In this document: positions 1 through 49,940 of the stretch, one piece after another
Layout of the letters: every line of letters begins with the position of its first letter
How positions within the stretch are numbered: position 1 is the first letter of the stretch
Assembly (NCBI GenBank): GCA_024643655.1
Contig: JAHEMM010000012.1
Span: 1 to 49,940, forward strand
Length of the DNA stretch: 49,940 bases
Reading direction: 5' to 3'
Origin: Chitinophagaceae bacterium
Lineage (GTDB): Bacteria; Bacteroidota; Bacteroidia; Chitinophagales; Chitinophagaceae
The notes under the pieces: model-generated
What the model was told of the DNA's origin: nothing
Seen by the model: only the letters and a program-made list of their open reading frames with translations
Database searches by the model: none
Position numbers and translations under genes: made by a program

Positions 1-117
1 GAAGTGTTGAATTTTCAATTTCCCGAAACTGAAATGGAAGCCTGGCCTGTACAAACAATTCGAACAAGAAAAAATGATGATGAAAGTGTAATAGAACCAG
101 TAGACTTTGATCTGTAA
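1..117 (+). CDS. C-terminal end of a probable SRAP (SOS-response-associated peptidase) family protein, partial
   Basis: An open frame runs in from the left edge and stops with two consecutive TAA codons, giving 38 residues. It contains the stretch MEAWPVQTI, then a charged RKNDDES segment and IEPVDFDL at the end. The pattern of a 'PV' strand, then Asn/Asp-rich residues, then a terminal I-x-P is what I associate with the tail of YedK/HMCES-type SRAP proteins, which crosslink to abasic sites in single-stranded DNA. The catalytic N-terminal Cys lies outside the window, so the family call is tentative. The stop is 3 bp from the stop of the convergent MBL gene. Confidence 0.35.
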   Translation, partial: EVLNFQFPETEMEAWPVQTIRTRKNDDESVIEPVDFDL

Positions 118-120
118 TAA

Positions 121-858
121 TCAAAGTTGTATAAATGGATTTTTTACATCATGATAAAAAAGAAAAGTCCAATGCTCTTGTTGGCCCTGTTCCCACCATT
201 GTTGTCTTAAATTCATTGCTTTCTTTCCATCAAAATCATATTTAGCGGCAAACTTATGTTTCATTTGTTGCAATTGTGGTGCATCATCACCACCAAAGAA
301 TATTGTTTCATTATCATCTTTAATCCAAATTACCTGATGATAGATTGAGTGGGCACCCGTAATTTCATAAAGAATATAATCATCTATTACACCTTTATCA
401 TTTAGTAAAACAACCTGAGAAGAATTTTGCAACCCCATTAATTCATCAGCAATATAAGAAGCCGACCCTTTGCCCAAAGCATATTCCAATTCTTTTTGCT
501 GCACATAATAAGTAGCATTGGGAAATGACAATCTTCTGCCCAACCCCTCTCTTTCAATTGCCAATCCACCTGCATGATCTTTGTGCAGATGCGACATGAC
601 AACTTTAGTTATTTCGGAAGGATTGATACTGGCATCCATTAAATTCTGATGCAATTGAAGCGTACCATTTTTTTCAAATCCAAGTCCCGTGTCTAAAAGA
701 ATAATGTCTTTTGAAGTAATGACAACGAATGGTTGAATTTCTACTAGCAGGCTTCCCGGAGGTCTGCTTTTAAACTCATCTGCTTTATCATTGAATGGAA
801 CAAACTGCTTTGACTTATCAACGGTAAATGTACCTTCGGAGAGTGGAATAATCTTCAT
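121..858 (-). CDS. MBL-fold metallo-hydrolase
   Basis: A 245-residue cytoplasmic protein with the metallo-beta-lactamase signature SHLHKDHAGG (H90, H92, D94, H95), the first metal-binding motif of the fold. It is preceded by a typical LLDTGLG strand-turn, and FFGGDDAP further on is probably the metal-bridging Asp region. No signal peptide is visible. The family covers lactonases, hydrolases and nucleases, and the substrate cannot be read from the sequence. It starts 15 bp after the rodA stop on the same strand, so it is probably the last gene of the mre/PBP2/rodA transcript. Whether it has a role in envelope growth is unknown. Confidence 0.8.
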   Translation of the reverse strand: MKIIPLSEGTFTVDKSKQFVPFNDKADEFKSRPPGSLLVEIQPFVVITSKDIILLDTGLGFEKNGTLQLHQNLMDASINPSEITKVVMSHLHKDHAGGLAIEREGLGRRLSFPNATYYVQQKELEYALGKGSASYIADELMGLQNSSQVVLLNDKGVIDDYILYEITGAHSIYHQVIWIKDDNETIFFGGDDAPQLQQMKHKFAAKYDFDGKKAMNLRQQWWEQGQQEHWTFLFYHDVKNPFIQL

Positions 859-873
859 AATAAAAGATGCAAA

Positions 874-2214
874 TTAACGTAAAACCATTTGCCGGTCTGC
901 ATCTAATCTTATTAATATAAAAAGAAGAATTGTAAATGTAAGCAAGGAAGTGCCACCATAACTGATAAACGGCAACGGTATACCAATAACAGGCGCAAGG
1001 CCAACTGTCATTCCGATATTAATAGCGATATGAAAAAAGAAAACGCCGGCAACACCATAGGCATAACATCGGCTGAATGTGCTTCGTTGCCGCTCAGCAA
1101 TAGTAACTATCCGAAAAAGCATGATGAGATACAATCCCAATAAAATTATACTGCCAACAAAGCCAAACCCTTCCCCCACTGTACAAAAAATAAAATCCGT
1201 ACGTTGCTCGGGAACAAAATCGTAACGGGTTTGTGTAGCGTTTAAAAACCCTTTCCCAAATACTCTTCCGCTTCCAATTGCAATTTTTGATTGACGTACA
1301 TTATAACTACTTCCACTTTCTTTTTTCTTTTTCGACTCAGCCTTAGTCAGTGTATTATCTTTTTCAACATATGGATTATCCTTACCAAACAAATCATAGA
1401 TACGTTCTATCTGATGTTTTTGTAATATGTTTTCGAAAATATAAGGCACAGCAAATCGTTGTATTCCTACACATAGCACCCAGAATAATACGATCCGCAT
1501 TAGTATCGCTTTGTTCCGTTTTATTTGTCTGCGAAAAATATAAATGATCAATGCTGCAATTGTCGTAAGAATAATCGCCAGTGTATTTGGATCGATGATA
1601 ATTGTTGCCACTATTAATGCCGCTACCGCAAACCCAATTAACAATATAATAGAAGGTAAACCTTCTCTATACATTACAATAAAAAAAGAAAAATAGACCA
1701 ACGCCAACCCGGTTTCGCTTTGAAGAATAGTAAGCGCTGCTGGCAATAATGCAATTCCGGTTGCAATCATTTGAGAGCGGATTCTGGTAAAATCTGTTTC
1801 TGGCCTTGATAAATATTTTGCCAATGCCAATGAAACAAATATTTTACAAAACTCTGCGGGTTGAAAGTTAAAGGCACCCATTTTAATGATCGACTCCGTT
1901 CCTTTGATCTTGGAATGAAAAGGAAAAACAATCAGTAATAGAAAAATTCCAATAGCATACCATAAATTAGCAGTGGCTGAAAAAAACTTGCTATCCGTTA
2001 GTAAAATAAAAAAAGCAATGACCGCCCCTGTCAAAAAAAAGAAAAACTGTTTACTATAGTCCGTTTTAAAACCAAGAAAAGTTTGAATAATGGCATCCCC
2101 TTCTTTATATGTAGCCGCAAATATGGCCGTAAGACCAACTGCAACGAGTAGCAGATAAATCCAGATTAAACTCCAATCTATCCCTTTAGACAATGCAGGA
2201 TTTTGTTGTTTCAT
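874..2214 (-). CDS. rodA: Rod shape-determining protein RodA (SEDS glycosyltransferase)
   Basis: A 446-residue multi-pass membrane protein of the SEDS family, the peptidoglycan polymerase of the elongasome that works with PBP2. Family signatures include the QSKIAIGSGRVFGKG motif, then FVPEQRTDFIF and GEGFGFVG, and near the C-terminus IGIPLPFISYGGTSLL. About ten hydrophobic segments are visible. It is longer than a typical 370-residue RodA because of a long central hydrophobic stretch and a Lys/Ser-rich extracytoplasmic loop (about residues 270-305) just before the QSKIAIG motif. The start codon overlaps the PBP2 stop as ATGA, which indicates translational coupling. RodA rather than FtsW is favoured by the PBP2 and mreBCD neighbours. 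Confidence 0.93.
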   Translation of the reverse strand: MKQQNPALSKGIDWSLIWIYLLLVAVGLTAIFAATYKEGDAIIQTFLGFKTDYSKQFFFFLTGAVIAFFILLTDSKFFSATANLWYAIGIFLLLIVFPFHSKIKGTESIIKMGAFNFQPAEFCKIFVSLALAKYLSRPETDFTRIRSQMIATGIALLPAALTILQSETGLALVYFSFFIVMYREGLPSIILLIGFAVAALIVATIIIDPNTLAIILTTIAALIIYIFRRQIKRNKAILMRIVLFWVLCVGIQRFAVPYIFENILQKHQIERIYDLFGKDNPYVEKDNTLTKAESKKKKESGSSYNVRQSKIAIGSGRVFGKGFLNATQTRYDFVPEQRTDFIFCTVGEGFGFVGSIILLGLYLIMLFRIVTIAERQRSTFSRCYAYGVAGVFFFHIAINIGMTVGLAPVIGIPLPFISYGGTSLLTFTILLFILIRLDADRQMVLR

Positions 2215-4310
2215 GATACTTTCTGAACTACAGGTTTACGAAAATATTTTTCTACTGGTATAATTATAGCAGTTTCGGTAACTTTTTTCATTGGTATAGG
2301 CATTCTTCCTGGAACTTCTTTTACCGGACTATTCATTGCTCTTAAATACTTCTTTATATAAGCACTATCCTTAGTTGTTTTAAACCATTTGTATGCCCGA
2401 ATGGAGTCTTCTTTATATTGTACCCGTTTGAAATATGCAGGCATTAAATTTGCTTTTGATATCCGTTCAAGATCTGCTTCACTCTTTTTCATCAATGTAT
2501 CGTTGATATATTTTTCCAGTAATATTCTAGAAATTGGACCTGCCCAGGTAGAACCAAAGCCAGCATTTTGAACAAATACTGCAATCGCAATTTTAGGATT
2601 TTCTTTAGGGGCAAAACAAACAAACATCGAATTATTAGGCAATTTAATTCTCCTGCCATCCAGTATTGTATAATTCTCCGCCGTTCCGGTTTTTGCACAA
2701 ACATCAATACCTGGAATTTGCGCTACTCTTGCCGTACCAAATTTCACTACATCATTCATGCCTTCAATTACTGCAGTATAAGCCGTATCAGAAATCTGAG
2801 TAAAGACATTATGCCTTTTTCTGAATTTATTAAGCAATGTAGAGTCATCATCTGTCTCTCCATCAATCTTATCTACAAAATGTGGCGTAAAATAATAACC
2901 TCTGTTTGCAACGATACACATGGCATTGGCCATTTGTAAAGGAGTGGTCAGCATTTTATCCTGTCCGATTCCCAATGTAAGATTAGTACAAGATGTCCAA
3001 CGGCCATTATTCTCTTTATTATATACAGAGGTATCAGGTATATTTCCTTTGTTCTCATTAGGTAAATCAAGCCCTAATTTAACGCCGAGACCAAATGCAT
3101 TCATATATTCTTTCCATTTAAGGTATCCCAGTTTTACATTTCTATATTTAGGGTTGTCTACCGCTAATCTATACACATGGGCATAATATGCATTACAAGA
3201 GTTTGCAATGGATAAGCGAACATTTGCAGCATGACCTCCCCCGGAGTGCGTACAAGCTGGTTTACCATGGCCACATAATGTATATCTTCCTCCACAAGGA
3301 TAACCATAAGAAGGAGTAATCACACCTTCGTCTAATGCAACCAATGCACCCAACGGCTTGAAAGTTGAACCTGGTTCATACCTTCCGCCAATGGCCCTGT
3401 TGAGCATCGGGCCTGTAACATCCAACACTAATTTGCTGTAGTTTTTACTTCCATCCGGACCAGTAAGATCATTAGGATCATAATTAGGGCCAGAGACCAT
3501 TGCTAAAATTCCACCTGTTTTAGGATCAATTGCAACTAAGCCTCCAACTTTATTTGACATGAGCTTTTCGGCCAATTGTTGCAATTCAATATCGATTGAT
3601 GTTTTCAATCCTCTTCCTGCTATTGATGCAGTATCAAAAGAACCATTTTCATAATGCCCAACCAATCGGTTTTTATTATCTTTTATCATATACTGAACAC
3701 CTCGCTGCCCCATCAACACATCTTCATAATATGACTCCAATCCAGTTTTACCAATATAATCTCCCTGCTTATAAAAATTTCCTGACCGTTCAATATCTCT
3801 TGCATCGGCTTCCCGGATATAACCTAATATATGTGCAGCTGCATTAAACGGATATGTTCGTAAAGGCCTTTCTACCAAATTGAACCCTGGATACTTCCAG
3901 CTATTTTCTTCAAATCTTGCTTGGATGTCTTTCGTCAAAAGTCCTTTAAAAATAGATGGGCGTACAGGGCCGTTCTTAAACCTTGCGTCGTTCACCCTTT
4001 GAATAAACTCTTCAATAGTAATTCCCATTAACTGGCAAAAATCTAATGTATCAATACCCTTTATCTCTGAAGGAGTAACCATCAGATCATAAATGATTGT
4101 ATTATTTAAAATAGCTCTTCCTTTTCTGTCAAAAATAATCCCCCGTTCTGGATAATCTACTTTAGCAAAAACTGCATTATCCATAGCAGCTAGCTGGCGA
4201 TGTCTTCCATCAATGATTTGCAGATAAAAAAGCTGGGCAATAATAAAGATAAATGCTACCAGAAATATAATACGTATGACCTTACTTCTTGATTGATTAA
4301 AAACAGACAT
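2211..4310 (-). CDS. mrdA: Penicillin-binding protein 2 (elongation-specific peptidoglycan transpeptidase)
   Basis: A 699-residue class B PBP anchored by one N-terminal membrane helix (about residues 11-30). A PBP dimerisation domain follows (PERGIIFDRKG motif, about residues 54-64), then the transpeptidase domain. The active-site motifs are complete: S315-T-F-K318, S371-C-N373 and K540-T-G-T543. Between the first two lies a Cys/His-rich stretch (C339, C346, C353, H354, H360); E. coli PBP2 has a structural zinc site in the corresponding part of the fold, so this may be a metal site too. It crosslinks the glycan made by RodA, and its 3' end overlaps rodA by 4 bp. A 154-bp gap with a candidate promoter separates it from mreD. 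Confidence 0.93.
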   Translation of the reverse strand: MSVFNQSRSKVIRIIFLVAFIFIIAQLFYLQIIDGRHRQLAAMDNAVFAKVDYPERGIIFDRKGRAILNNTIIYDLMVTPSEIKGIDTLDFCQLMGITIEEFIQRVNDARFKNGPVRPSIFKGLLTKDIQARFEENSWKYPGFNLVERPLRTYPFNAAAHILGYIREADARDIERSGNFYKQGDYIGKTGLESYYEDVLMGQRGVQYMIKDNKNRLVGHYENGSFDTASIAGRGLKTSIDIELQQLAEKLMSNKVGGLVAIDPKTGGILAMVSGPNYDPNDLTGPDGSKNYSKLVLDVTGPMLNRAIGGRYEPGSTFKPLGALVALDEGVITPSYGYPCGGRYTLCGHGKPACTHSGGGHAANVRLSIANSCNAYYAHVYRLAVDNPKYRNVKLGYLKWKEYMNAFGLGVKLGLDLPNENKGNIPDTSVYNKENNGRWTSCTNLTLGIGQDKMLTTPLQMANAMCIVANRGYYFTPHFVDKIDGETDDDSTLLNKFRKRHNVFTQISDTAYTAVIEGMNDVVKFGTARVAQIPGIDVCAKTGTAENYTILDGRRIKLPNNSMFVCFAPKENPKIAIAVFVQNAGFGSTWAGPISRILLEKYINDTLMKKSEADLERISKANLMPAYFKRVQYKEDSIRAYKWFKTTKDSAYIKKYLRAMNSPVKEVPGRMPIPMKKVTETAIIIPVEKYFRKPVVQKVS

Positions 4311-4367
4311 GGAGCGACTAAAAACTAAGTAGTGAGAATGAGAAAATAAATAATTTGAAATCTTTTA

Positions 4368-4399
4368 CAAAGTACGAAATAGAAAAGGCGGTTTCCAAA
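4368..4399 (-). promoter_or_regulatory. Candidate Bacteroidota-type promoter for PBP2-rodA-MBL
   Basis: On the minus strand a TTTG box (4396-4399) is followed after 21 bp by TACTTTG (4368-4374), close to the Bacteroidota -33/-7 consensus although the TA-TTTG spacing is one base short. Predicted transcription would begin about 50 bp before the PBP2 start. It would allow PBP2-rodA expression independently of mreBCD. Confidence 0.4.
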
Positions 4400-4464
4400 T
4401 CTAATTGCCAATAAAATATATATTTAAGAAAATATTTTATCCTAAATCGGAAATTTTTAATTCA

Positions 4465-4998
4465 TCAGGCAGTATTCGTTCTGAATTTTAATTTTCGTGG
4501 GAATAATAACTCGACAGTAATGATGAGGAGCATACTGATACCAGTAGTGGAAATAACTTTTATAATAAAATCAAGAAAGCTGCCGAAACTAAGCCATTGT
4601 AAAAACACCATATAACCATGGTGTAATAACGTAAGCACAAAAATATAGACGAGATAAGGAGTCCAAAGCATGGCTTTTGGTGATGGTTCCCGGTAATTAA
4701 ATTCTGAAGAGTCTTTTGGTGTAAGGATGGTGATTAAAAAAGGGCGGACATAAGCTATTAACAGGCAAGCGGCAGCATGTAAGCCTGGTGTCATAGTAAA
4801 ATAGTCAAGTGTAAGCCCGGTAAGAAAACCGATAATAAGCAACCATTGTCTTGAAACGGAGAAAGGAAGCCACAATAAAAAAATGAAATATAGATAAGGC
4901 GTAATAAAACGATGTAGATGCGGAATTTTATTCAGCAAAAACACCTGTATCAAAATGAATACAGCGAATCGTACAATATTTCTTAGTAAGTCACTCAC
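4465..4998 (-). CDS. mreD: Rod shape-determining protein MreD
   Basis: A 177-residue, very hydrophobic protein with about five or six membrane segments, starting MSDLLRNIVRFAVFILIQV. Sequence conservation in MreD is low, and the call rests on size, topology and position directly after mreC, with which it overlaps by 4 bp (ATGA). The segment GLTLDYFTMTPGLHAAACLL matches the usual MreD pattern of a G-x-x-x-D-x-x-x-x-x-x-G-x-x-A helix. It is part of the inner-membrane MreCD scaffold linking MreB filaments to PBP2/RodA. Confidence 0.85.
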   Translation of the reverse strand: MSDLLRNIVRFAVFILIQVFLLNKIPHLHRFITPYLYFIFLLWLPFSVSRQWLLIIGFLTGLTLDYFTMTPGLHAAACLLIAYVRPFLITILTPKDSSEFNYREPSPKAMLWTPYLVYIFVLTLLHHGYMVFLQWLSFGSFLDFIIKVISTTGISMLLIITVELLFPRKLKFRTNTA

Positions 4999-5873
4999 TT
5001 TTTAGCATTTTTAGGATCTTCAATCTTCTTCTTTGTATCCTTGTTCAGCTTTATTTGTTCTTCGTATTGGATATTCTCCACTACAAAAACCTGTTGCAGA
5101 TTATAAAACCTGGCTCCGGGTTTTATTTTCAAAACGTAAAAATTAGTACTCTTATCTGTAACTACCTCTGCTATGGTGCCTAACATATATCCCGGAGGGA
5201 AATTATAAGAGTATGTACTTGTTAAGACAGTGTCCCCTTTTTTAATTTCAATACTTTTGGGAATTCCTTTGAGTGTAAGTAATCTGGGGTCTTTACCATC
5301 CCAATCTACTGTACCAAAATCTCCTGTTTTCTTAAGTGATGCATTAACTTTTTGCTGCACATGTAATAAACTCATAACCTGACAAAAGTTCGGACTCACA
5401 TTTACTACCACACCCACTGCACTTCCATCTGAACTAAGCACTGCCATATTATCCTTTATACCATGGTTGGAACCACGATTCAATTGCAAATAGTTTTTCT
5501 GACTGTTGACGGTATTATAAATCACAGTTGCGGGTCTGAAATAATAACGTCGGTAATTACCTAATGTGTCTGAAGGAATAGTATCCTGTACAATTTTCAT
5601 TGTCGTATCAACAACATTAAAATTTTGGGACAGCAAATTCATTAAAGAGTCGTTCATTTTATGCACTCTTCTATTTTCTTCCTGAAGAGTAAAATAATCT
5701 TCCACTTTATTGTATTTGGAATTTACCCAGCCGGTAAACTCATTGGCTACACCCAATCCTTTTGCTTTGTGAAATCTATTATAGGTAAATAAAAACCATA
5801 ATGCCATCCCTTGTAGAAAAAGGAATGTAAGTAAGGTTCTGTACCGTCGTATAAAGAGAAATATGTTCCGCAT
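4995..5873 (-). CDS. mreC: Rod shape-determining protein MreC
   Basis: A 292-residue bitopic protein with a basic N-terminus and one membrane helix (about residues 8-30), then a heptad-like coiled coil (about 55-85). The beta-rich MreC domain follows, with the family motifs LNRGSNHGIKDNMAVLSSDG and VGVVVNVSPNFCQVM. The C-terminus is a Lys-rich tail. In the periplasm it binds PBP2 and helps activate the elongasome. Its start codon directly abuts a GC-rich repeat (TTAGGGG then TATG on the coding strand), so the repeat occupies the ribosome-binding region. It overlaps mreD by 4 bp and follows mreB after 120 bp. Confidence 0.92.
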   Translation of the reverse strand: MRNIFLFIRRYRTLLTFLFLQGMALWFLFTYNRFHKAKGLGVANEFTGWVNSKYNKVEDYFTLQEENRRVHKMNDSLMNLLSQNFNVVDTTMKIVQDTIPSDTLGNYRRYYFRPATVIYNTVNSQKNYLQLNRGSNHGIKDNMAVLSSDGSAVGVVVNVSPNFCQVMSLLHVQQKVNASLKKTGDFGTVDWDGKDPRLLTLKGIPKSIEIKKGDTVLTSTYSYNFPPGYMLGTIAEVVTDKSTNFYVLKIKPGARFYNLQQVFVVENIQYEEQIKLNKDTKKKIEDPKNAKK

Positions 5874-5893
5874 ACCCCTAACCCCAAAAAGGA
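5874..5893. repeat. GC-rich intergenic repeat, copy next to the mreC start
   Basis: A C-rich block (CCCCTAACCCC followed by AAAAAGG) in otherwise AT-rich DNA, immediately upstream of the mreC ATG. It resembles the short GC-rich palindromic elements common between genes in Bacteroidota, and related blocks occur at 5963-5993 and 49866-49893. The family assignment is from memory, not from a search. Confidence 0.5.
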
Positions 5894-5962
5894 AATTTAT
5901 TTAAAGTCGTTATAGTTTGAATCTGCACCAACTCTTGAAAATAATATTAACGGAATCTTCTT

Positions 5963-5993
5963 AAGCCCCTACCTCTGAAGGGTTTGGGGAGGC
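5963..5993. repeat. GC-rich imperfect hairpin repeat between mreB and mreC
   Basis: Directly after the mreB TAG stop the coding strand reads CCTCCCCAAACCC, TTCAGAGG, then TAGGGGC. CCCC pairs with GGGG and CC with GG, giving an interrupted stem. No T-run follows, so it is not a classical terminator. It could lower mreC/mreD expression relative to mreB or protect the mreB mRNA end. Confidence 0.5.
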
Positions 5994-7019
5994 CTATCTC
6001 ATTACAAATGGATATCTGCTATAGTTTTTCAGTGCAATTCCTGTTCCCCGAACCACACTTTTCAATGGGTCGTCAGCAATATGTACAGGTAATTTAATTT
6101 TATTGCCCAATCTTTTATCCAAACCTCTCAATAAAGCACCTCCACCAGTAATATAAAGACCACGTCGATAAATATCTGCAGCCAATTCAGGTGGGGTTTG
6201 CTCCAACGCTTTCAAAATTGCCTCTTCAATTTTAAAAATACTTTTATCCAACGCTTCGGCAATTTCCTGATAACTCACCATAATTTGCTTTGGAATACCT
6301 GTTACAAGGTCACGACCATTTACAGGAAAATCATCAGGCGGGTTATCAATATCCTTCATTGCAGCACCTACCTGTATTTTAATTTGCTCTGCCGTACGTT
6401 CACCAATCAATAAACTATGGTAACGACGTAAAGCTTCCATGATATCAGCCGTAAATTCATCACCTGCTATACGGATTGACTGATCACAAACAATTCCAGC
6501 AAGGGCAATTACAGTAATTCCTGTAGTACCACCTCCGATATCGATGATCATATTACCAACTGGCTCTTCTACATCAATACCAATACCCAAAGCCGCAGCC
6601 ATTGGCTCATGAATTAAGTAAACTTCTTTAGCCCCAGCCTGTTCAGCACTGTCTCTTACTGCTCTTTTCTCTACTTCTGTGATTGACGATGGAATACAAA
6701 TCATCATTCTCCAGCTTGGGGGAAATAATGGCTTTTTAGGATAAACCAGCTTTATCAACTCTCTTATCATTAACTCGGCAGCGTTGAAATCCGCTATCAC
6801 ACCGTCTTTCAGCGGACGAACAGTACGAATGCTTTCATGGGTTTTTTCATGCATCATTAATGCTCTTTTGCCCACAGCCAGTACTTCTTTTGGATTATTG
6901 CGGTTCAAAGCAACAATACTCGGCTCGTTCACCACTACTTCATCATTATGTATAATTAAGGTATTTGCTGTACCCAGATCTATTGCAATTTCTTGTGTAA
7001 ACCAGTTAAAAAGTCCCAT
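5994..7019 (-). CDS. mreB: Rod shape-determining protein MreB (bacterial actin)
   Basis: A 341-residue, full-length MreB. The N-terminal amphipathic MGLFNWF membrane anchor is followed by the phosphate-1 loop IAIDLGTANTLI. Phosphate-2 (NMIIDIGGGTTGITVIAL) and the adenosine motif (YITGGGALLRGLD) are intact. It forms ATP-dependent filaments under the inner membrane that direct the MreCD-PBP2-RodA machinery encoded downstream. It is the first gene of the elongation cluster, with a candidate promoter at 7065-7096 and a hairpin in the leader. Its stop codon runs straight into a GC-rich repeat. Confidence 0.97.
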   Translation of the reverse strand: MGLFNWFTQEIAIDLGTANTLIIHNDEVVVNEPSIVALNRNNPKEVLAVGKRALMMHEKTHESIRTVRPLKDGVIADFNAAELMIRELIKLVYPKKPLFPPSWRMMICIPSSITEVEKRAVRDSAEQAGAKEVYLIHEPMAAALGIGIDVEEPVGNMIIDIGGGTTGITVIALAGIVCDQSIRIAGDEFTADIMEALRRYHSLLIGERTAEQIKIQVGAAMKDIDNPPDDFPVNGRDLVTGIPKQIMVSYQEIAEALDKSIFKIEEAILKALEQTPPELAADIYRRGLYITGGGALLRGLDKRLGNKIKLPVHIADDPLKSVVRGTGIALKNYSRYPFVMR

Positions 7020-7037
7020 TAATTTCTGTTGTATTTA

Positions 7038-7057
7038 CCTTTCTACCGTCAGAAAGG
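7038..7057 (-). other. Perfect 7-bp hairpin in the mreB leader
   Basis: CCTTTCT and AGAAAGG form a perfect stem around a 6-base loop, centred about 28 bp upstream of the mreB ATG. It would lie near the 5' end of the mRNA predicted from the promoter at 7065-7096. It could stabilise the transcript or be a protein-binding site. Confidence 0.4.
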
Positions 7058-7064
7058 TTGACGA

Positions 7065-7096
7065 CAAAGGTGAAGGAAAATATTTGAATAATCAAG
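7065..7096 (-). promoter_or_regulatory. Candidate promoter of mreB
   Basis: On the minus strand CTTG (7093-7096) is followed after 20 bp by CACCTTTG (7065-7072), matching the TTG-N20-TAnnTTTG pattern at all but one base of the -7 box. The predicted leader is about 40 nt. Confidence 0.45.
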
Positions 7097-7269
7097 CCAA
7101 AACCTTGCCAGATACGGTTTTTTTTCTATGTCGATTTTCTCTATATCAAATTGCAAATTTCTTCTTACAATTTATTTTCAATAAATCAATCCTCTACTGC
7201 AAATTACAGACCGACTTTTAATGATCATAATTGAACTTATTTGTAAATCCAATTGAATAACTTCATTGT

Positions 7270-8478
7270 ATGCGGATCATTTCAAAAACTGTTCTGATAT
7301 TATCATTGGTAAGTTTGTTTGCAGATATAGCAAGCGAAATGCTATATCCGGTTATTCCGGTTTACCTTAAAGAAATTGGCTTTAGTGTTTTATTAATAGG
7401 CATACTAGAAGGTGTTGTAAATTTTACCGCGGGCATTAGTAAAGGCTATTTTGGAAAACTAAGTGATGAAAAAGGAGTTCGTTTACCATTTGTAAAACTC
7501 GGTTACTTATTAGGCGCAATATCAAAACCATTGATGGCTGTTTTTGTATACCCTGTATGGATTTTTTTTGTACGAACAATTGACCGCTTAGGCAAAGGAG
7601 TAAGAACTGCCGCAAGAGATGCCTTACTTTCACAAGAAGCTACCAAAGCAACAAAAGCAAGGGTATTTGGTTTTCATCGGGCAATGGATACAGTGGGTGC
7701 CGCCATCGGACCCGTATTGGCGTTGTTGTTCTTATTTTTCTATCCCGGTGATTATAAAACACTTTTCTACCTCGCTTTTATTCCAGGCATTATTTCCATT
7801 CTTCTTATTTTTTTATTGAAAGAAAAAAAACAACCTGTTTCAACGTTAGGTAAAGGAAATTTCTTTTCCTTTTTTAAATACTGGAAAATTGCAACGCCTG
7901 CATTTAGAAAAGTAGTACCGGGGTTATTGCTATTTGCATTATTCAATAGCTCCGATATTTTTTTATTACTGATAACTAAGGAAACAATTGGCGAGAATAC
8001 TTTGACAATTGTAGGAGCAACGTTTAACGCTGATACCATCACTATTGGTGCTTATATTTTTTATAACCTTATTTATGCTGCCGCATCCTATCCTATGGGT
8101 GTTTTAGCAGACAAACTTGGTTTTAAAAAAATTATTCTTTGTGGATTTGTATTGTTTGCAATAGTTTATGGCGGGTTTGCATTCAACCCTTCCATTGGTG
8201 CAATATTTATCCTCTTTTCGTTGTATGGAATTTATGCTGCCGCTACGGAAGGTGTCATCAAAGCATGGATCACCAATTTGGCACACAAAGAGAACACAGC
8301 TACTGCCATTGGTTTTTATACCAGTTGTGAAAGTATTTGTGCATTGTTTGCCAGTATTATAGCTGGCGCATTATGGACAAATTTTGGAAGCACAACAACT
8401 TTTATTGCTACTGCCTGCATTAGCCTCATCGTTTTTTTATATTTTCTTTTGAGGTACAGAACTATAGAAACTGAATAG
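7270..8478 (+). CDS. MFS transporter
   Basis: A 402-residue membrane protein with about 12 hydrophobic helices. It opens with LFADIASEMLYPVIPVYL, a conserved Asp plus 'SEM' pattern in helix 1 of one MFS subgroup. The signature loop 2-3 region contains GKLSDEKG, and DRLGKGVRTAARDALL follows helix 4. A second basic loop (YPMGVLADKLGFKK) marks the symmetric C-terminal half. The substrate cannot be inferred; relatives are annotated as drug or metabolite exporters. It is divergent from mreB across 250 bp and about 86 bp upstream of a small exported protein on the same strand. Confidence 0.8.
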   Translation: MRIISKTVLILSLVSLFADIASEMLYPVIPVYLKEIGFSVLLIGILEGVVNFTAGISKGYFGKLSDEKGVRLPFVKLGYLLGAISKPLMAVFVYPVWIFFVRTIDRLGKGVRTAARDALLSQEATKATKARVFGFHRAMDTVGAAIGPVLALLFLFFYPGDYKTLFYLAFIPGIISILLIFLLKEKKQPVSTLGKGNFFSFFKYWKIATPAFRKVVPGLLLFALFNSSDIFLLLITKETIGENTLTIVGATFNADTITIGAYIFYNLIYAAASYPMGVLADKLGFKKIILCGFVLFAIVYGGFAFNPSIGAIFILFSLYGIYAAATEGVIKAWITNLAHKENTATAIGFYTSCESICALFASIIAGALWTNFGSTTTFIATACISLIVFLYFLLRYRTIETE

Positions 8479-8564
8479 TCAACTTTTTTTGATTGCAATA
8501 ATCTTTGGCACAAAAATGGTATTAGTTGAGTAATTATTTTTATTCTTCCACCAAAAAACCATTT

Positions 8565-9032
8565 ATGAGATCGCTTATCTTAATAACAACAATTATTTTA
8601 TTTACACTTTCGACAAATGCACAAAGTAAAAGCACAAATAGCTCATCCTATCAAACAGCATTGGGTGTAAAAGTTTGGGATGGCGGAGGTATCTCCTTTA
8701 AACATTTTGTAAACGGCAACAATGCATTAGAATTGATCGGTTATTTCTGGAACAAGGGCACAAGGGTTACCGGACTTTATGAAATACATGGACCAATTAA
8801 TGGTGCAACGGGTTTGCAATGGTATATCGGACCAGGGGCACATATAGGCTTTTATAATACTAAAAATGGCGATGGTGTTTTTGCAGGTATTGATGGTGTA
8901 CTTGGATTAGATTATAAATTTAAAGGGGCGCCCATTAATATGTCGCTGGACTGGCAACCATCGTTTGAATTTGGTGACAACCGTGGCTTTTATGGCAATT
9001 GGGGTGGATTGGGAATCAGATATACTTTTTAA
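8565..9032 (+). CDS. Small exported protein, probable outer-membrane beta-barrel
   Basis: From the ATG at 8565 this gives a 155-residue protein with a clear signal peptide (MRSLILITTIILFTLSTNAQ). An upstream in-frame TTG at 8526 would put 13 extra residues before the signal peptide, so I prefer 8565. The mature part is Gly/aromatic-rich with alternating hydrophobic strands, ending YGNWGGLGIRYTF. A terminal Phe and an amphipathic last strand are typical of outer-membrane barrels that use the BAM machinery. The size suggests an eight-stranded barrel. Function unknown. Confidence 0.65.
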   Translation: MRSLILITTIILFTLSTNAQSKSTNSSSYQTALGVKVWDGGGISFKHFVNGNNALELIGYFWNKGTRVTGLYEIHGPINGATGLQWYIGPGAHIGFYNTKNGDGVFAGIDGVLGLDYKFKGAPINMSLDWQPSFEFGDNRGFYGNWGGLGIRYTF

Positions 9033-9087
9033 TAAGTATCGAATCAGAACTTTTAATACGTCACAATAGTTTATTGTTAGGCCTTAT

Positions 9088-10083
9088 TTAGATTCCAAAT
9101 CCCAGTTGCTTTTCAATTTCAACAGGTAATGCAGGTAATTTTCTTCGTTCAATGAGAAAGCTATTGAGCTGTGCTATCTCTTTAAATATATAATGTTTGT
9201 CTGCAGCAGCTTTTAAATAATCTTTTCCGGTACTTCCTCCTGTACCAATCCGCATACCAATCATACGATGTACCATATTCATATGGCGATGACGCCAGCT
9301 ACTCAGTTGTTCGTCAATTTCCAACAATGCATTCAATAATTGAAACGGCAATTGCAACAATGGATAGCCACGATATAACATGATGAATAAAGCAGCCCTG
9401 CAAGCTGCCGGAGATAATGTTCTGTCTTTAGTAGTATTGTTGTTATTAAAAACCTCTTCAAATGCTGACAAGTTATTTCTCTCTGCTTCGGCTAAACTTT
9501 CCTGATACACTTTTTTATAATTATCCCAGAATGGATTATCAGCACCTTCTTTTAAAAAGGGCATTCGCTCCAACCAGGTATTCAAAAGCTGCAATAAAGA
9601 GTTTCCACTTTCTGCTTTTTTAATAATATCTACATGCTCTGTTTTTAATTGAGCTGTATAATACTCTTTGCCATGTCGTTGCTCAAACTTCAATCCCAGC
9701 TTGGCTTCCAGTTCTTTAAACTGCCAGCTTTGAAAACCCGATGCAGGGCGTAGCATATCTCTAAAATCCAGAAAGTCCATGGAAGTCATCGTTTCCATAA
9801 TATCGATCTGATGCACCAGCACTCTTAAAATAGTAACACAACGATTTAACCGATGCACAACGGTTTGTAATTCTGGTGAATTATCATTTAATGCCGGCTT
9901 ACTCATGATGCCGACTATAGAATCAGCTTCGTAATGCAGTTGTTTGAACCAAAGTTCATATGCCTGATGAATAACGATGAATAACATTTCGTCATGCGCA
10001 GGCATTTTATGTTTATCACTTTCGGGATACTGTGCGTTAAGGATTTTATCTAATTGCAGATATTCGTGGTAATGTACTTCCAT
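9088..10083 (-). CDS. kynA: Tryptophan 2,3-dioxygenase
   Basis: A 331-residue haem enzyme opening tryptophan to N-formylkynurenine, the first step of the kynurenine pathway. The distal-pocket motif HDEMLFIVIHQAYELWFKQ (H39 region) and the C-terminal block MVHRMIGMRIGTGGSTG are both characteristic; the preceding RHRH segment should hold the proximal haem ligand. No signal peptide is present. It lies 50 bp downstream of purD on the same strand, with a 17-bp-spaced inverted repeat in the gap. No other kynurenine-pathway genes are in the window, so whether it serves catabolism or quinolinate/NAD synthesis cannot be decided here. Confidence 0.9.
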   Translation of the reverse strand: MEVHYHEYLQLDKILNAQYPESDKHKMPAHDEMLFIVIHQAYELWFKQLHYEADSIVGIMSKPALNDNSPELQTVVHRLNRCVTILRVLVHQIDIMETMTSMDFLDFRDMLRPASGFQSWQFKELEAKLGLKFEQRHGKEYYTAQLKTEHVDIIKKAESGNSLLQLLNTWLERMPFLKEGADNPFWDNYKKVYQESLAEAERNNLSAFEEVFNNNNTTKDRTLSPAACRAALFIMLYRGYPLLQLPFQLLNALLEIDEQLSSWRHRHMNMVHRMIGMRIGTGGSTGKDYLKAAADKHYIFKEIAQLNSFLIERRKLPALPVEIEKQLGFGI

Positions 10084-10101
10084 TAGTAAATTGGCTTAGT
10101 G

Positions 10102-10126
10102 AATCGTTAGCTGCAAATTAACGATT
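10102..10126. promoter_or_regulatory. Inverted repeat between purD and the tryptophan dioxygenase gene
   Basis: AATCGTTA (10102-10109) and TAACGATT (10119-10126) are exact inverse complements separated by 9 bp. No T-tract follows on the minus strand, so it looks more like an operator for the dioxygenase gene than a purD terminator. Confidence 0.35.
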
Positions 10127-10133
10127 ATTATTA

Positions 10134-11414
10134 TCATTCAAATTCGTATCCAATATCATGGCGATAGGCCATGCCATTAAAAGATATTTTTTTCATCTCT
10201 TCTTTAGATATTTCTACGGCATCAAATATCGAACGGCCATAAGAGGTTATACAAAATACACGGCCTCCATTAGTAACTACTTTTTCATTTTCAATTGTAG
10301 TGCCCATGTGATAAACCATACTATCTTCTTGATTAACATTTTCAATCCCCATTATTTCATACCCTTTAGTATACTCTCCGGGATATCCACCGCTAACAGC
10401 AACTACTGTACACACTGTTCTGGAATCTGTTTCAATTGTTATTGCATCTAATTTTTGCTCATTTACAGCTATAAACAATTCAACCAAATCATTTTTTAAC
10501 CTAGGCATTACTACTTCAGTTTCCGGGTCACCCATTCTGCAATTATATTCAATCATATAAGGCTCTCCCTTATCAATCATAAGTCCAAGAAAAATAAATC
10601 CCTTGTATGCCAACCCTTCGCTTTCCAATCCTGAAATAGTTGGCTTCACCACTTGATCTTCAATTTTTTTCATCAACACATCATTGGCAAATGGAACAGG
10701 ACTTACTGCTCCCATACCACCGGTATTAGGTCCAGTATCACCATCTCCTATCCTTTTATAATCTTTAGCTTCAGGAAGTATTACGTAATTCTTCCCGTCT
10801 GTTAATACAAAAACAGACATTTCTACTCCCTGCAAAAATTGCTCTATCACTACTTTTTTTCCAGCATCGCCAAATTTTGCTCTCTGAATCATTAATTCAA
10901 ATTCTGCTAAAGCTTCCAACTCATTATTACAAATTACAACCCCTTTTCCTGCGGCCAATCCATCCGCTTTCATTACAATTGGTAAGGAATGACTTTGTAT
11001 ATAGTTTGTCCCCTCCTGATAATTCTCCAACGTAAATTCTTTATAAGCAGCTGTTGGAATATTATGCCGCATCATAAATGCCTTTGCAAAAGCTTTACTT
11101 CCTTCTAACCGGGCACTATTTTTTTCAGGGCCAATAACTGCGATATTTTTTAAATCGGGAGAATTTTTGAGAAAATCAGTAATTCCATTTACCAAAGGAT
11201 CTTCGGGACCAACCATTACCATGTCTATTTTTTCATCAATACATGATTTTTTTATTGCCTCAAAGTCATTTACTCCAAAAGGAAGATTGGTACCACATTT
11301 TGATGTACCAGCATTACCTGGAGCAATAAATAATTTTTTACAAAGTGGGCTTTGGGAGATTTTAAGTGCAATAGCATGTTCTCTTCCGCCAGATCCGAGT
11401 AGTAATATATGCAT
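10134..11414 (-). CDS. purD: Phosphoribosylamine-glycine ligase
   Basis: A 426-residue ATP-grasp enzyme of purine synthesis (5-phosphoribosylamine + glycine + ATP to GAR). The N-terminus is MHILLLGSGGREHAIAL, the universal PurD start, so translation should begin at 11414. The frame stays open another 66 codons upstream, but that extension has no PurD-like sequence and covers the promoter region. ATP-grasp signatures include the EQFLQGVEMSVFVLTDG strand and GDTGPNTGGMGAVSP. Length and motifs are complete. It is divergent from the first POT gene. Confidence 0.93.
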   Translation of the reverse strand: MHILLLGSGGREHAIALKISQSPLCKKLFIAPGNAGTSKCGTNLPFGVNDFEAIKKSCIDEKIDMVMVGPEDPLVNGITDFLKNSPDLKNIAVIGPEKNSARLEGSKAFAKAFMMRHNIPTAAYKEFTLENYQEGTNYIQSHSLPIVMKADGLAAGKGVVICNNELEALAEFELMIQRAKFGDAGKKVVIEQFLQGVEMSVFVLTDGKNYVILPEAKDYKRIGDGDTGPNTGGMGAVSPVPFANDVLMKKIEDQVVKPTISGLESEGLAYKGFIFLGLMIDKGEPYMIEYNCRMGDPETEVVMPRLKNDLVELFIAVNEQKLDAITIETDSRTVCTVVAVSGGYPGEYTKGYEIMGIENVNQEDSMVYHMGTTIENEKVVTNGGRVFCITSYGRSIFDAVEISKEEMKKISFNGMAYRHDIGYEFE

Positions 11415-11482
11415 AAGTAAAGGATAGTTAGCTAAAAGGAGTTGCGAATATCGGTTGTATCCATTAAAGAATTTTGAAAAAG

Positions 11483-11511
11483 TTTGAGGTTGCGTAAATT
11501 TCTGTATTTTG
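11483..11511 (+). promoter_or_regulatory. Candidate promoter of the first POT transporter
   Basis: TTTG (11483-11486) is followed after 18 bp by TATTTTG (11505-11511), close to the Bacteroidota promoter pattern with a shortened -7 spacer. The transcript would have a leader of about 65 nt containing a small CCTCT/AGAGG hairpin before the ATG at 11583. Confidence 0.35.
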
Positions 11512-11582
11512 TACACCTCTAAGGAAGAGGCAAGCAAATGCTTTTCCTCAAATAACTCTGATTTATCAACTAAAAAAATTGT

Positions 11583-13241
11583 ATGGATCAAAATGTAAAA
11601 GCTGCCAAACATCCAAAAGGATTAATGGTCTTATTCTTTACCGAAATGTGGGAACGTTTTGGTTACTACCTGATGGTTGGCATTTTATTATTGTATTTGA
11701 CAGATACCACTACCGGTGGAAAAGAAATGACAAGAGGTATGGGAGTAGATGTAGTAGGTACATTTATTGCTTTAGTTTACCTAACTCCATTTATCGGGGG
11801 CCTTATTGCTGACAGGTACCTCGGTTATCTGAAATCAATTTTTATTGGAGGGTCGATGATGGCTGCAGGCTATCTGGGATTAGCATTGCCAGGTGATTTG
11901 GCAATGTATGTTTCTTTAGGTTTGATAATTATAGGTAATGGATTTTTCAAACCAAACATTTCTGTACTACTTGGTAATTTGTATAATAAAGAAGAACTAA
12001 AACCACTAAAAGATAATGCATACAATATCTTTTATATGGGAATCAACATCGGAGCACTCTTCTGCAATTTCGTTGCTGCTTATTTACGTAACGCTTATGG
12101 TTGGGGATATGCATTTGCCGCTGCAGGTGTTGGATTGATCATTGGTTTGATCTGGCTTGCGATTAAAGTAAAACATGTAAAAGAGGCAGATGTAAAAAAA
12201 CCAATGGAGCCAGGAGATATGCCAATGTCTAAAATTTTTGGTTCTGTTTTTCTACCCATGATTGTTTTCGGAATTATTGGATGGATAATTCCAGGAAATA
12301 TTATGAATTCTGACTCAAACGATGCATTCGTATTCGCCTGTATTCCTGTAGTCTTCTTCTACGTTAATCTTTGGAGAAAAGGAAATGAACAAGATAAAAA
12401 AGGTATTGGTGCTTTATTATTCATATTCACTGTCTCTATAATTTTTTGGACGATTTATAATCAAAACTCAACAGGGCTTACTATCTGGGCTGAAACACAT
12501 ACTGACAGACAAATAACTTCTGTTTTAGAAGGACCTGCCAGTAAAATAGATATGGTTCAAAAAATTTCAGCAGAGCCTTATGAAGTTGTAAAAGTTGACC
12601 AATACTTAAGACCTGTTGTTGATGCTGATGGCAATCCTATAAAAGAAATGGGACCTGATCCTTATCTTAATAATTTACAAAAAGACCGATGGCCAGCACC
12701 GGGTGAGGAACTGAAACTCACTAATGCAGAATTATATCAATCGATCAATCCATTTTTTATAGTATTTCTTACTCCTTTGCTATTAGGCTTCTTTGCTTAT
12801 TTAAGTAAACGAAAAAAAGAACCTTCCACGATGAGTAAGTTTGGATACGCATTAATTATTGCCGGATTAAGTGCATTGGTAATGGTATTTGCCGTTATGT
12901 CAGTACCAAGTATTTATTTATACAAAACTGCAGGTATATGGCTTGTGCTAACATATTTTGTTTTCACCATCAGCGAAATATTTTTAAGTCCAATCGGCTT
13001 ATCATTGGTATCTAAATTATCTCCTCCACGATTAACGGCATTGATGATGGGCGGCTGGTTCCTTTCAACATCACTTGGCGGAAAAGTAGCTGGTGTAATG
13101 GCCAGTTTTTGGGATAAAATACCAGATAAAAGATTATTCTTCGGCATCATTGCGGTAGCAGCTGTTCTGGGCGGTCTTTTAATATTCAGCAAAATCAAAG
13201 GATTAAACCAGATTGTAAAGGATAAAACAGGCTCTGTTTAA
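11583..13241 (+). CDS. POT/PTR-family proton-coupled oligopeptide transporter (copy 1)
   Basis: A 552-residue inner-membrane transporter with the POT ExxER motif in helix 1 (E21-M-W-E24-R25), which couples proton and peptide binding. It also has the family motif GNGFFKPNISVLLGNLY and a Lys/Arg-rich loop after helix 3. Compared with a standard 14-helix POT protein it carries a soluble insertion of roughly 80 residues (about 305-395), between helices of the second half, that begins WAETHTDRQI. It imports di/tripeptides. It is the first of three adjacent paralogues and most similar to copy 2. A strong terminator follows at 13261. Confidence 0.92.
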   Translation: MDQNVKAAKHPKGLMVLFFTEMWERFGYYLMVGILLLYLTDTTTGGKEMTRGMGVDVVGTFIALVYLTPFIGGLIADRYLGYLKSIFIGGSMMAAGYLGLALPGDLAMYVSLGLIIIGNGFFKPNISVLLGNLYNKEELKPLKDNAYNIFYMGINIGALFCNFVAAYLRNAYGWGYAFAAAGVGLIIGLIWLAIKVKHVKEADVKKPMEPGDMPMSKIFGSVFLPMIVFGIIGWIIPGNIMNSDSNDAFVFACIPVVFFYVNLWRKGNEQDKKGIGALLFIFTVSIIFWTIYNQNSTGLTIWAETHTDRQITSVLEGPASKIDMVQKISAEPYEVVKVDQYLRPVVDADGNPIKEMGPDPYLNNLQKDRWPAPGEELKLTNAELYQSINPFFIVFLTPLLLGFFAYLSKRKKEPSTMSKFGYALIIAGLSALVMVFAVMSVPSIYLYKTAGIWLVLTYFVFTISEIFLSPIGLSLVSKLSPPRLTALMMGGWFLSTSLGGKVAGVMASFWDKIPDKRLFFGIIAVAAVLGGLLIFSKIKGLNQIVKDKTGSV

Positions 13242-13260
13242 TAATATTAACCGAATTTCA

Positions 13261-13288
13261 AAAGGTGGCTCGCAAAGCCACCTTTTTT
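13261..13288 (+). terminator. Rho-independent terminator after POT copy 1
   Basis: AAAGGTGGCT and AGCCACCTTT form a perfect 10-bp stem with a short loop, followed by a run of T. It is only about 30 bp before the next POT start, so the three transporters are probably separate units. Confidence 0.9.
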
Positions 13289-13319
13289 ATTTACTTTCAT
13301 CCCCACTAAAATAAACTTG

Positions 13320-15032
13320 ATGGAAAATCTTAATCAATCTACATCACACCCAAAAGGTCTTTATGTTTTATTTTTTACCGAAATGTGGGAACGTTTTGGT
13401 TATTATCTGATGCTAGGAATTTTTGCTTTGTACATGTTGGATAGCACGCAAAATGGCGGAATGGGCTTTTCAGCATCTAAAAAATCTGACATCTATGGCA
13501 CTTATCTCGGTCTCGTTTATTTAACACCGTTTATTGGAGGTTTACTTGCTGATAGAATTCTCGGTTATAGAAAAAGTATAATCATCGGCGCCTTGTTGAT
13601 GGCAGCAGGATATATTGGTCTGGCGTTGCCTGGAGAAACAACTTTTTATCTTTCTCTTCTACTCATCATACTTGGTAATGGTTTCTTTAAACCCAATATT
13701 TCAACACTTGTAGGTAACCTTTATAATAAACCAGAGAATCAGCATAAAAAGGATGCCGGTTATAATATCTTTTATATGGGTATTAATATCGGTGCATTTG
13801 TCTGCAATTTCGTAGCTGCGTATATGCGTATCAATTATGGGTGGGGATATGCTTTTGCCGCCGCAGGTGTAGGTATGTTGATAGGTCTTGTTTGGTTTAT
13901 GGCAGGCATGAAGCATGTTAAAGATGTAGATATTATTAAGCCAACAACAAAAGAAGATATCCCTTTAAAGAAAATCCTTGCTGTTGTTTTTATACCTGTA
14001 ATAATTTGTGGCATATTGGGTTGGTTTATTCCCGGTAATATTTTTGGCAGCGATAGCAATGACGCATTCTTGATTGGATGTGCTCCGGTAGTTGCCTATT
14101 ATATATCGCTTTGGTACAGGGCCACACCAGAAGATAAAAATCCACTGGCGGCTTTGTTAACTGTTATGGGATGTGTGGTGGTATTCTGGGCCATTTTCCA
14201 TCAGAATGGTGATGCATTGACTGTTTGGGCAAAAGATTATACCGACAGAAAAATCCCTGCAGCAGTAGTTGGTGCTGCAGATAAAGTGGATCTGGTACAA
14301 ACGGTTAATTATCATGAATCAATTAATTATAATAAGGAGGAATTTGACTCTTATTTAACTGGTTTAAAAAATGAGAAAGATTCATTAGTAGCTGCCGGAA
14401 ATAAATCTGCCGCTGATGAAGTTTCAAAAACAATTGCTATACGGGATAATTCAAGAGAGTACTTTACCAATTTGTCTGAAGATAAACGGCCAGAAAAAGG
14501 TAAGGATCTCAAATTAATTTCGACAGAATTATTTCAATCCATCAATCCGTTTTGGGTAATTGTATTAACACCTTTGGTAGTCGGCATCTTTGGTTTTATG
14601 CGACGGAAAGGAAAGGAACCATCTACGCCTGCAAAAATTGCTATTGGATTATTGATTACTGCACTTTCTGCATTGGTAATGGTAGCCGCTGTAAAATCCA
14701 TTAACACTTCTACGGATAAAGCTTCGGCAATTTGGCTATGGGCTAGTTATGGAGTCATAACTATTGGAGAATTATGTCTTTCCCCGATGGGCTTATCATT
14801 GGTTTCAAAACTAAGTCCGCCGAGATTAACATCGTTAATGATGGGAGGCTGGTTCTTATCTACCAGTATCGGAAATAAACTATCAGGAATACTTTCTGGT
14901 TTATGGGAAGGATATGAAGACAAATCTAATTTCTTCCTCACCAACTTCTTCATTGTAATAATTCCAGCCATTGCACTCTTTGTATTATTAAGATGGCTCA
15001 ACAGGGTAATGAAAGAAAAAGGAGTGAAATAA
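13320..15032 (+). CDS. POT/PTR-family proton-coupled oligopeptide transporter (copy 2)
   Basis: A 570-residue paralogue of the preceding gene, starting at the ATG at 13320; a TTG one codon earlier is also in frame. It keeps the ExxER motif (TEMWERFGYY), the GNGFFKPNISTLVGNLY block and the C-terminal LSPPRLTSLMMGGWFLSTS. Like copy 1 it has a long soluble insertion in the second half (WAKDYTDRKI onwards). Here the insert is longer and predicted to be helical and charged. The near-identical motif blocks point to tandem duplication followed by divergence of the insert. Substrates are presumably di/tripeptides. Confidence 0.92.
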   Translation: MENLNQSTSHPKGLYVLFFTEMWERFGYYLMLGIFALYMLDSTQNGGMGFSASKKSDIYGTYLGLVYLTPFIGGLLADRILGYRKSIIIGALLMAAGYIGLALPGETTFYLSLLLIILGNGFFKPNISTLVGNLYNKPENQHKKDAGYNIFYMGINIGAFVCNFVAAYMRINYGWGYAFAAAGVGMLIGLVWFMAGMKHVKDVDIIKPTTKEDIPLKKILAVVFIPVIICGILGWFIPGNIFGSDSNDAFLIGCAPVVAYYISLWYRATPEDKNPLAALLTVMGCVVVFWAIFHQNGDALTVWAKDYTDRKIPAAVVGAADKVDLVQTVNYHESINYNKEEFDSYLTGLKNEKDSLVAAGNKSAADEVSKTIAIRDNSREYFTNLSEDKRPEKGKDLKLISTELFQSINPFWVIVLTPLVVGIFGFMRRKGKEPSTPAKIAIGLLITALSALVMVAAVKSINTSTDKASAIWLWASYGVITIGELCLSPMGLSLVSKLSPPRLTSLMMGGWFLSTSIGNKLSGILSGLWEGYEDKSNFFLTNFFIVIIPAIALFVLLRWLNRVMKEKGVK

Positions 15033-15052
15033 TAAATTGATTATCTATTTTT

Positions 15053-15081
15053 AAGAGCCGGAACATTCCGGCTCTTTTTTT
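15053..15081 (+). terminator. Rho-independent terminator after POT copy 2
   Basis: AAGAGCCGGAA and TTCCGGCTCTT form an 11-bp perfect stem closed by a 2-base gap and followed by T6 or more. It ends 11 bp before the next ATG. Confidence 0.92.
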
Positions 15082-15092
15082 ATTTTCAAATT

Positions 15093-16586
15093 ATGGAAGC
15101 AACAACTGATCATTTACAACAAAGCAATAATAAGCAGCCAAGGCAACTCTACCTTTTATTTTTTGCCGAAATGTGGGAACGGTTTTCATTCTATGGAATG
15201 AAAGCATTGCTGATTGCTTACATGGTGAGTGAATTAAACTATGATGATCCAAAAGCTTATGCAATTCTGGGCTCTTATGCTGCATTAGTTTATACCATGC
15301 CAATGTTTGGCGGTTTTATGGCCGATAAATTTATCGGGTATCAGCGTTCGGTAATGTTTGGCGGCATATTAATGACATTGGGTCATTTTATATTAGCTCT
15401 GCCAACTGACTGGAGTTTCTTTTACGGTATGGCTTTTATTATTTGTGGTAATGGTTTTTTCAAACCAAATATTTCAAGCCTTGTAGGTACTTTATATGCT
15501 GAGAATGACCCTAAAAGAGACAGTGGGTTTTCCATTTTTTATATGGGTATTAATATCGGTGCAGCCATCGGCGGTTTTTTATGTGCTTATATAGCCAAAG
15601 AGTTCAATTGGCATTATGGGTTTGGATTAGCAGGAATTTTTATGGCACTCGGCTTCGTTGTTTTTGTTTATGGGAAAAAAACATTAGGAGAAAAAGGCTT
15701 ACCACCCGACCCAGAGATTTTAAAAAAGCCAGTATTTTCTTTCTTAAAACCAGAACATCTTATTTATGGCGGAACATTATTAATCATTCCATTGGTGGTT
15801 ACCTTGTTTCATCAATATCACATGATGGATTATATCATGTTCGGTCTTGGAATCGTCGCATTAATCTATGTACTCTCCGTTGGAATGAAAATGGAAAAAG
15901 AGCCGAAACTTAAATTATTTGCTGCGCTTATTATGATCATTTTCTCAGTAGTATTCTGGGCAATCTATGAACAGAATGCAGGATCTATGAACCTACTAGC
16001 AGAAAGAAATGCAAAAATGGAATTATTTGGTATAGATCTGCCAGAACTATCCATGAATAATTTTTTACCTCCCGGATGGGTGATAATATTAACGTTGATT
16101 GTAGCTCCACTTTGGCCTTGGTTAAATAAAAGAGGAAAAGAACCTAGCACACCCATGAAGTTTGCATTATCATTTATTTTCCTTGGATTAGGTTTCTATG
16201 TTTTCTATCTTGGATGCATAGCAAATGAAAGCACAGGTATCGTTCCGTTATGGCCTTTTTTATGGGGTTATTGCTTTATCATTCTCGGAGAACTTTGCTT
16301 ATCCCCAATTGGTTTATCTATGGTAACAAAACTATCTCCTGCAAAAATGGTTTCGCTGATGATGGGTATCTGGTTTTTTGCTTCTGCCATTGGAGAATTT
16401 CTGGCAGGTAAGATTGGCGCATTGATGAGTGTACCTGAAGAAGTACTTGCAAAAAATGACCCTGTACTCTCTTTACCGTACTATGCAGATGTTATTCAAA
16501 AGATAGGTATTGCCTCTGCTGTAATTGGGGTTCTATTGATCTTTACAGTACCATTTTTAAAACGCTGGATGGGAAATGTAAAATAA
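15093..16586 (+). CDS. POT/PTR-family proton-coupled oligopeptide transporter (copy 3)
   Basis: A 497-residue POT transporter with the ExxER motif (FAEMWERFSFYGMKALL) and GNGFFKPNISSLVGTLY. It lacks the long soluble insertion of copies 1 and 2 and has the usual length of the family, so it is probably the older or more distantly related paralogue. The short loop WAIYEQNAGSMNLLAERN keeps the conserved polar residues of the central cavity. Because a terminator separates it from copy 2, its promoter must lie within or overlap the upstream terminator region or the copy 2 coding end. Confidence 0.92.
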   Translation: MEATTDHLQQSNNKQPRQLYLLFFAEMWERFSFYGMKALLIAYMVSELNYDDPKAYAILGSYAALVYTMPMFGGFMADKFIGYQRSVMFGGILMTLGHFILALPTDWSFFYGMAFIICGNGFFKPNISSLVGTLYAENDPKRDSGFSIFYMGINIGAAIGGFLCAYIAKEFNWHYGFGLAGIFMALGFVVFVYGKKTLGEKGLPPDPEILKKPVFSFLKPEHLIYGGTLLIIPLVVTLFHQYHMMDYIMFGLGIVALIYVLSVGMKMEKEPKLKLFAALIMIIFSVVFWAIYEQNAGSMNLLAERNAKMELFGIDLPELSMNNFLPPGWVIILTLIVAPLWPWLNKRGKEPSTPMKFALSFIFLGLGFYVFYLGCIANESTGIVPLWPFLWGYCFIILGELCLSPIGLSMVTKLSPAKMVSLMMGIWFFASAIGEFLAGKIGALMSVPEEVLAKNDPVLSLPYYADVIQKIGIASAVIGVLLIFTVPFLKRWMGNVK

Positions 16587-16590
16587 TAAA

Positions 16591-16615
16591 ATGGTCTCGT
16601 TTAAAACGAGACCAT
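16591..16615. terminator. Bidirectional hairpin between POT copy 3 and DUF1501 gene
   Basis: ATGGTCTCGTTT and AAACGAGACCAT are perfect inverse complements around a single base (effectively a small A/T loop). The minus-strand side continues into TTATTATTTT. It lies between the convergent genes ending at 16586 and 16647 and probably ends both transcripts. Confidence 0.75.
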
Positions 16616-16646
16616 TCAGTTTTCGGGTACGAATCCTTATGAGTTA

Positions 16647-17846
16647 TTAAATAAAATCCAGGTGTTCATATTGTTTCATCAATATTGATTTATCATCAGC
16701 CTTCAGCCATTTATTCAATACGGTAGCATACACATTTTTAAAATCCACATTGTATTTCAAATCGCCTTCATTTAAATCATTGAGATCTGGCATTGCATTC
16801 AATACACCTTTTTGCTTTAATCCGCCACTGATCATAAACATATTATTTGCAGTGCCATGGTCTGTTCCATTACTTGCATTCTGTTGCACCCTTCTTCCAA
16901 ATTCAGAAAAAGTGAATAATAATACGTCTTCAAATCGATGTTGCTCTTTCAAATCTTTTACAAAGGCTTTTATAGCATCATTCATTTCGGTAAACAAACG
17001 ATTTTGCTGTCCTTCCTGATTGATATGCGTATCAAAACTTCCCAAGGACACATAATATACTTTTGTATTAATTTCCGAATAAATCAAAGAAGCAATTGTC
17101 TTTAAGCTATTACCAAGTCCTGTTGTAGGATATGCTGCATTAGTTGGATGCAGTCTACTTTGCTTAAAAATATAATCGGCACTTGATAACGTTTCTGCTA
17201 CCGTTTTATATAAATAATCAACCGGTTGTTCACCAACTTCTTTATTATGATGCTGCAATATATCTCTGAAGAACTTTTCATTGGCCGTTCCATATAGTCG
17301 TCTGGGATCTTTTACGGCTATTCCCTTCATCTCCTCACCCTTTAATGCAAGACTTAGCACATCATCAAGCTCAATAGCTTGTGTTGGTTTATCACAACCT
17401 TTGCATTGTGAATCCAGATATCTACCCATCCAACCGTTGGTCCAGTATTCATTACTATCACTTGCAGTGTGCCAGATATCCATACTTCTAAAATGCGACC
17501 GATCAGGATTAGGATAACCAACATTATTTAAAATCGAAAGACTTCCATCGTCATATAATTCTTTTAATCCTTTTAAGGCAGGATTCAAACCCACTTCGTC
17601 CGTTAAAGCCAATGTCTTGTCTTTTGTAATACCCAATTTAGGTCTTGCTTTATAATATAAGTCATTCCGAAAAGGGATTACTGTGTTTAACCCGTCGTTG
17701 CCGCCACTTAACTGAAGAATCACTACTACTTTATTACCAGGCATTACCAGGCTATTATTTTCAAAAGCTTTTAAAAACTTTGGTACAAGCATCGATGCTG
17801 TTGCAAGTGATCCTATCTGAATAAATTCTTTACGTTTAATTACCAT
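16647..17846 (-). CDS. DUF1501 domain-containing exported protein
   Basis: A 399-residue protein of the DUF1501 family, related in fold to alkaline phosphatase/sulfatase-like enzymes. Supporting stretches are VVILQLSGGNDGLNTVIPF near the N-terminus, the YPNPDRSHFRSMDIWHT block, and LFTFSEFGRRVQQNASNGTD followed by HG. The N-terminus KRKEFIQIGSLATASML resembles a Tat-type signal with Lys in place of the first Arg; export is likely but the route is uncertain. DUF1501 and DUF1800 genes are typically paired, as here: the DUF1800 gene is 82 bp upstream on the same strand. The enzymatic activity is not established for the family. Confidence 0.88.
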   Translation of the reverse strand: MVIKRKEFIQIGSLATASMLVPKFLKAFENNSLVMPGNKVVVILQLSGGNDGLNTVIPFRNDLYYKARPKLGITKDKTLALTDEVGLNPALKGLKELYDDGSLSILNNVGYPNPDRSHFRSMDIWHTASDSNEYWTNGWMGRYLDSQCKGCDKPTQAIELDDVLSLALKGEEMKGIAVKDPRRLYGTANEKFFRDILQHHNKEVGEQPVDYLYKTVAETLSSADYIFKQSRLHPTNAAYPTTGLGNSLKTIASLIYSEINTKVYYVSLGSFDTHINQEGQQNRLFTEMNDAIKAFVKDLKEQHRFEDVLLFTFSEFGRRVQQNASNGTDHGTANNMFMISGGLKQKGVLNAMPDLNDLNEGDLKYNVDFKNVYATVLNKWLKADDKSILMKQYEHLDFI

Positions 17847-17866
17847 AATTTAAGCTTTGAGCTTTT

Positions 17867-17925
17867 AGCTGCGAGTTTCGAGAATAGTCTTTAAACTAAT
17901 GGCTCGAAGTTCACAACTCGTAGCT
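17867..17925. repeat. Interrupted inverted repeat between DUF1800 and DUF1501 genes
   Basis: AGCTGCGAGTTTCGAG (17867-17882) is mirrored by CTCGAA...AACTCGTAGCT (17903-17925) with a 6-base bulge in the right arm. The two arms are 20 bp apart. It fills most of the 82-bp gap. It could be an mRNA-stabilising or attenuating structure, or a dispersed repeat. Confidence 0.5.
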
Positions 17926-17928
17926 ATT

Positions 17929-19416
17929 TTAACACAATTGATATTCTGGTGTACTCATAATTTGCAATGTCGCAGTCCTTATAAAATTCTGCCTCCCTGT
18001 CTGATCAGTATATTGCTTAATCAGATCTATGCTTACTCTTGACTTTACCTGCAATAATGTTTTCGAAATCTCTTCTCCCAGTTTTTCTCTTATTACTGAT
18101 TCATATTTTTTTACATATTGCTCCCAATCTACATCTGCATTAATTATCTGGCGACGCATTCCTGCATTTGCACCTGCTACTTGCTTACTAGCGGTTTTAT
18201 TATTCGCTTTCTTTTCTACTGCCTTCATCCCCATCATTATATCATCATCATCTTTTGCGTTCACATTCATTTCATCAATATCATTTATAAGCTTTGGAAT
18301 CCTCATCCGCATCATTAATGAAGAGCTATCAATCCAGGCTTTACCACCAGGCCATCCAGCAACATTTGGTGGATAGAATAACAATTGACCTAATACTCTT
18401 TGTAAAAGCATTAATGCTTCTTCATTCTCCAATTTCATTGGTAACATGCGTTGAATACCTACTAATAATTCAACCGGTGATTTGATATTCGCTCCTATAT
18501 TTTTCTCATCATAAAACCAATCACTAGTAAAAATATCTTCCATTAATGGTGCTATTTCATAATCACTTTTATGAAAACGATTGGCCAGCCATTCTACTTT
18601 CGATTCATCAACTTTTTCATTTACAAAAAATTTATACAACTTTCTGGTTATATAACGGGCAGTTTCCATTTTATCTAACAAAATGTCAAGCACATCTCCC
18701 CCGTCAAAATTTCCAGATTTACCCAACACCGTTTTATTGCCAAAGTCATGTTGAAAACGACGAAAAACATATTCACCTTTTACATTGGAAGACCAACCGG
18801 TAAATGCTCTAGCCGCTTCCTTTACATCCTGCTCCGTATAATTGCCTCTGCCAAGTGTAAATAATTCCATTACTTCTCTCGCAAAGTTTTCGTTGGGATG
18901 ATCTTTTCTATTCTGTTGGTTATTTAAAAAATTCAGCATAGCTGCTGATTTAGAAATCTCTTTAAGCATTGTTCCAAAATTGCCCAATGCATTTGTTCTG
19001 ATAGTATCCAATAATCCTTGTTGATAAAATACATTCAGATTGCGACAGGCAAAATGACCATGCCAGAAGAAAGCCATTTTTTCCCTAAGCTGTGCTGCTG
19101 AGTTAACCATTTCATGCATCCAATACATATTGAGGTTTCGAACACCTTCCCTGCTCATTTGCTGCCGTTTCTTTTTTTCATCTGCAGGTATTTCTTTTTT
19201 TTGCTGACGGCCAATCTCCTGTATCCCCTGCATTAATCCTTTCAGGTAGTCATCCGCAACATCTATATACTCAGGTTTTTTGGTGGATGCTTTCTTTAAC
19301 GCTAAATAAAATTGCTTAGGATTATACTTCGACAGATCACCAAGTTGTTCAACGGCTGGACCAAATCCGGCACGCCACATCAGATGCTGATTTTTGATCT
19401 GGTTTGAAATCGACAT
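17929..19416 (-). CDS. DUF1800 domain-containing protein
   Basis: A 495-residue protein with the DUF1800 hallmarks: HLMWRAGFGP at the start, REKMAFFWHGHFA, DHPNENFAREVMELFTLGRG and NVAGWPGGKAWIDS. No convincing signal peptide is visible; some family members are exported. A linker rich in Asp, Lys and Ala (about residues 385-420) interrupts the C-terminal part. It is cotranscribed with the DUF1501 gene, its standard partner. Function unknown. The divergent alkB-like gene starts about 110 bp away. Confidence 0.88.
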   Translation of the reverse strand: MSISNQIKNQHLMWRAGFGPAVEQLGDLSKYNPKQFYLALKKASTKKPEYIDVADDYLKGLMQGIQEIGRQQKKEIPADEKKKRQQMSREGVRNLNMYWMHEMVNSAAQLREKMAFFWHGHFACRNLNVFYQQGLLDTIRTNALGNFGTMLKEISKSAAMLNFLNNQQNRKDHPNENFAREVMELFTLGRGNYTEQDVKEAARAFTGWSSNVKGEYVFRRFQHDFGNKTVLGKSGNFDGGDVLDILLDKMETARYITRKLYKFFVNEKVDESKVEWLANRFHKSDYEIAPLMEDIFTSDWFYDEKNIGANIKSPVELLVGIQRMLPMKLENEEALMLLQRVLGQLLFYPPNVAGWPGGKAWIDSSSLMMRMRIPKLINDIDEMNVNAKDDDDIMMGMKAVEKKANNKTASKQVAGANAGMRRQIINADVDWEQYVKKYESVIREKLGEEISKTLLQVKSRVSIDLIKQYTDQTGRQNFIRTATLQIMSTPEYQLC

Positions 19417-19526
19417 ATTAACTAGTATTTTGTTTTCAGACCTTTATGAGGTCATTAAGTTTAAAACATCTTGATAACGAAAAAAATAAAAGGTTATTTT
19501 TAATTTTATATAGATCAACTAAAATT

Positions 19527-20570
19527 ATGAAGCTACGGGCATTTAAATATCTCTCTCCTTTTTTGCTTTATTTGGCGGCCTTCAGGTCTTTTGCTAGTAC
19601 GGGTTGGGAAATATGGATACCGGCTATTTATGCCTTTGGAGTGATTCCTCTTTTAGAGTTATTTATTCAACCAAATGCCAATAATTTGAATGTTGCAGAA
19701 GAAGAAGTTGCCAAATCTGACAAAATCTATGATCTGTTACTTTACCTTGTAGTACCTCTACAGTATTTAGCCTTATCCAGATTTTTATACGGAATGATTT
19801 ATGACGATTTAACAACAATTGAAATTGCAGGTAGAATTACGGCAATGGGAATACTATGTGGTGTATTTGGTATTAATGTAGCACATGAACTTGGTCATCG
19901 GGTTAACAAATTTGAACAAGGTTTAGCAAAAGCCTTATTACTGACCTCTCTTTATATGCATTTTTTTACTGAACACAATAAAGGCCATCACAAAAGAGTA
20001 GCAACGCCTGAAGACCCAAGCAGTGCAAGGTTTGGCGAGCCGGTTTATCTTTTTTATTTCCGTACAATCATTTTTAGCTATATCAGTGCCTGGCATATTG
20101 CCAATGATGAAATGAGAAAAAAAGGGAATTCAGTATTTTCTTTGAAGAATGAAATGGTTCAATTCACATTTACTCAGCTTGCATTTCTGTGTTTGATATT
20201 TTTTCTTACAAGCTGGTTAGTTACACTTTATTTTATTACAGCTGCATTTATAGGCATTCTTTTATTAGAAACCGTAAACTATATAGAACATTACGGCTTA
20301 CAACGAAAAGCAACAGACGAGGGGAAATATGAAAGAGCTATGCCAGAACATAGCTGGAACAGCGACCATATAGTTGGCAGACTTATGCTGTTTGAACTTA
20401 GCCGACATAGCGACCATCATTATATGGCTAGCAGAAAGTATCAGATTCTTCGACATCACAATAATTCCCCACAAATGCCTACAGGATATCCTGGAATGAT
20501 TTTGCTATCACTTATTCCGCCGGTGTGGTTTTATGTAATGAATAAGAGAGTAAGAAATATTAGCAACTAA
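19527..20570 (+). CDS. alkB: AlkB-family membrane di-iron alkane/fatty-acid monooxygenase
   Basis: From the ATG at 19527 this gives 347 residues; an upstream in-frame ATG at 19446 would add 27 residues without family similarity. The di-iron histidine boxes are complete: H120-ELGH124, H150-NKGHH155, the NYIEHYGL signature (H255) and a final box with H294, H297 and H298 (SRHSDHH; the usual LQ is LS here). About six hydrophobic segments are present. The enzyme hydroxylates the terminal carbon of alkanes or related aliphatic chains using O2 and reduced rubredoxin. No rubredoxin or rubredoxin reductase gene is in the window. The gene ends 3 bp from the convergent cytochrome gene. Confidence 0.85.
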   Translation: MKLRAFKYLSPFLLYLAAFRSFASTGWEIWIPAIYAFGVIPLLELFIQPNANNLNVAEEEVAKSDKIYDLLLYLVVPLQYLALSRFLYGMIYDDLTTIEIAGRITAMGILCGVFGINVAHELGHRVNKFEQGLAKALLLTSLYMHFFTEHNKGHHKRVATPEDPSSARFGEPVYLFYFRTIIFSYISAWHIANDEMRKKGNSVFSLKNEMVQFTFTQLAFLCLIFFLTSWLVTLYFITAAFIGILLLETVNYIEHYGLQRKATDEGKYERAMPEHSWNSDHIVGRLMLFELSRHSDHHYMASRKYQILRHHNNSPQMPTGYPGMILLSLIPPVWFYVMNKRVRNISN

Positions 20571-20573
20571 ATA

Positions 20574-20909
20574 CTATTTTGATGCATTGGCTTTTACATA
20601 TGCACTAATATGTACACTTTGTTCAGCTGTGAGTCTTGCACGGGGAATCATATATGATAGTATCCCTTCCCAACGTTGTATAGTAAACTGGTTCAGCAAT
20701 GGTAAATCATGACAATATTTACACCCACTTTCAAATATCGCTTTTCCAGCAATTAGATCTGGATCAACGTTTAGTGCTGTTTTTTCTTTTTTTATTGGTT
20801 CTGTAGTACGGGAAGTAATTACCGGCATAGATTTTTTTGTACATGCCAATCCAATCAATGTGAAAGTAAAAAAGAAAATAATTATAACAGGAAATCTTTT
20901 ATTAATCAT
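20574..20909 (-). CDS. Small lipoprotein c-type cytochrome
   Basis: A 111-residue protein with an N-terminal lipoprotein signal (lipobox GLAC at about residues 20-23), a polar linker, then a short class I-like cytochrome domain. The domain has one haem-binding site CKYCH and a downstream Met (SYMIPRAR) as the probable sixth ligand. It is presumably anchored in the periplasmic leaflet of a membrane and carries electrons. The partner is unknown. It is convergent with, not cotranscribed with, the alkB-like gene. Confidence 0.75.
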   Translation of the reverse strand: MINKRFPVIIIFFFTFTLIGLACTKKSMPVITSRTTEPIKKEKTALNVDPDLIAGKAIFESGCKYCHDLPLLNQFTIQRWEGILSYMIPRARLTAEQSVHISAYVKANASK

Positions 20910-20985
20910 CTTACTTTATAAATTAAGCAGTAAGACAAGCATTGATACCTGAAGTTTATTCTGTAACAATTATTTCTTCTTTTAG

Positions 20986-22257
20986 TTATTGTAAAACTGA
21001 AGCCCCAAAATAAGAATGAATAGCTGCCGGAAGTTGAATACCATCAGCAGTTTGGTTATTTTCTAACAAACAAGCTATAATTCTGGGTAATGCTAATGAA
21101 CTTCCGTTTAAAGTATGTACCAATTGGGTTTTTCCGTTTTCATCCTTATAGCGGGTTTTCAATCTGTTACTTTGAAAAGATTCAAAATTAGAAACAGAAC
21201 TTACTTCCAGCCATTTCTCCTGCGCTGCACTATATACTTCAAAGTCGTAAGTTAGTGCTGAAGCAAAGCTCATATCACCTCCGCAAAGACGAAGAATACG
21301 ATAGGGTAATTCCAAAGATTGCAGCAATTTTTCTACATGGCTGACCATCTCATCCAGCACCTCATAACTTTTATCCGGATGAACGATTTGCACTAATTCC
21401 ACTTTTTCAAATTGATGTACCCGGTTCAATCCACGAACATCTTTTCCAAAACTTCCGGCTTCTCGTCTAAAGCAAGGAGAATAAGCTGTCATTTTTATTG
21501 GCAATTCCTCCGCTTTTACTATATCATTTCTGTAAATATTTGTAATAGGAACTTCAGAAGTTGGAATCATAAAGAAATTATCTTCTTGCATATGATACAT
21601 CTGTCCTTCCTTATCAGGTAACTGACCGGTACCATACGCAGAAGCTTCATTTACCATAAATGGTGGATGAAATTCGGTATAACCGGCAGTAGTATTAAAA
21701 TCAAGAAAGTACTGTATTAATGATCTTTGCAATTTTGCTCCTTGTCCTTTAAATAAAGCAAATCCACTTCCGGTAATTTTTGCGCCTGTTTCAAAGTCTA
21801 CGATATCATATTTTTTTATCAGGTCCCAATGTGGAACTGCATCAGCTTGTAACATTGGTTTTGTTCCGCCTTCTCTTACCACTATATTATCTTCCGGCGT
21901 TTTACCTTTTGGCACTATATCAGCTGGCAGATTAGGAAGTTTTACTAACTCATCTTGCAATAGCTTTTCTACAGCATTTAATTTTTCTGAAATTGGTAGT
22001 AAAGTGGCTTTAAGTGTAGCAACTTCCTGCTTTTTTATTTCAGCTTCATCTTTTTTACCTTTTGCCATTAACCCACCAATCTCTTTAGAGGTACTGTTTA
22101 CAATCGCCTGATTGTTATCAAATTCCAGTTGAGTCTTTTTTCTTTCTTCATCCAAACTGATAATAGTATCGACCAAAGACAAGTCTGTAAAGTTTTTAAT
22201 AGTCAACCTATCTTTTACTTCTTCTGGATTCTGCTTTAAAACCTGTAACTGCAACAT
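20986..22257 (-). CDS. serS: Serine-tRNA ligase
   Basis: A 423-residue class II aminoacyl-tRNA synthetase. The start is placed at 22257 because MLQLQVLKQNPEEVKDRL is the usual SerS beginning; seven upstream codons are also open. The N-terminal tRNA-binding coiled coil spans about residues 28-105. Motif 2 (PCFRREAGSFGKDVRGL) and motif 3 (LNGSSLALPRIIACLLENNQ) are present, and TSEVPITNIY is the serine-specific loop. A minus-strand TATCTTTG box at 22276-22283 suggests a very short leader. No T-box or other attenuator is seen. Confidence 0.97.
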   Translation of the reverse strand: MLQLQVLKQNPEEVKDRLTIKNFTDLSLVDTIISLDEERKKTQLEFDNNQAIVNSTSKEIGGLMAKGKKDEAEIKKQEVATLKATLLPISEKLNAVEKLLQDELVKLPNLPADIVPKGKTPEDNIVVREGGTKPMLQADAVPHWDLIKKYDIVDFETGAKITGSGFALFKGQGAKLQRSLIQYFLDFNTTAGYTEFHPPFMVNEASAYGTGQLPDKEGQMYHMQEDNFFMIPTSEVPITNIYRNDIVKAEELPIKMTAYSPCFRREAGSFGKDVRGLNRVHQFEKVELVQIVHPDKSYEVLDEMVSHVEKLLQSLELPYRILRLCGGDMSFASALTYDFEVYSAAQEKWLEVSSVSNFESFQSNRLKTRYKDENGKTQLVHTLNGSSLALPRIIACLLENNQTADGIQLPAAIHSYFGASVLQ

Positions 22258-22275
22258 TTGGTAAAATAGTTTTCG

Positions 22276-22283
22276 CAAAGATA
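22276..22283 (-). promoter_or_regulatory. Candidate -7 box of serS
   Basis: On the minus strand TATCTTTG, a full match to TAnnTTTG, lies 18 bp before the serS ATG. No clear TTTG -33 box is found at the usual distance. Confidence 0.45.
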
Positions 22284-22327
22284 AGGTGGAAGCCTGTTTT
22301 AGCTAACAGAGAAATGATAGCTGCACT

Positions 22328-22335
22328 TATCTTTG
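22328..22335 (+). promoter_or_regulatory. Candidate -7 box of the 22340 gene; transcript may be leaderless
   Basis: TATCTTTG ends only 4 bp before the ATG at 22340. If this box is used, transcription would begin at or very near the start codon. It faces the serS box across 44 bp, giving a compact divergent promoter pair. Confidence 0.45.
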
Positions 22336-22339
22336 CGGC

Positions 22340-22684
22340 ATGATTGCGAATGACGACTTACAACAACGATGGTGGAACCTGGAAGCAAAATTGGTTGATA
22401 GGTTTGATAAAAAACCTGATGTAGAAACCATTTTATTTTTAATTGGTATGCAGGAGTATGGTGATATCAAAGAAAAATTTACAAAAGAACAGAAGCAGGA
22501 TCTGATGCATATCGCTGTTTGCAGTTTGTTATCTCCAAGCGGCTATTACGAACTGGAAAATATAGATGAGGATGGATGGCCACATTTTAAACAACTAAAG
22601 CCTATGCCAGATATGAATGCGATTGAACAGGAAAATTTTTTAAAAGATCATATCTTACTTTATTTTTCAGAAAAAGAATTTTAA
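22340..22684 (+). CDS. Conserved hypothetical protein
   Basis: A 114-residue soluble protein without signal peptide or membrane segment. It opens MIANDDLQQRWWNLEAKL and contains FLIGMQEYGDIKEKFTKEQK and SGYYELENIDEDGWPHF. I have the impression of a small protein conserved in Bacteroidota but know no function. It is mostly helical in appearance, acidic and Trp-rich at the start. The next gene (cyclophilin) begins 12 bp downstream on the same strand, so the two are probably cotranscribed. Confidence 0.7.
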   Translation: MIANDDLQQRWWNLEAKLVDRFDKKPDVETILFLIGMQEYGDIKEKFTKEQKQDLMHIAVCSLLSPSGYYELENIDEDGWPHFKQLKPMPDMNAIEQENFLKDHILLYFSEKEF

Positions 22685-22696
22685 CAAATTATAACT

Positions 22697-23434
22697 ATGA
22701 AAAAATTATTTTTATTGCTAATAACTTTTGGTCTTATTCTTTGCTCTTTTGGTCAAAACCAAACCATTTCCTCAAGTAAAGATTCAATCGTTAAAAAGAA
22801 AGATCGTAAAAGAGATGTGTTGATACAAACATCAATGGGCGACATGACAATCCGACTTGCAGATTCAACACCTTTGCATCGGGACAACTTTTTAAAACTT
22901 GTAAAAGTTGGGTTTTATAACGGTTTATTATTTCATCGTGTAATGAATGGTTTTATGATTCAGGGTGGGGATCCGAATAGTAAAGACGCAGCTCCGGGTA
23001 TGCCACTTGGAAATGGTGATTTAGGCTATACAATACCATCTGAATTCAGAGTAACAATGTTTCATAAAAAAGGCGTTTTAGCAGCAGCCAGGCAACCGGA
23101 TAATGTGAATCCGGAAAAAGCAAGTAGTGGAAGTCAGTTTTACATTGCACAAGGTAAAATATTGACTGATGCTGAAATGGATTTGATGGAAAAGCAACGA
23201 TTGCAAGGCAGGAAAATTCCTGAATTATATCGAAAAGAGTATAGAACCATAGGTGGCATCCCTCATCTTGATGGAAATTATACTGTATATGGTGAAGTGG
23301 TAAATGGAATAGCAGTAATTGACAAGATTGCAGCAGTAGAAGTAAGCAAAGGAAGGGATCTCAACCGGCCACTTACTGATGTTAAAATTATAAATGCCAG
23401 TCTAATTAAAAGGAAGAAAAAGAAAAGTAAGTAG
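22697..23434 (+). CDS. Exported cyclophilin-type peptidyl-prolyl isomerase
   Basis: A 245-residue protein with a signal peptide (MKKLFLLLITFGLILCSFGQ) and a cyclophilin domain: GLLFHRVMNGFMIQGGDP with the catalytic Arg, then GVLAAARQPDNVNPEKASSG and SQFYIAQG. There is an insertion of about 40 residues (ILTDAEMDLMEKQRLQGRK...) before the last strands, as seen in other Bacteroidota periplasmic cyclophilins. The C-terminus is a Lys-rich tail. It probably assists folding of exported proteins in the periplasm. A 20-bp perfect hairpin terminator follows. Confidence 0.92.
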   Translation: MKKLFLLLITFGLILCSFGQNQTISSSKDSIVKKKDRKRDVLIQTSMGDMTIRLADSTPLHRDNFLKLVKVGFYNGLLFHRVMNGFMIQGGDPNSKDAAPGMPLGNGDLGYTIPSEFRVTMFHKKGVLAAARQPDNVNPEKASSGSQFYIAQGKILTDAEMDLMEKQRLQGRKIPELYRKEYRTIGGIPHLDGNYTVYGEVVNGIAVIDKIAAVEVSKGRDLNRPLTDVKIINASLIKRKKKKSK

Positions 23435-23447
23435 CGCATTGTTTGAA

Positions 23448-23490
23448 TAAAATGAAAGCCGGTTTGATGCTCAAACCGGCTTTCATTTTA
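23448..23490. terminator. Strong bidirectional terminator
   Basis: A perfect 20-bp inverted repeat (TAAAATGAAAGCCGGTTTGA and its complement) around a TGC loop, with A/T-rich ends on both sides. It lies between convergent genes ending at 23434 and 23501. Confidence 0.95.
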
Positions 23491-23500
23491 TTAATTTATA

Positions 23501-26068
23501 TTAAAATCTCCAACCTAATCCTACGGTTCCTAATCTATCTTCGGTAGAAACGCCATAACCAACAGTTAGCATAATTCTACGTAATGGAGAGAACCATAAC
23601 CCTCCGCCATAACCACTTAACAATTTATCTTGCGTATCATTTTTAACCCACACTCTTCCCATATCGTAAAATGCATAAATACCAAATGCACCCGGGAAAA
23701 GGTAGGTTCTGAAATCTGCAATTTTCCACCTAAGTTCAGCCTGGTTATAAAATTTGCTTTTGCCTGCAAATCTATTTCGACGATAGCCTCTTAGATTATC
23801 TTCATTGCCCAGATACTGTGCCTGATGAAATTCGAAACCTTTATCTCCGAGATTAATACCGCCTCCAATTCTGTTTGAAAATATTAATTTTTGTGGAACA
23901 AGCGTAACATGAAATGCAAAGTCTGAATTCAATTGTGTTAAACTATATGGAGTATTGCCGGTTCCAGATAAGTGACGGGCAGTTGTTTTCCAACTAACCC
24001 CTTTGTTTGGAATAACTTTATTATCTCTTGTATCTAAATCTACAATTACAGTTCCCCCAAAATAAGTTTGTAATTCATTCAACGTGGCGGCATCTAACCC
24101 ATTCAAACCTGGCCCTGTTCCAGTTAAAGAAATAAACCGAGCCATATTCAACTTGTCTTCAGAATGGAAATTAAATCGCTGAAAAGTTGGACCAAATGAA
24201 ATAGAGAACTTTGGAGAAAGCCTTTCTCTAATCAGAATTGTAGCGTCTGCAAGATTATATCTTGCACGATAATATCTGAATTGCCCTGGTTTTGTTTTAT
24301 CATATACTGAATTTACACCATAACCAAAAAAATTACTTGTATTATTAGGTGCTTTAACACTTATATCTGTAGTTAAATCTGCATTTTTACCAAGGATACC
24401 AATAAACTCATTAGAAAAACCAAAATCCCAGGCTTTTGTCGATAATGAATGTTTTACAGAAAATGCATAAGATGCCTGATATGGATCTTTTCTAAAGCTA
24501 TGAGTAATTATTTTATAGGTAAGTCCTAGAAGAACTCCATCATCAGGATTAAAGCCAAACGCAGCACCAGGAGTTGACTTTTCATATTGATAATATATTC
24601 TTTCAAATTTATTTACATCACTATCATTTGATAAATGGTTTTTAAATTTCCCTATTATTTTATTTTCTCCGTTATCTTTATCATACACAAAAGAGCTTCC
24701 TTGCCCTTTTGAAGTTTTTTCAAAAATATCAGCTCCGCCTCCACCAATCATTCTTATTTTAACTTTATCATTGTTGCCATGTATTACAAATTTATCATCG
24801 CCATCAAAACCGAATAATCGAACTTCCTTTGTTTCACCCCCGATAAAAAGGCGTTCATATTTTTTATCTGCCTTCTCACCATTTTTATTGATTTTATAAA
24901 CTTGTACCAGCATAGATCCATCATCATTCCTTGTAACCTCAAAAAAGTCTTTTTTATCGCTTGCAGTTACAGTAACTTTTTTTGCTAAAAAGTGATAATA
25001 CCTCATAACATCTTCTGCCAAATATTTTCGTCTTTCCTTTAATATATTTATTATTTTTTGGTTATGAGGCAGTGCTCTTATTTCTGCCGGTTGCATAGCT
25101 AAGGCATTTTCAATAACCTGATCGGTCATTTTTGGAATAAATTCATCAACTGTCTTTTGCCAATCTGCTTCAGTGAGTTGATTTAAAAAGAACCTGTCGA
25201 AATTGCGGGCTGCAAAATTGAATCGACGTATATCATGTGCTTTTGGTTTAAACCCTTCTAATTGCGGCACATATGCTTTTCTTCTTGCTATACCTGGAAT
25301 TAAGCCCTGATTAATATAAAATGCCTGATCCCGGTCTTTTGGAATCGGGAAAAAAGTTTTACCTCCATTATTATTATCATTTGCACCCCAATTCCATTGT
25401 CCTTCATGTCTATCAAGATCCATTACGAACATATCCAGAATCCTGGCTGTCAAAACTGCTTTTTGATCAGCCTGGTTATCGTTGTCTTTTTCCATCTTTT
25501 CAGCTACTTCATCCGTATCATATCCTTTACTTACATTTTCAGGAAATCTTTCTTCAAAAGTTGCCAGCATACCTCCAAAATCCTTGCGAAACTCTCCTAA
25601 AGCAGGATCATCGGGAACATAAATAAGTCTTACTTTTCCATAAGGCACTCCAACCGCATCAGCCAACGGCTGCATAGATAAAGAGGCATAAGGATAAGAA
25701 GCAGATACACCATCAGAAACTAGATCTGCGGCTGCTTCACTTTGTAAATCGCCAGGCAGTGTTTTATCAGTGATAAATTTTTGAATAGAACGAATAATGA
25801 ATTGTCTGCCATTGGCATCTTCTACTCGCAATGATTTTGTTTGCTTACCACCTCCTTTCTTAATTGGTGTCAGACCCGTAAGTTTTAATACCGGCACTTT
25901 GACAGGTGTATTCCACTCCGTACGATAATTGGCCCCCATCCAGAACTTTTTTGCTCCGCTAGTGTTAAAATGTGAACCGGGTGCAGTAGCAGTTTCATTG
26001 CCAGGTTGGGCATTTGAAGAAAGGCAGGATATTAATAAAAAGGAAATAGTTAATACTAACAGTCTCAT
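23501..26068 (-). CDS. Surface protein: kinase-like domain, RTX-like segment and Omp85-type C-terminal barrel
   Basis: An 855-residue exported protein with a signal peptide (residues 1-20). Residues about 38-400 form a domain shared with the 26515 gene. It contains QFIIRSIQK (R93, K97), then VMDLDRHEGQW (D217-D219-R220-H221...Q224) and PIPKDRDQAF (D245, D247). That spacing resembles the beta3 Lys, catalytic loop and metal-binding Asp of PI4K-II/FAM20/HipA-like kinases. Next comes LFGFDGDDKFVIHG and MIGGGGADIF, like calcium-binding RTX turns. From about residue 500 the sequence is a beta-barrel with the Omp85 loop motif NLRGYRRNRF and a terminal GLGWRF. Annotation pipelines usually call such proteins BamA/TamA family. 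No POTRA domains are evident. The kinase-like reading is inference. Confidence 0.75.
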   Translation of the reverse strand: MRLLVLTISFLLISCLSSNAQPGNETATAPGSHFNTSGAKKFWMGANYRTEWNTPVKVPVLKLTGLTPIKKGGGKQTKSLRVEDANGRQFIIRSIQKFITDKTLPGDLQSEAAADLVSDGVSASYPYASLSMQPLADAVGVPYGKVRLIYVPDDPALGEFRKDFGGMLATFEERFPENVSKGYDTDEVAEKMEKDNDNQADQKAVLTARILDMFVMDLDRHEGQWNWGANDNNNGGKTFFPIPKDRDQAFYINQGLIPGIARRKAYVPQLEGFKPKAHDIRRFNFAARNFDRFFLNQLTEADWQKTVDEFIPKMTDQVIENALAMQPAEIRALPHNQKIINILKERRKYLAEDVMRYYHFLAKKVTVTASDKKDFFEVTRNDDGSMLVQVYKINKNGEKADKKYERLFIGGETKEVRLFGFDGDDKFVIHGNNDKVKIRMIGGGGADIFEKTSKGQGSSFVYDKDNGENKIIGKFKNHLSNDSDVNKFERIYYQYEKSTPGAAFGFNPDDGVLLGLTYKIITHSFRKDPYQASYAFSVKHSLSTKAWDFGFSNEFIGILGKNADLTTDISVKAPNNTSNFFGYGVNSVYDKTKPGQFRYYRARYNLADATILIRERLSPKFSISFGPTFQRFNFHSEDKLNMARFISLTGTGPGLNGLDAATLNELQTYFGGTVIVDLDTRDNKVIPNKGVSWKTTARHLSGTGNTPYSLTQLNSDFAFHVTLVPQKLIFSNRIGGGINLGDKGFEFHQAQYLGNEDNLRGYRRNRFAGKSKFYNQAELRWKIADFRTYLFPGAFGIYAFYDMGRVWVKNDTQDKLLSGYGGGLWFSPLRRIMLTVGYGVSTEDRLGTVGLGWRF

Positions 26069-26514
26069 GGTTGATAGTTTTGGTTGATAATGCTTTTTGT
26101 TTTGGTTTTATGATCCGAAAAGATACGATTTTTTGAAAAAAGCCTAAAATAAATGAAAAAAGAACAAGATTAATTTAGGATTGTGATGTGCTTTAGAAAT
26201 ATTTATTGTTTAAGTTAAGGGATAAATTCTAGATTTTCCTATTTCTGAACTTCAATTGATGTAAAAAATGTAATTATTTTATTACTGAATCCAACACAAA
26301 AACCACAAACTACTTTTAACATTAATGAAGCCTGATTTTTATTTTTTCAATTGGCATGCTATTTCGGGACAACTTTTTTGTAAATTAGTGGCTTTAAGGG
26401 TGTTGGCGATGTATAATAGTTAACAAGCTTCAATAATGCTCCAAACGTTTTCATGTTGCTTACTTATTTAGCTTAAAGAATTTAATCGACCTTCTTAATT
26501 TTTTAGTTTTTGTG
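26069..26514. other. Intergenic region between divergent paralogues
   Basis: 446 bp of AT-rich DNA with no supported gene. On the minus strand TATCTTTT (26118-26125) is a near-match -7 box for the 855-residue protein, about 50 bp before its start. Two GGTTGATA direct repeats (26069-26076 and 26082-26089) sit next to that start codon. On the plus strand I find no convincing promoter box for the 26515 gene. I see no RNA structure or known riboswitch. Confidence 0.4.
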
Positions 26515-29500
26515 ATGAAAAAATATTTTGCTTTGCTAGGTTGTTTGATAGTTGCGAGTACAACCCTCAAAGCTCAAACGGATACAATTGCCAGACGGAT
26601 AGTCCTTATTGGAGATGCAGGTCAACTTACAGATGGGCGACATCCTGTTGTTGATGCTGTAAGAAACAATATCCCACTCGACAAAAAAACTACAGTATTA
26701 TTTCTAGGAGACAATTTATATAAACATGGATTACCAGATGTAGAAACAGCTGGTTATGAAGAATCAAGAGCTATTCTAGATTCCCAATTAGCAATTGGCA
26801 GAAACACAAAGGCAAAAATATATATGATTCCCGGGAACCATGATTGGCATAATGGCAACCGTGATGGCTATGATGCAATTATTCGACAACAACTATATGT
26901 CACATTCCCAAAAATAGATAGTGTTGATGCTGAGTTTTTTCCCGAAGATGGATGTCCTGGTCCTAAAGAAATTAATCTAGGTAATAATATTTTATTAGTA
27001 ATTTTTGACAGTCAGTGGTGGCTTCACCCATATGACAAACCAGGGATTGAATCAGATTGTGATTGTAAAACTGAAATAGAGTTAGTGTCTAAGATCAGAG
27101 ACATCGCAACACAAAACACCGACAAACTTATTGTAGTTGCCAGCCATCATCCTTTTAAAAGCAATGGAGTGCATGGAGGATTCTTTACATTAAAACAACA
27201 TATATTTCCTTTTACCGACATAAAAAAAAGTCTTTTCTTACCATTGCCTGTTTTAGGCTCTATCTATGTTATTGCCCGAAGTGTATTTGGAGCATCACAG
27301 GATCTTAAACACCCTGCCTATGCTAACATGATCAATCAAATTACTGGTGCTTTGGAAACTTCTTTAGCACCAAATGTTGTTTTTGTATCGGGCCATGAAC
27401 ATAATTTGCAGCATATTAAAGATGATAATTTCAATTACATTGTAAGTGGTGGCGGTTGTAAACAAAGTAGAATTTCAAAACGAAATAATGGGCTTTTCAA
27501 TTCTACAGACTTTGGTTTTGCAGTACTTGAAGTTTCGACAAATAAAAATGTAAACCTTTCGATTTATACAGTTACTGATTCTGTTCGTAAAAAGTACAGC
27601 ACTTACTTATTAAATTATAAAAAAGCACTTGTAAAACCAATTGATTCTACGCTGACACCAATTACACTTGGAAATCAAGAATTAAAATTTGAAGACAAGG
27701 TGTCGAAACCTGCCAGCACAACCCTCCCGAAAATTAATGGTTTGAAAAAATTCTTTATGGGTCAAAACTATCGTAAAGAATGGTCAACTCCGGTAAACAT
27801 GAAAGTGCTGGATATGAAAACAGAAAAGGGGGGATTGAAAATTGTAAGTCTTGGAGGTGGTCAACAAACAAGATCTTTACGGCTAGAAGACAAAAGTGGA
27901 CGTGAGTGGGTATTAAGGGGTGTAAATAAAAACATCGGTAAAGCATTGCCACAAGAATTTCGTGGAACTGCTGCTGAAGACTTTGCTCCTGAATTAAATT
28001 CTGCTGCCCATCCGTATGGAGCTTTGGTAGTTCCAAACCTTGCGAAACCTTTACAGTTGCTAACTGCCAAACCCGAGCTTTTCTTTGTACCAGATGATCC
28101 AAATCTTGGTATTTATAGATTATTATTTGCCAATACTGTTTGCTTACTTGAAGAAAGAAATTTTGCATTATCTGATGATAAATCAAATTCAACCAACAAA
28201 ATTTTTACAAAAATTATTGACGACAATGATCATAGACCCGATCAACCAAAAGTTTTAACAGCAAGATTATTAGATATTTTGATTGGTGATTTTGATCGTC
28301 ATTTTGACCAATGGAGATGGGGTACAGGAGATACAGGAAAAGGGAAATTATACTATCCTATTCCAAGAGATAGAGATCAGGCCTTTTTTAATTCCGAAGG
28401 AAAGATTTTCAGAGCCGTAACTGGCAGAGAGCTGCCATTTCTAAAAGGATTTCGAAAGAACATACACTCTATAAACTGGCTTGGATATACAGCAAAGGAC
28501 TTCGATCGCTTTTTCCTATCCGGACTTTCTCTTTCAGAATGGAATAATTCAGTAAATAATTTCCAGCAACAACTACCCGATACAGCTATACGTAATGCAG
28601 TTCAAAAATTACCCCCTGAAATATTTGCCATAAATGGAGAAAAAATAATAAATAAGTTAATCAACCGGCGTAACCAGTTGAATAAAGAAGCCATTAAATA
28701 TTACAAATTCTTATCCCGGCAGGTAAATGTAGTAGGTAGTAACCAAAAAGAATATTTTAAAGTAAGCAATCATAGCGATGGCCTTCAGGTAAGAGTGTAT
28801 GAAAAAGGTAAAAATTACGATACCAGTTTTATTATGTACAACAGGGTTTTTGATCCGGCTGTTACAAAAGAAATTCGCTTATATGGATTAAATGGCGAAG
28901 ATGTTTTCGATATTGAAGAAGATGTGTCATCAAAGATTAAAATCAGGGTTATTGGGGGTAAGGATAATGATACATTTAATATCCGTGGAAATGTAAAAAG
29001 TATTATCTATGACAAGCTTTCCGACTTTAATGTAATCCTGAATAAAAGTCATACAAAAAATAAATTTTCAAACAATCCCCCATCGAGTGCCAGAAGTATT
29101 TTAGGCTATCAGTATAATGCTACAAAATTTCCTCAGCTTTTATTTAGTTATAATTCTGATGATGGCTACATGGTGGGAGCTGGAATTTCTAGGACAACTT
29201 ATGGATTTATCAATTATCCATATGCCACACATCAGCAATTCTCAGCTTTATATGCTTTAAACAGGAAAGCTTTTCAAATAAAGTATAACGGAGTGTTTAA
29301 TCATATTACAAAAGACAAAGATCTAATTGTAAACGTCAACTATTTGTTACCAGCATTAAGAAACTTTACTGGTTTTGGAAATGAAACATTACTGACAGAT
29401 GGCAGGGACTTTGATTTCTATAGAAGCCGATATAAATCATTTGAAGCAGAAGTGTTGATTCGTAAAAGAATATTTGAGCGGTTAGAATTAATGGTTGGCC

Positions 29501-30186
29501 CTTACTATAACCGCTATTGGAATGATATAAAAGACAATGCAAAAAATGTTTTAAGTAATCCACGACAAGTAGGACTTGATTCTGCAGATGTGTACAGTAC
29601 TAAATCGTATTTGGGTGGTAAATTTGTAATGCAGTTTGATAATCGTAATAATAAATTATTTCCAACCCGAGGTATATTCTGGAAAAATGAATTTGTAGCA
29701 ACGGCTGGCAATGGATTTAACACAAGCAACTTTGTAAAGTACACCACAGATATGTCGATCTATGCAAGCTTTACAGATCCTGCAAAAATGGTCATCGCTT
29801 TGGGCTTTGGCGGAGGTAAAATACTCTCTAAAAACTTTGAATACTTCCAGGCGCTTTCGTTGGGAGTTGACAACTACAATATTCATGGATTTAGAAAAAA
29901 CAGATACTCCGGCTCCTCATTAATTTATGGTAGCATAGAAATGAAGGTTCAGCTTTTTAACTTCAATACCTACATTGCACCTGGCCCTGTAGGTCTTACT
30001 GCATTTTATGATATTGGACGGGTATGGATGAGAGGTGAAAACTCCAGAAAATGGCATGGTGCCTATGGCGGTGGACTTTATTTTATTCCATTCAACAACT
30101 TCCTTATTTCTGCAACAGCAGGTTTTTCAGGAAATGAAAGACTGTTGAATTTTAATCTTGGCACGAAGATCAATCTTACTTTTTGA
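26515..30186 (+). CDS. Metallophosphoesterase fused to kinase-like domain, RTX-like segment and Omp85-type barrel
   Basis: A 1223-residue exported protein (signal peptide 1-20; an adjacent GTG at 26512 is also in frame). Residues about 28-345 are a calcineurin-like phosphoesterase: IGDAG (D34), LGDN (D66), GNHD (N108, H109), SHHP (H211, H212), GHEH (H294, H296). Residues about 408-780 repeat the domain of the 23501 gene: WVLRGVNK (R468, K472), IGDFDRHFDQW (D592, D594, R595, H596, Q599), PIPRDRDQAF (D619, D621). RTX-like turns follow (LYGLNGEDVFDI, VIGGKDNDTFNI; about 785-825), then a barrel (about 860-1223). The loop motif is IHGFRKNRY where the paralogue has LRGYRRNRF. This predicts a cell-surface or periplasmic phosphatase anchored by the barrel. 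The PAP2 gene follows after 11 bp. Confidence 0.8.
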   Translation: MKKYFALLGCLIVASTTLKAQTDTIARRIVLIGDAGQLTDGRHPVVDAVRNNIPLDKKTTVLFLGDNLYKHGLPDVETAGYEESRAILDSQLAIGRNTKAKIYMIPGNHDWHNGNRDGYDAIIRQQLYVTFPKIDSVDAEFFPEDGCPGPKEINLGNNILLVIFDSQWWLHPYDKPGIESDCDCKTEIELVSKIRDIATQNTDKLIVVASHHPFKSNGVHGGFFTLKQHIFPFTDIKKSLFLPLPVLGSIYVIARSVFGASQDLKHPAYANMINQITGALETSLAPNVVFVSGHEHNLQHIKDDNFNYIVSGGGCKQSRISKRNNGLFNSTDFGFAVLEVSTNKNVNLSIYTVTDSVRKKYSTYLLNYKKALVKPIDSTLTPITLGNQELKFEDKVSKPASTTLPKINGLKKFFMGQNYRKEWSTPVNMKVLDMKTEKGGLKIVSLGGGQQTRSLRLEDKSGREWVLRGVNKNIGKALPQEFRGTAAEDFAPELNSAAHPYGALVVPNLAKPLQLLTAKPELFFVPDDPNLGIYRLLFANTVCLLEERNFALSDDKSNSTNKIFTKIIDDNDHRPDQPKVLTARLLDILIGDFDRHFDQWRWGTGDTGKGKLYYPIPRDRDQAFFNSEGKIFRAVTGRELPFLKGFRKNIHSINWLGYTAKDFDRFFLSGLSLSEWNNSVNNFQQQLPDTAIRNAVQKLPPEIFAINGEKIINKLINRRNQLNKEAIKYYKFLSRQVNVVGSNQKEYFKVSNHSDGLQVRVYEKGKNYDTSFIMYNRVFDPAVTKEIRLYGLNGEDVFDIEEDVSSKIKIRVIGGKDNDTFNIRGNVKSIIYDKLSDFNVILNKSHTKNKFSNNPPSSARSILGYQYNATKFPQLLFSYNSDDGYMVGAGISRTTYGFINYPYATHQQFSALYALNRKAFQIKYNGVFNHITKDKDLIVNVNYLLPALRNFTGFGNETLLTDGRDFDFYRSRYKSFEAEVLIRKRIFERLELMVGPYYNRYWNDIKDNAKNVLSNPRQVGLDSADVYSTKSYLGGKFVMQFDNRNNKLFPTRGIFWKNEFVATAGNGFNTSNFVKYTTDMSIYASFTDPAKMVIALGFGGGKILSKNFEYFQALSLGVDNYNIHGFRKNRYSGSSLIYGSIEMKVQLFNFNTYIAPGPVGLTAFYDIGRVWMRGENSRKWHGAYGGGLYFIPFNNFLISATAGFSGNERLLNFNLGTKINLTF

Positions 30187-30197
30187 TTTTATTCTTT

Positions 30198-30839
30198 ATG
30201 GAAAAGGCAAAAAATAAATTATTGATTACAAGAATTTATTTTGGCGCTACTTTTCTTTTATTCATAGTGTGGCTGGTATTTATCGAAAGGAATATATGGC
30301 TTGATGAAAAGATATCATCTCTTTTTTCATCAACAGAAACTGTTTTCGGTACAAGAATGATGAAAGCTATTACTTTTTTAGGCAATCACAACTTCTTAAT
30401 ACCAGCGAATCTTTTAATGATCGCAATCTTTCTGTATAAAAAAAATAAGACCGATGCGCTAAGAGTTTTATTTGTAGCTATTAGCAGTTTGGCTATAATG
30501 TCATTGCTTAAACGAATATTTCAAAGAATAAGACCTGATAACGCCATGGTACATGGCATTACAAACTTTAGCTTTCCAAGCGGTCATGCATTGATGAGTA
30601 TTACTTTTTTTGGTTTGCTGATCTGGTTTATAGTAAGAGATTGGAATTCGGGTTGGAAAAAGAAAATTTCCATCACTATTCTTGTTCTTCTTATTTTTTG
30701 GATAGGTATAAGTCGTATCTACCTGAGAGTACACTTTACAACAGATGTGATTGCTGGTTGGATAATTGGCATCTTATGGATGCTTATAGCACTTTCAATA
30801 TTCGCTACTATCAGCAATAAAAAAGCTAATTCTTATTGA
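30198..30839 (+). CDS. PAP2-family membrane phosphatase
   Basis: A 213-residue protein with about six membrane helices and the complete PAP2 triad: KRIFQRIRPDNAM (K-x6-RP), FPSGHALMS and SRIYLRVHFTTDV (SR-x5-H-x3-D). The ATG at 30198 is used; an in-frame TTG at 30183 overlaps the previous gene. The active site of such enzymes faces the periplasm and cleaves phosphate from lipid phosphates such as undecaprenyl diphosphate, phosphatidic acid or phosphatidylglycerol phosphate. It lies 11 bp after the metallophosphoesterase fusion, so the two are probably one operon, which suggests linked phosphate chemistry at the envelope. Its 3' end overlaps the convergent gene by 14 bp. Confidence 0.88.
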   Translation: MEKAKNKLLITRIYFGATFLLFIVWLVFIERNIWLDEKISSLFSSTETVFGTRMMKAITFLGNHNFLIPANLLMIAIFLYKKNKTDALRVLFVAISSLAIMSLLKRIFQRIRPDNAMVHGITNFSFPSGHALMSITFFGLLIWFIVRDWNSGWKKKISITILVLLIFWIGISRIYLRVHFTTDVIAGWIIGILWMLIALSIFATISNKKANSY

Positions 30840-32469
30840 CAAATTTGAGAATTGTAGCAACCCCTTCGCCTCCTTCATTTGAAATATATAAATCACCATT
30901 GGGGGCAAATGTTAAACCCTCAGGTTGATTAAACAATACGGGATCTAATTTTACTACGTTATCAACCACGCCATCAATAGTTGCTATTACCATCAATTTT
31001 CCTACAGAAGCTACAATGTATAATTTACCGTTTAAGGGGTTAATGCCGGCAGCGGAAGGTTTAAATTCTGCTTTTTCATCCTTTAAAAAATCTTGAATAG
31101 TACTTACATCAATAGTATAAGCCTTTTCTGAAACAAATTTTTCGGTTACAAGATCAAACCGATAAGCATTTCTCACTTTATTTTTTTCTTTAGAACAGTC
31201 CTTACATAATAATATCAACGACTTTCCATCCGCATCCAAATACATAGCTTCAAATTCATTTTTCCCATCTAATTTTAAATCAAACTCAGTTGTTGTAAAA
31301 GAACTGTCTTTGGTAAACACTTTTGATACAATTCCCGAACTAATCAGCATATAAACTGCAGAATCAGTATAAACCATGTCTTCATAATCACCCTTTCCTC
31401 CAAATTTCTCTTTATTAACAAGATCAATTTTATTAGTAAAGTCAATAGTAAAAATATCTCCCTTCTCATCATTTTCTGCTAATATTTTATCCTTTCGGGG
31501 AATATATGCCATGCCAGAAATTTCTTTTAAATGTTTCCCCAAGTCCATTTTCTCGTCAGGAGATGAAAGGCTATATCCTGTTTTTACAATTTCTTCTTTT
31601 ACAATATCACTAACCGATTGGAAACCAAATTCCAACAGCCTTGCTTCACTTCCCAGGCCTTCATTGGAAATAAACATATCACCATTATTCTTAAATGTAA
31701 TTCCTTCCGGTTGCAAAAAGAGTTTTGGAGCAAGTCGGTGAACAGATTCTACTTCGCCATTTAAATTAGCAACAATCAATTGATGGCTGGCAGAAGAAAG
31801 AATAAATAATTTATTAAGCTTTGGATGTATTGCTGCTGCTGATGGTTGAAATTTTGAGGATTTATCAGCCGATATTAATGCAATTTTTTCAGCATCCAGT
31901 TTAAAAAATGGTTTCTTATCAAACCCAATTGAGTCGGGATAATAAGCATAAGCACTTACCGATTTACTATCATCGCCTGAACAGTTTTTGCAAATAACTA
32001 CTAATGCATTCCGAGCAGTATCGCTGTACATGGTTTCAAAGTCATTCGTTCCCGATACTGGAACTTTCCCCACTTCTACCCCACTTGTATTCCCTTTATT
32101 ATCATTTATAAACTTAAAAATAGTGCCATCACTTCGTAAAATATACACCGTGTCTTTAAAAATGGCCACATCTTCGTAATCACCGTTACTACCGAAATCG
32201 AATTTATTAATAATCGCTTTTGATGTTTTGTCTAACGTGTATAATTTGCCATATTCATCATTAATAGCATAAAAAATGTCGTTTTTAGCATCCCAGGTAA
32301 TACCGGAAATCTCCTGTATAGAAAGATCTAGTTTATGGCTATTGTATTTCGAAAAATCGTAGTTAGGCGGTGAAGTAAGTACTTTTGTTTTTGGACGGCA
32401 TCCAGAAAAAGTTAATCCTGCCAAAACCAATAACGCCAAAAATATATACCGGAAATTTAAAATAGCCAT
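30826..32469 (-). CDS. Lipoprotein with two SdiA-regulated-type beta-propeller repeats
   Basis: From the ATG at 32469 this is a 547-residue lipoprotein (hydrophobic signal, lipobox FSGC at about residues 21-24). Two halves of about 260 residues repeat each other: QEISGITWD/KEISGMAYI, GDYEDVAIF/GDYEDMVYT, NDFETMY/NEFEAMY, FQPSAAAIHPKLNKLFI/FKPSAAGINPLNGKLYI, and FLQPEGITF/FNQPEGLTF. Each half also has a CxxC (CKNC, CKDC). The pattern matches the SdiA-regulated/phytase-like propeller family, which is extracytoplasmic. Activity is not established; the family name reflects regulation in E. coli, not function. It is divergent from the HD-PycTM gene across 43 bp. Confidence 0.75.
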   Translation of the reverse strand: MAILNFRYIFLALLVLAGLTFSGCRPKTKVLTSPPNYDFSKYNSHKLDLSIQEISGITWDAKNDIFYAINDEYGKLYTLDKTSKAIINKFDFGSNGDYEDVAIFKDTVYILRSDGTIFKFINDNKGNTSGVEVGKVPVSGTNDFETMYSDTARNALVVICKNCSGDDSKSVSAYAYYPDSIGFDKKPFFKLDAEKIALISADKSSKFQPSAAAIHPKLNKLFILSSASHQLIVANLNGEVESVHRLAPKLFLQPEGITFKNNGDMFISNEGLGSEARLLEFGFQSVSDIVKEEIVKTGYSLSSPDEKMDLGKHLKEISGMAYIPRKDKILAENDEKGDIFTIDFTNKIDLVNKEKFGGKGDYEDMVYTDSAVYMLISSGIVSKVFTKDSSFTTTEFDLKLDGKNEFEAMYLDADGKSLILLCKDCSKEKNKVRNAYRFDLVTEKFVSEKAYTIDVSTIQDFLKDEKAEFKPSAAGINPLNGKLYIVASVGKLMVIATIDGVVDNVVKLDPVLFNQPEGLTFAPNGDLYISNEGGEGVATILKFVNKN

Positions 32470-32478
32470 TGTTCTTAT

Positions 32479-32508
32479 TTTGTTTAAATTTATCAAAACT
32501 TATCTTTA
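32479..32508 (+). promoter_or_regulatory. Candidate promoter of the HD-PycTM gene
   Basis: TTTG (32479-32482), an 18-bp spacer and TATCTTTA (32501-32508) match the Bacteroidota promoter pattern except for the last base of the -7 box. The ATG follows 4 bp after the -7 box, so the mRNA would be leaderless or nearly so. Confidence 0.4.
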
Positions 32509-32512
32509 TAGC

Positions 32513-33775
32513 ATGACAGAAAATCAATTAACTATGATTCAAGAGGCGCAAGCCTTTGTTACTGACCTGCTTTCAAACAAACTTAGTAAAAATATCCGCT
32601 TTCATAATCTCGAACATACGGAAGAAGTTGTAGCTGCATGCGAAAAGCTGGCCGAGTTTTACCATTTAACTGATGAAGAACAACTCCCTTTATTCATTGC
32701 AGCCTGGTTTCATGATACGGGATATGTTGGAGGAAAGGCTAAAGACCATGAAGCCTTAAGTATACAACTTGCTACTGAATTTTTATCGGCACAAAATGCC
32801 CCTTTGGAACTATCTGGCAAAGTAGTAAACTGCATCTCGGCAACAAAGATGCCCCAATCGCCAAACAATTCACTTGAAAATATTCTTTGTGATGCCGATC
32901 TTTTTCATTTGGGCTCCGATACATTCAGAGAAAAAACAAAACTTTTACGCAAAGAGTTAAAGAATTTTGGAGAAAATTCTATTTCGAAAAATGACTGGCT
33001 CAAAACAAATATTGATTTCCTTGAAGCCCATAAATATTTTACAACATATGGTCAGGAAACCTTGCAACCGATTAAAGAAGTTCACATTAAAGCTTTAAAA
33101 GCTGAATTAAGCGAACTTGATGACCACACTAAAAAAAGTAAAAAATCAAAAAATACGGATGACATTATTGTAGAAGCGTTGAAGATTGAGGATGATAAGA
33201 AAAAGAAAAAAGAAAAAAATAACCAGTCAGAAAGAGGTATTGCTACTGTTTTTCGCATCATGGCGCAAAATCAAAACAATTTGAGCCAAATGGCCGACTC
33301 GAAAGCAAATATTTTAATTTCTGTAAATGCAATTATTCTAAGTATTGTCATTTCCTCGCTTATTACAAAACTGGATGCAAATCCAAATCTTCAGATACCA
33401 TTTATAATATTGGTAGTGATATGTGTATCTACTATTATTTTTTCAATTTTAGCCACTAGGCCTAATGTAAACCATGGCAAATTTACACAAGACGATATTC
33501 ATAATAAACGAACCAATCTTTTGTTTTTTGGCAACTTCTTTAAAATGAGTTTGCCTGATTATGATTGGGCTATGGGGGAAATGATGAACGATAAGGATTA
33601 TTTGTACAGCAGCATTGTTAAAGACACTTATTTTTTAGGTGTTGTACTTGCCAAAAAATATCGCTTATTAAGAATTGCCTATAACATTTTTATGTATGGG
33701 TTGATATTAGTAATTCTTGCATTTTTATTAGCAAATGCATTACCACATCCAATAGAAGTTTACACACCAGGTTAA
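32513..33775 (+). CDS. HD-domain protein fused to a Pycsar-effector-like (PycTM) membrane module
   Basis: A 420-residue protein starting at the ATG at 32513; the frame is open upstream but that would overlap the divergent promoter region. Residues about 10-180 are an HD phosphohydrolase domain: FHNLEHTEEV (H31, H35), AAWFHDTG (H67, D68), H79 and CDADLFHLG (D127 or D129). A Lys-rich linker follows (about 205-240). The C-terminal module (about 248-420) begins MAQNQNNLSQMADSKANIL, has two adjacent hydrophobic helices, a cytoplasmic segment and a final helix. This is the DUF5706/PycTM arrangement known from Pycsar anti-phage effectors that sense cCMP or cUMP. No nucleotidyl cyclase gene is in the window. 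The HD part could hydrolyse a nucleotide signal. A housekeeping role is equally possible. Confidence 0.82.
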   Translation: MTENQLTMIQEAQAFVTDLLSNKLSKNIRFHNLEHTEEVVAACEKLAEFYHLTDEEQLPLFIAAWFHDTGYVGGKAKDHEALSIQLATEFLSAQNAPLELSGKVVNCISATKMPQSPNNSLENILCDADLFHLGSDTFREKTKLLRKELKNFGENSISKNDWLKTNIDFLEAHKYFTTYGQETLQPIKEVHIKALKAELSELDDHTKKSKKSKNTDDIIVEALKIEDDKKKKKEKNNQSERGIATVFRIMAQNQNNLSQMADSKANILISVNAIILSIVISSLITKLDANPNLQIPFIILVVICVSTIIFSILATRPNVNHGKFTQDDIHNKRTNLLFFGNFFKMSLPDYDWAMGEMMNDKDYLYSSIVKDTYFLGVVLAKKYRLLRIAYNIFMYGLILVILAFLLANALPHPIEVYTPG

Positions 33776-33778
33776 ATA

Positions 33779-34219
33779 TTACTTCGGTAAATGAGCAATC
33801 AGTTCTACTTCTAATTTTGCATCTACCATATATAATCTTGGTACCTGTATCCAGGTAGCAGCAGGAAAATCATTTTTATAGAACTCTTTGCGAACTGCAT
33901 TATTTTTTTTCACTGTCTCTATATCTGTGGTATATAAATTTTCTTTTACTACATTTTGAAAAGTAGCTCCATAACTCTTCAATGTTAAATCCAACGCCTC
34001 ATAAACTCTTTTTATTCCTTCCGGATTTATGTCTTTCGAAACAGCACCAGATATATAAATAATATTATCAACTTTTACTGCCTGGGCATACCCGGCAATA
34101 GTATCCTGAGTGCCATGACCCCAATGATATTTTTCTTTAACAATGTTTTTTTCCTGTGCTTGTATCGTTAAAAAAAAGACACTTTGAAATACAAAGAGTA
34201 ATACAATTAACTTTCTCAT
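33779..34219 (-). CDS. Exported RidA-like (YjgF/YER057c/UK114) protein lacking the catalytic Arg
   Basis: From the ATG at 34219 this gives 146 residues with a signal peptide (MRKLIVLLFVFQSVFFLTIQA). The mature part is a full RidA-type fold: IIYISGAVSKD, then YEALDLTLKSYGATFQNVVK and FPAATWIQVPRLYMVDAKLEVEL. Canonical RidA has Arg in the 'FPAR' position to bind the enamine/imine carboxylate; here it is FPAA. It therefore probably does not deaminate 2-aminoacrylate, and belongs with the other Rid subfamilies of unknown substrate. It is periplasmic by signal. The gene is downstream of korA but separated by a terminator, and ends 3 bp from the convergent HD-PycTM gene. Confidence 0.82.
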   Translation of the reverse strand: MRKLIVLLFVFQSVFFLTIQAQEKNIVKEKYHWGHGTQDTIAGYAQAVKVDNIIYISGAVSKDINPEGIKRVYEALDLTLKSYGATFQNVVKENLYTTDIETVKKNNAVRKEFYKNDFPAATWIQVPRLYMVDAKLEVELIAHLPK

Positions 34220-34270
34220 AATAACAATTTGAATGAATGTAAAATTTATTCTTCCAAATAATAATAAAAA

Positions 34271-34294
34271 ATCCACCAGCGGTTACTGGTGGAT
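34271..34294 (-). terminator. Terminator downstream of korA
   Basis: ATCCACCAG and CTGGTGGAT form a 9-bp perfect stem around a 6-base loop. On the minus strand it is followed by TTTTTATTATT. It lies 25 bp after the korA stop and overlaps the leader region of the RidA-like gene. Confidence 0.85.
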
Positions 34295-34318
34295 CATAAT
34301 TAACATATTGTAATTGGG

Positions 34319-36169
34319 CTAGTTTTTCACCATTTCTTCTAACTTAATGACCAGTTCTGTTTTTGTAATCGGCACACCCATAATCTTATTATAGCCTTTT
34401 GCGTCTACCAGATATTGATCTCTGATAATCTTAATCAGTTGCCCATTATTAATTTCTGGAATCAGTACTGTATCAAAATTCTTTATTATATCACCAAGAT
34501 TTTTTGGAAAGGGCCTGACATATCTTAAATGTGCATGGCTTATTGCGTGTCCTTTCTTTTGCATTTCTGCACAAGCACTTTTAATAGCGCCGTAAGTAGA
34601 GCCCCAACCCAGGACTAAAATTTTTCCTTTTTCAGGACCACTATCTAATTTTTGTTCAGGTATATAATCAGCTATTTTATCTACTTTTTCCTGACGGATC
34701 TTTACCATCAACTGATGATTCTCTGGTTCGTAACTAATGTTTCCTGTAACGTTTTGCTTTTCCAATCCACCTACACGATGCTCCAAGCCTGGTGTTCCTG
34801 GTATTGCCCATGGCCTTGCCAGTTTTTCATCTCTCAGATATGGTAAAAATATTTCTTCCTGATCGCCAAGTTGTGTTTTAAAATTTACCGTAATCGGTGG
34901 AAGATCATCAGACCCAGGAAATTTCCAGGGCTCTGCACCATTAGCTATATAGCCGTCGCTTAAGAACATTACCGGTGTCATGTGTTGTACAGCTATTTTT
35001 ACAGCTTCGTACACAGCTTCAAAACAATCAGCCGGTGTAGATGCAGATACAATCGGCATCGGACATTCGCCATTTCGTCCATAATATGCTTGCATCAAAT
35101 CACTTTGTTCTGTTTTAGTAGGCAAACCAGTAGAAGGCCCACCTCTTTGTATATTAACGATCACCAATGGAATCTCCAGCATTACAGCAAGTCCAATAGC
35201 TTCACCTTTTAAAGCAATACCTGGTCCGCTGGAAGTAGTAACACCCAATGAACCACCATATGCGGCACCAATGGATGAGGTAATAGCAGCAATTTCATCC
35301 TCTGCCTGAAAAGTTCGGACACCAAAATTTTTATACTTACTTAAGTCGTGTAAAATATCTGATGCCGGCGTAATTGGATACGAGCCAAGAAATAGAGGCA
35401 AGCCGCTTTTTTGTGAAGCAGCAATCAATCCTAATGACACCGCCTGGTTACCCATTATAGAACGGTAAGCGCCTGGCTCCATTTTCGCTTTTTCTACAGA
35501 ATAGGTAGTTGTAAATGTTTCAGTAGTATCACCATAATTATACCCTGCCTGCAAGACTTTTACATTACTCTCAAATATTTCTGGTTTCTTACCAAATTTT
35601 TCTTTCAAAAAAGAAATGGTATTATCCATATCCCGGTTATACATAAAGTAAAGAAAGCCGAGGACAAACATATTCTTAGCCCTGTCTTTCTCCTTCATAC
35701 CCATTGTAAAATCCTTCAACGACTCTCTTGTCAACTTCGTTACATCGATCTTAATAAGTTCGTAATTATTAAGACTTTCATTCTCCAAAGGATTCTCCCC
35801 ATCTGGATAATTGGCAAGTCGAAGATTTTTGCTATCAAAACCATCCGTATTCACAATGACTTTACCACCTTTCTTTAAGCCGGCAATATTTGTCTTTAAA
35901 GCGGCTGCATTCATTGCTACCAATACATCCAGTGAATCGCCAGGAGTAAATATATTGTCTGAAGAAAAACGTAATTGAAAACCACTCACTCCCGGTAGTG
36001 TACCAATCGGAGCTCTTATTTCGGCAGGGAAGTCTGGGAAAGTAGCCAGATCAATTCCCATCATTGCTGTATTATTGGTAAACTGGCTTCCCGTCAGCTG
36101 CATTCCATCACCACTATCGCCTGCAAACTTGATGACTACATCTTGTAATACTTCTTGATTTCTTTCCAT
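34319..36169 (-). CDS. korA: 2-oxoacid:ferredoxin oxidoreductase, fused gamma-alpha subunit
   Basis: A 616-residue subunit of the KorAB-type enzyme (2-oxoglutarate + CoA + oxidised ferredoxin to succinyl-CoA). The N-terminal gamma domain (about residues 1-190) has FAGDSGDGMQLTGSQF and the LDVLVAMNAAAL strand. The alpha domain follows with SYPITPASDILHDLSK and FQAEDEIAAITSSIGAAYGG. The thiamine-pyrophosphate/iron-sulfur beta subunit (KorB) is normally encoded directly downstream. Here the downstream gene is a RidA-like protein behind a terminator, so the partner must be elsewhere. The 339 bp upstream contain no gene. Confidence 0.9.
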   Translation of the reverse strand: MERNQEVLQDVVIKFAGDSGDGMQLTGSQFTNNTAMMGIDLATFPDFPAEIRAPIGTLPGVSGFQLRFSSDNIFTPGDSLDVLVAMNAAALKTNIAGLKKGGKVIVNTDGFDSKNLRLANYPDGENPLENESLNNYELIKIDVTKLTRESLKDFTMGMKEKDRAKNMFVLGFLYFMYNRDMDNTISFLKEKFGKKPEIFESNVKVLQAGYNYGDTTETFTTTYSVEKAKMEPGAYRSIMGNQAVSLGLIAASQKSGLPLFLGSYPITPASDILHDLSKYKNFGVRTFQAEDEIAAITSSIGAAYGGSLGVTTSSGPGIALKGEAIGLAVMLEIPLVIVNIQRGGPSTGLPTKTEQSDLMQAYYGRNGECPMPIVSASTPADCFEAVYEAVKIAVQHMTPVMFLSDGYIANGAEPWKFPGSDDLPPITVNFKTQLGDQEEIFLPYLRDEKLARPWAIPGTPGLEHRVGGLEKQNVTGNISYEPENHQLMVKIRQEKVDKIADYIPEQKLDSGPEKGKILVLGWGSTYGAIKSACAEMQKKGHAISHAHLRYVRPFPKNLGDIIKNFDTVLIPEINNGQLIKIIRDQYLVDAKGYNKIMGVPITKTELVIKLEEMVKN

Positions 36170-36508
36170 ATGGTTATAATCTTATTCTTGCGAATTTAAA
36201 ACATCTTAGTCTTGATTTATCAATTGCCTACCAGAAATTACCTGATTTTGGTCATTTATTTTTGGGTACTATTTCAAATACTGCACTTCTCTAATTTAAT
36301 TTTAAACGAAAATGAATATTGCAAGAATAGCTAACTACTGGATTAAAAAATTGCTGCATAATTGCTGCTATCAAAAAGAAGCAGATGCAAAGCATATAAA
36401 ATAGATTGACTACCAACAGTAAAGTATATCAACTGTGAAGTATATTTATGAGTTGGCAGCAAATTACCTGGACATACGTTTTCAAAAGAAAAACATTCTC
36501 TCTTACTG
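36170..36508. other. Intergenic region between korA and the serine hydrolase
   Basis: 339 bp between divergent genes, AT-rich, with no supported gene, RNA or long inverted repeat. The right end carries a candidate promoter for the serine hydrolase (36453-36482). I could not identify a clear korA promoter. Confidence 0.4.
36453..36482 (+). promoter_or_regulatory. Candidate promoter of the serine hydrolase gene
   Basis: TTG (36453-36455), a 19-bp spacer and TACGTTTT (36475-36482), one base off TAnnTTTG. The same -7 sequence is used in the candidate promoter at 38492-38522. Confidence 0.35.
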
Positions 36509-37921
36509 ATGAAATCTTGCTTATTAAATACTTGCATCATCTTTTTTCTTTTTTCAACTACTTACGCTCAGCAGTCATCCGAATCTGATGATGTTGATTC
36601 AATTGTTATGAGACACATGACTGCAAACCATATCCCTGGATTGGCTTTGGCAATCATTAAACATGGCAAAATAGAAAAAAGAGGTTTTTACGGAATCTCC
36701 GATAAAGAATCAAACACCATAGTGGAAGGCAATACAGTTTTTGAGATTGCTTCGATGACTAAGCAATTTACATCTGCCGGAATCCTCTTGTTACAAGAAG
36801 ATGGATTACTATCAGTCGATGATAAATTATCAAAATACTTGAAAAACCTCCCTGTTACATGGAAGAAAATAACTATTCAACAACTAATGAATCATACAGC
36901 TGGATTAAGAGATGATTGGGATGAACCAACATCCTATTTCCTGACACATAATTCAGAAGAGAAAATGTCAAAAGCACAACAGCTATATCCTTTACTTTTT
37001 ACTCCAGGACAAGGCTTTCAATACAGTAGTGGTCCGTTTTTTTTAGGAATCGTTATTAAAGAAATAACGGGCAAACATTACTCTGTATTCTTGAAAGAAC
37101 GAATCTTTGACAAACTGAAAATGTCTAATACATCGATTTATGACTCTTCCTCCTTACCTCAAAATTTAGCCAAAGGCTATTGGTGGATAAAAGGAAAATA
37201 TGATGCAGGAATTGACATCCCAGCTGCAGCAGAATCAAGAGCAGATGTAGGATTAATAACTACGCTTGATGATATGATTAAATGGGTATTCGCTTTAAGT
37301 GATAACCGTCTATTGAATACTGAAAGTTTAAAATTAATGTTCTCACCGGGCAGACTAAAAACGGGCAAGTCTATACCTTATGGTTGTGGTTGGTACAATT
37401 ATTTTTTCAGAAATCAAATAATATATGAGCATGGTGGAGCATTCAGAACAGGGTTTAATTCAAGAATAAGCAAATTCCCGAATTCCAAGATTGAAGTAGT
37501 TGTCTTATCCAATAAGTGGAAAGCTAATCTTTCAGATTTAACCTATAAGTTGGCTAACTTTTATGATTCACAATTCAAACAAATTTCAACAATTAATTTT
37601 ACTAACTCCGGTTCAAATAAAAGGGATTCTGAAATAAGAAAGTTGCTTTTCAACTTGTCTATCAAAAAATTTAATAGTGGTCAATTATACCGAAATGTAA
37701 ATATTTCAGGCTATGACCCTGAAGAATTAAAAGATTTACTAAAAGGATTCAAAGGTGCAGAATGCATTGGTGCAAATAATTACAAAACAAAAACAATCGA
37801 ATTATATAGCTCAAAAGTAGCTGAAGTACTTTATTACAAAGTATCGGCAAACAACACGACTTACTGGTCTTTCGCCTATGACAATAAAGGGAAGTTGGTA
37901 TCAGTGAACATGGAAGACTAA
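36509..37921 (+). CDS. Exported serine hydrolase of the class C beta-lactamase/DD-peptidase fold
   Basis: A 470-residue protein with a signal peptide (MKSCLLNTCIIFFLFSTTYA). The penicillin-binding-like catalytic motifs are ASMTKQFT (S-x-x-K), YSSG in place of YxN, and EHGGAFRTG in place of KTG. It also has LMNHTAGLRDDWDE, the typical 'NHTSGL' block. Such proteins are called serine hydrolases or beta-lactamase-related; most are peptidases or esterases and not antibiotic-resistance enzymes. A C-terminal extension of about 110 residues after the catalytic domain has no obvious motif. Its neighbours give no hint of substrate. Confidence 0.85.
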   Translation: MKSCLLNTCIIFFLFSTTYAQQSSESDDVDSIVMRHMTANHIPGLALAIIKHGKIEKRGFYGISDKESNTIVEGNTVFEIASMTKQFTSAGILLLQEDGLLSVDDKLSKYLKNLPVTWKKITIQQLMNHTAGLRDDWDEPTSYFLTHNSEEKMSKAQQLYPLLFTPGQGFQYSSGPFFLGIVIKEITGKHYSVFLKERIFDKLKMSNTSIYDSSSLPQNLAKGYWWIKGKYDAGIDIPAAAESRADVGLITTLDDMIKWVFALSDNRLLNTESLKLMFSPGRLKTGKSIPYGCGWYNYFFRNQIIYEHGGAFRTGFNSRISKFPNSKIEVVVLSNKWKANLSDLTYKLANFYDSQFKQISTINFTNSGSNKRDSEIRKLLFNLSIKKFNSGQLYRNVNISGYDPEELKDLLKGFKGAECIGANNYKTKTIELYSSKVAEVLYYKVSANNTTYWSFAYDNKGKLVSVNMED

Positions 37922-38092
37922 AATGAATTTTTTTACGCTGCCATTAACATGAACTGTCTAAAAAAAATAAAGTGAGATGGAATAAAAGCAATAATAGGGT
38001 TAAAACATAATAAGGAATTTAATGTGGAATCTTCATTATTGAAGATATGGATGGAAATGTTTTATAGTATGCTGGACAAAATAAAAATTAGC

Positions 38093-38473
38093 TTATCTAA
38101 CTGCTATCATACTAATCTCTACATTTACAAACTTTGGTAATGCTGCTACTTGCACTGTTTCTCTTGCCGGAAATTCCTTTTCAAAATATTTTCCATAAAC
38201 TTCATTAATAGCACCAAACTGGTGCATATCCATGATGAATATGCTTGTCTTAATCACATTGCTAAAATCCATCCCCGCCTCAGATAAAATTGCTTTCAGA
38301 TTGTGCATTACCTGATGTGTTTCTTCCTGTATATCTTTATTTTTCAAATCTCCGCTTGCTGGATCAATACATATTTGCCCGGAAATATAAAGCGTATCGC
38401 CAGCAAAAACGGCTTGATTATACGGTCCTATTGGGGCTGGCGCCAAATTAGTTTTAATAATGGATTTACTCAT
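38093..38473 (-). CDS. ridA: RidA family 2-iminobutanoate/2-iminopropanoate deaminase
   Basis: A 126-residue cytoplasmic protein with all RidA features: PIGPYNQAVFAGDTLYISGQ at the N-terminus, MHNLKAILSEAGMDFSNVIK in the middle, and FPARETVQVAALPKFVNVEI with the catalytic Arg. It hydrolyses the reactive enamine/imine intermediates made by PLP enzymes such as serine/threonine dehydratase. It differs from the exported RidA-like protein at 33779, which lacks this Arg. It is convergent with the serine hydrolase across 171 bp. Divergent from it lies the 38539 gene. Confidence 0.93.
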   Translation of the reverse strand: MSKSIIKTNLAPAPIGPYNQAVFAGDTLYISGQICIDPASGDLKNKDIQEETHQVMHNLKAILSEAGMDFSNVIKTSIFIMDMHQFGAINEVYGKYFEKEFPARETVQVAALPKFVNVEISMIAVR

Positions 38474-38491
38474 AATTCAAATTTTATTAAA

Positions 38492-38522
38492 TTGTTTCGA
38501 CGAATTTAGCTTTATACGTTTT
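38492..38522 (+). promoter_or_regulatory. Candidate promoter of the 38539-tsaB operon
   Basis: TTG (38492-38494), a 20-bp spacer and TACGTTTT (38515-38522). The leader to the ATG at 38539 would be about 10 nt. Confidence 0.4.
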
Positions 38523-38538
38523 CTTTGCAAAAACTATT

Positions 38539-39165
38539 ATGCACATTATAGTAATAACAGATAATTTATTAAAAGATGAATTGTTGTCACAGGGCATCAT
38601 AGGTGAGGCTATTGTAGACTGGGTGCAGGAGCCAGTAAAAGTTGATGATGCCGATTGTTATATCGATCTTTTATTTGATTACTCAGCTGAAAGAATAAAA
38701 TTATTAAAAAGCTTAACGACTGTACCAATCATTGTTAACGCTGTGAACACATCTTACCCGGTATTTCCGGAAAACTTTGTTCGTATTTGTGGCTGGAACA
38801 CATTTCTTAGCAGACCTATAATAGAGGCCGCCTCTGCTAACGAAAATTTAAAAACTAAAACGAATGAAGTTTTTTCCGTCTTTAATAAAACTGTAGAATG
38901 GACACCCAATATTGCAGGATTTATTTCTCCTCGTGTTATAAGTATGATTATTAACGAAGCCTATTATACCCTTGAAGAAAAAATAGCCAGCAGAGGCGAT
39001 ATTGATACTGCAATGAAGTTAGGAACAAGGTATCCATTTGGCCCGTTTGAATGGAGTGAAAAAATTGGGTTAAAAAAAATTTATGAGCTATTAGAAAATC
39101 TTTCTGCCAAAGAGAAAAGATATATTCCATCTAGATTACTAAAACAAGAAGCCGCCTATCTATGA
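38539..39165 (+). CDS. 3-hydroxyacyl-CoA dehydrogenase-like protein with degenerate NAD domain
   Basis: 208 residues. The C-terminal third (from about residue 125) is a recognisable 3-hydroxyacyl-CoA dehydrogenase C-domain: NIAGFISPRVISMIINEAYY, then GDIDTAMKLGTRYPFGPFEW. The N-terminal part is shorter than the usual Rossmann domain of about 185 residues and has no GxGxxG near its start (it begins MHIIVITDNLLKDELL). NAD binding is therefore doubtful, and the protein may be a non-enzymatic or altered-activity relative. It overlaps tsaB by 4 bp (ATGA), so the two are translationally coupled. The function is unknown. Confidence 0.7.
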   Translation: MHIIVITDNLLKDELLSQGIIGEAIVDWVQEPVKVDDADCYIDLLFDYSAERIKLLKSLTTVPIIVNAVNTSYPVFPENFVRICGWNTFLSRPIIEAASANENLKTKTNEVFSVFNKTVEWTPNIAGFISPRVISMIINEAYYTLEEKIASRGDIDTAMKLGTRYPFGPFEWSEKIGLKKIYELLENLSAKEKRYIPSRLLKQEAAYL

Positions 39166-39836
39166 GTCTACTGTTGCATATTGATACAGCTCTATCAATT
39201 GGATCGATTTGCTTATCTGATGGTGAAAATTCAATTGCATTGGCTGTAAATAAAAATCAGCAAGGACATGCTGCATGGTTACATACCGCTATTCATGAAA
39301 TGATGATAACAAATGGGTACGCATTAAATCAACTTGATGCTGTATCTGTAAGTATAGGACCAGGTTCTTATACAGGACTTAGAGTTGGACTTTCATCCGC
39401 AAAAGGATTTTGCTATGCACTCAATATTCCATTGATTACTATTGCAACCACAGAATTATTAGCACAAGCTGTAAGAACTGAAGCAATAGATTTGATTTGT
39501 CCGGCTATTGATGCCCGAAGAATGGAAATTTTTACAGCAATCTACGATGTTGAATTAAAAGAGGTTAAACCTCCTTACTCACTAATAGTAGAGGAAAATA
39601 GTTTTGACTCGTATTTAACCAATCATAACATACTTTTTTGTGGTGACGGCTGCAAAAAACTGCAAGAAATTCTTTCAAATAACAAAATCAGCTACAGCGC
39701 CACTATTGCGGATGCCACTCATTTGGCGAAATTAGCAGCAGAACGTTTTGAAAGAAAAGCGTTTACAGATATTGCTTATGCAGAACCACTTTATGTAAAA
39801 GAGTTTTATTCAGCCCCCGGCAATAAAGTACTCTAA
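39162..39836 (+). CDS. tsaB: tRNA threonylcarbamoyladenosine biosynthesis protein TsaB
   Basis: A 224-residue protein of the YeaZ family, the scaffold that pairs with TsaD for t6A37 modification of ANN-reading tRNAs. Signatures are LLHIDTALSIGSICL at the start, then SIGPGSYTGLRVGLSSAKG and CPAIDARRMEIFTAIYD. It overlaps the preceding 3HCDH-like gene by 4 bp. No tsaD or tsaE is in the window. The end is followed by 102 bp leading to the ArsR gene, with no strong terminator. Confidence 0.93.
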   Translation: MSLLLHIDTALSIGSICLSDGENSIALAVNKNQQGHAAWLHTAIHEMMITNGYALNQLDAVSVSIGPGSYTGLRVGLSSAKGFCYALNIPLITIATTELLAQAVRTEAIDLICPAIDARRMEIFTAIYDVELKEVKPPYSLIVEENSFDSYLTNHNILFCGDGCKKLQEILSNNKISYSATIADATHLAKLAAERFERKAFTDIAYAEPLYVKEFYSAPGNKVL

Positions 39837-39893
39837 AAATCGTCCAATTTTATACTACATTGTTTTTTTAACAGAACTTATTCTTATAAATTA

Positions 39894-39912
39894 TGTTTAT
39901 CATATGTAAACA
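39894..39912. promoter_or_regulatory. Candidate operator for the ArsR-family regulator
   Basis: TGTTTATCATATGTAAACA is a near-perfect palindrome centred on CATATG, offset by one base, 27 bp before the arsR-type ATG. Its position next to a weak promoter and its size fit an autoregulatory ArsR/SmtB site. Confidence 0.45.
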
Positions 39913-39938
39913 ACTCATCTTCGCATAATTTTACATCT

Positions 39939-40256
39939 ATGACTGAAAATTCTGGCAACGAAACCAATCTGAAAATTGAAACTTTGCAGATCAAAAAAGC
40001 AGCCTTATTTCTAAGAGCCATTAATCATAAATTGCGACAGCAAATATTGAAAATGATAGAAGCGAAGGGAAAAATGACTGTTACAGAATTATATATTACA
40101 CTTCGCCTAGAACAATCAGTAGCATCACAGCACCTCGCCATATTAAGAAAGGCTGGCTTTGTAAAAACAACCCGTGATGGGAAATTTATTTATTACTCAG
40201 TCAATAAAAACAGACTCAATGAATTGAATAAATTTATTGCAGAACTATTAAACTGA
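39939..40256 (+). CDS. ArsR/SmtB-family transcriptional regulator without cysteines
   Basis: A 105-residue winged-helix protein. LRAINHKLRQQILKMIEAKG is the start of the DNA-binding domain, VTELYITLRLEQSVASQHLAILRKAGFV is the helix-turn-helix (given in two parts, TELYITLRLEQ and SVASQHLAILRKAGFV), and TRDGKFIYYSV is the wing. The whole sequence contains no Cys, so it cannot sense persulfide through a dithiol like BigR/SqrR or bind metal through the CxCx site. It lies 83 bp upstream of a CstB-like gene on the same strand and probably regulates that gene. The effector is unknown. Confidence 0.85.
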   Translation: MTENSGNETNLKIETLQIKKAALFLRAINHKLRQQILKMIEAKGKMTVTELYITLRLEQSVASQHLAILRKAGFVKTTRDGKFIYYSVNKNRLNELNKFIAELLN

Positions 40257-40280
40257 TCATTCCCAAATTTGTATGTAGAA

Positions 40281-40293
40281 CCTTCTTAGAAGG
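40281..40293. promoter_or_regulatory. Short perfect palindrome upstream of the CstB-like gene
   Basis: CCTTCTTAGAAGG has 5-bp exact arms around TTA and lies 20 bp before the candidate -7 box at 40314. It occupies the -33 region, a location where a repressor or activator could act. Confidence 0.35.
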
Positions 40294-40313
40294 ACGATTT
40301 ACCATTATTAAAG

Positions 40314-40321
40314 TATTTTTG
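40314..40321 (+). promoter_or_regulatory. Candidate -7 box of the CstB-like gene
   Basis: TATTTTTG is a full match to TAnnTTTG, 18 bp before the ATG. No TTTG box lies at the -33 distance; the palindrome at 40281-40293 is there instead. Confidence 0.4.
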
Positions 40322-40339
40322 CACCCAAAAGTAATAATG

Positions 40340-41749
40340 ATGTTTATAAAACAATTATATACCAGCTGCCTTAGCGAAGCAGCTTATTATATTGAAAGCA
40401 ACGGTGAAGCTGCAATTATAGATCCGCTGAGGGATATTGACGCCTATCTTGAACTTGCCAATGAACGAAAAGCAAAAATTAAATACATTTTTGAAACACA
40501 TTTTCATGCCGATTTTGTAAGTGGTCATCTCGATTTATCAAAAGCTACCGGCGCACCTATTGTATACGGACCAGATACTAAAACATCATTTCCTATTCAT
40601 CTTGCAAAAGATGGTGAAGTTTTTTCGATTGGAAATTTATTGATAGAAGTTTTACATACCCCCGGACACACCCTGGAATCGAGTTGTTATTTATTAAAAG
40701 ATGCAGATCGAAAAAATTATTGTGTTTTTACTGGTGATACATTGTTTGTAGGCGATGTTGGTCGTCCGGATCTGGCACAAAAAGGAGCTGAGATAACCAT
40801 GAGCGATCTTGCTGGAATGATGTATGATAGTATCCATACTAAACTTTTCCCATTGGAAAATGATGTAATCGTTTATCCCGCACATGGACCCGGAAGTTCA
40901 TGCGGTAAAAACTTAGGCCCCAATACGTTCAGTACAATTGGTGAAGAGAAAGAAAAAAATTATGCATTGAAAGCAAGTAGTAAAGAAGAATTTATTAAAG
41001 TTGTAACAGATGGTATGCAGGCACCGCCCATTTATTTTCCTGTAAATGCAAAAATCAATAAAGAAGGATACGATAATCTGAATAATGTGTTACAACAAGG
41101 TTTAAAAGGATTGTCTGTTAAAGAATTCAAATCGCAATTAACAGATGATACTATACTACTAGATACAAGAAATGCTGTTGAGTTTACACAAGGTTTTATA
41201 CCTGGCTCCATCAGTATCGGATTAGAAGGCCGTTTTGCTGAATGGGCTGGAAGTATTTTGCCGTTTGAATCGCCAATATTACTTGTAACAGAACCAGGTA
41301 AAGAAAAAGAGTCGATCATACGAATGGCAAGAGTAGGTTTTAATAATGTAAAAGGATATTTAAACGGTGGTTTTCATGCCTGGCCGAATGCAGGGCAAGA
41401 AATCGATATGATTATTGATATAGAAGCAGATGAATTAATGATGGACATGCCACATGATGAGAACCTGCTTGTAGTTGATGTTCGCCGCACTACAGAATTT
41501 GCAGATGGACATTTAAAAGATGCTAAAAATATTCCGCTTGATGAAATGACAGACCCTGCAACCATTGCAGATCTTGAAGAAACACAGAATTTATATGTTC
41601 ATTGTGCTGGTGGTTACAGAAGTGTAATTGCAGCTTCATTATTAAAACGTCAGGGTTTCCATAATCTCAGAAATGTAATAGGTGGTTGGAGTAAAATAAA
41701 AGAGCAGGAAAAAGCAACAATAGTAAAAGAAACAAGTGTATTGAATTAA
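40340..41749 (+). CDS. CstB-like persulfide dioxygenase with two rhodanese domains
   Basis: 469 residues from the ATG at 40340 (an ATG one codon earlier, 40337, is equally possible). The MBL-type dioxygenase domain has ETHFHADFVSGH (H54, H56, D58), HTPGHTLES and GDTLFVGDVGRPDL, typical of ETHE1-like persulfide dioxygenases. It is followed by a rhodanese-like domain (DTRNAVEF...) without the active-site Cys. A second, intact one has DVRRTTEFADGHLKD and the loop CAGGYRS. This dioxygenase, pseudo-rhodanese, rhodanese order is that of Staphylococcus aureus CstB, which converts persulfides to thiosulfate. It is probably involved in sulfide/persulfide detoxification and controlled by the adjacent ArsR protein. 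Confidence 0.87.
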   Translation: MFIKQLYTSCLSEAAYYIESNGEAAIIDPLRDIDAYLELANERKAKIKYIFETHFHADFVSGHLDLSKATGAPIVYGPDTKTSFPIHLAKDGEVFSIGNLLIEVLHTPGHTLESSCYLLKDADRKNYCVFTGDTLFVGDVGRPDLAQKGAEITMSDLAGMMYDSIHTKLFPLENDVIVYPAHGPGSSCGKNLGPNTFSTIGEEKEKNYALKASSKEEFIKVVTDGMQAPPIYFPVNAKINKEGYDNLNNVLQQGLKGLSVKEFKSQLTDDTILLDTRNAVEFTQGFIPGSISIGLEGRFAEWAGSILPFESPILLVTEPGKEKESIIRMARVGFNNVKGYLNGGFHAWPNAGQEIDMIIDIEADELMMDMPHDENLLVVDVRRTTEFADGHLKDAKNIPLDEMTDPATIADLEETQNLYVHCAGGYRSVIAASLLKRQGFHNLRNVIGGWSKIKEQEKATIVKETSVLN

Positions 41750-41762
41750 TAAATTCTTTATG

Positions 41763-41808
41763 AAAAAATAAACCCTGTCATTCAAAAAATGACAGGGTTT
41801 ATTTTTTT
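41763..41808. terminator. Bidirectional terminator
   Basis: AATAAACCCTGTCATT (41767-41782) pairs with AATGACAGGGTTTATT (41788-41803), a 16-bp perfect stem with a CAAAA loop, A-run before and T-run after. It separates convergent genes ending at 41749 and 41817. Confidence 0.95.
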
Positions 41809-41816
41809 TACTTGTA

Positions 41817-42521
41817 TTAAATTTTAGATTGTATCCAATCATTCAGTTCGGGGGAACTTTCAGTGCTGATAATGGCTGCATATCTTGGCTTCATTCCATT
41901 ATGTACACCTACATGCCATAATCGCTGGGAGTCAACAACAAAATGTGCTCCTTTCGGCATAGGCACTCTGGCTTCAGATTCCTTAATCGGCAAATTGTTT
42001 TCATCACTATCGTACAATAACATATAGCTATCTGCATTATCAGTCAGTTCAATCCACATTCTTACAACCCAACCTTCTCCTTCAGGATTTAATCTATTGT
42101 TATCATCACGATGAACTGAACGAATAGCCTGATCATGAGTTTGCGGTTCTAATCTGATAATTCTTACTCTTCCAAAATTGGCCGGTATCGATTTTATATA
42201 GGCCATCAAATTAGGACATAGCGCTGAATTGGGAGTAAAGATGGCATCTTTATCTGTTTTTCCATTCTCCCAAAATCCTTTACACTCATTCGTTCCATCA
42301 CAGGATGCTAGTGGTGCAAAATTGGTATCTCCACCACTTTTCCAATCCATATAAGTCAATCCTTCCCATTCTATTTCGGGTATATGTGAGATATCCAGCG
42401 TTTTCATTATCACATATCCTTTGTCCTCCATTACGGGCATCCGGTAGTGATCTGTTTTTAATGGAATCTTTACTGACCAATGCTCACTATGCGGCCAAAA
42501 TATTGCAGGAGTTGCTGACAT
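41817..42521 (-). CDS. Aspartyl/asparaginyl beta-hydroxylase-like 2-oxoglutarate oxygenase
   Basis: A 234-residue soluble protein. The probable iron ligands are in SVHRDDNNR (H137, D139) and LWHVGVHNG (H203 or H207), with R213 (KPRYAAIIS) placed to bind 2-oxoglutarate. RMWIELTDN and MPKGAHFVVDSQRLWH fit the strands of the aspartyl/asparaginyl hydroxylase double-stranded beta-helix. There is a Cys-containing segment (C74, C80, C102) of unknown meaning in the middle. The substrate could be a protein side chain or a small molecule. It is convergent with the CstB-like gene behind a terminator and divergent from the DUF5916 gene. Confidence 0.65.
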   Translation of the reverse strand: MSATPAIFWPHSEHWSVKIPLKTDHYRMPVMEDKGYVIMKTLDISHIPEIEWEGLTYMDWKSGGDTNFAPLASCDGTNECKGFWENGKTDKDAIFTPNSALCPNLMAYIKSIPANFGRVRIIRLEPQTHDQAIRSVHRDDNNRLNPEGEGWVVRMWIELTDNADSYMLLYDSDENNLPIKESEARVPMPKGAHFVVDSQRLWHVGVHNGMKPRYAAIISTESSPELNDWIQSKI

Positions 42522-42715
42522 AACTTTTGATTAAGTTGTTTAAAAATCTGAACTGCTAAAGTATGAAAAAGCTGATAAAAAAATTGAGTTGATAAAAATG
42601 GGCAAAAAGAAAATTTGAATTCATAATAAAAAGTTAACGCCAATCTAATTCTACCATTCGTCAGCAATTTGTAACCATTCAGATAATTGAAAGTTTTCAA
42701 AACTATTATAGCTAT

Positions 42716-42723
42716 TACTTTTG
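42716..42723 (+). promoter_or_regulatory. Candidate -7 box of the DUF5916 gene
   Basis: TACTTTTG fully matches TAnnTTTG about 83 bp before the ATG at 42807. The -33 region holds only a weak GTTTTC at 18 bp distance. Confidence 0.35.
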
Positions 42724-42806
42724 AAGTACGAAATTATTAGTAGATAATTCATAGGAGAAAATTACTCCAACATTCATTTTCCAATTAACCACTGTAATGT
42801 ATAGCC

Positions 42807-45299
42807 ATGAGAATCAAAAGTATTTTATGTAGTATGCTATTTTTTTGTTTGTGTTGTAAAGTATTTGCTCAAACAAACGTTGCTACAAAAATCATATTGC
42901 AGAAAAACATAACAGCTAAGCGTACTGCAGAAAAAATAAAAATTGATGGCTTACTTACCGAAACAGCCTGGAAGGGTGCGCCAATTGCAAAAAACTTTAC
43001 AGAATTAAGACCTAGTCCTTTCCGTAAAGAAGAGGAAGCAAATCGTACTGAGGCTTATATTTTATACTCAGATGAAGGATTATATCTTGCAGGCTATTGT
43101 TATGAAAAATCAAAAGATAGCATTTCTACTGAGCTTCGGGGAAGAGATGGGTTTGGCAATAATGACTGGATAGGCTTTGTATTTGATACTTACAATGATA
43201 AATTAAATGGGTTTGAATATTTTACAACTCCCCTGGGAGAACAAATGGATGCTAAAGTAGCTCCTAATCAAAATGGGAACAACGAGGATTTTAGCTGGAA
43301 CGCCGTTTGGGAAAGTAGTGCTAAAATTCATGCTGATGGATGGTCATTTGAAATGTTCATACCTTTTTCCGCTATCCGATTCAGTAAAAAAAATATTCAG
43401 GATTGGGGAATTAATATCTTTAGAAGAAGACAAAAAACCGGGCAACAGGTATTTTGGAGTCCCCTTGATCCAAATGTAAATGGCTTTCTTACACAAAGCG
43501 GTCTTCTTAGTAATTTAGAAAATATCAAACCGCCAGTTCGTTTACAATTTTCTCCTTATTTTTCTACCTATGGTAATCACAATCCATATAGTATCGATAC
43601 TGATGACAAATGGACTTCATCTATCAACGGTGGCTTGGATGTAAAATATGGCATAAGTCAGGCACTTACGTTAGACATGACTTTGATACCAGATTTTGGT
43701 CAGGTGAGAAATGATAACGTCGTTTTAAATCTTGGCCCATTTGAACAACGATTCTCAGAGAACAGAGCTTTCTTTACTGAAGGAACAGATCTGTTTAATA
43801 AAGGGAACCTTTTTTATTCAAGAAGAGTGGGTGAAAGACCAAAAAACTATTGGAATGTTTACAATAATCTGGATGCCGGTGATAAAGTAATTTCAAACCC
43901 ACAAACCACAAAACTGGCAAATGCTACTAAAATATCAGGAAGGTTACAAGGGGGGTTAGGTGTTGGTTTTTTTAATGCGATTGCCAACCAAACATTTGCA
44001 GTTGTTGAAGATGCAAATAAAACAAGACGTAAAGTCGAAACTTCACCGCTTACAAACTATAATATAATTGTTTTAGATCAAACACTAAAAAATAATAGCA
44101 GTGTAAGTCTCATTAATACAAATGTTCTTCGAAACGGTAGTGAATATGATGCCAATGTAACTGCAGCCTTGTTTGATTTTAATGACAAGAAAAACACCTG
44201 GAACGTTGGTGGAAAAGCTTCTACAAGTAAACTTTTCAATTATCGGGGCGATAGAAAAAATATAACGGGGTACACTGGCTCTTTATACTTTGGCAAAACC
44301 AGTGGTCGTTTCAATTTTAACTTTAGTAATACCATTACAGATGCTAATTATAATGTACGGGATCTTGGCTATTTTACAATTACCAATTTTATGGAACATA
44401 ACCTTTGGTTAGGATATAATTGGCGTAAACCAACTAATTGGTTCAATCAGTTACGTATTAATCTGAGTAGTAGTTATTCCCGCAGATTAAAACCAAATGT
44501 ATATCAAAGTGCAAATTTTAATTTAAGTCTTAATGGGCAACTTAAAAACTTATGGTGGACAGGATTTTTTGCAGGATATGAACCAAGTGGAAATAATTTT
44601 TATGAGCCACAAACCAACCAGTTCGAAAATAAATTTTTTAAGACATGGAAAAGCATTTATGCCAACTTTTGGTTTGAAACAAATAATGCAAAAAAATATC
44701 AATTTCGTCCACAAATATTTTATGTAGATAGAAGCTTTTTTGCTGGACACAAACTCGAACTAAGCATGTCGCATCGTTATCGATTCAGCGATAAGTTTTC
44801 AGCAAGCTATGGTCTTAGCTGGGAGGAACAAAAAAATAATGCCGGATATGCTGCTGCTGGCCCTGTATTTGGTCGCCGGGATATTAAAACAATACAAAAT
44901 TCAATTTCCCTAAAGTATAACTTTAATAACAAAATGGGGGTAACAAGTGATATTCGTCATTACTGGAGCGAAGTGGAGTACAAAGAGTTTTTTGATTTAT
45001 TGGATGATGGCACATTACAAAAAAACAACTCTTTTTCAAATAATGTAAATCAAAACTATAATACATTTAATATGGAAACCGCTTTTACCTGGCAGTTTGC
45101 ACCTGGTAGTTTTGCTTATGTTGTTTGGAAAAATTTTAACGACAATGACCACACATTTGATCGGATCATTGGGCAAGGATATACAAAGAATTTGAATAAT
45201 ACATTAGGACTTGGTCATGTCAATAATATCTCGCTGAAAATTGTGTATTTTCTGGATTTTCTACAAATTAGAAATTTGAAAAAGAAAAAAACACTCTAG
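42807..45299 (+). CDS. DUF5916 domain-containing outer-membrane protein with CBM9-like N-terminus
   Basis: An 830-residue exported protein with a signal peptide (MRIKSILCSMLFFCLCCKVFA). Residues about 40-230 are a CBM9-like beta-sandwich (KIDGLLTETAWKGAP, then GNNDWIGFVFDTYNDK and DGWSFEMFIPFSAIRF). The DUF5916 block follows (LDMTLIPDFGQVRNDNVVLN, then FFTEGTDLF) and finally a long run of beta-hairpins forming a probable barrel. Family members are common in Bacteroidota and their function is not known; carbohydrate or metabolite binding has been assumed from the CBM9-like domain. Length and motifs appear complete. It is a single-gene unit closed by a hairpin terminator. Confidence 0.88.
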   Translation: MRIKSILCSMLFFCLCCKVFAQTNVATKIILQKNITAKRTAEKIKIDGLLTETAWKGAPIAKNFTELRPSPFRKEEEANRTEAYILYSDEGLYLAGYCYEKSKDSISTELRGRDGFGNNDWIGFVFDTYNDKLNGFEYFTTPLGEQMDAKVAPNQNGNNEDFSWNAVWESSAKIHADGWSFEMFIPFSAIRFSKKNIQDWGINIFRRRQKTGQQVFWSPLDPNVNGFLTQSGLLSNLENIKPPVRLQFSPYFSTYGNHNPYSIDTDDKWTSSINGGLDVKYGISQALTLDMTLIPDFGQVRNDNVVLNLGPFEQRFSENRAFFTEGTDLFNKGNLFYSRRVGERPKNYWNVYNNLDAGDKVISNPQTTKLANATKISGRLQGGLGVGFFNAIANQTFAVVEDANKTRRKVETSPLTNYNIIVLDQTLKNNSSVSLINTNVLRNGSEYDANVTAALFDFNDKKNTWNVGGKASTSKLFNYRGDRKNITGYTGSLYFGKTSGRFNFNFSNTITDANYNVRDLGYFTITNFMEHNLWLGYNWRKPTNWFNQLRINLSSSYSRRLKPNVYQSANFNLSLNGQLKNLWWTGFFAGYEPSGNNFYEPQTNQFENKFFKTWKSIYANFWFETNNAKKYQFRPQIFYVDRSFFAGHKLELSMSHRYRFSDKFSASYGLSWEEQKNNAGYAAAGPVFGRRDIKTIQNSISLKYNFNNKMGVTSDIRHYWSEVEYKEFFDLLDDGTLQKNNSFSNNVNQNYNTFNMETAFTWQFAPGSFAYVVWKNFNDNDHTFDRIIGQGYTKNLNNTLGLGHVNNISLKIVYFLDFLQIRNLKKKKTL

Positions 45300-45315
45300 T
45301 AAATATCTCATTTAT

Positions 45316-45352
45316 AAAAAATGCTTGCTGATTGATCAACAAGCATTTTTAT
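45316..45352. terminator. Bidirectional terminator
   Basis: AAAAAATGCTTG and CAAGCATTTTT pair around a 12-base loop, followed by TATTTTATT; the other strand also has a T-rich flank. It lies between the DUF5916 gene and the convergent acyltransferase, whose stop codon overlaps its right edge. Confidence 0.85.
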
Positions 45353-46230
45353 TTTATTATCTCGCCATACGCTGGCTTCCATTCATGCCTCCATCTTCTA
45401 TGGCTCCATAAATAATTTGCAGGGTCTTCTCTTATCAGCTCTTCCAGTGCATTTTTATAAATCAGTGTAAGTGCTTGCGGTGTATACGCTCCGCCCTCTT
45501 CAGCCAATAGTTTTGAAGAAAAATGATAATATCCTCTTTTGATTTTTCGAAAAACAACCAAGACAATAGAAGTATTGTTTTTTACAGCACCTTTTGCAGG
45601 CCCGGTAACAAAAGGTGCAGGCTTGCTAAAAAAATTCATCCAATAAGCATTTGCCGGATCACCTGGATTTTGATCTGCCGCCAATCCAAAAGTATAGGTA
45701 GAATTAAAAGCCGGATGATTTGCATTTTTTTTATACTCTGTAGCAGAAATCAAAATTGATCCATACCTTTTTCTAAAATTATAAAATATACGATTAAGGT
45801 GTTTATTTGTAATTGGCATGTAAATACCAATAAAAGGAGCTTTCAGATTCATTGATGCCTGCAGGTTGCCATACTCCCAATTGAATTGATGCCCGGCCAT
45901 TATATGTACATTGTAACCTTTGTCTGTTAATGAATTTATTAAACTAAAATCTGCAGTACTTCTCTTTAAAATTTCCTTTTTAGAAATAGTAATAAATTTA
46001 ATTGACTCCAAAAAGGTGTCTATTAAATTATGGTAAAATTGTTTGGCAATTGCCATACGTTCCTTATCTGTTTTTTCGGGAAAAGCAATTTGCAGATTTT
46101 TAAGCACTACATCCTTGCGATATTTAAAAAGGTAAAATACAACAAAATAAATTCCATCAGCGATTACGTAAAGTAATTTGAAAGGAATTAATGAGACTAA
46201 CCAAAGAAACCCATAAACAATATTATACAT
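45349..46230 (-). CDS. LpxL/HtrB-type lysophospholipid or lipid A acyltransferase
   Basis: A 293-residue membrane-associated protein of the LABLAT superfamily. The N-terminus is hydrophobic (YGFLWLVSLIPFKLLYVIAD). The catalytic HX4E motif is H-Q-F-N-W-E, in MAGHQFNWEYG. Later signatures are FGLAADQNPGDPANAYWMNF, PFVTGPAKGAVKNN and YLWSHRRWRHEWKPA. The family transfers secondary acyl chains onto lipid A or, in Bacteroidota, possibly onto ornithine/glycine lipids. It starts 17 bp after nadB on the same strand, so the two are probably cotranscribed, without an obvious functional link. Confidence 0.9.
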   Translation of the reverse strand: MYNIVYGFLWLVSLIPFKLLYVIADGIYFVVFYLFKYRKDVVLKNLQIAFPEKTDKERMAIAKQFYHNLIDTFLESIKFITISKKEILKRSTADFSLINSLTDKGYNVHIMAGHQFNWEYGNLQASMNLKAPFIGIYMPITNKHLNRIFYNFRKRYGSILISATEYKKNANHPAFNSTYTFGLAADQNPGDPANAYWMNFFSKPAPFVTGPAKGAVKNNTSIVLVVFRKIKRGYYHFSSKLLAEEGGAYTPQALTLIYKNALEELIREDPANYLWSHRRWRHEWKPAYGEIIK

Positions 46231-46247
46231 AGCGCCAAAGTTAAAAA

Positions 46248-47876
46248 CTATAATACTATGTTTTGAATAAGCTTACTTTTTTCTGGATAGTCAGTATTAT
46301 AGTGCAAACCAATGCTCTCTTTACGGAAAGTAGCACCTCTTACAATTAAATAGCCAACAGTAATCATATTTCTTAATTCCAGCAAATGTGGTGATACTGT
46401 ACTACTCGCATACAATTGTTCTGTTTCTTCCCAAAGCAAATCAAGTCGGCGCATAGCTCTTTGCAAACGAATATCATTTCGCACAATTCCAACATAATCA
46501 CTCATCAACAATTGTAACTCCTTTAAACTTTGTGTAATAAGAATCATTTCTTTTGGCTCTGATGTTCCCTGTGCATTCCAATCTGGGATGATATTTTCAA
46601 TACTATCCCAATCTACAAAAGTAGAAACAAATACTTCTGCAAGTTTTGTAGTGCTATCTAAAAAACATCGGTGTGCAAATACCATCGCTTCCAATAATGA
46701 ATTAGAAGCTAACCGATTGGCACCATGTAATCCTGTTGATGAACATTCTCCACAAGCATATAAATTTTTGATAGAGCTTTGTCCCCATTCATTAGTTTTT
46801 ATTCCGCCACAACTATAATGCGCTGCTGGTGCTACAGGTATCATATGTTTTGAAATGTCAATACCAATCGACATACATTTTTCAAAAATATTCGGAAAGT
46901 GTTCAATAAACTTTTCTTTTTCAAAATGACGGCAATCCAGCCATACATGCTCCGTACCGTTTATTTTCATTTCATTGTCGATAGCTCTTGCTACAATATC
47001 TCTTGGTGCCAGATCTTTTCTTTCATCATAACGTTCCATAAAAGCTTCGCCATGTTGATTTCGAAGAATGCCACCATCGCCACGAACGGCTTCAGTAATT
47101 AAAAATGCATGGCCCCTGGCACCTGCTTCAAACAAAGCGGTTGGATGAAACTGGATGAATTCCATGTTTTCTACTCTTCCCTTAGCTCTGTACACCATCG
47201 CTACGCCATCACCAGTCGCAATTGAAGGGTTCGTAGTGGTACGATACACTTGTCCATTTCCGCCTGTAGCCAATAAAGTGATTTTAGAAAGAATTTTTTC
47301 AATCTTATTGGTAGTCAGATTCAATACATAGACGCCAAAACATTCTACATCAGGGGTAGATTTATTTACAAGATACCCTAAATGATGTTGTGTAATAATG
47401 TCAACTACAAAACAATGTTGTACAAAGTCAATATTAGTTTGCTTGTTAACTGCATCAATCAAAGCTCTTTCCATCTCCTTCCCCGTCACATCTTTATGAT
47501 GCAATATTCTTGATTCTGAATGTCCACCTTCCTTCCCTCTTTTAAATGCACCACTATTTTCCTTATCAAACTTTGCCCCCCATTCAATTATTTCATTGAC
47601 TCTTTCCGGACCTTCCTTTACTACAATCTCTACTACTTCTTTATTGCATAATCCATCTCCAGCAATCAACGTGTCTTCTATATGTTTTTCAAAACTGTCG
47701 TTTTCCCAATCATTCACAACAGCAATTCCCCCCTGTGCATATTTTGTATTGGTTTCATCAGCGGCGGCTTTCGTCATCACTAACACTTTTTTATCCGGAA
47801 ACTGATCCGCCATTTTCAACGCATAGGTCAAACCTGCTATTCCTGATCCGATCACTAAAATATCTGTCTGTTGCAT
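46248..47876 (-). CDS. nadB: L-aspartate oxidase
   Basis: A 542-residue FAD enzyme oxidising L-aspartate to iminoaspartate for quinolinate and NAD synthesis. Signatures are the FAD-binding VIGSGIAGLTYALKMAD, TKAAADETNTKYAQGGIAVV, LLATGGNGQVYRTTTNPS and GDGVAMVYRAKGRVENMEF. The GLHGANRLASNSLLEAMVFA block is the end of the flavin domain. Length is usual for NadB. nadA and nadC are not in the window. Upstream is a 132-bp gap with palindromic repeats, downstream an LpxL-like gene 17 bp away. Confidence 0.94.
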   Translation of the reverse strand: MQQTDILVIGSGIAGLTYALKMADQFPDKKVLVMTKAAADETNTKYAQGGIAVVNDWENDSFEKHIEDTLIAGDGLCNKEVVEIVVKEGPERVNEIIEWGAKFDKENSGAFKRGKEGGHSESRILHHKDVTGKEMERALIDAVNKQTNIDFVQHCFVVDIITQHHLGYLVNKSTPDVECFGVYVLNLTTNKIEKILSKITLLATGGNGQVYRTTTNPSIATGDGVAMVYRAKGRVENMEFIQFHPTALFEAGARGHAFLITEAVRGDGGILRNQHGEAFMERYDERKDLAPRDIVARAIDNEMKINGTEHVWLDCRHFEKEKFIEHFPNIFEKCMSIGIDISKHMIPVAPAAHYSCGGIKTNEWGQSSIKNLYACGECSSTGLHGANRLASNSLLEAMVFAHRCFLDSTTKLAEVFVSTFVDWDSIENIIPDWNAQGTSEPKEMILITQSLKELQLLMSDYVGIVRNDIRLQRAMRRLDLLWEETEQLYASSTVSPHLLELRNMITVGYLIVRGATFRKESIGLHYNTDYPEKSKLIQNIVL

Positions 47877-47880
47877 ATTT

Positions 47881-48000
47881 ATTTTTTGTTGCCAGCAGTT
47901 GTGCTACTAACAGCATCGTTGCGTCGCACTTTTGTGCTGCTTGAATTCTATTGGCCATTTTGCAGCATCCCGATATTTATCGGGAATTCTATTCGCTATT
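47881..48000. repeat. Composite intergenic repeat with hairpin and direct repeats
   Basis: TCCCGATA-TT-TATCGGGA (47968-47985) is a perfect 8-bp hairpin. It sits between two similar 17-bp copies of GAATTCTATTsGCyATT (47943 and 47984). The left part is rich in GTGCT/GCAGC (GTTGTGCTACTAACAGC, then GTCGCAC and TGTGCTGC). No coding potential is seen. It resembles a dispersed intergenic repeat of Bacteroidota, an impression I could not verify. Confidence 0.5.
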
Positions 48001-48008
48001 CGACAAAA

Positions 48009-48689
48009 CTATTCATTCTCCCTTGAATTAAAATAACCAACCGCACCTTTCACAATAAAAAATTGTGCAAGAGCATAGGTTAATATTATCAATATGTCAG
48101 CAAAATAAAAAGGTTGATAAAATTTGTTCACTGCAAGCAATGAGTCAGATAAAACAAACAAAAAAGCACCAGTCATCATGTATTTGCCCGCAATCTTCTG
48201 TCTTATAAATAGCATATGCATTGCCAACATAAACATAAAACTGATGACGATGCCATAAATACGAACCGGCAATTTCATATCATGTAGATAAGGAGATAAT
48301 AAGCTTATTAATGCTGCATAATAAATAACTACAATTACCAAAAACCAGGGATTGCTTTTTACTTTTTCCCTTATCCTAATTTTGTGAAAGTAAATAATAT
48401 AAAAAATATGAGCCAGTAAAAAAGAAGAAAGGCCCAGCAAAAAGAAAATATCTTTCTTATCCTGAAACATCAACAACACATCTCCGATCCATGAAAAGGC
48501 GAGGGCAAGTAGTACCCATTTATTAATGCTTTTGGTAATATCATTTGTTTTCGAATCGAGGTAGCCGATAACAACAGGAATAATTAATGGCTTAAAAATA
48601 AATTGGAGAATATTGTTTTCTAATTGAATGCCAATTAATTCACCAAGAAGAACAAAAGTGAAAAGAATGATCCAGTTTTTTTGTTTCAT
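48009..48689 (-). CDS. YhhN-family lysoplasmalogenase-like membrane protein
   Basis: From the ATG at 48689 this gives 226 residues with about eight hydrophobic helices; the frame is open 20 codons further upstream but that part is unlike the family. Family signatures are FKPLIIPVVIGYLDSK (the K-P pattern), ALAFSWIGDVLLMFQDKKD (with conserved Asp) and GAFLFVLSDSLLAVNKF. The founding activity (TMEM86, lysoplasmalogen hydrolysis) is known from mammalian members; bacterial members may act on other lipids. It lies 78 bp downstream of ispG on the same strand. Confidence 0.87.
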   Translation of the reverse strand: MKQKNWIILFTFVLLGELIGIQLENNILQFIFKPLIIPVVIGYLDSKTNDITKSINKWVLLALAFSWIGDVLLMFQDKKDIFFLLGLSSFLLAHIFYIIYFHKIRIREKVKSNPWFLVIVVIYYAALISLLSPYLHDMKLPVRIYGIVISFMFMLAMHMLFIRQKIAGKYMMTGAFLFVLSDSLLAVNKFYQPFYFADILIILTYALAQFFIVKGAVGYFNSRENE

Positions 48690-48767
48690 TTGGAGGCTCT
48701 TAAGTTTATAGTATTCCAAATTTTGATGAATTAGGAAACCGCAAAACACATCTTATAAAATAGTTCA

Positions 48768-49940
48768 TCATTCTTCCACCCAGGCTTCATTCTCTTTAAT
48801 AAGGTTTATCAATTCTTCCACTGCCACATCACTATTTACATTCCGCTTCATCACTTCTTTACCTTTATACAAAGTAATTTTTCCAGGACCACTGCCTACA
48901 TAACCAAAATCGGCATCGGCCATTTCACCGGGACCATTTACAATACATCCCATAATGGCAATCTTCAGACCTTTCAAATGATTGGTAACGGCTCTTATCT
49001 TAGCCGTTGTTTCCTGCAAATCAAATAAAGTTCTGCCGCAACTCGGGCAACTGATATATTCTGTTTTTGAAATTCTTGTTCTGGTGGCTTGTAAAATACT
49101 GAAGGCCGTGTTATTGGTAAACTGATAAATATCTTTTACTTCCAGATAAGTTCTGCCAGTTGCTTTTACATTTTCTAACGGAGTAGAACCGCTATAACCC
49201 AAACAAATTCCATCACCCATACCTTCAAGAAACAAAGCTCCCGTTTCTGTGGCAAAATGTATGAGGTGTTCATCAGGTGTTTGCCAACCGCTATCAGTAA
49301 TTAAAACAACAGGATTTTGAATTTTTCTATTTAATAATTCGGCACACATTCTCCGAACAGATTGCATGGCATTTTTATTAGTAGAACTCAGGCAAATAAC
49401 AACTGTTTTATTATTCGCCAGTTTATCCAAATAAGTAAAATCATTGATTGCCGTTGTATCACTAAAGCAATCAATCATAACAAAATTCAGCCTGTCACTT
49501 GTAGCAGCAGCTTCTACAAATCCCTTATCACTATAGATTGGGAAATATTTAGTTTTGTCTTTTGCTTCTGACCAGGCATCCGGATAAACAATTACTTTTA
49601 ATGTTCCTGGTAATTCAAAATCCAAAAGCTGATTGCCCGTAAAAACATAATCTGCTGCCGCATCGCTGATTGTCCATTTATCTGTTGCTTCATTATAAGT
49701 GTAGCCAATACTTTGTAAATGGGTCGTAGTTATTTGTTCAATCTTACTCAAATCTGCCACCACCACCGGCACTTGTTTACCGCCAATATTATCAACTTGA
49801 AATGTTTCCCTTCGTTGATAGGCAAAAACATTATAAGGTAATGCTGTAATTAAGGGTACTACAATCCCCCCGCGGGGGGTAGTGGGGCTATATCTCTTCA
49901 CCAAATCCTTACAAACAGGTATCTCAAATTCAGGATCTTC
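48768..49940 (-). CDS. ispG: 4-hydroxy-3-methylbut-2-enyl diphosphate synthase, C-terminal 390 residues
   Basis: The reading frame is open to the window edge ([12 protein letters not shown] precedes the in-frame TTG at 49904), so the gene continues to the right and this is the 3' part. IspG converts MEcPP to HMBPP in the MEP isoprenoid pathway. The iron-sulfur ligands are visible: ISCPSCGRT (two Cys), then [10 protein letters not shown] (third Cys and the Glu ligand, C-x6-E). The visible stretch from YQRRET onward to RTLFD is the extra middle domain found in the long IspG of Bacteroidota and chloroplasts. A GC-rich palindrome encodes the PTTPRGG linker near the right edge. Confidence 0.93.
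49866..49893. repeat. GC-rich palindrome inside the ispG coding sequence
   Basis: CCCCCCGCGGGGGG (49866-49879) is a perfect 14-bp palindrome followed by TAGTGGGG. Read on the coding strand it gives AGCCCCACTACCCCCC, similar to the CCCCTAACCCC block next to mreC. The insert keeps the frame and encodes part of SPTTPRGGI. Confidence 0.6.

Follow-up and report, generated by a model that had tools for sequence, protein, structure and literature searches.

Introduction

Type II phosphatidylinositol 4-kinases, which are eukaryotic cytosolic enzymes, the CotH spore-coat kinases (PF08757; B. cereus CotH, 5jd9) and the CtkA and HipA/HipT kinases are the described enzymes that invite comparison with the proteins analysed here. 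On the side of the membrane barrel, the comparison is with the Omp85 superfamily. In Heinz and Lithgow 2014 (PMC4104836), a 'Metallo' subfamily joins an Omp85 barrel to an N-terminal PF00149 domain; that text calls the domain a metalloprotease, and the word 'kinase' appears nowhere in it. The same paper describes PlpD-type patatin proteins, in which an enzyme domain also precedes an Omp85 barrel. Searches of the open PMC literature (subscription journals and preprints aside) found no paper recognisable from its title or the start of its abstract as calling the domain studied here a kinase. Riemerella OMP76 is a TonB-dependent receptor, according to PMC10281475.

We analysed a window of 49,940 nucleotides from a Chitinophagaceae bacterium (contig JAHEMM010000012.1), which encodes two large proteins, P1 and P2. 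The P2 architecture resembles the 'Metallo' subfamily, and this architecture is already known from PMC4104836; P1-type members, unlike that subfamily, lack PF00149. The PlpD-type proteins differ from the P1/P2 family by their patatin lipase, their POTRA domain and a reported translocation across the outer membrane (PMC4104836). In contrast to the CotH kinases, the P1/P2 family has a DRH motif and Gln instead of Asn five residues after the catalytic Asp (+5), shows no CotH Pfam match, and is fused to an outer-membrane barrel and often to a phosphatase. Identity to type II phosphatidylinositol 4-kinases is 10%, and PF00454 was unmatched in 36 members. The CtkA and HipA/HipT kinases have no barrel; CtkA carries Asn at +5, and its sequence match is not significant.

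For this family we computed the fold, the residue conservation, the repeated loss of the site, the barrel, the fusion and the gene neighbours. We consider it reasonably probable that P1 and P2 belong to a family across Bacteroidota that carries a new atypical kinase fold at the periplasmic end of an Omp85/TamA-type barrel of 16 strands. In many members a metallophosphatase precedes this fold, which likely takes part in reversible phosphorylation.

Results

P1 and P2 are paralogues with a shared domain in front of a barrel

An earlier note, made from the letters of the window, had described two large paralogues with a common domain ahead of an Omp85-type barrel. This description holds: P1 and P2 share 36% identity over 828 columns (E 8e-163), Pfam finds ShlB in P1 and Omp85 in P2, and the P1 model has a barrel of 16 strands. 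The two genes are divergently transcribed, and a whole-domain search gave no third match in the window's genome. Above the Pfam cut-offs, P1 shows its barrel only and P2 shows the barrel plus PF00149. The shared domain had been put at about 370 residues. A pre-barrel domain is indeed present, but its kinase-like part proper covers only about 330 residues, and a beta region follows up to about residue 490.

Table 1. Features of P1, P2 and neighbouring genes (positions in the window).
Feature	Position	Strand	Description or basis
P1	23501-26068	-	855 aa; signal peptide, kinase-fold domain, beta region, 16-stranded Omp85-type barrel
P1 predicted kinase-fold domain, residues 38-365	24974..25957	-	AlphaFold2 model; kinase folds in Foldseek and VIA
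P1 R93-K97, end of beta3-like strand	25778..25792	-	both 36/36 in alignment A1; model strand 89-94
P1 catalytic loop D217-W227 (DLDRHEGQWNW), predicted catalytic D219, Q224 = +5	25388..25420	-	alignment A1, CotH register
P1 P241-F250 (PIPKDRDQAF), predicted metal-binding D245, corresponding to CotH IPWDYD	25319..25348	-	A1, CotH register
P1 beta region, residues 366-490, RTX-like GGGGADIF turn	24599..24973	-	DSSP of model; sequence
P1 barrel, 16 long predicted strands, Omp85-like RGY in strand 11-12 loop	23516..24580	-	model, matches
P2	26512-30186	+	1224 aa from GTG (ATG at 26515); signal peptide, metallophosphatase, kinase-fold domain, beta region, Omp85 barrel
P2 calcineurin-like metallophosphatase, motifs GDAG, GDNLY, GNHD, HHP, GHEH	26581..27621	+	Pfam PF00149 1e-6
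P2 predicted kinase-fold domain, residues about 409-738	27736..28725	+	placed by alignment to P1, 42% identity with P1 domain
P2 catalytic loop D593-W603 (DFDRHFDQWRW)	28288..28320	+	motif location
P2 PIPRDRDQAF	28357..28386	+	motif location
P2 Omp85 barrel (approximate)	29119..30183	+	Pfam Omp85 4.9e-11
PAP2-type phosphatase ORF, putative start	30183..30839	+	Pfam PAP2 1.2e-24; 4-base overlap with P2 3' end
HD-PycTM gene, conserved family neighbour	32480..33775	+	PycTM 5.6e-35; HD 0.0015, below HD cut-off

The P1 domain is modelled as a two-lobed kinase fold

The AlphaFold2 model of the P1 domain is confident (pLDDT 91.3, pTM 0.91) and two-lobed, and its PDB structure matches in Foldseek and VIA are kinase folds. 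A confident structure of another kind, which would have spoken against the earlier kinase proposal, was not obtained. Likeness to any single kinase is low, with Foldseek TM-scores of 0.14-0.36 by query length among the 50 matches listed and VIA rmsd values of 3.6-5.4 A. In shape, the modelled domain appears to lie between PI4K-II, CotH and CtkA/HipA.

The parallel drawn earlier with PI4K-II, CotH and HipA-like kinases survives for all of them at the level of the fold, but at the level of sequence profiles for CotH only. The CotH profile comparison exceeds its shuffles, although hhalign's own probability is only 17.5%, and the predicted catalytic D219 and metal-site D245 fall in register with CotH at kinase spacing. 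By profile, HipA scored 19.1, not above the shuffle maximum of 20.3. In the PDB profile search, CtkA reached E 0.12; we treat this match as a lead and not as evidence because an unrelated protein outscores it (0.062) and HDAC6 is close behind (0.24, over the same motif region).

The family models named in the earlier note did not recognise the domain. CotH (PF08757), HipA_C (PF07804) and PI3_PI4_kinase (PF00454) each matched 0 of 36 members at E <= 10, and the FAM20 model of Pfam was also unmatched. The earlier note counted FAM20 among the kinases with DRHxxN; these kinases generally carry Glu at +5. No Pfam kinase family matched any of the 36 members at this threshold, where only 15 scattered weak families appeared. 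Phmmer found no PDB sequence similar to P1 at E <= 1, and PF00454 was absent from 118 Bacteroidota genomes. The kinase-fold reading is supported. We would class the domain as a new family within the protein-kinase-like fold, distinct from CotH, HipA_C, PI3_PI4_kinase and FAM20, and combined with a phosphatase and an Omp85 barrel.

The predicted active site is kept as a set and lost repeatedly

The motifs stand where the earlier note had placed them: FIIRSIQK (R93 and K97 of P1) and WVLRGVNK (R469 and K473 of P2), DLDRHEGQW (D219) and DFDRHFDQW (D595), and PIPKDRDQAF (D245, D247) and PIPRDRDQAF (D620, D622). The N-to-Q change that it reported in both copies lies exactly at +5 from the catalytic Asp, where CotH and CtkA carry Asn. 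The motifs are no chance occurrence: translated in six frames, the window matches the combined pattern D.DRH..[QN]W...P.DRD in the P1 and P2 genes only.

Alignment A1 contains 36 domains that were collected by whole-domain similarity and not by motif, namely P1, P2 and 34 of 37 loci (L001 and L002, the window's own, and the incomplete L035 were left out). R93, K97, E172, D212, D217, H221, W227, D245 and D247 are present in 36/36. D219 is kept in 34/36, with Gly in the other two, and R220 in 34/36. Conservation of the DRH and DRD residues in most relatives thus agrees with the earlier proposal, and the outcome that would contradict it was absent. At position 224, Gln is found in 33/36 and Asn in 3/36; the Asn-bearing L010 is otherwise intact. 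Any activity could be weak or altered, because the presumed beta3 Lys position is occupied by Arg93, with K97 four residues on (both 36/36), and +5 is mostly Gln.

A second domain set was picked to take in weak matches, and some of its members have several of R93, K97, D219, H221, D245 and D247 replaced. Among 61 distinct domains, the predicted active site is complete in 46, including both window proteins; in the other 15, one or more of these six residues is missing (D219 alone in 3 of the 15). W227 is kept in 61/61 and W225 in 60/61. The domain tree (from a quick search, the deep forks having weak support; L168, L169, L170, L193 and L194, the same ORFs as other loci, were left out) required 5 changes between an intact and a not-intact site. 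From the A1 counts, the 15 non-intact domains and the 5 tree changes, most members appear to retain the site residues together, while side branches have lost them repeatedly, which resembles families with pseudokinases. Sign tests on joint loss had 4 independent pairs, too few for significance; in the pairings, D219/H221 and D219/D247 never changed oppositely, but D219/D245 did. Alignments A2 and A3 took in 62 and 53 of the best 80 named loci from the pattern scan (L056, with a stop flagged, the incomplete L108 and others, for size, were left out). We kept these 80 loci out of the motif conservation statistics because the scan selects on the DRH motif.

The barrel belongs to the Omp85 superfamily and should place the domain in the periplasm

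In the full-length P1 model (pLDDT 88.0, pTM 0.84), the barrel is built of 16 long strands, with two 3-residue strands left uncounted, and the model matches BamA and TamA at about 1e-9. With the Pfam matches ShlB in P1 and Omp85 in P2, these are the features of the Omp85 superfamily; RGY in P1 resembles the RGY motif of Omp85 proteins. Pfam POTRA had no match in P1 or P2 when they were scanned as whole proteins, and the kinase fold and the beta region fill the part before the barrel. The topology of POTRA domains in Omp85 proteins and the strand-number rule of barrels guide the side assignment. On the basis of the even strand number, the N-terminal position and the Omp85 precedent, we would expect the kinase fold to face the periplasm. 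PlpD, another Omp85 protein, is reported in PMC4104836 to export its passenger domain across the outer membrane.

Among five barrel-less members, L013, L015, L196 and L197 have signal sequences resembling a lipobox, and L192 has a hydrophobic N-terminus. Judged by these N-termini, membrane anchoring seems to be kept without the barrel.

A phosphatase often accompanies the predicted kinase site

The PF00149 match of P2 lies above the cut-off and comes with the five motifs of Table 1; we take this metallophosphatase to be of the purple-acid type. Its presence at the N-terminus refines the earlier description of P2; the earlier note was silent on it, as on the relatives without the motif and on the gene neighbours. 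A long N-terminal region aligned with the P2 metallophosphatase occurs in 54 of the best 80 named loci. Pfam Metallophos was found in 3 of 8 scanned regions of this kind without the GNHD motif, one of them above the cut-off. Scored on six phosphatase residues, 15 of the 54 loci have at least two changed; four (L043, L045, L105 and L110) have one changed and were not called degenerate. At 5 of the best 80 loci, the sequence 0-248 nt downstream contains a histidine-phosphatase gene cluster, and all 5 belong to the 15 with a degenerate fused phosphatase. Because these 5 come from two bacterial families, two events may lie behind the pattern. Phosphatase genes also stand directly beside the unfused kinase-fold genes of L013 and L095 (by Pfam) and of L015.

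By motif, 27 unselected fused proteins comprised 21 with both sites, 3 with the kinase site only, 3 with neither and none with the phosphatase site only (L009, with a short N-terminus, was not judged, and L016, which misses one of five motif patterns, was counted as intact). This pattern and the separate phosphatase genes fit a kinase/phosphatase unit.

These results bear on an unlikely but serious alternative, that the domain has a kinase fold and is no phosphotransferase. It would then assist the barrel and the phosphatase as a scaffold, repurposed or pseudo-enzymatic, or as a sensor that binds nucleotides. In both window copies Arg replaces the presumed beta3 Lys and Gln stands at +5, no ATP pool is known in the periplasm, and the 15 of 61 members with a site that is not intact mostly still have the length to leave room for a barrel. 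However, R93, K97, H221, D245 and D247 are invariant and D219 is nearly so among members collected without regard to the motif, and exactly the catalytic positions are conserved and then lost repeatedly elsewhere, as is typical of an active site. The tally of fused proteins, none of which has the phosphatase site alone, also argues against this alternative.

Genomic neighbours of the family

In the retrieved flanking sequence, which extends to 8 kb at most, HD-PycTM genes occur at 40 of the best 80 named loci. In 118 genomes not chosen by motif, 42 carry the kinase fold; an HD or PycTM match, half-length ones included, lies within 5 kb in 25 of the 42, and none lies within 15 kb in 14. The kinase fold is present in 23 of 24 genomes with a full-length HD-PycTM (Fisher p 5e-12, a value that ignores relatedness). 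A PPK1 (polyphosphate kinase) cluster, identified via one representative, lies near 12 of the best 80 loci; no PPK1 was found among the window genes scanned. A nucleotide-cyclase cluster also lies near 12 of the best 80, and the cyclase of L076 has PycC as its best PADLOC match. Neighbour clusters were built by single linkage at E < 1e-15, with one or few annotated representatives each; one cluster (27 of the best 80 loci) merges two protein kinds via a long ORF of L043. Any role of the HD-PycTM, PPK1, cyclase and PAP2 neighbours for the kinase-fold protein would be read from their position.

The PPK1 neighbours are relevant to a second alternative, which we regard as quite improbable, that the domain transfers a different group, such as in SelO-like AMPylation or SidJ-like glutamylation, or works with a donor other than ATP. 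The altered beta3 and +5 residues and the extracytoplasmic location are in line with it, as is the PPK1 cluster; but the PPK1 linkage concerns a part of the family and is missing from the scanned window genes. That the motifs are a chance match in an ordinary, POTRA-like accessory domain of Omp85 proteins is extremely improbable: that Pfam recognised no kinase among 36 members at E <= 10 would suit it, but the confident kinase-fold model and its PDB matches, the CotH profile match above shuffles and the conserved motif residues contradict it.

Proposed mechanism

We propose that phosphorylation takes place at the inner face of the outer membrane: the kinase fold would add phosphate to a protein or lipid of the periplasm or the outer membrane, and the fused or neighbouring phosphatase would take it off again. 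The active site would comprise R93/K97, the catalytic D219, H221 and the metal-site D245/D247, with the second metal position, 224, mostly Gln. The phosphate donor could be exported ATP or another donor. Catalysis, its reversibility, the periplasmic side, the substrate and the donor are what we infer from the computed features, which suggest phosphorylation chemistry outside the cell interior, where ATP is not normally expected.

If active, P1 and P2 would represent a widespread bacterial kinase family outside the cytosol, phosphatase-coupled and anchored in the outer membrane. One could then test if Bacteroidota phosphorylate proteins or lipids of their envelope independently of cytosolic ATP, and by what means; the natural relatives with a lost site offer ready comparisons. 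For the Omp85 'Metallo' subfamily, the analysis also suggests what its middle part may be. A broader and rather doubtful extension is an outer-membrane phosphorylation switch in much of the phylum, with kinase and phosphatase on one barrel protein acting on targets in the periplasm or outer membrane, where ATP would be lacking, an unconventional donor (such as exported nucleotide or polyphosphate) and crosstalk with the inner-membrane HD-PycTM protein encoded nearby.

Distribution of the family

Counting the window's genome, the domain was present in 140 of 395 genomes from the phylum and in 7 of 19 close relatives by whole-domain search, and in 42 of 118 genomes by profile search. The pattern scan of named genomes gave at least 595 matches, at least 591 of them confirmed, from which the best 80 were kept as named loci; all 80 bear taxon names of Bacteroidota. 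In viral contigs, 8 stretches matched a pattern and none of them encodes a relative. The domain was found on 5 of 72,556 plasmid records, where it is annotated as a hypothetical protein or carries no annotation.

An HD-PycTM gene and a nucleotide cyclase recur beside kinase-barrel genes

We found that the HD-PycTM gene, present in the window, is a frequent neighbour of kinase-barrel genes (the family of the paralogues P1 and P2), occurring at 40 of the 80 named loci, the best 80 of at least 591 confirmed matches. Aligning 18 HD-PycTM members, we find the HD-motif residues invariant or at least 90% conserved. At 12 of these best 80 loci, a membrane nucleotide cyclase cluster also lies near the kinase-barrel module. 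The cyclase at L076, for which PycC is the best PADLOC match, adjoins this module, so in this setting a Pycsar-like cyclase-PycTM pair may be doing something that is not phage defence. PADLOC also gave a weak match to the phage-defence candidate PDC-M03A in both P1 and P2 (E 0.003-0.004).

Another recurrent neighbour, of 774-822 aa, showed no Pfam match (L038 and L051 scanned) and no NCBIfam match (L051 scanned). Gene identities in the Mucilaginibacter row were assigned via annotated cluster representatives.

Features of the neighbourhoods and of P1/P2
Feature	Location	Strand	Description
HD-PycTM gene	window 32480-33775	+	HD phosphohydrolase fused to Pycsar-effector (PycTM) membrane domain
Membrane nucleotide cyclase	L076:10478-11806		best PADLOC match PycC
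Mucilaginibacter gene row	L052:359-10454	all genes on one strand	HD-PycTM, PPK1, SdiA-regulated, PAP2, 782-aa unknown, kinase-barrel
Recurrent neighbour, 774-822 aa	L051:5457-7805; L038:10601-12991; relatives
P1 beta region, kinase fold to barrel	window 24599-24973		RTX-like GGxGxDxF turns
PDC-M03A weak match	P1 residues 162-352; P2 residues 560-601		PADLOC
Barrel-less kinase-fold cluster	G072:C27:62317-66892
Barrel-less kinase-fold cluster	G387:C1:4611761-4614604

Sequence features and divergent members of the family

The beta region with its RTX-like turns is conserved across the P1/P2 family. Residues 12-15 of P1 (LISC) are lipobox-like, which would make P1 a candidate lipoprotein; the motif has no clear counterpart in the close relatives L038 and L039. 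The predicted kinase site is degenerate in part of loci L176-L187 and in L018, L019 and L195, the last three having lost both the kinase aspartate and the phosphatase motifs; such members are presumably pseudokinases. Kinase-fold genes without a barrel are clustered in twos to threes, partly divergently, at L196 and L197 and in genomes G072 and G387, and those of L196 and L197 carry lipoprotein-like signals.
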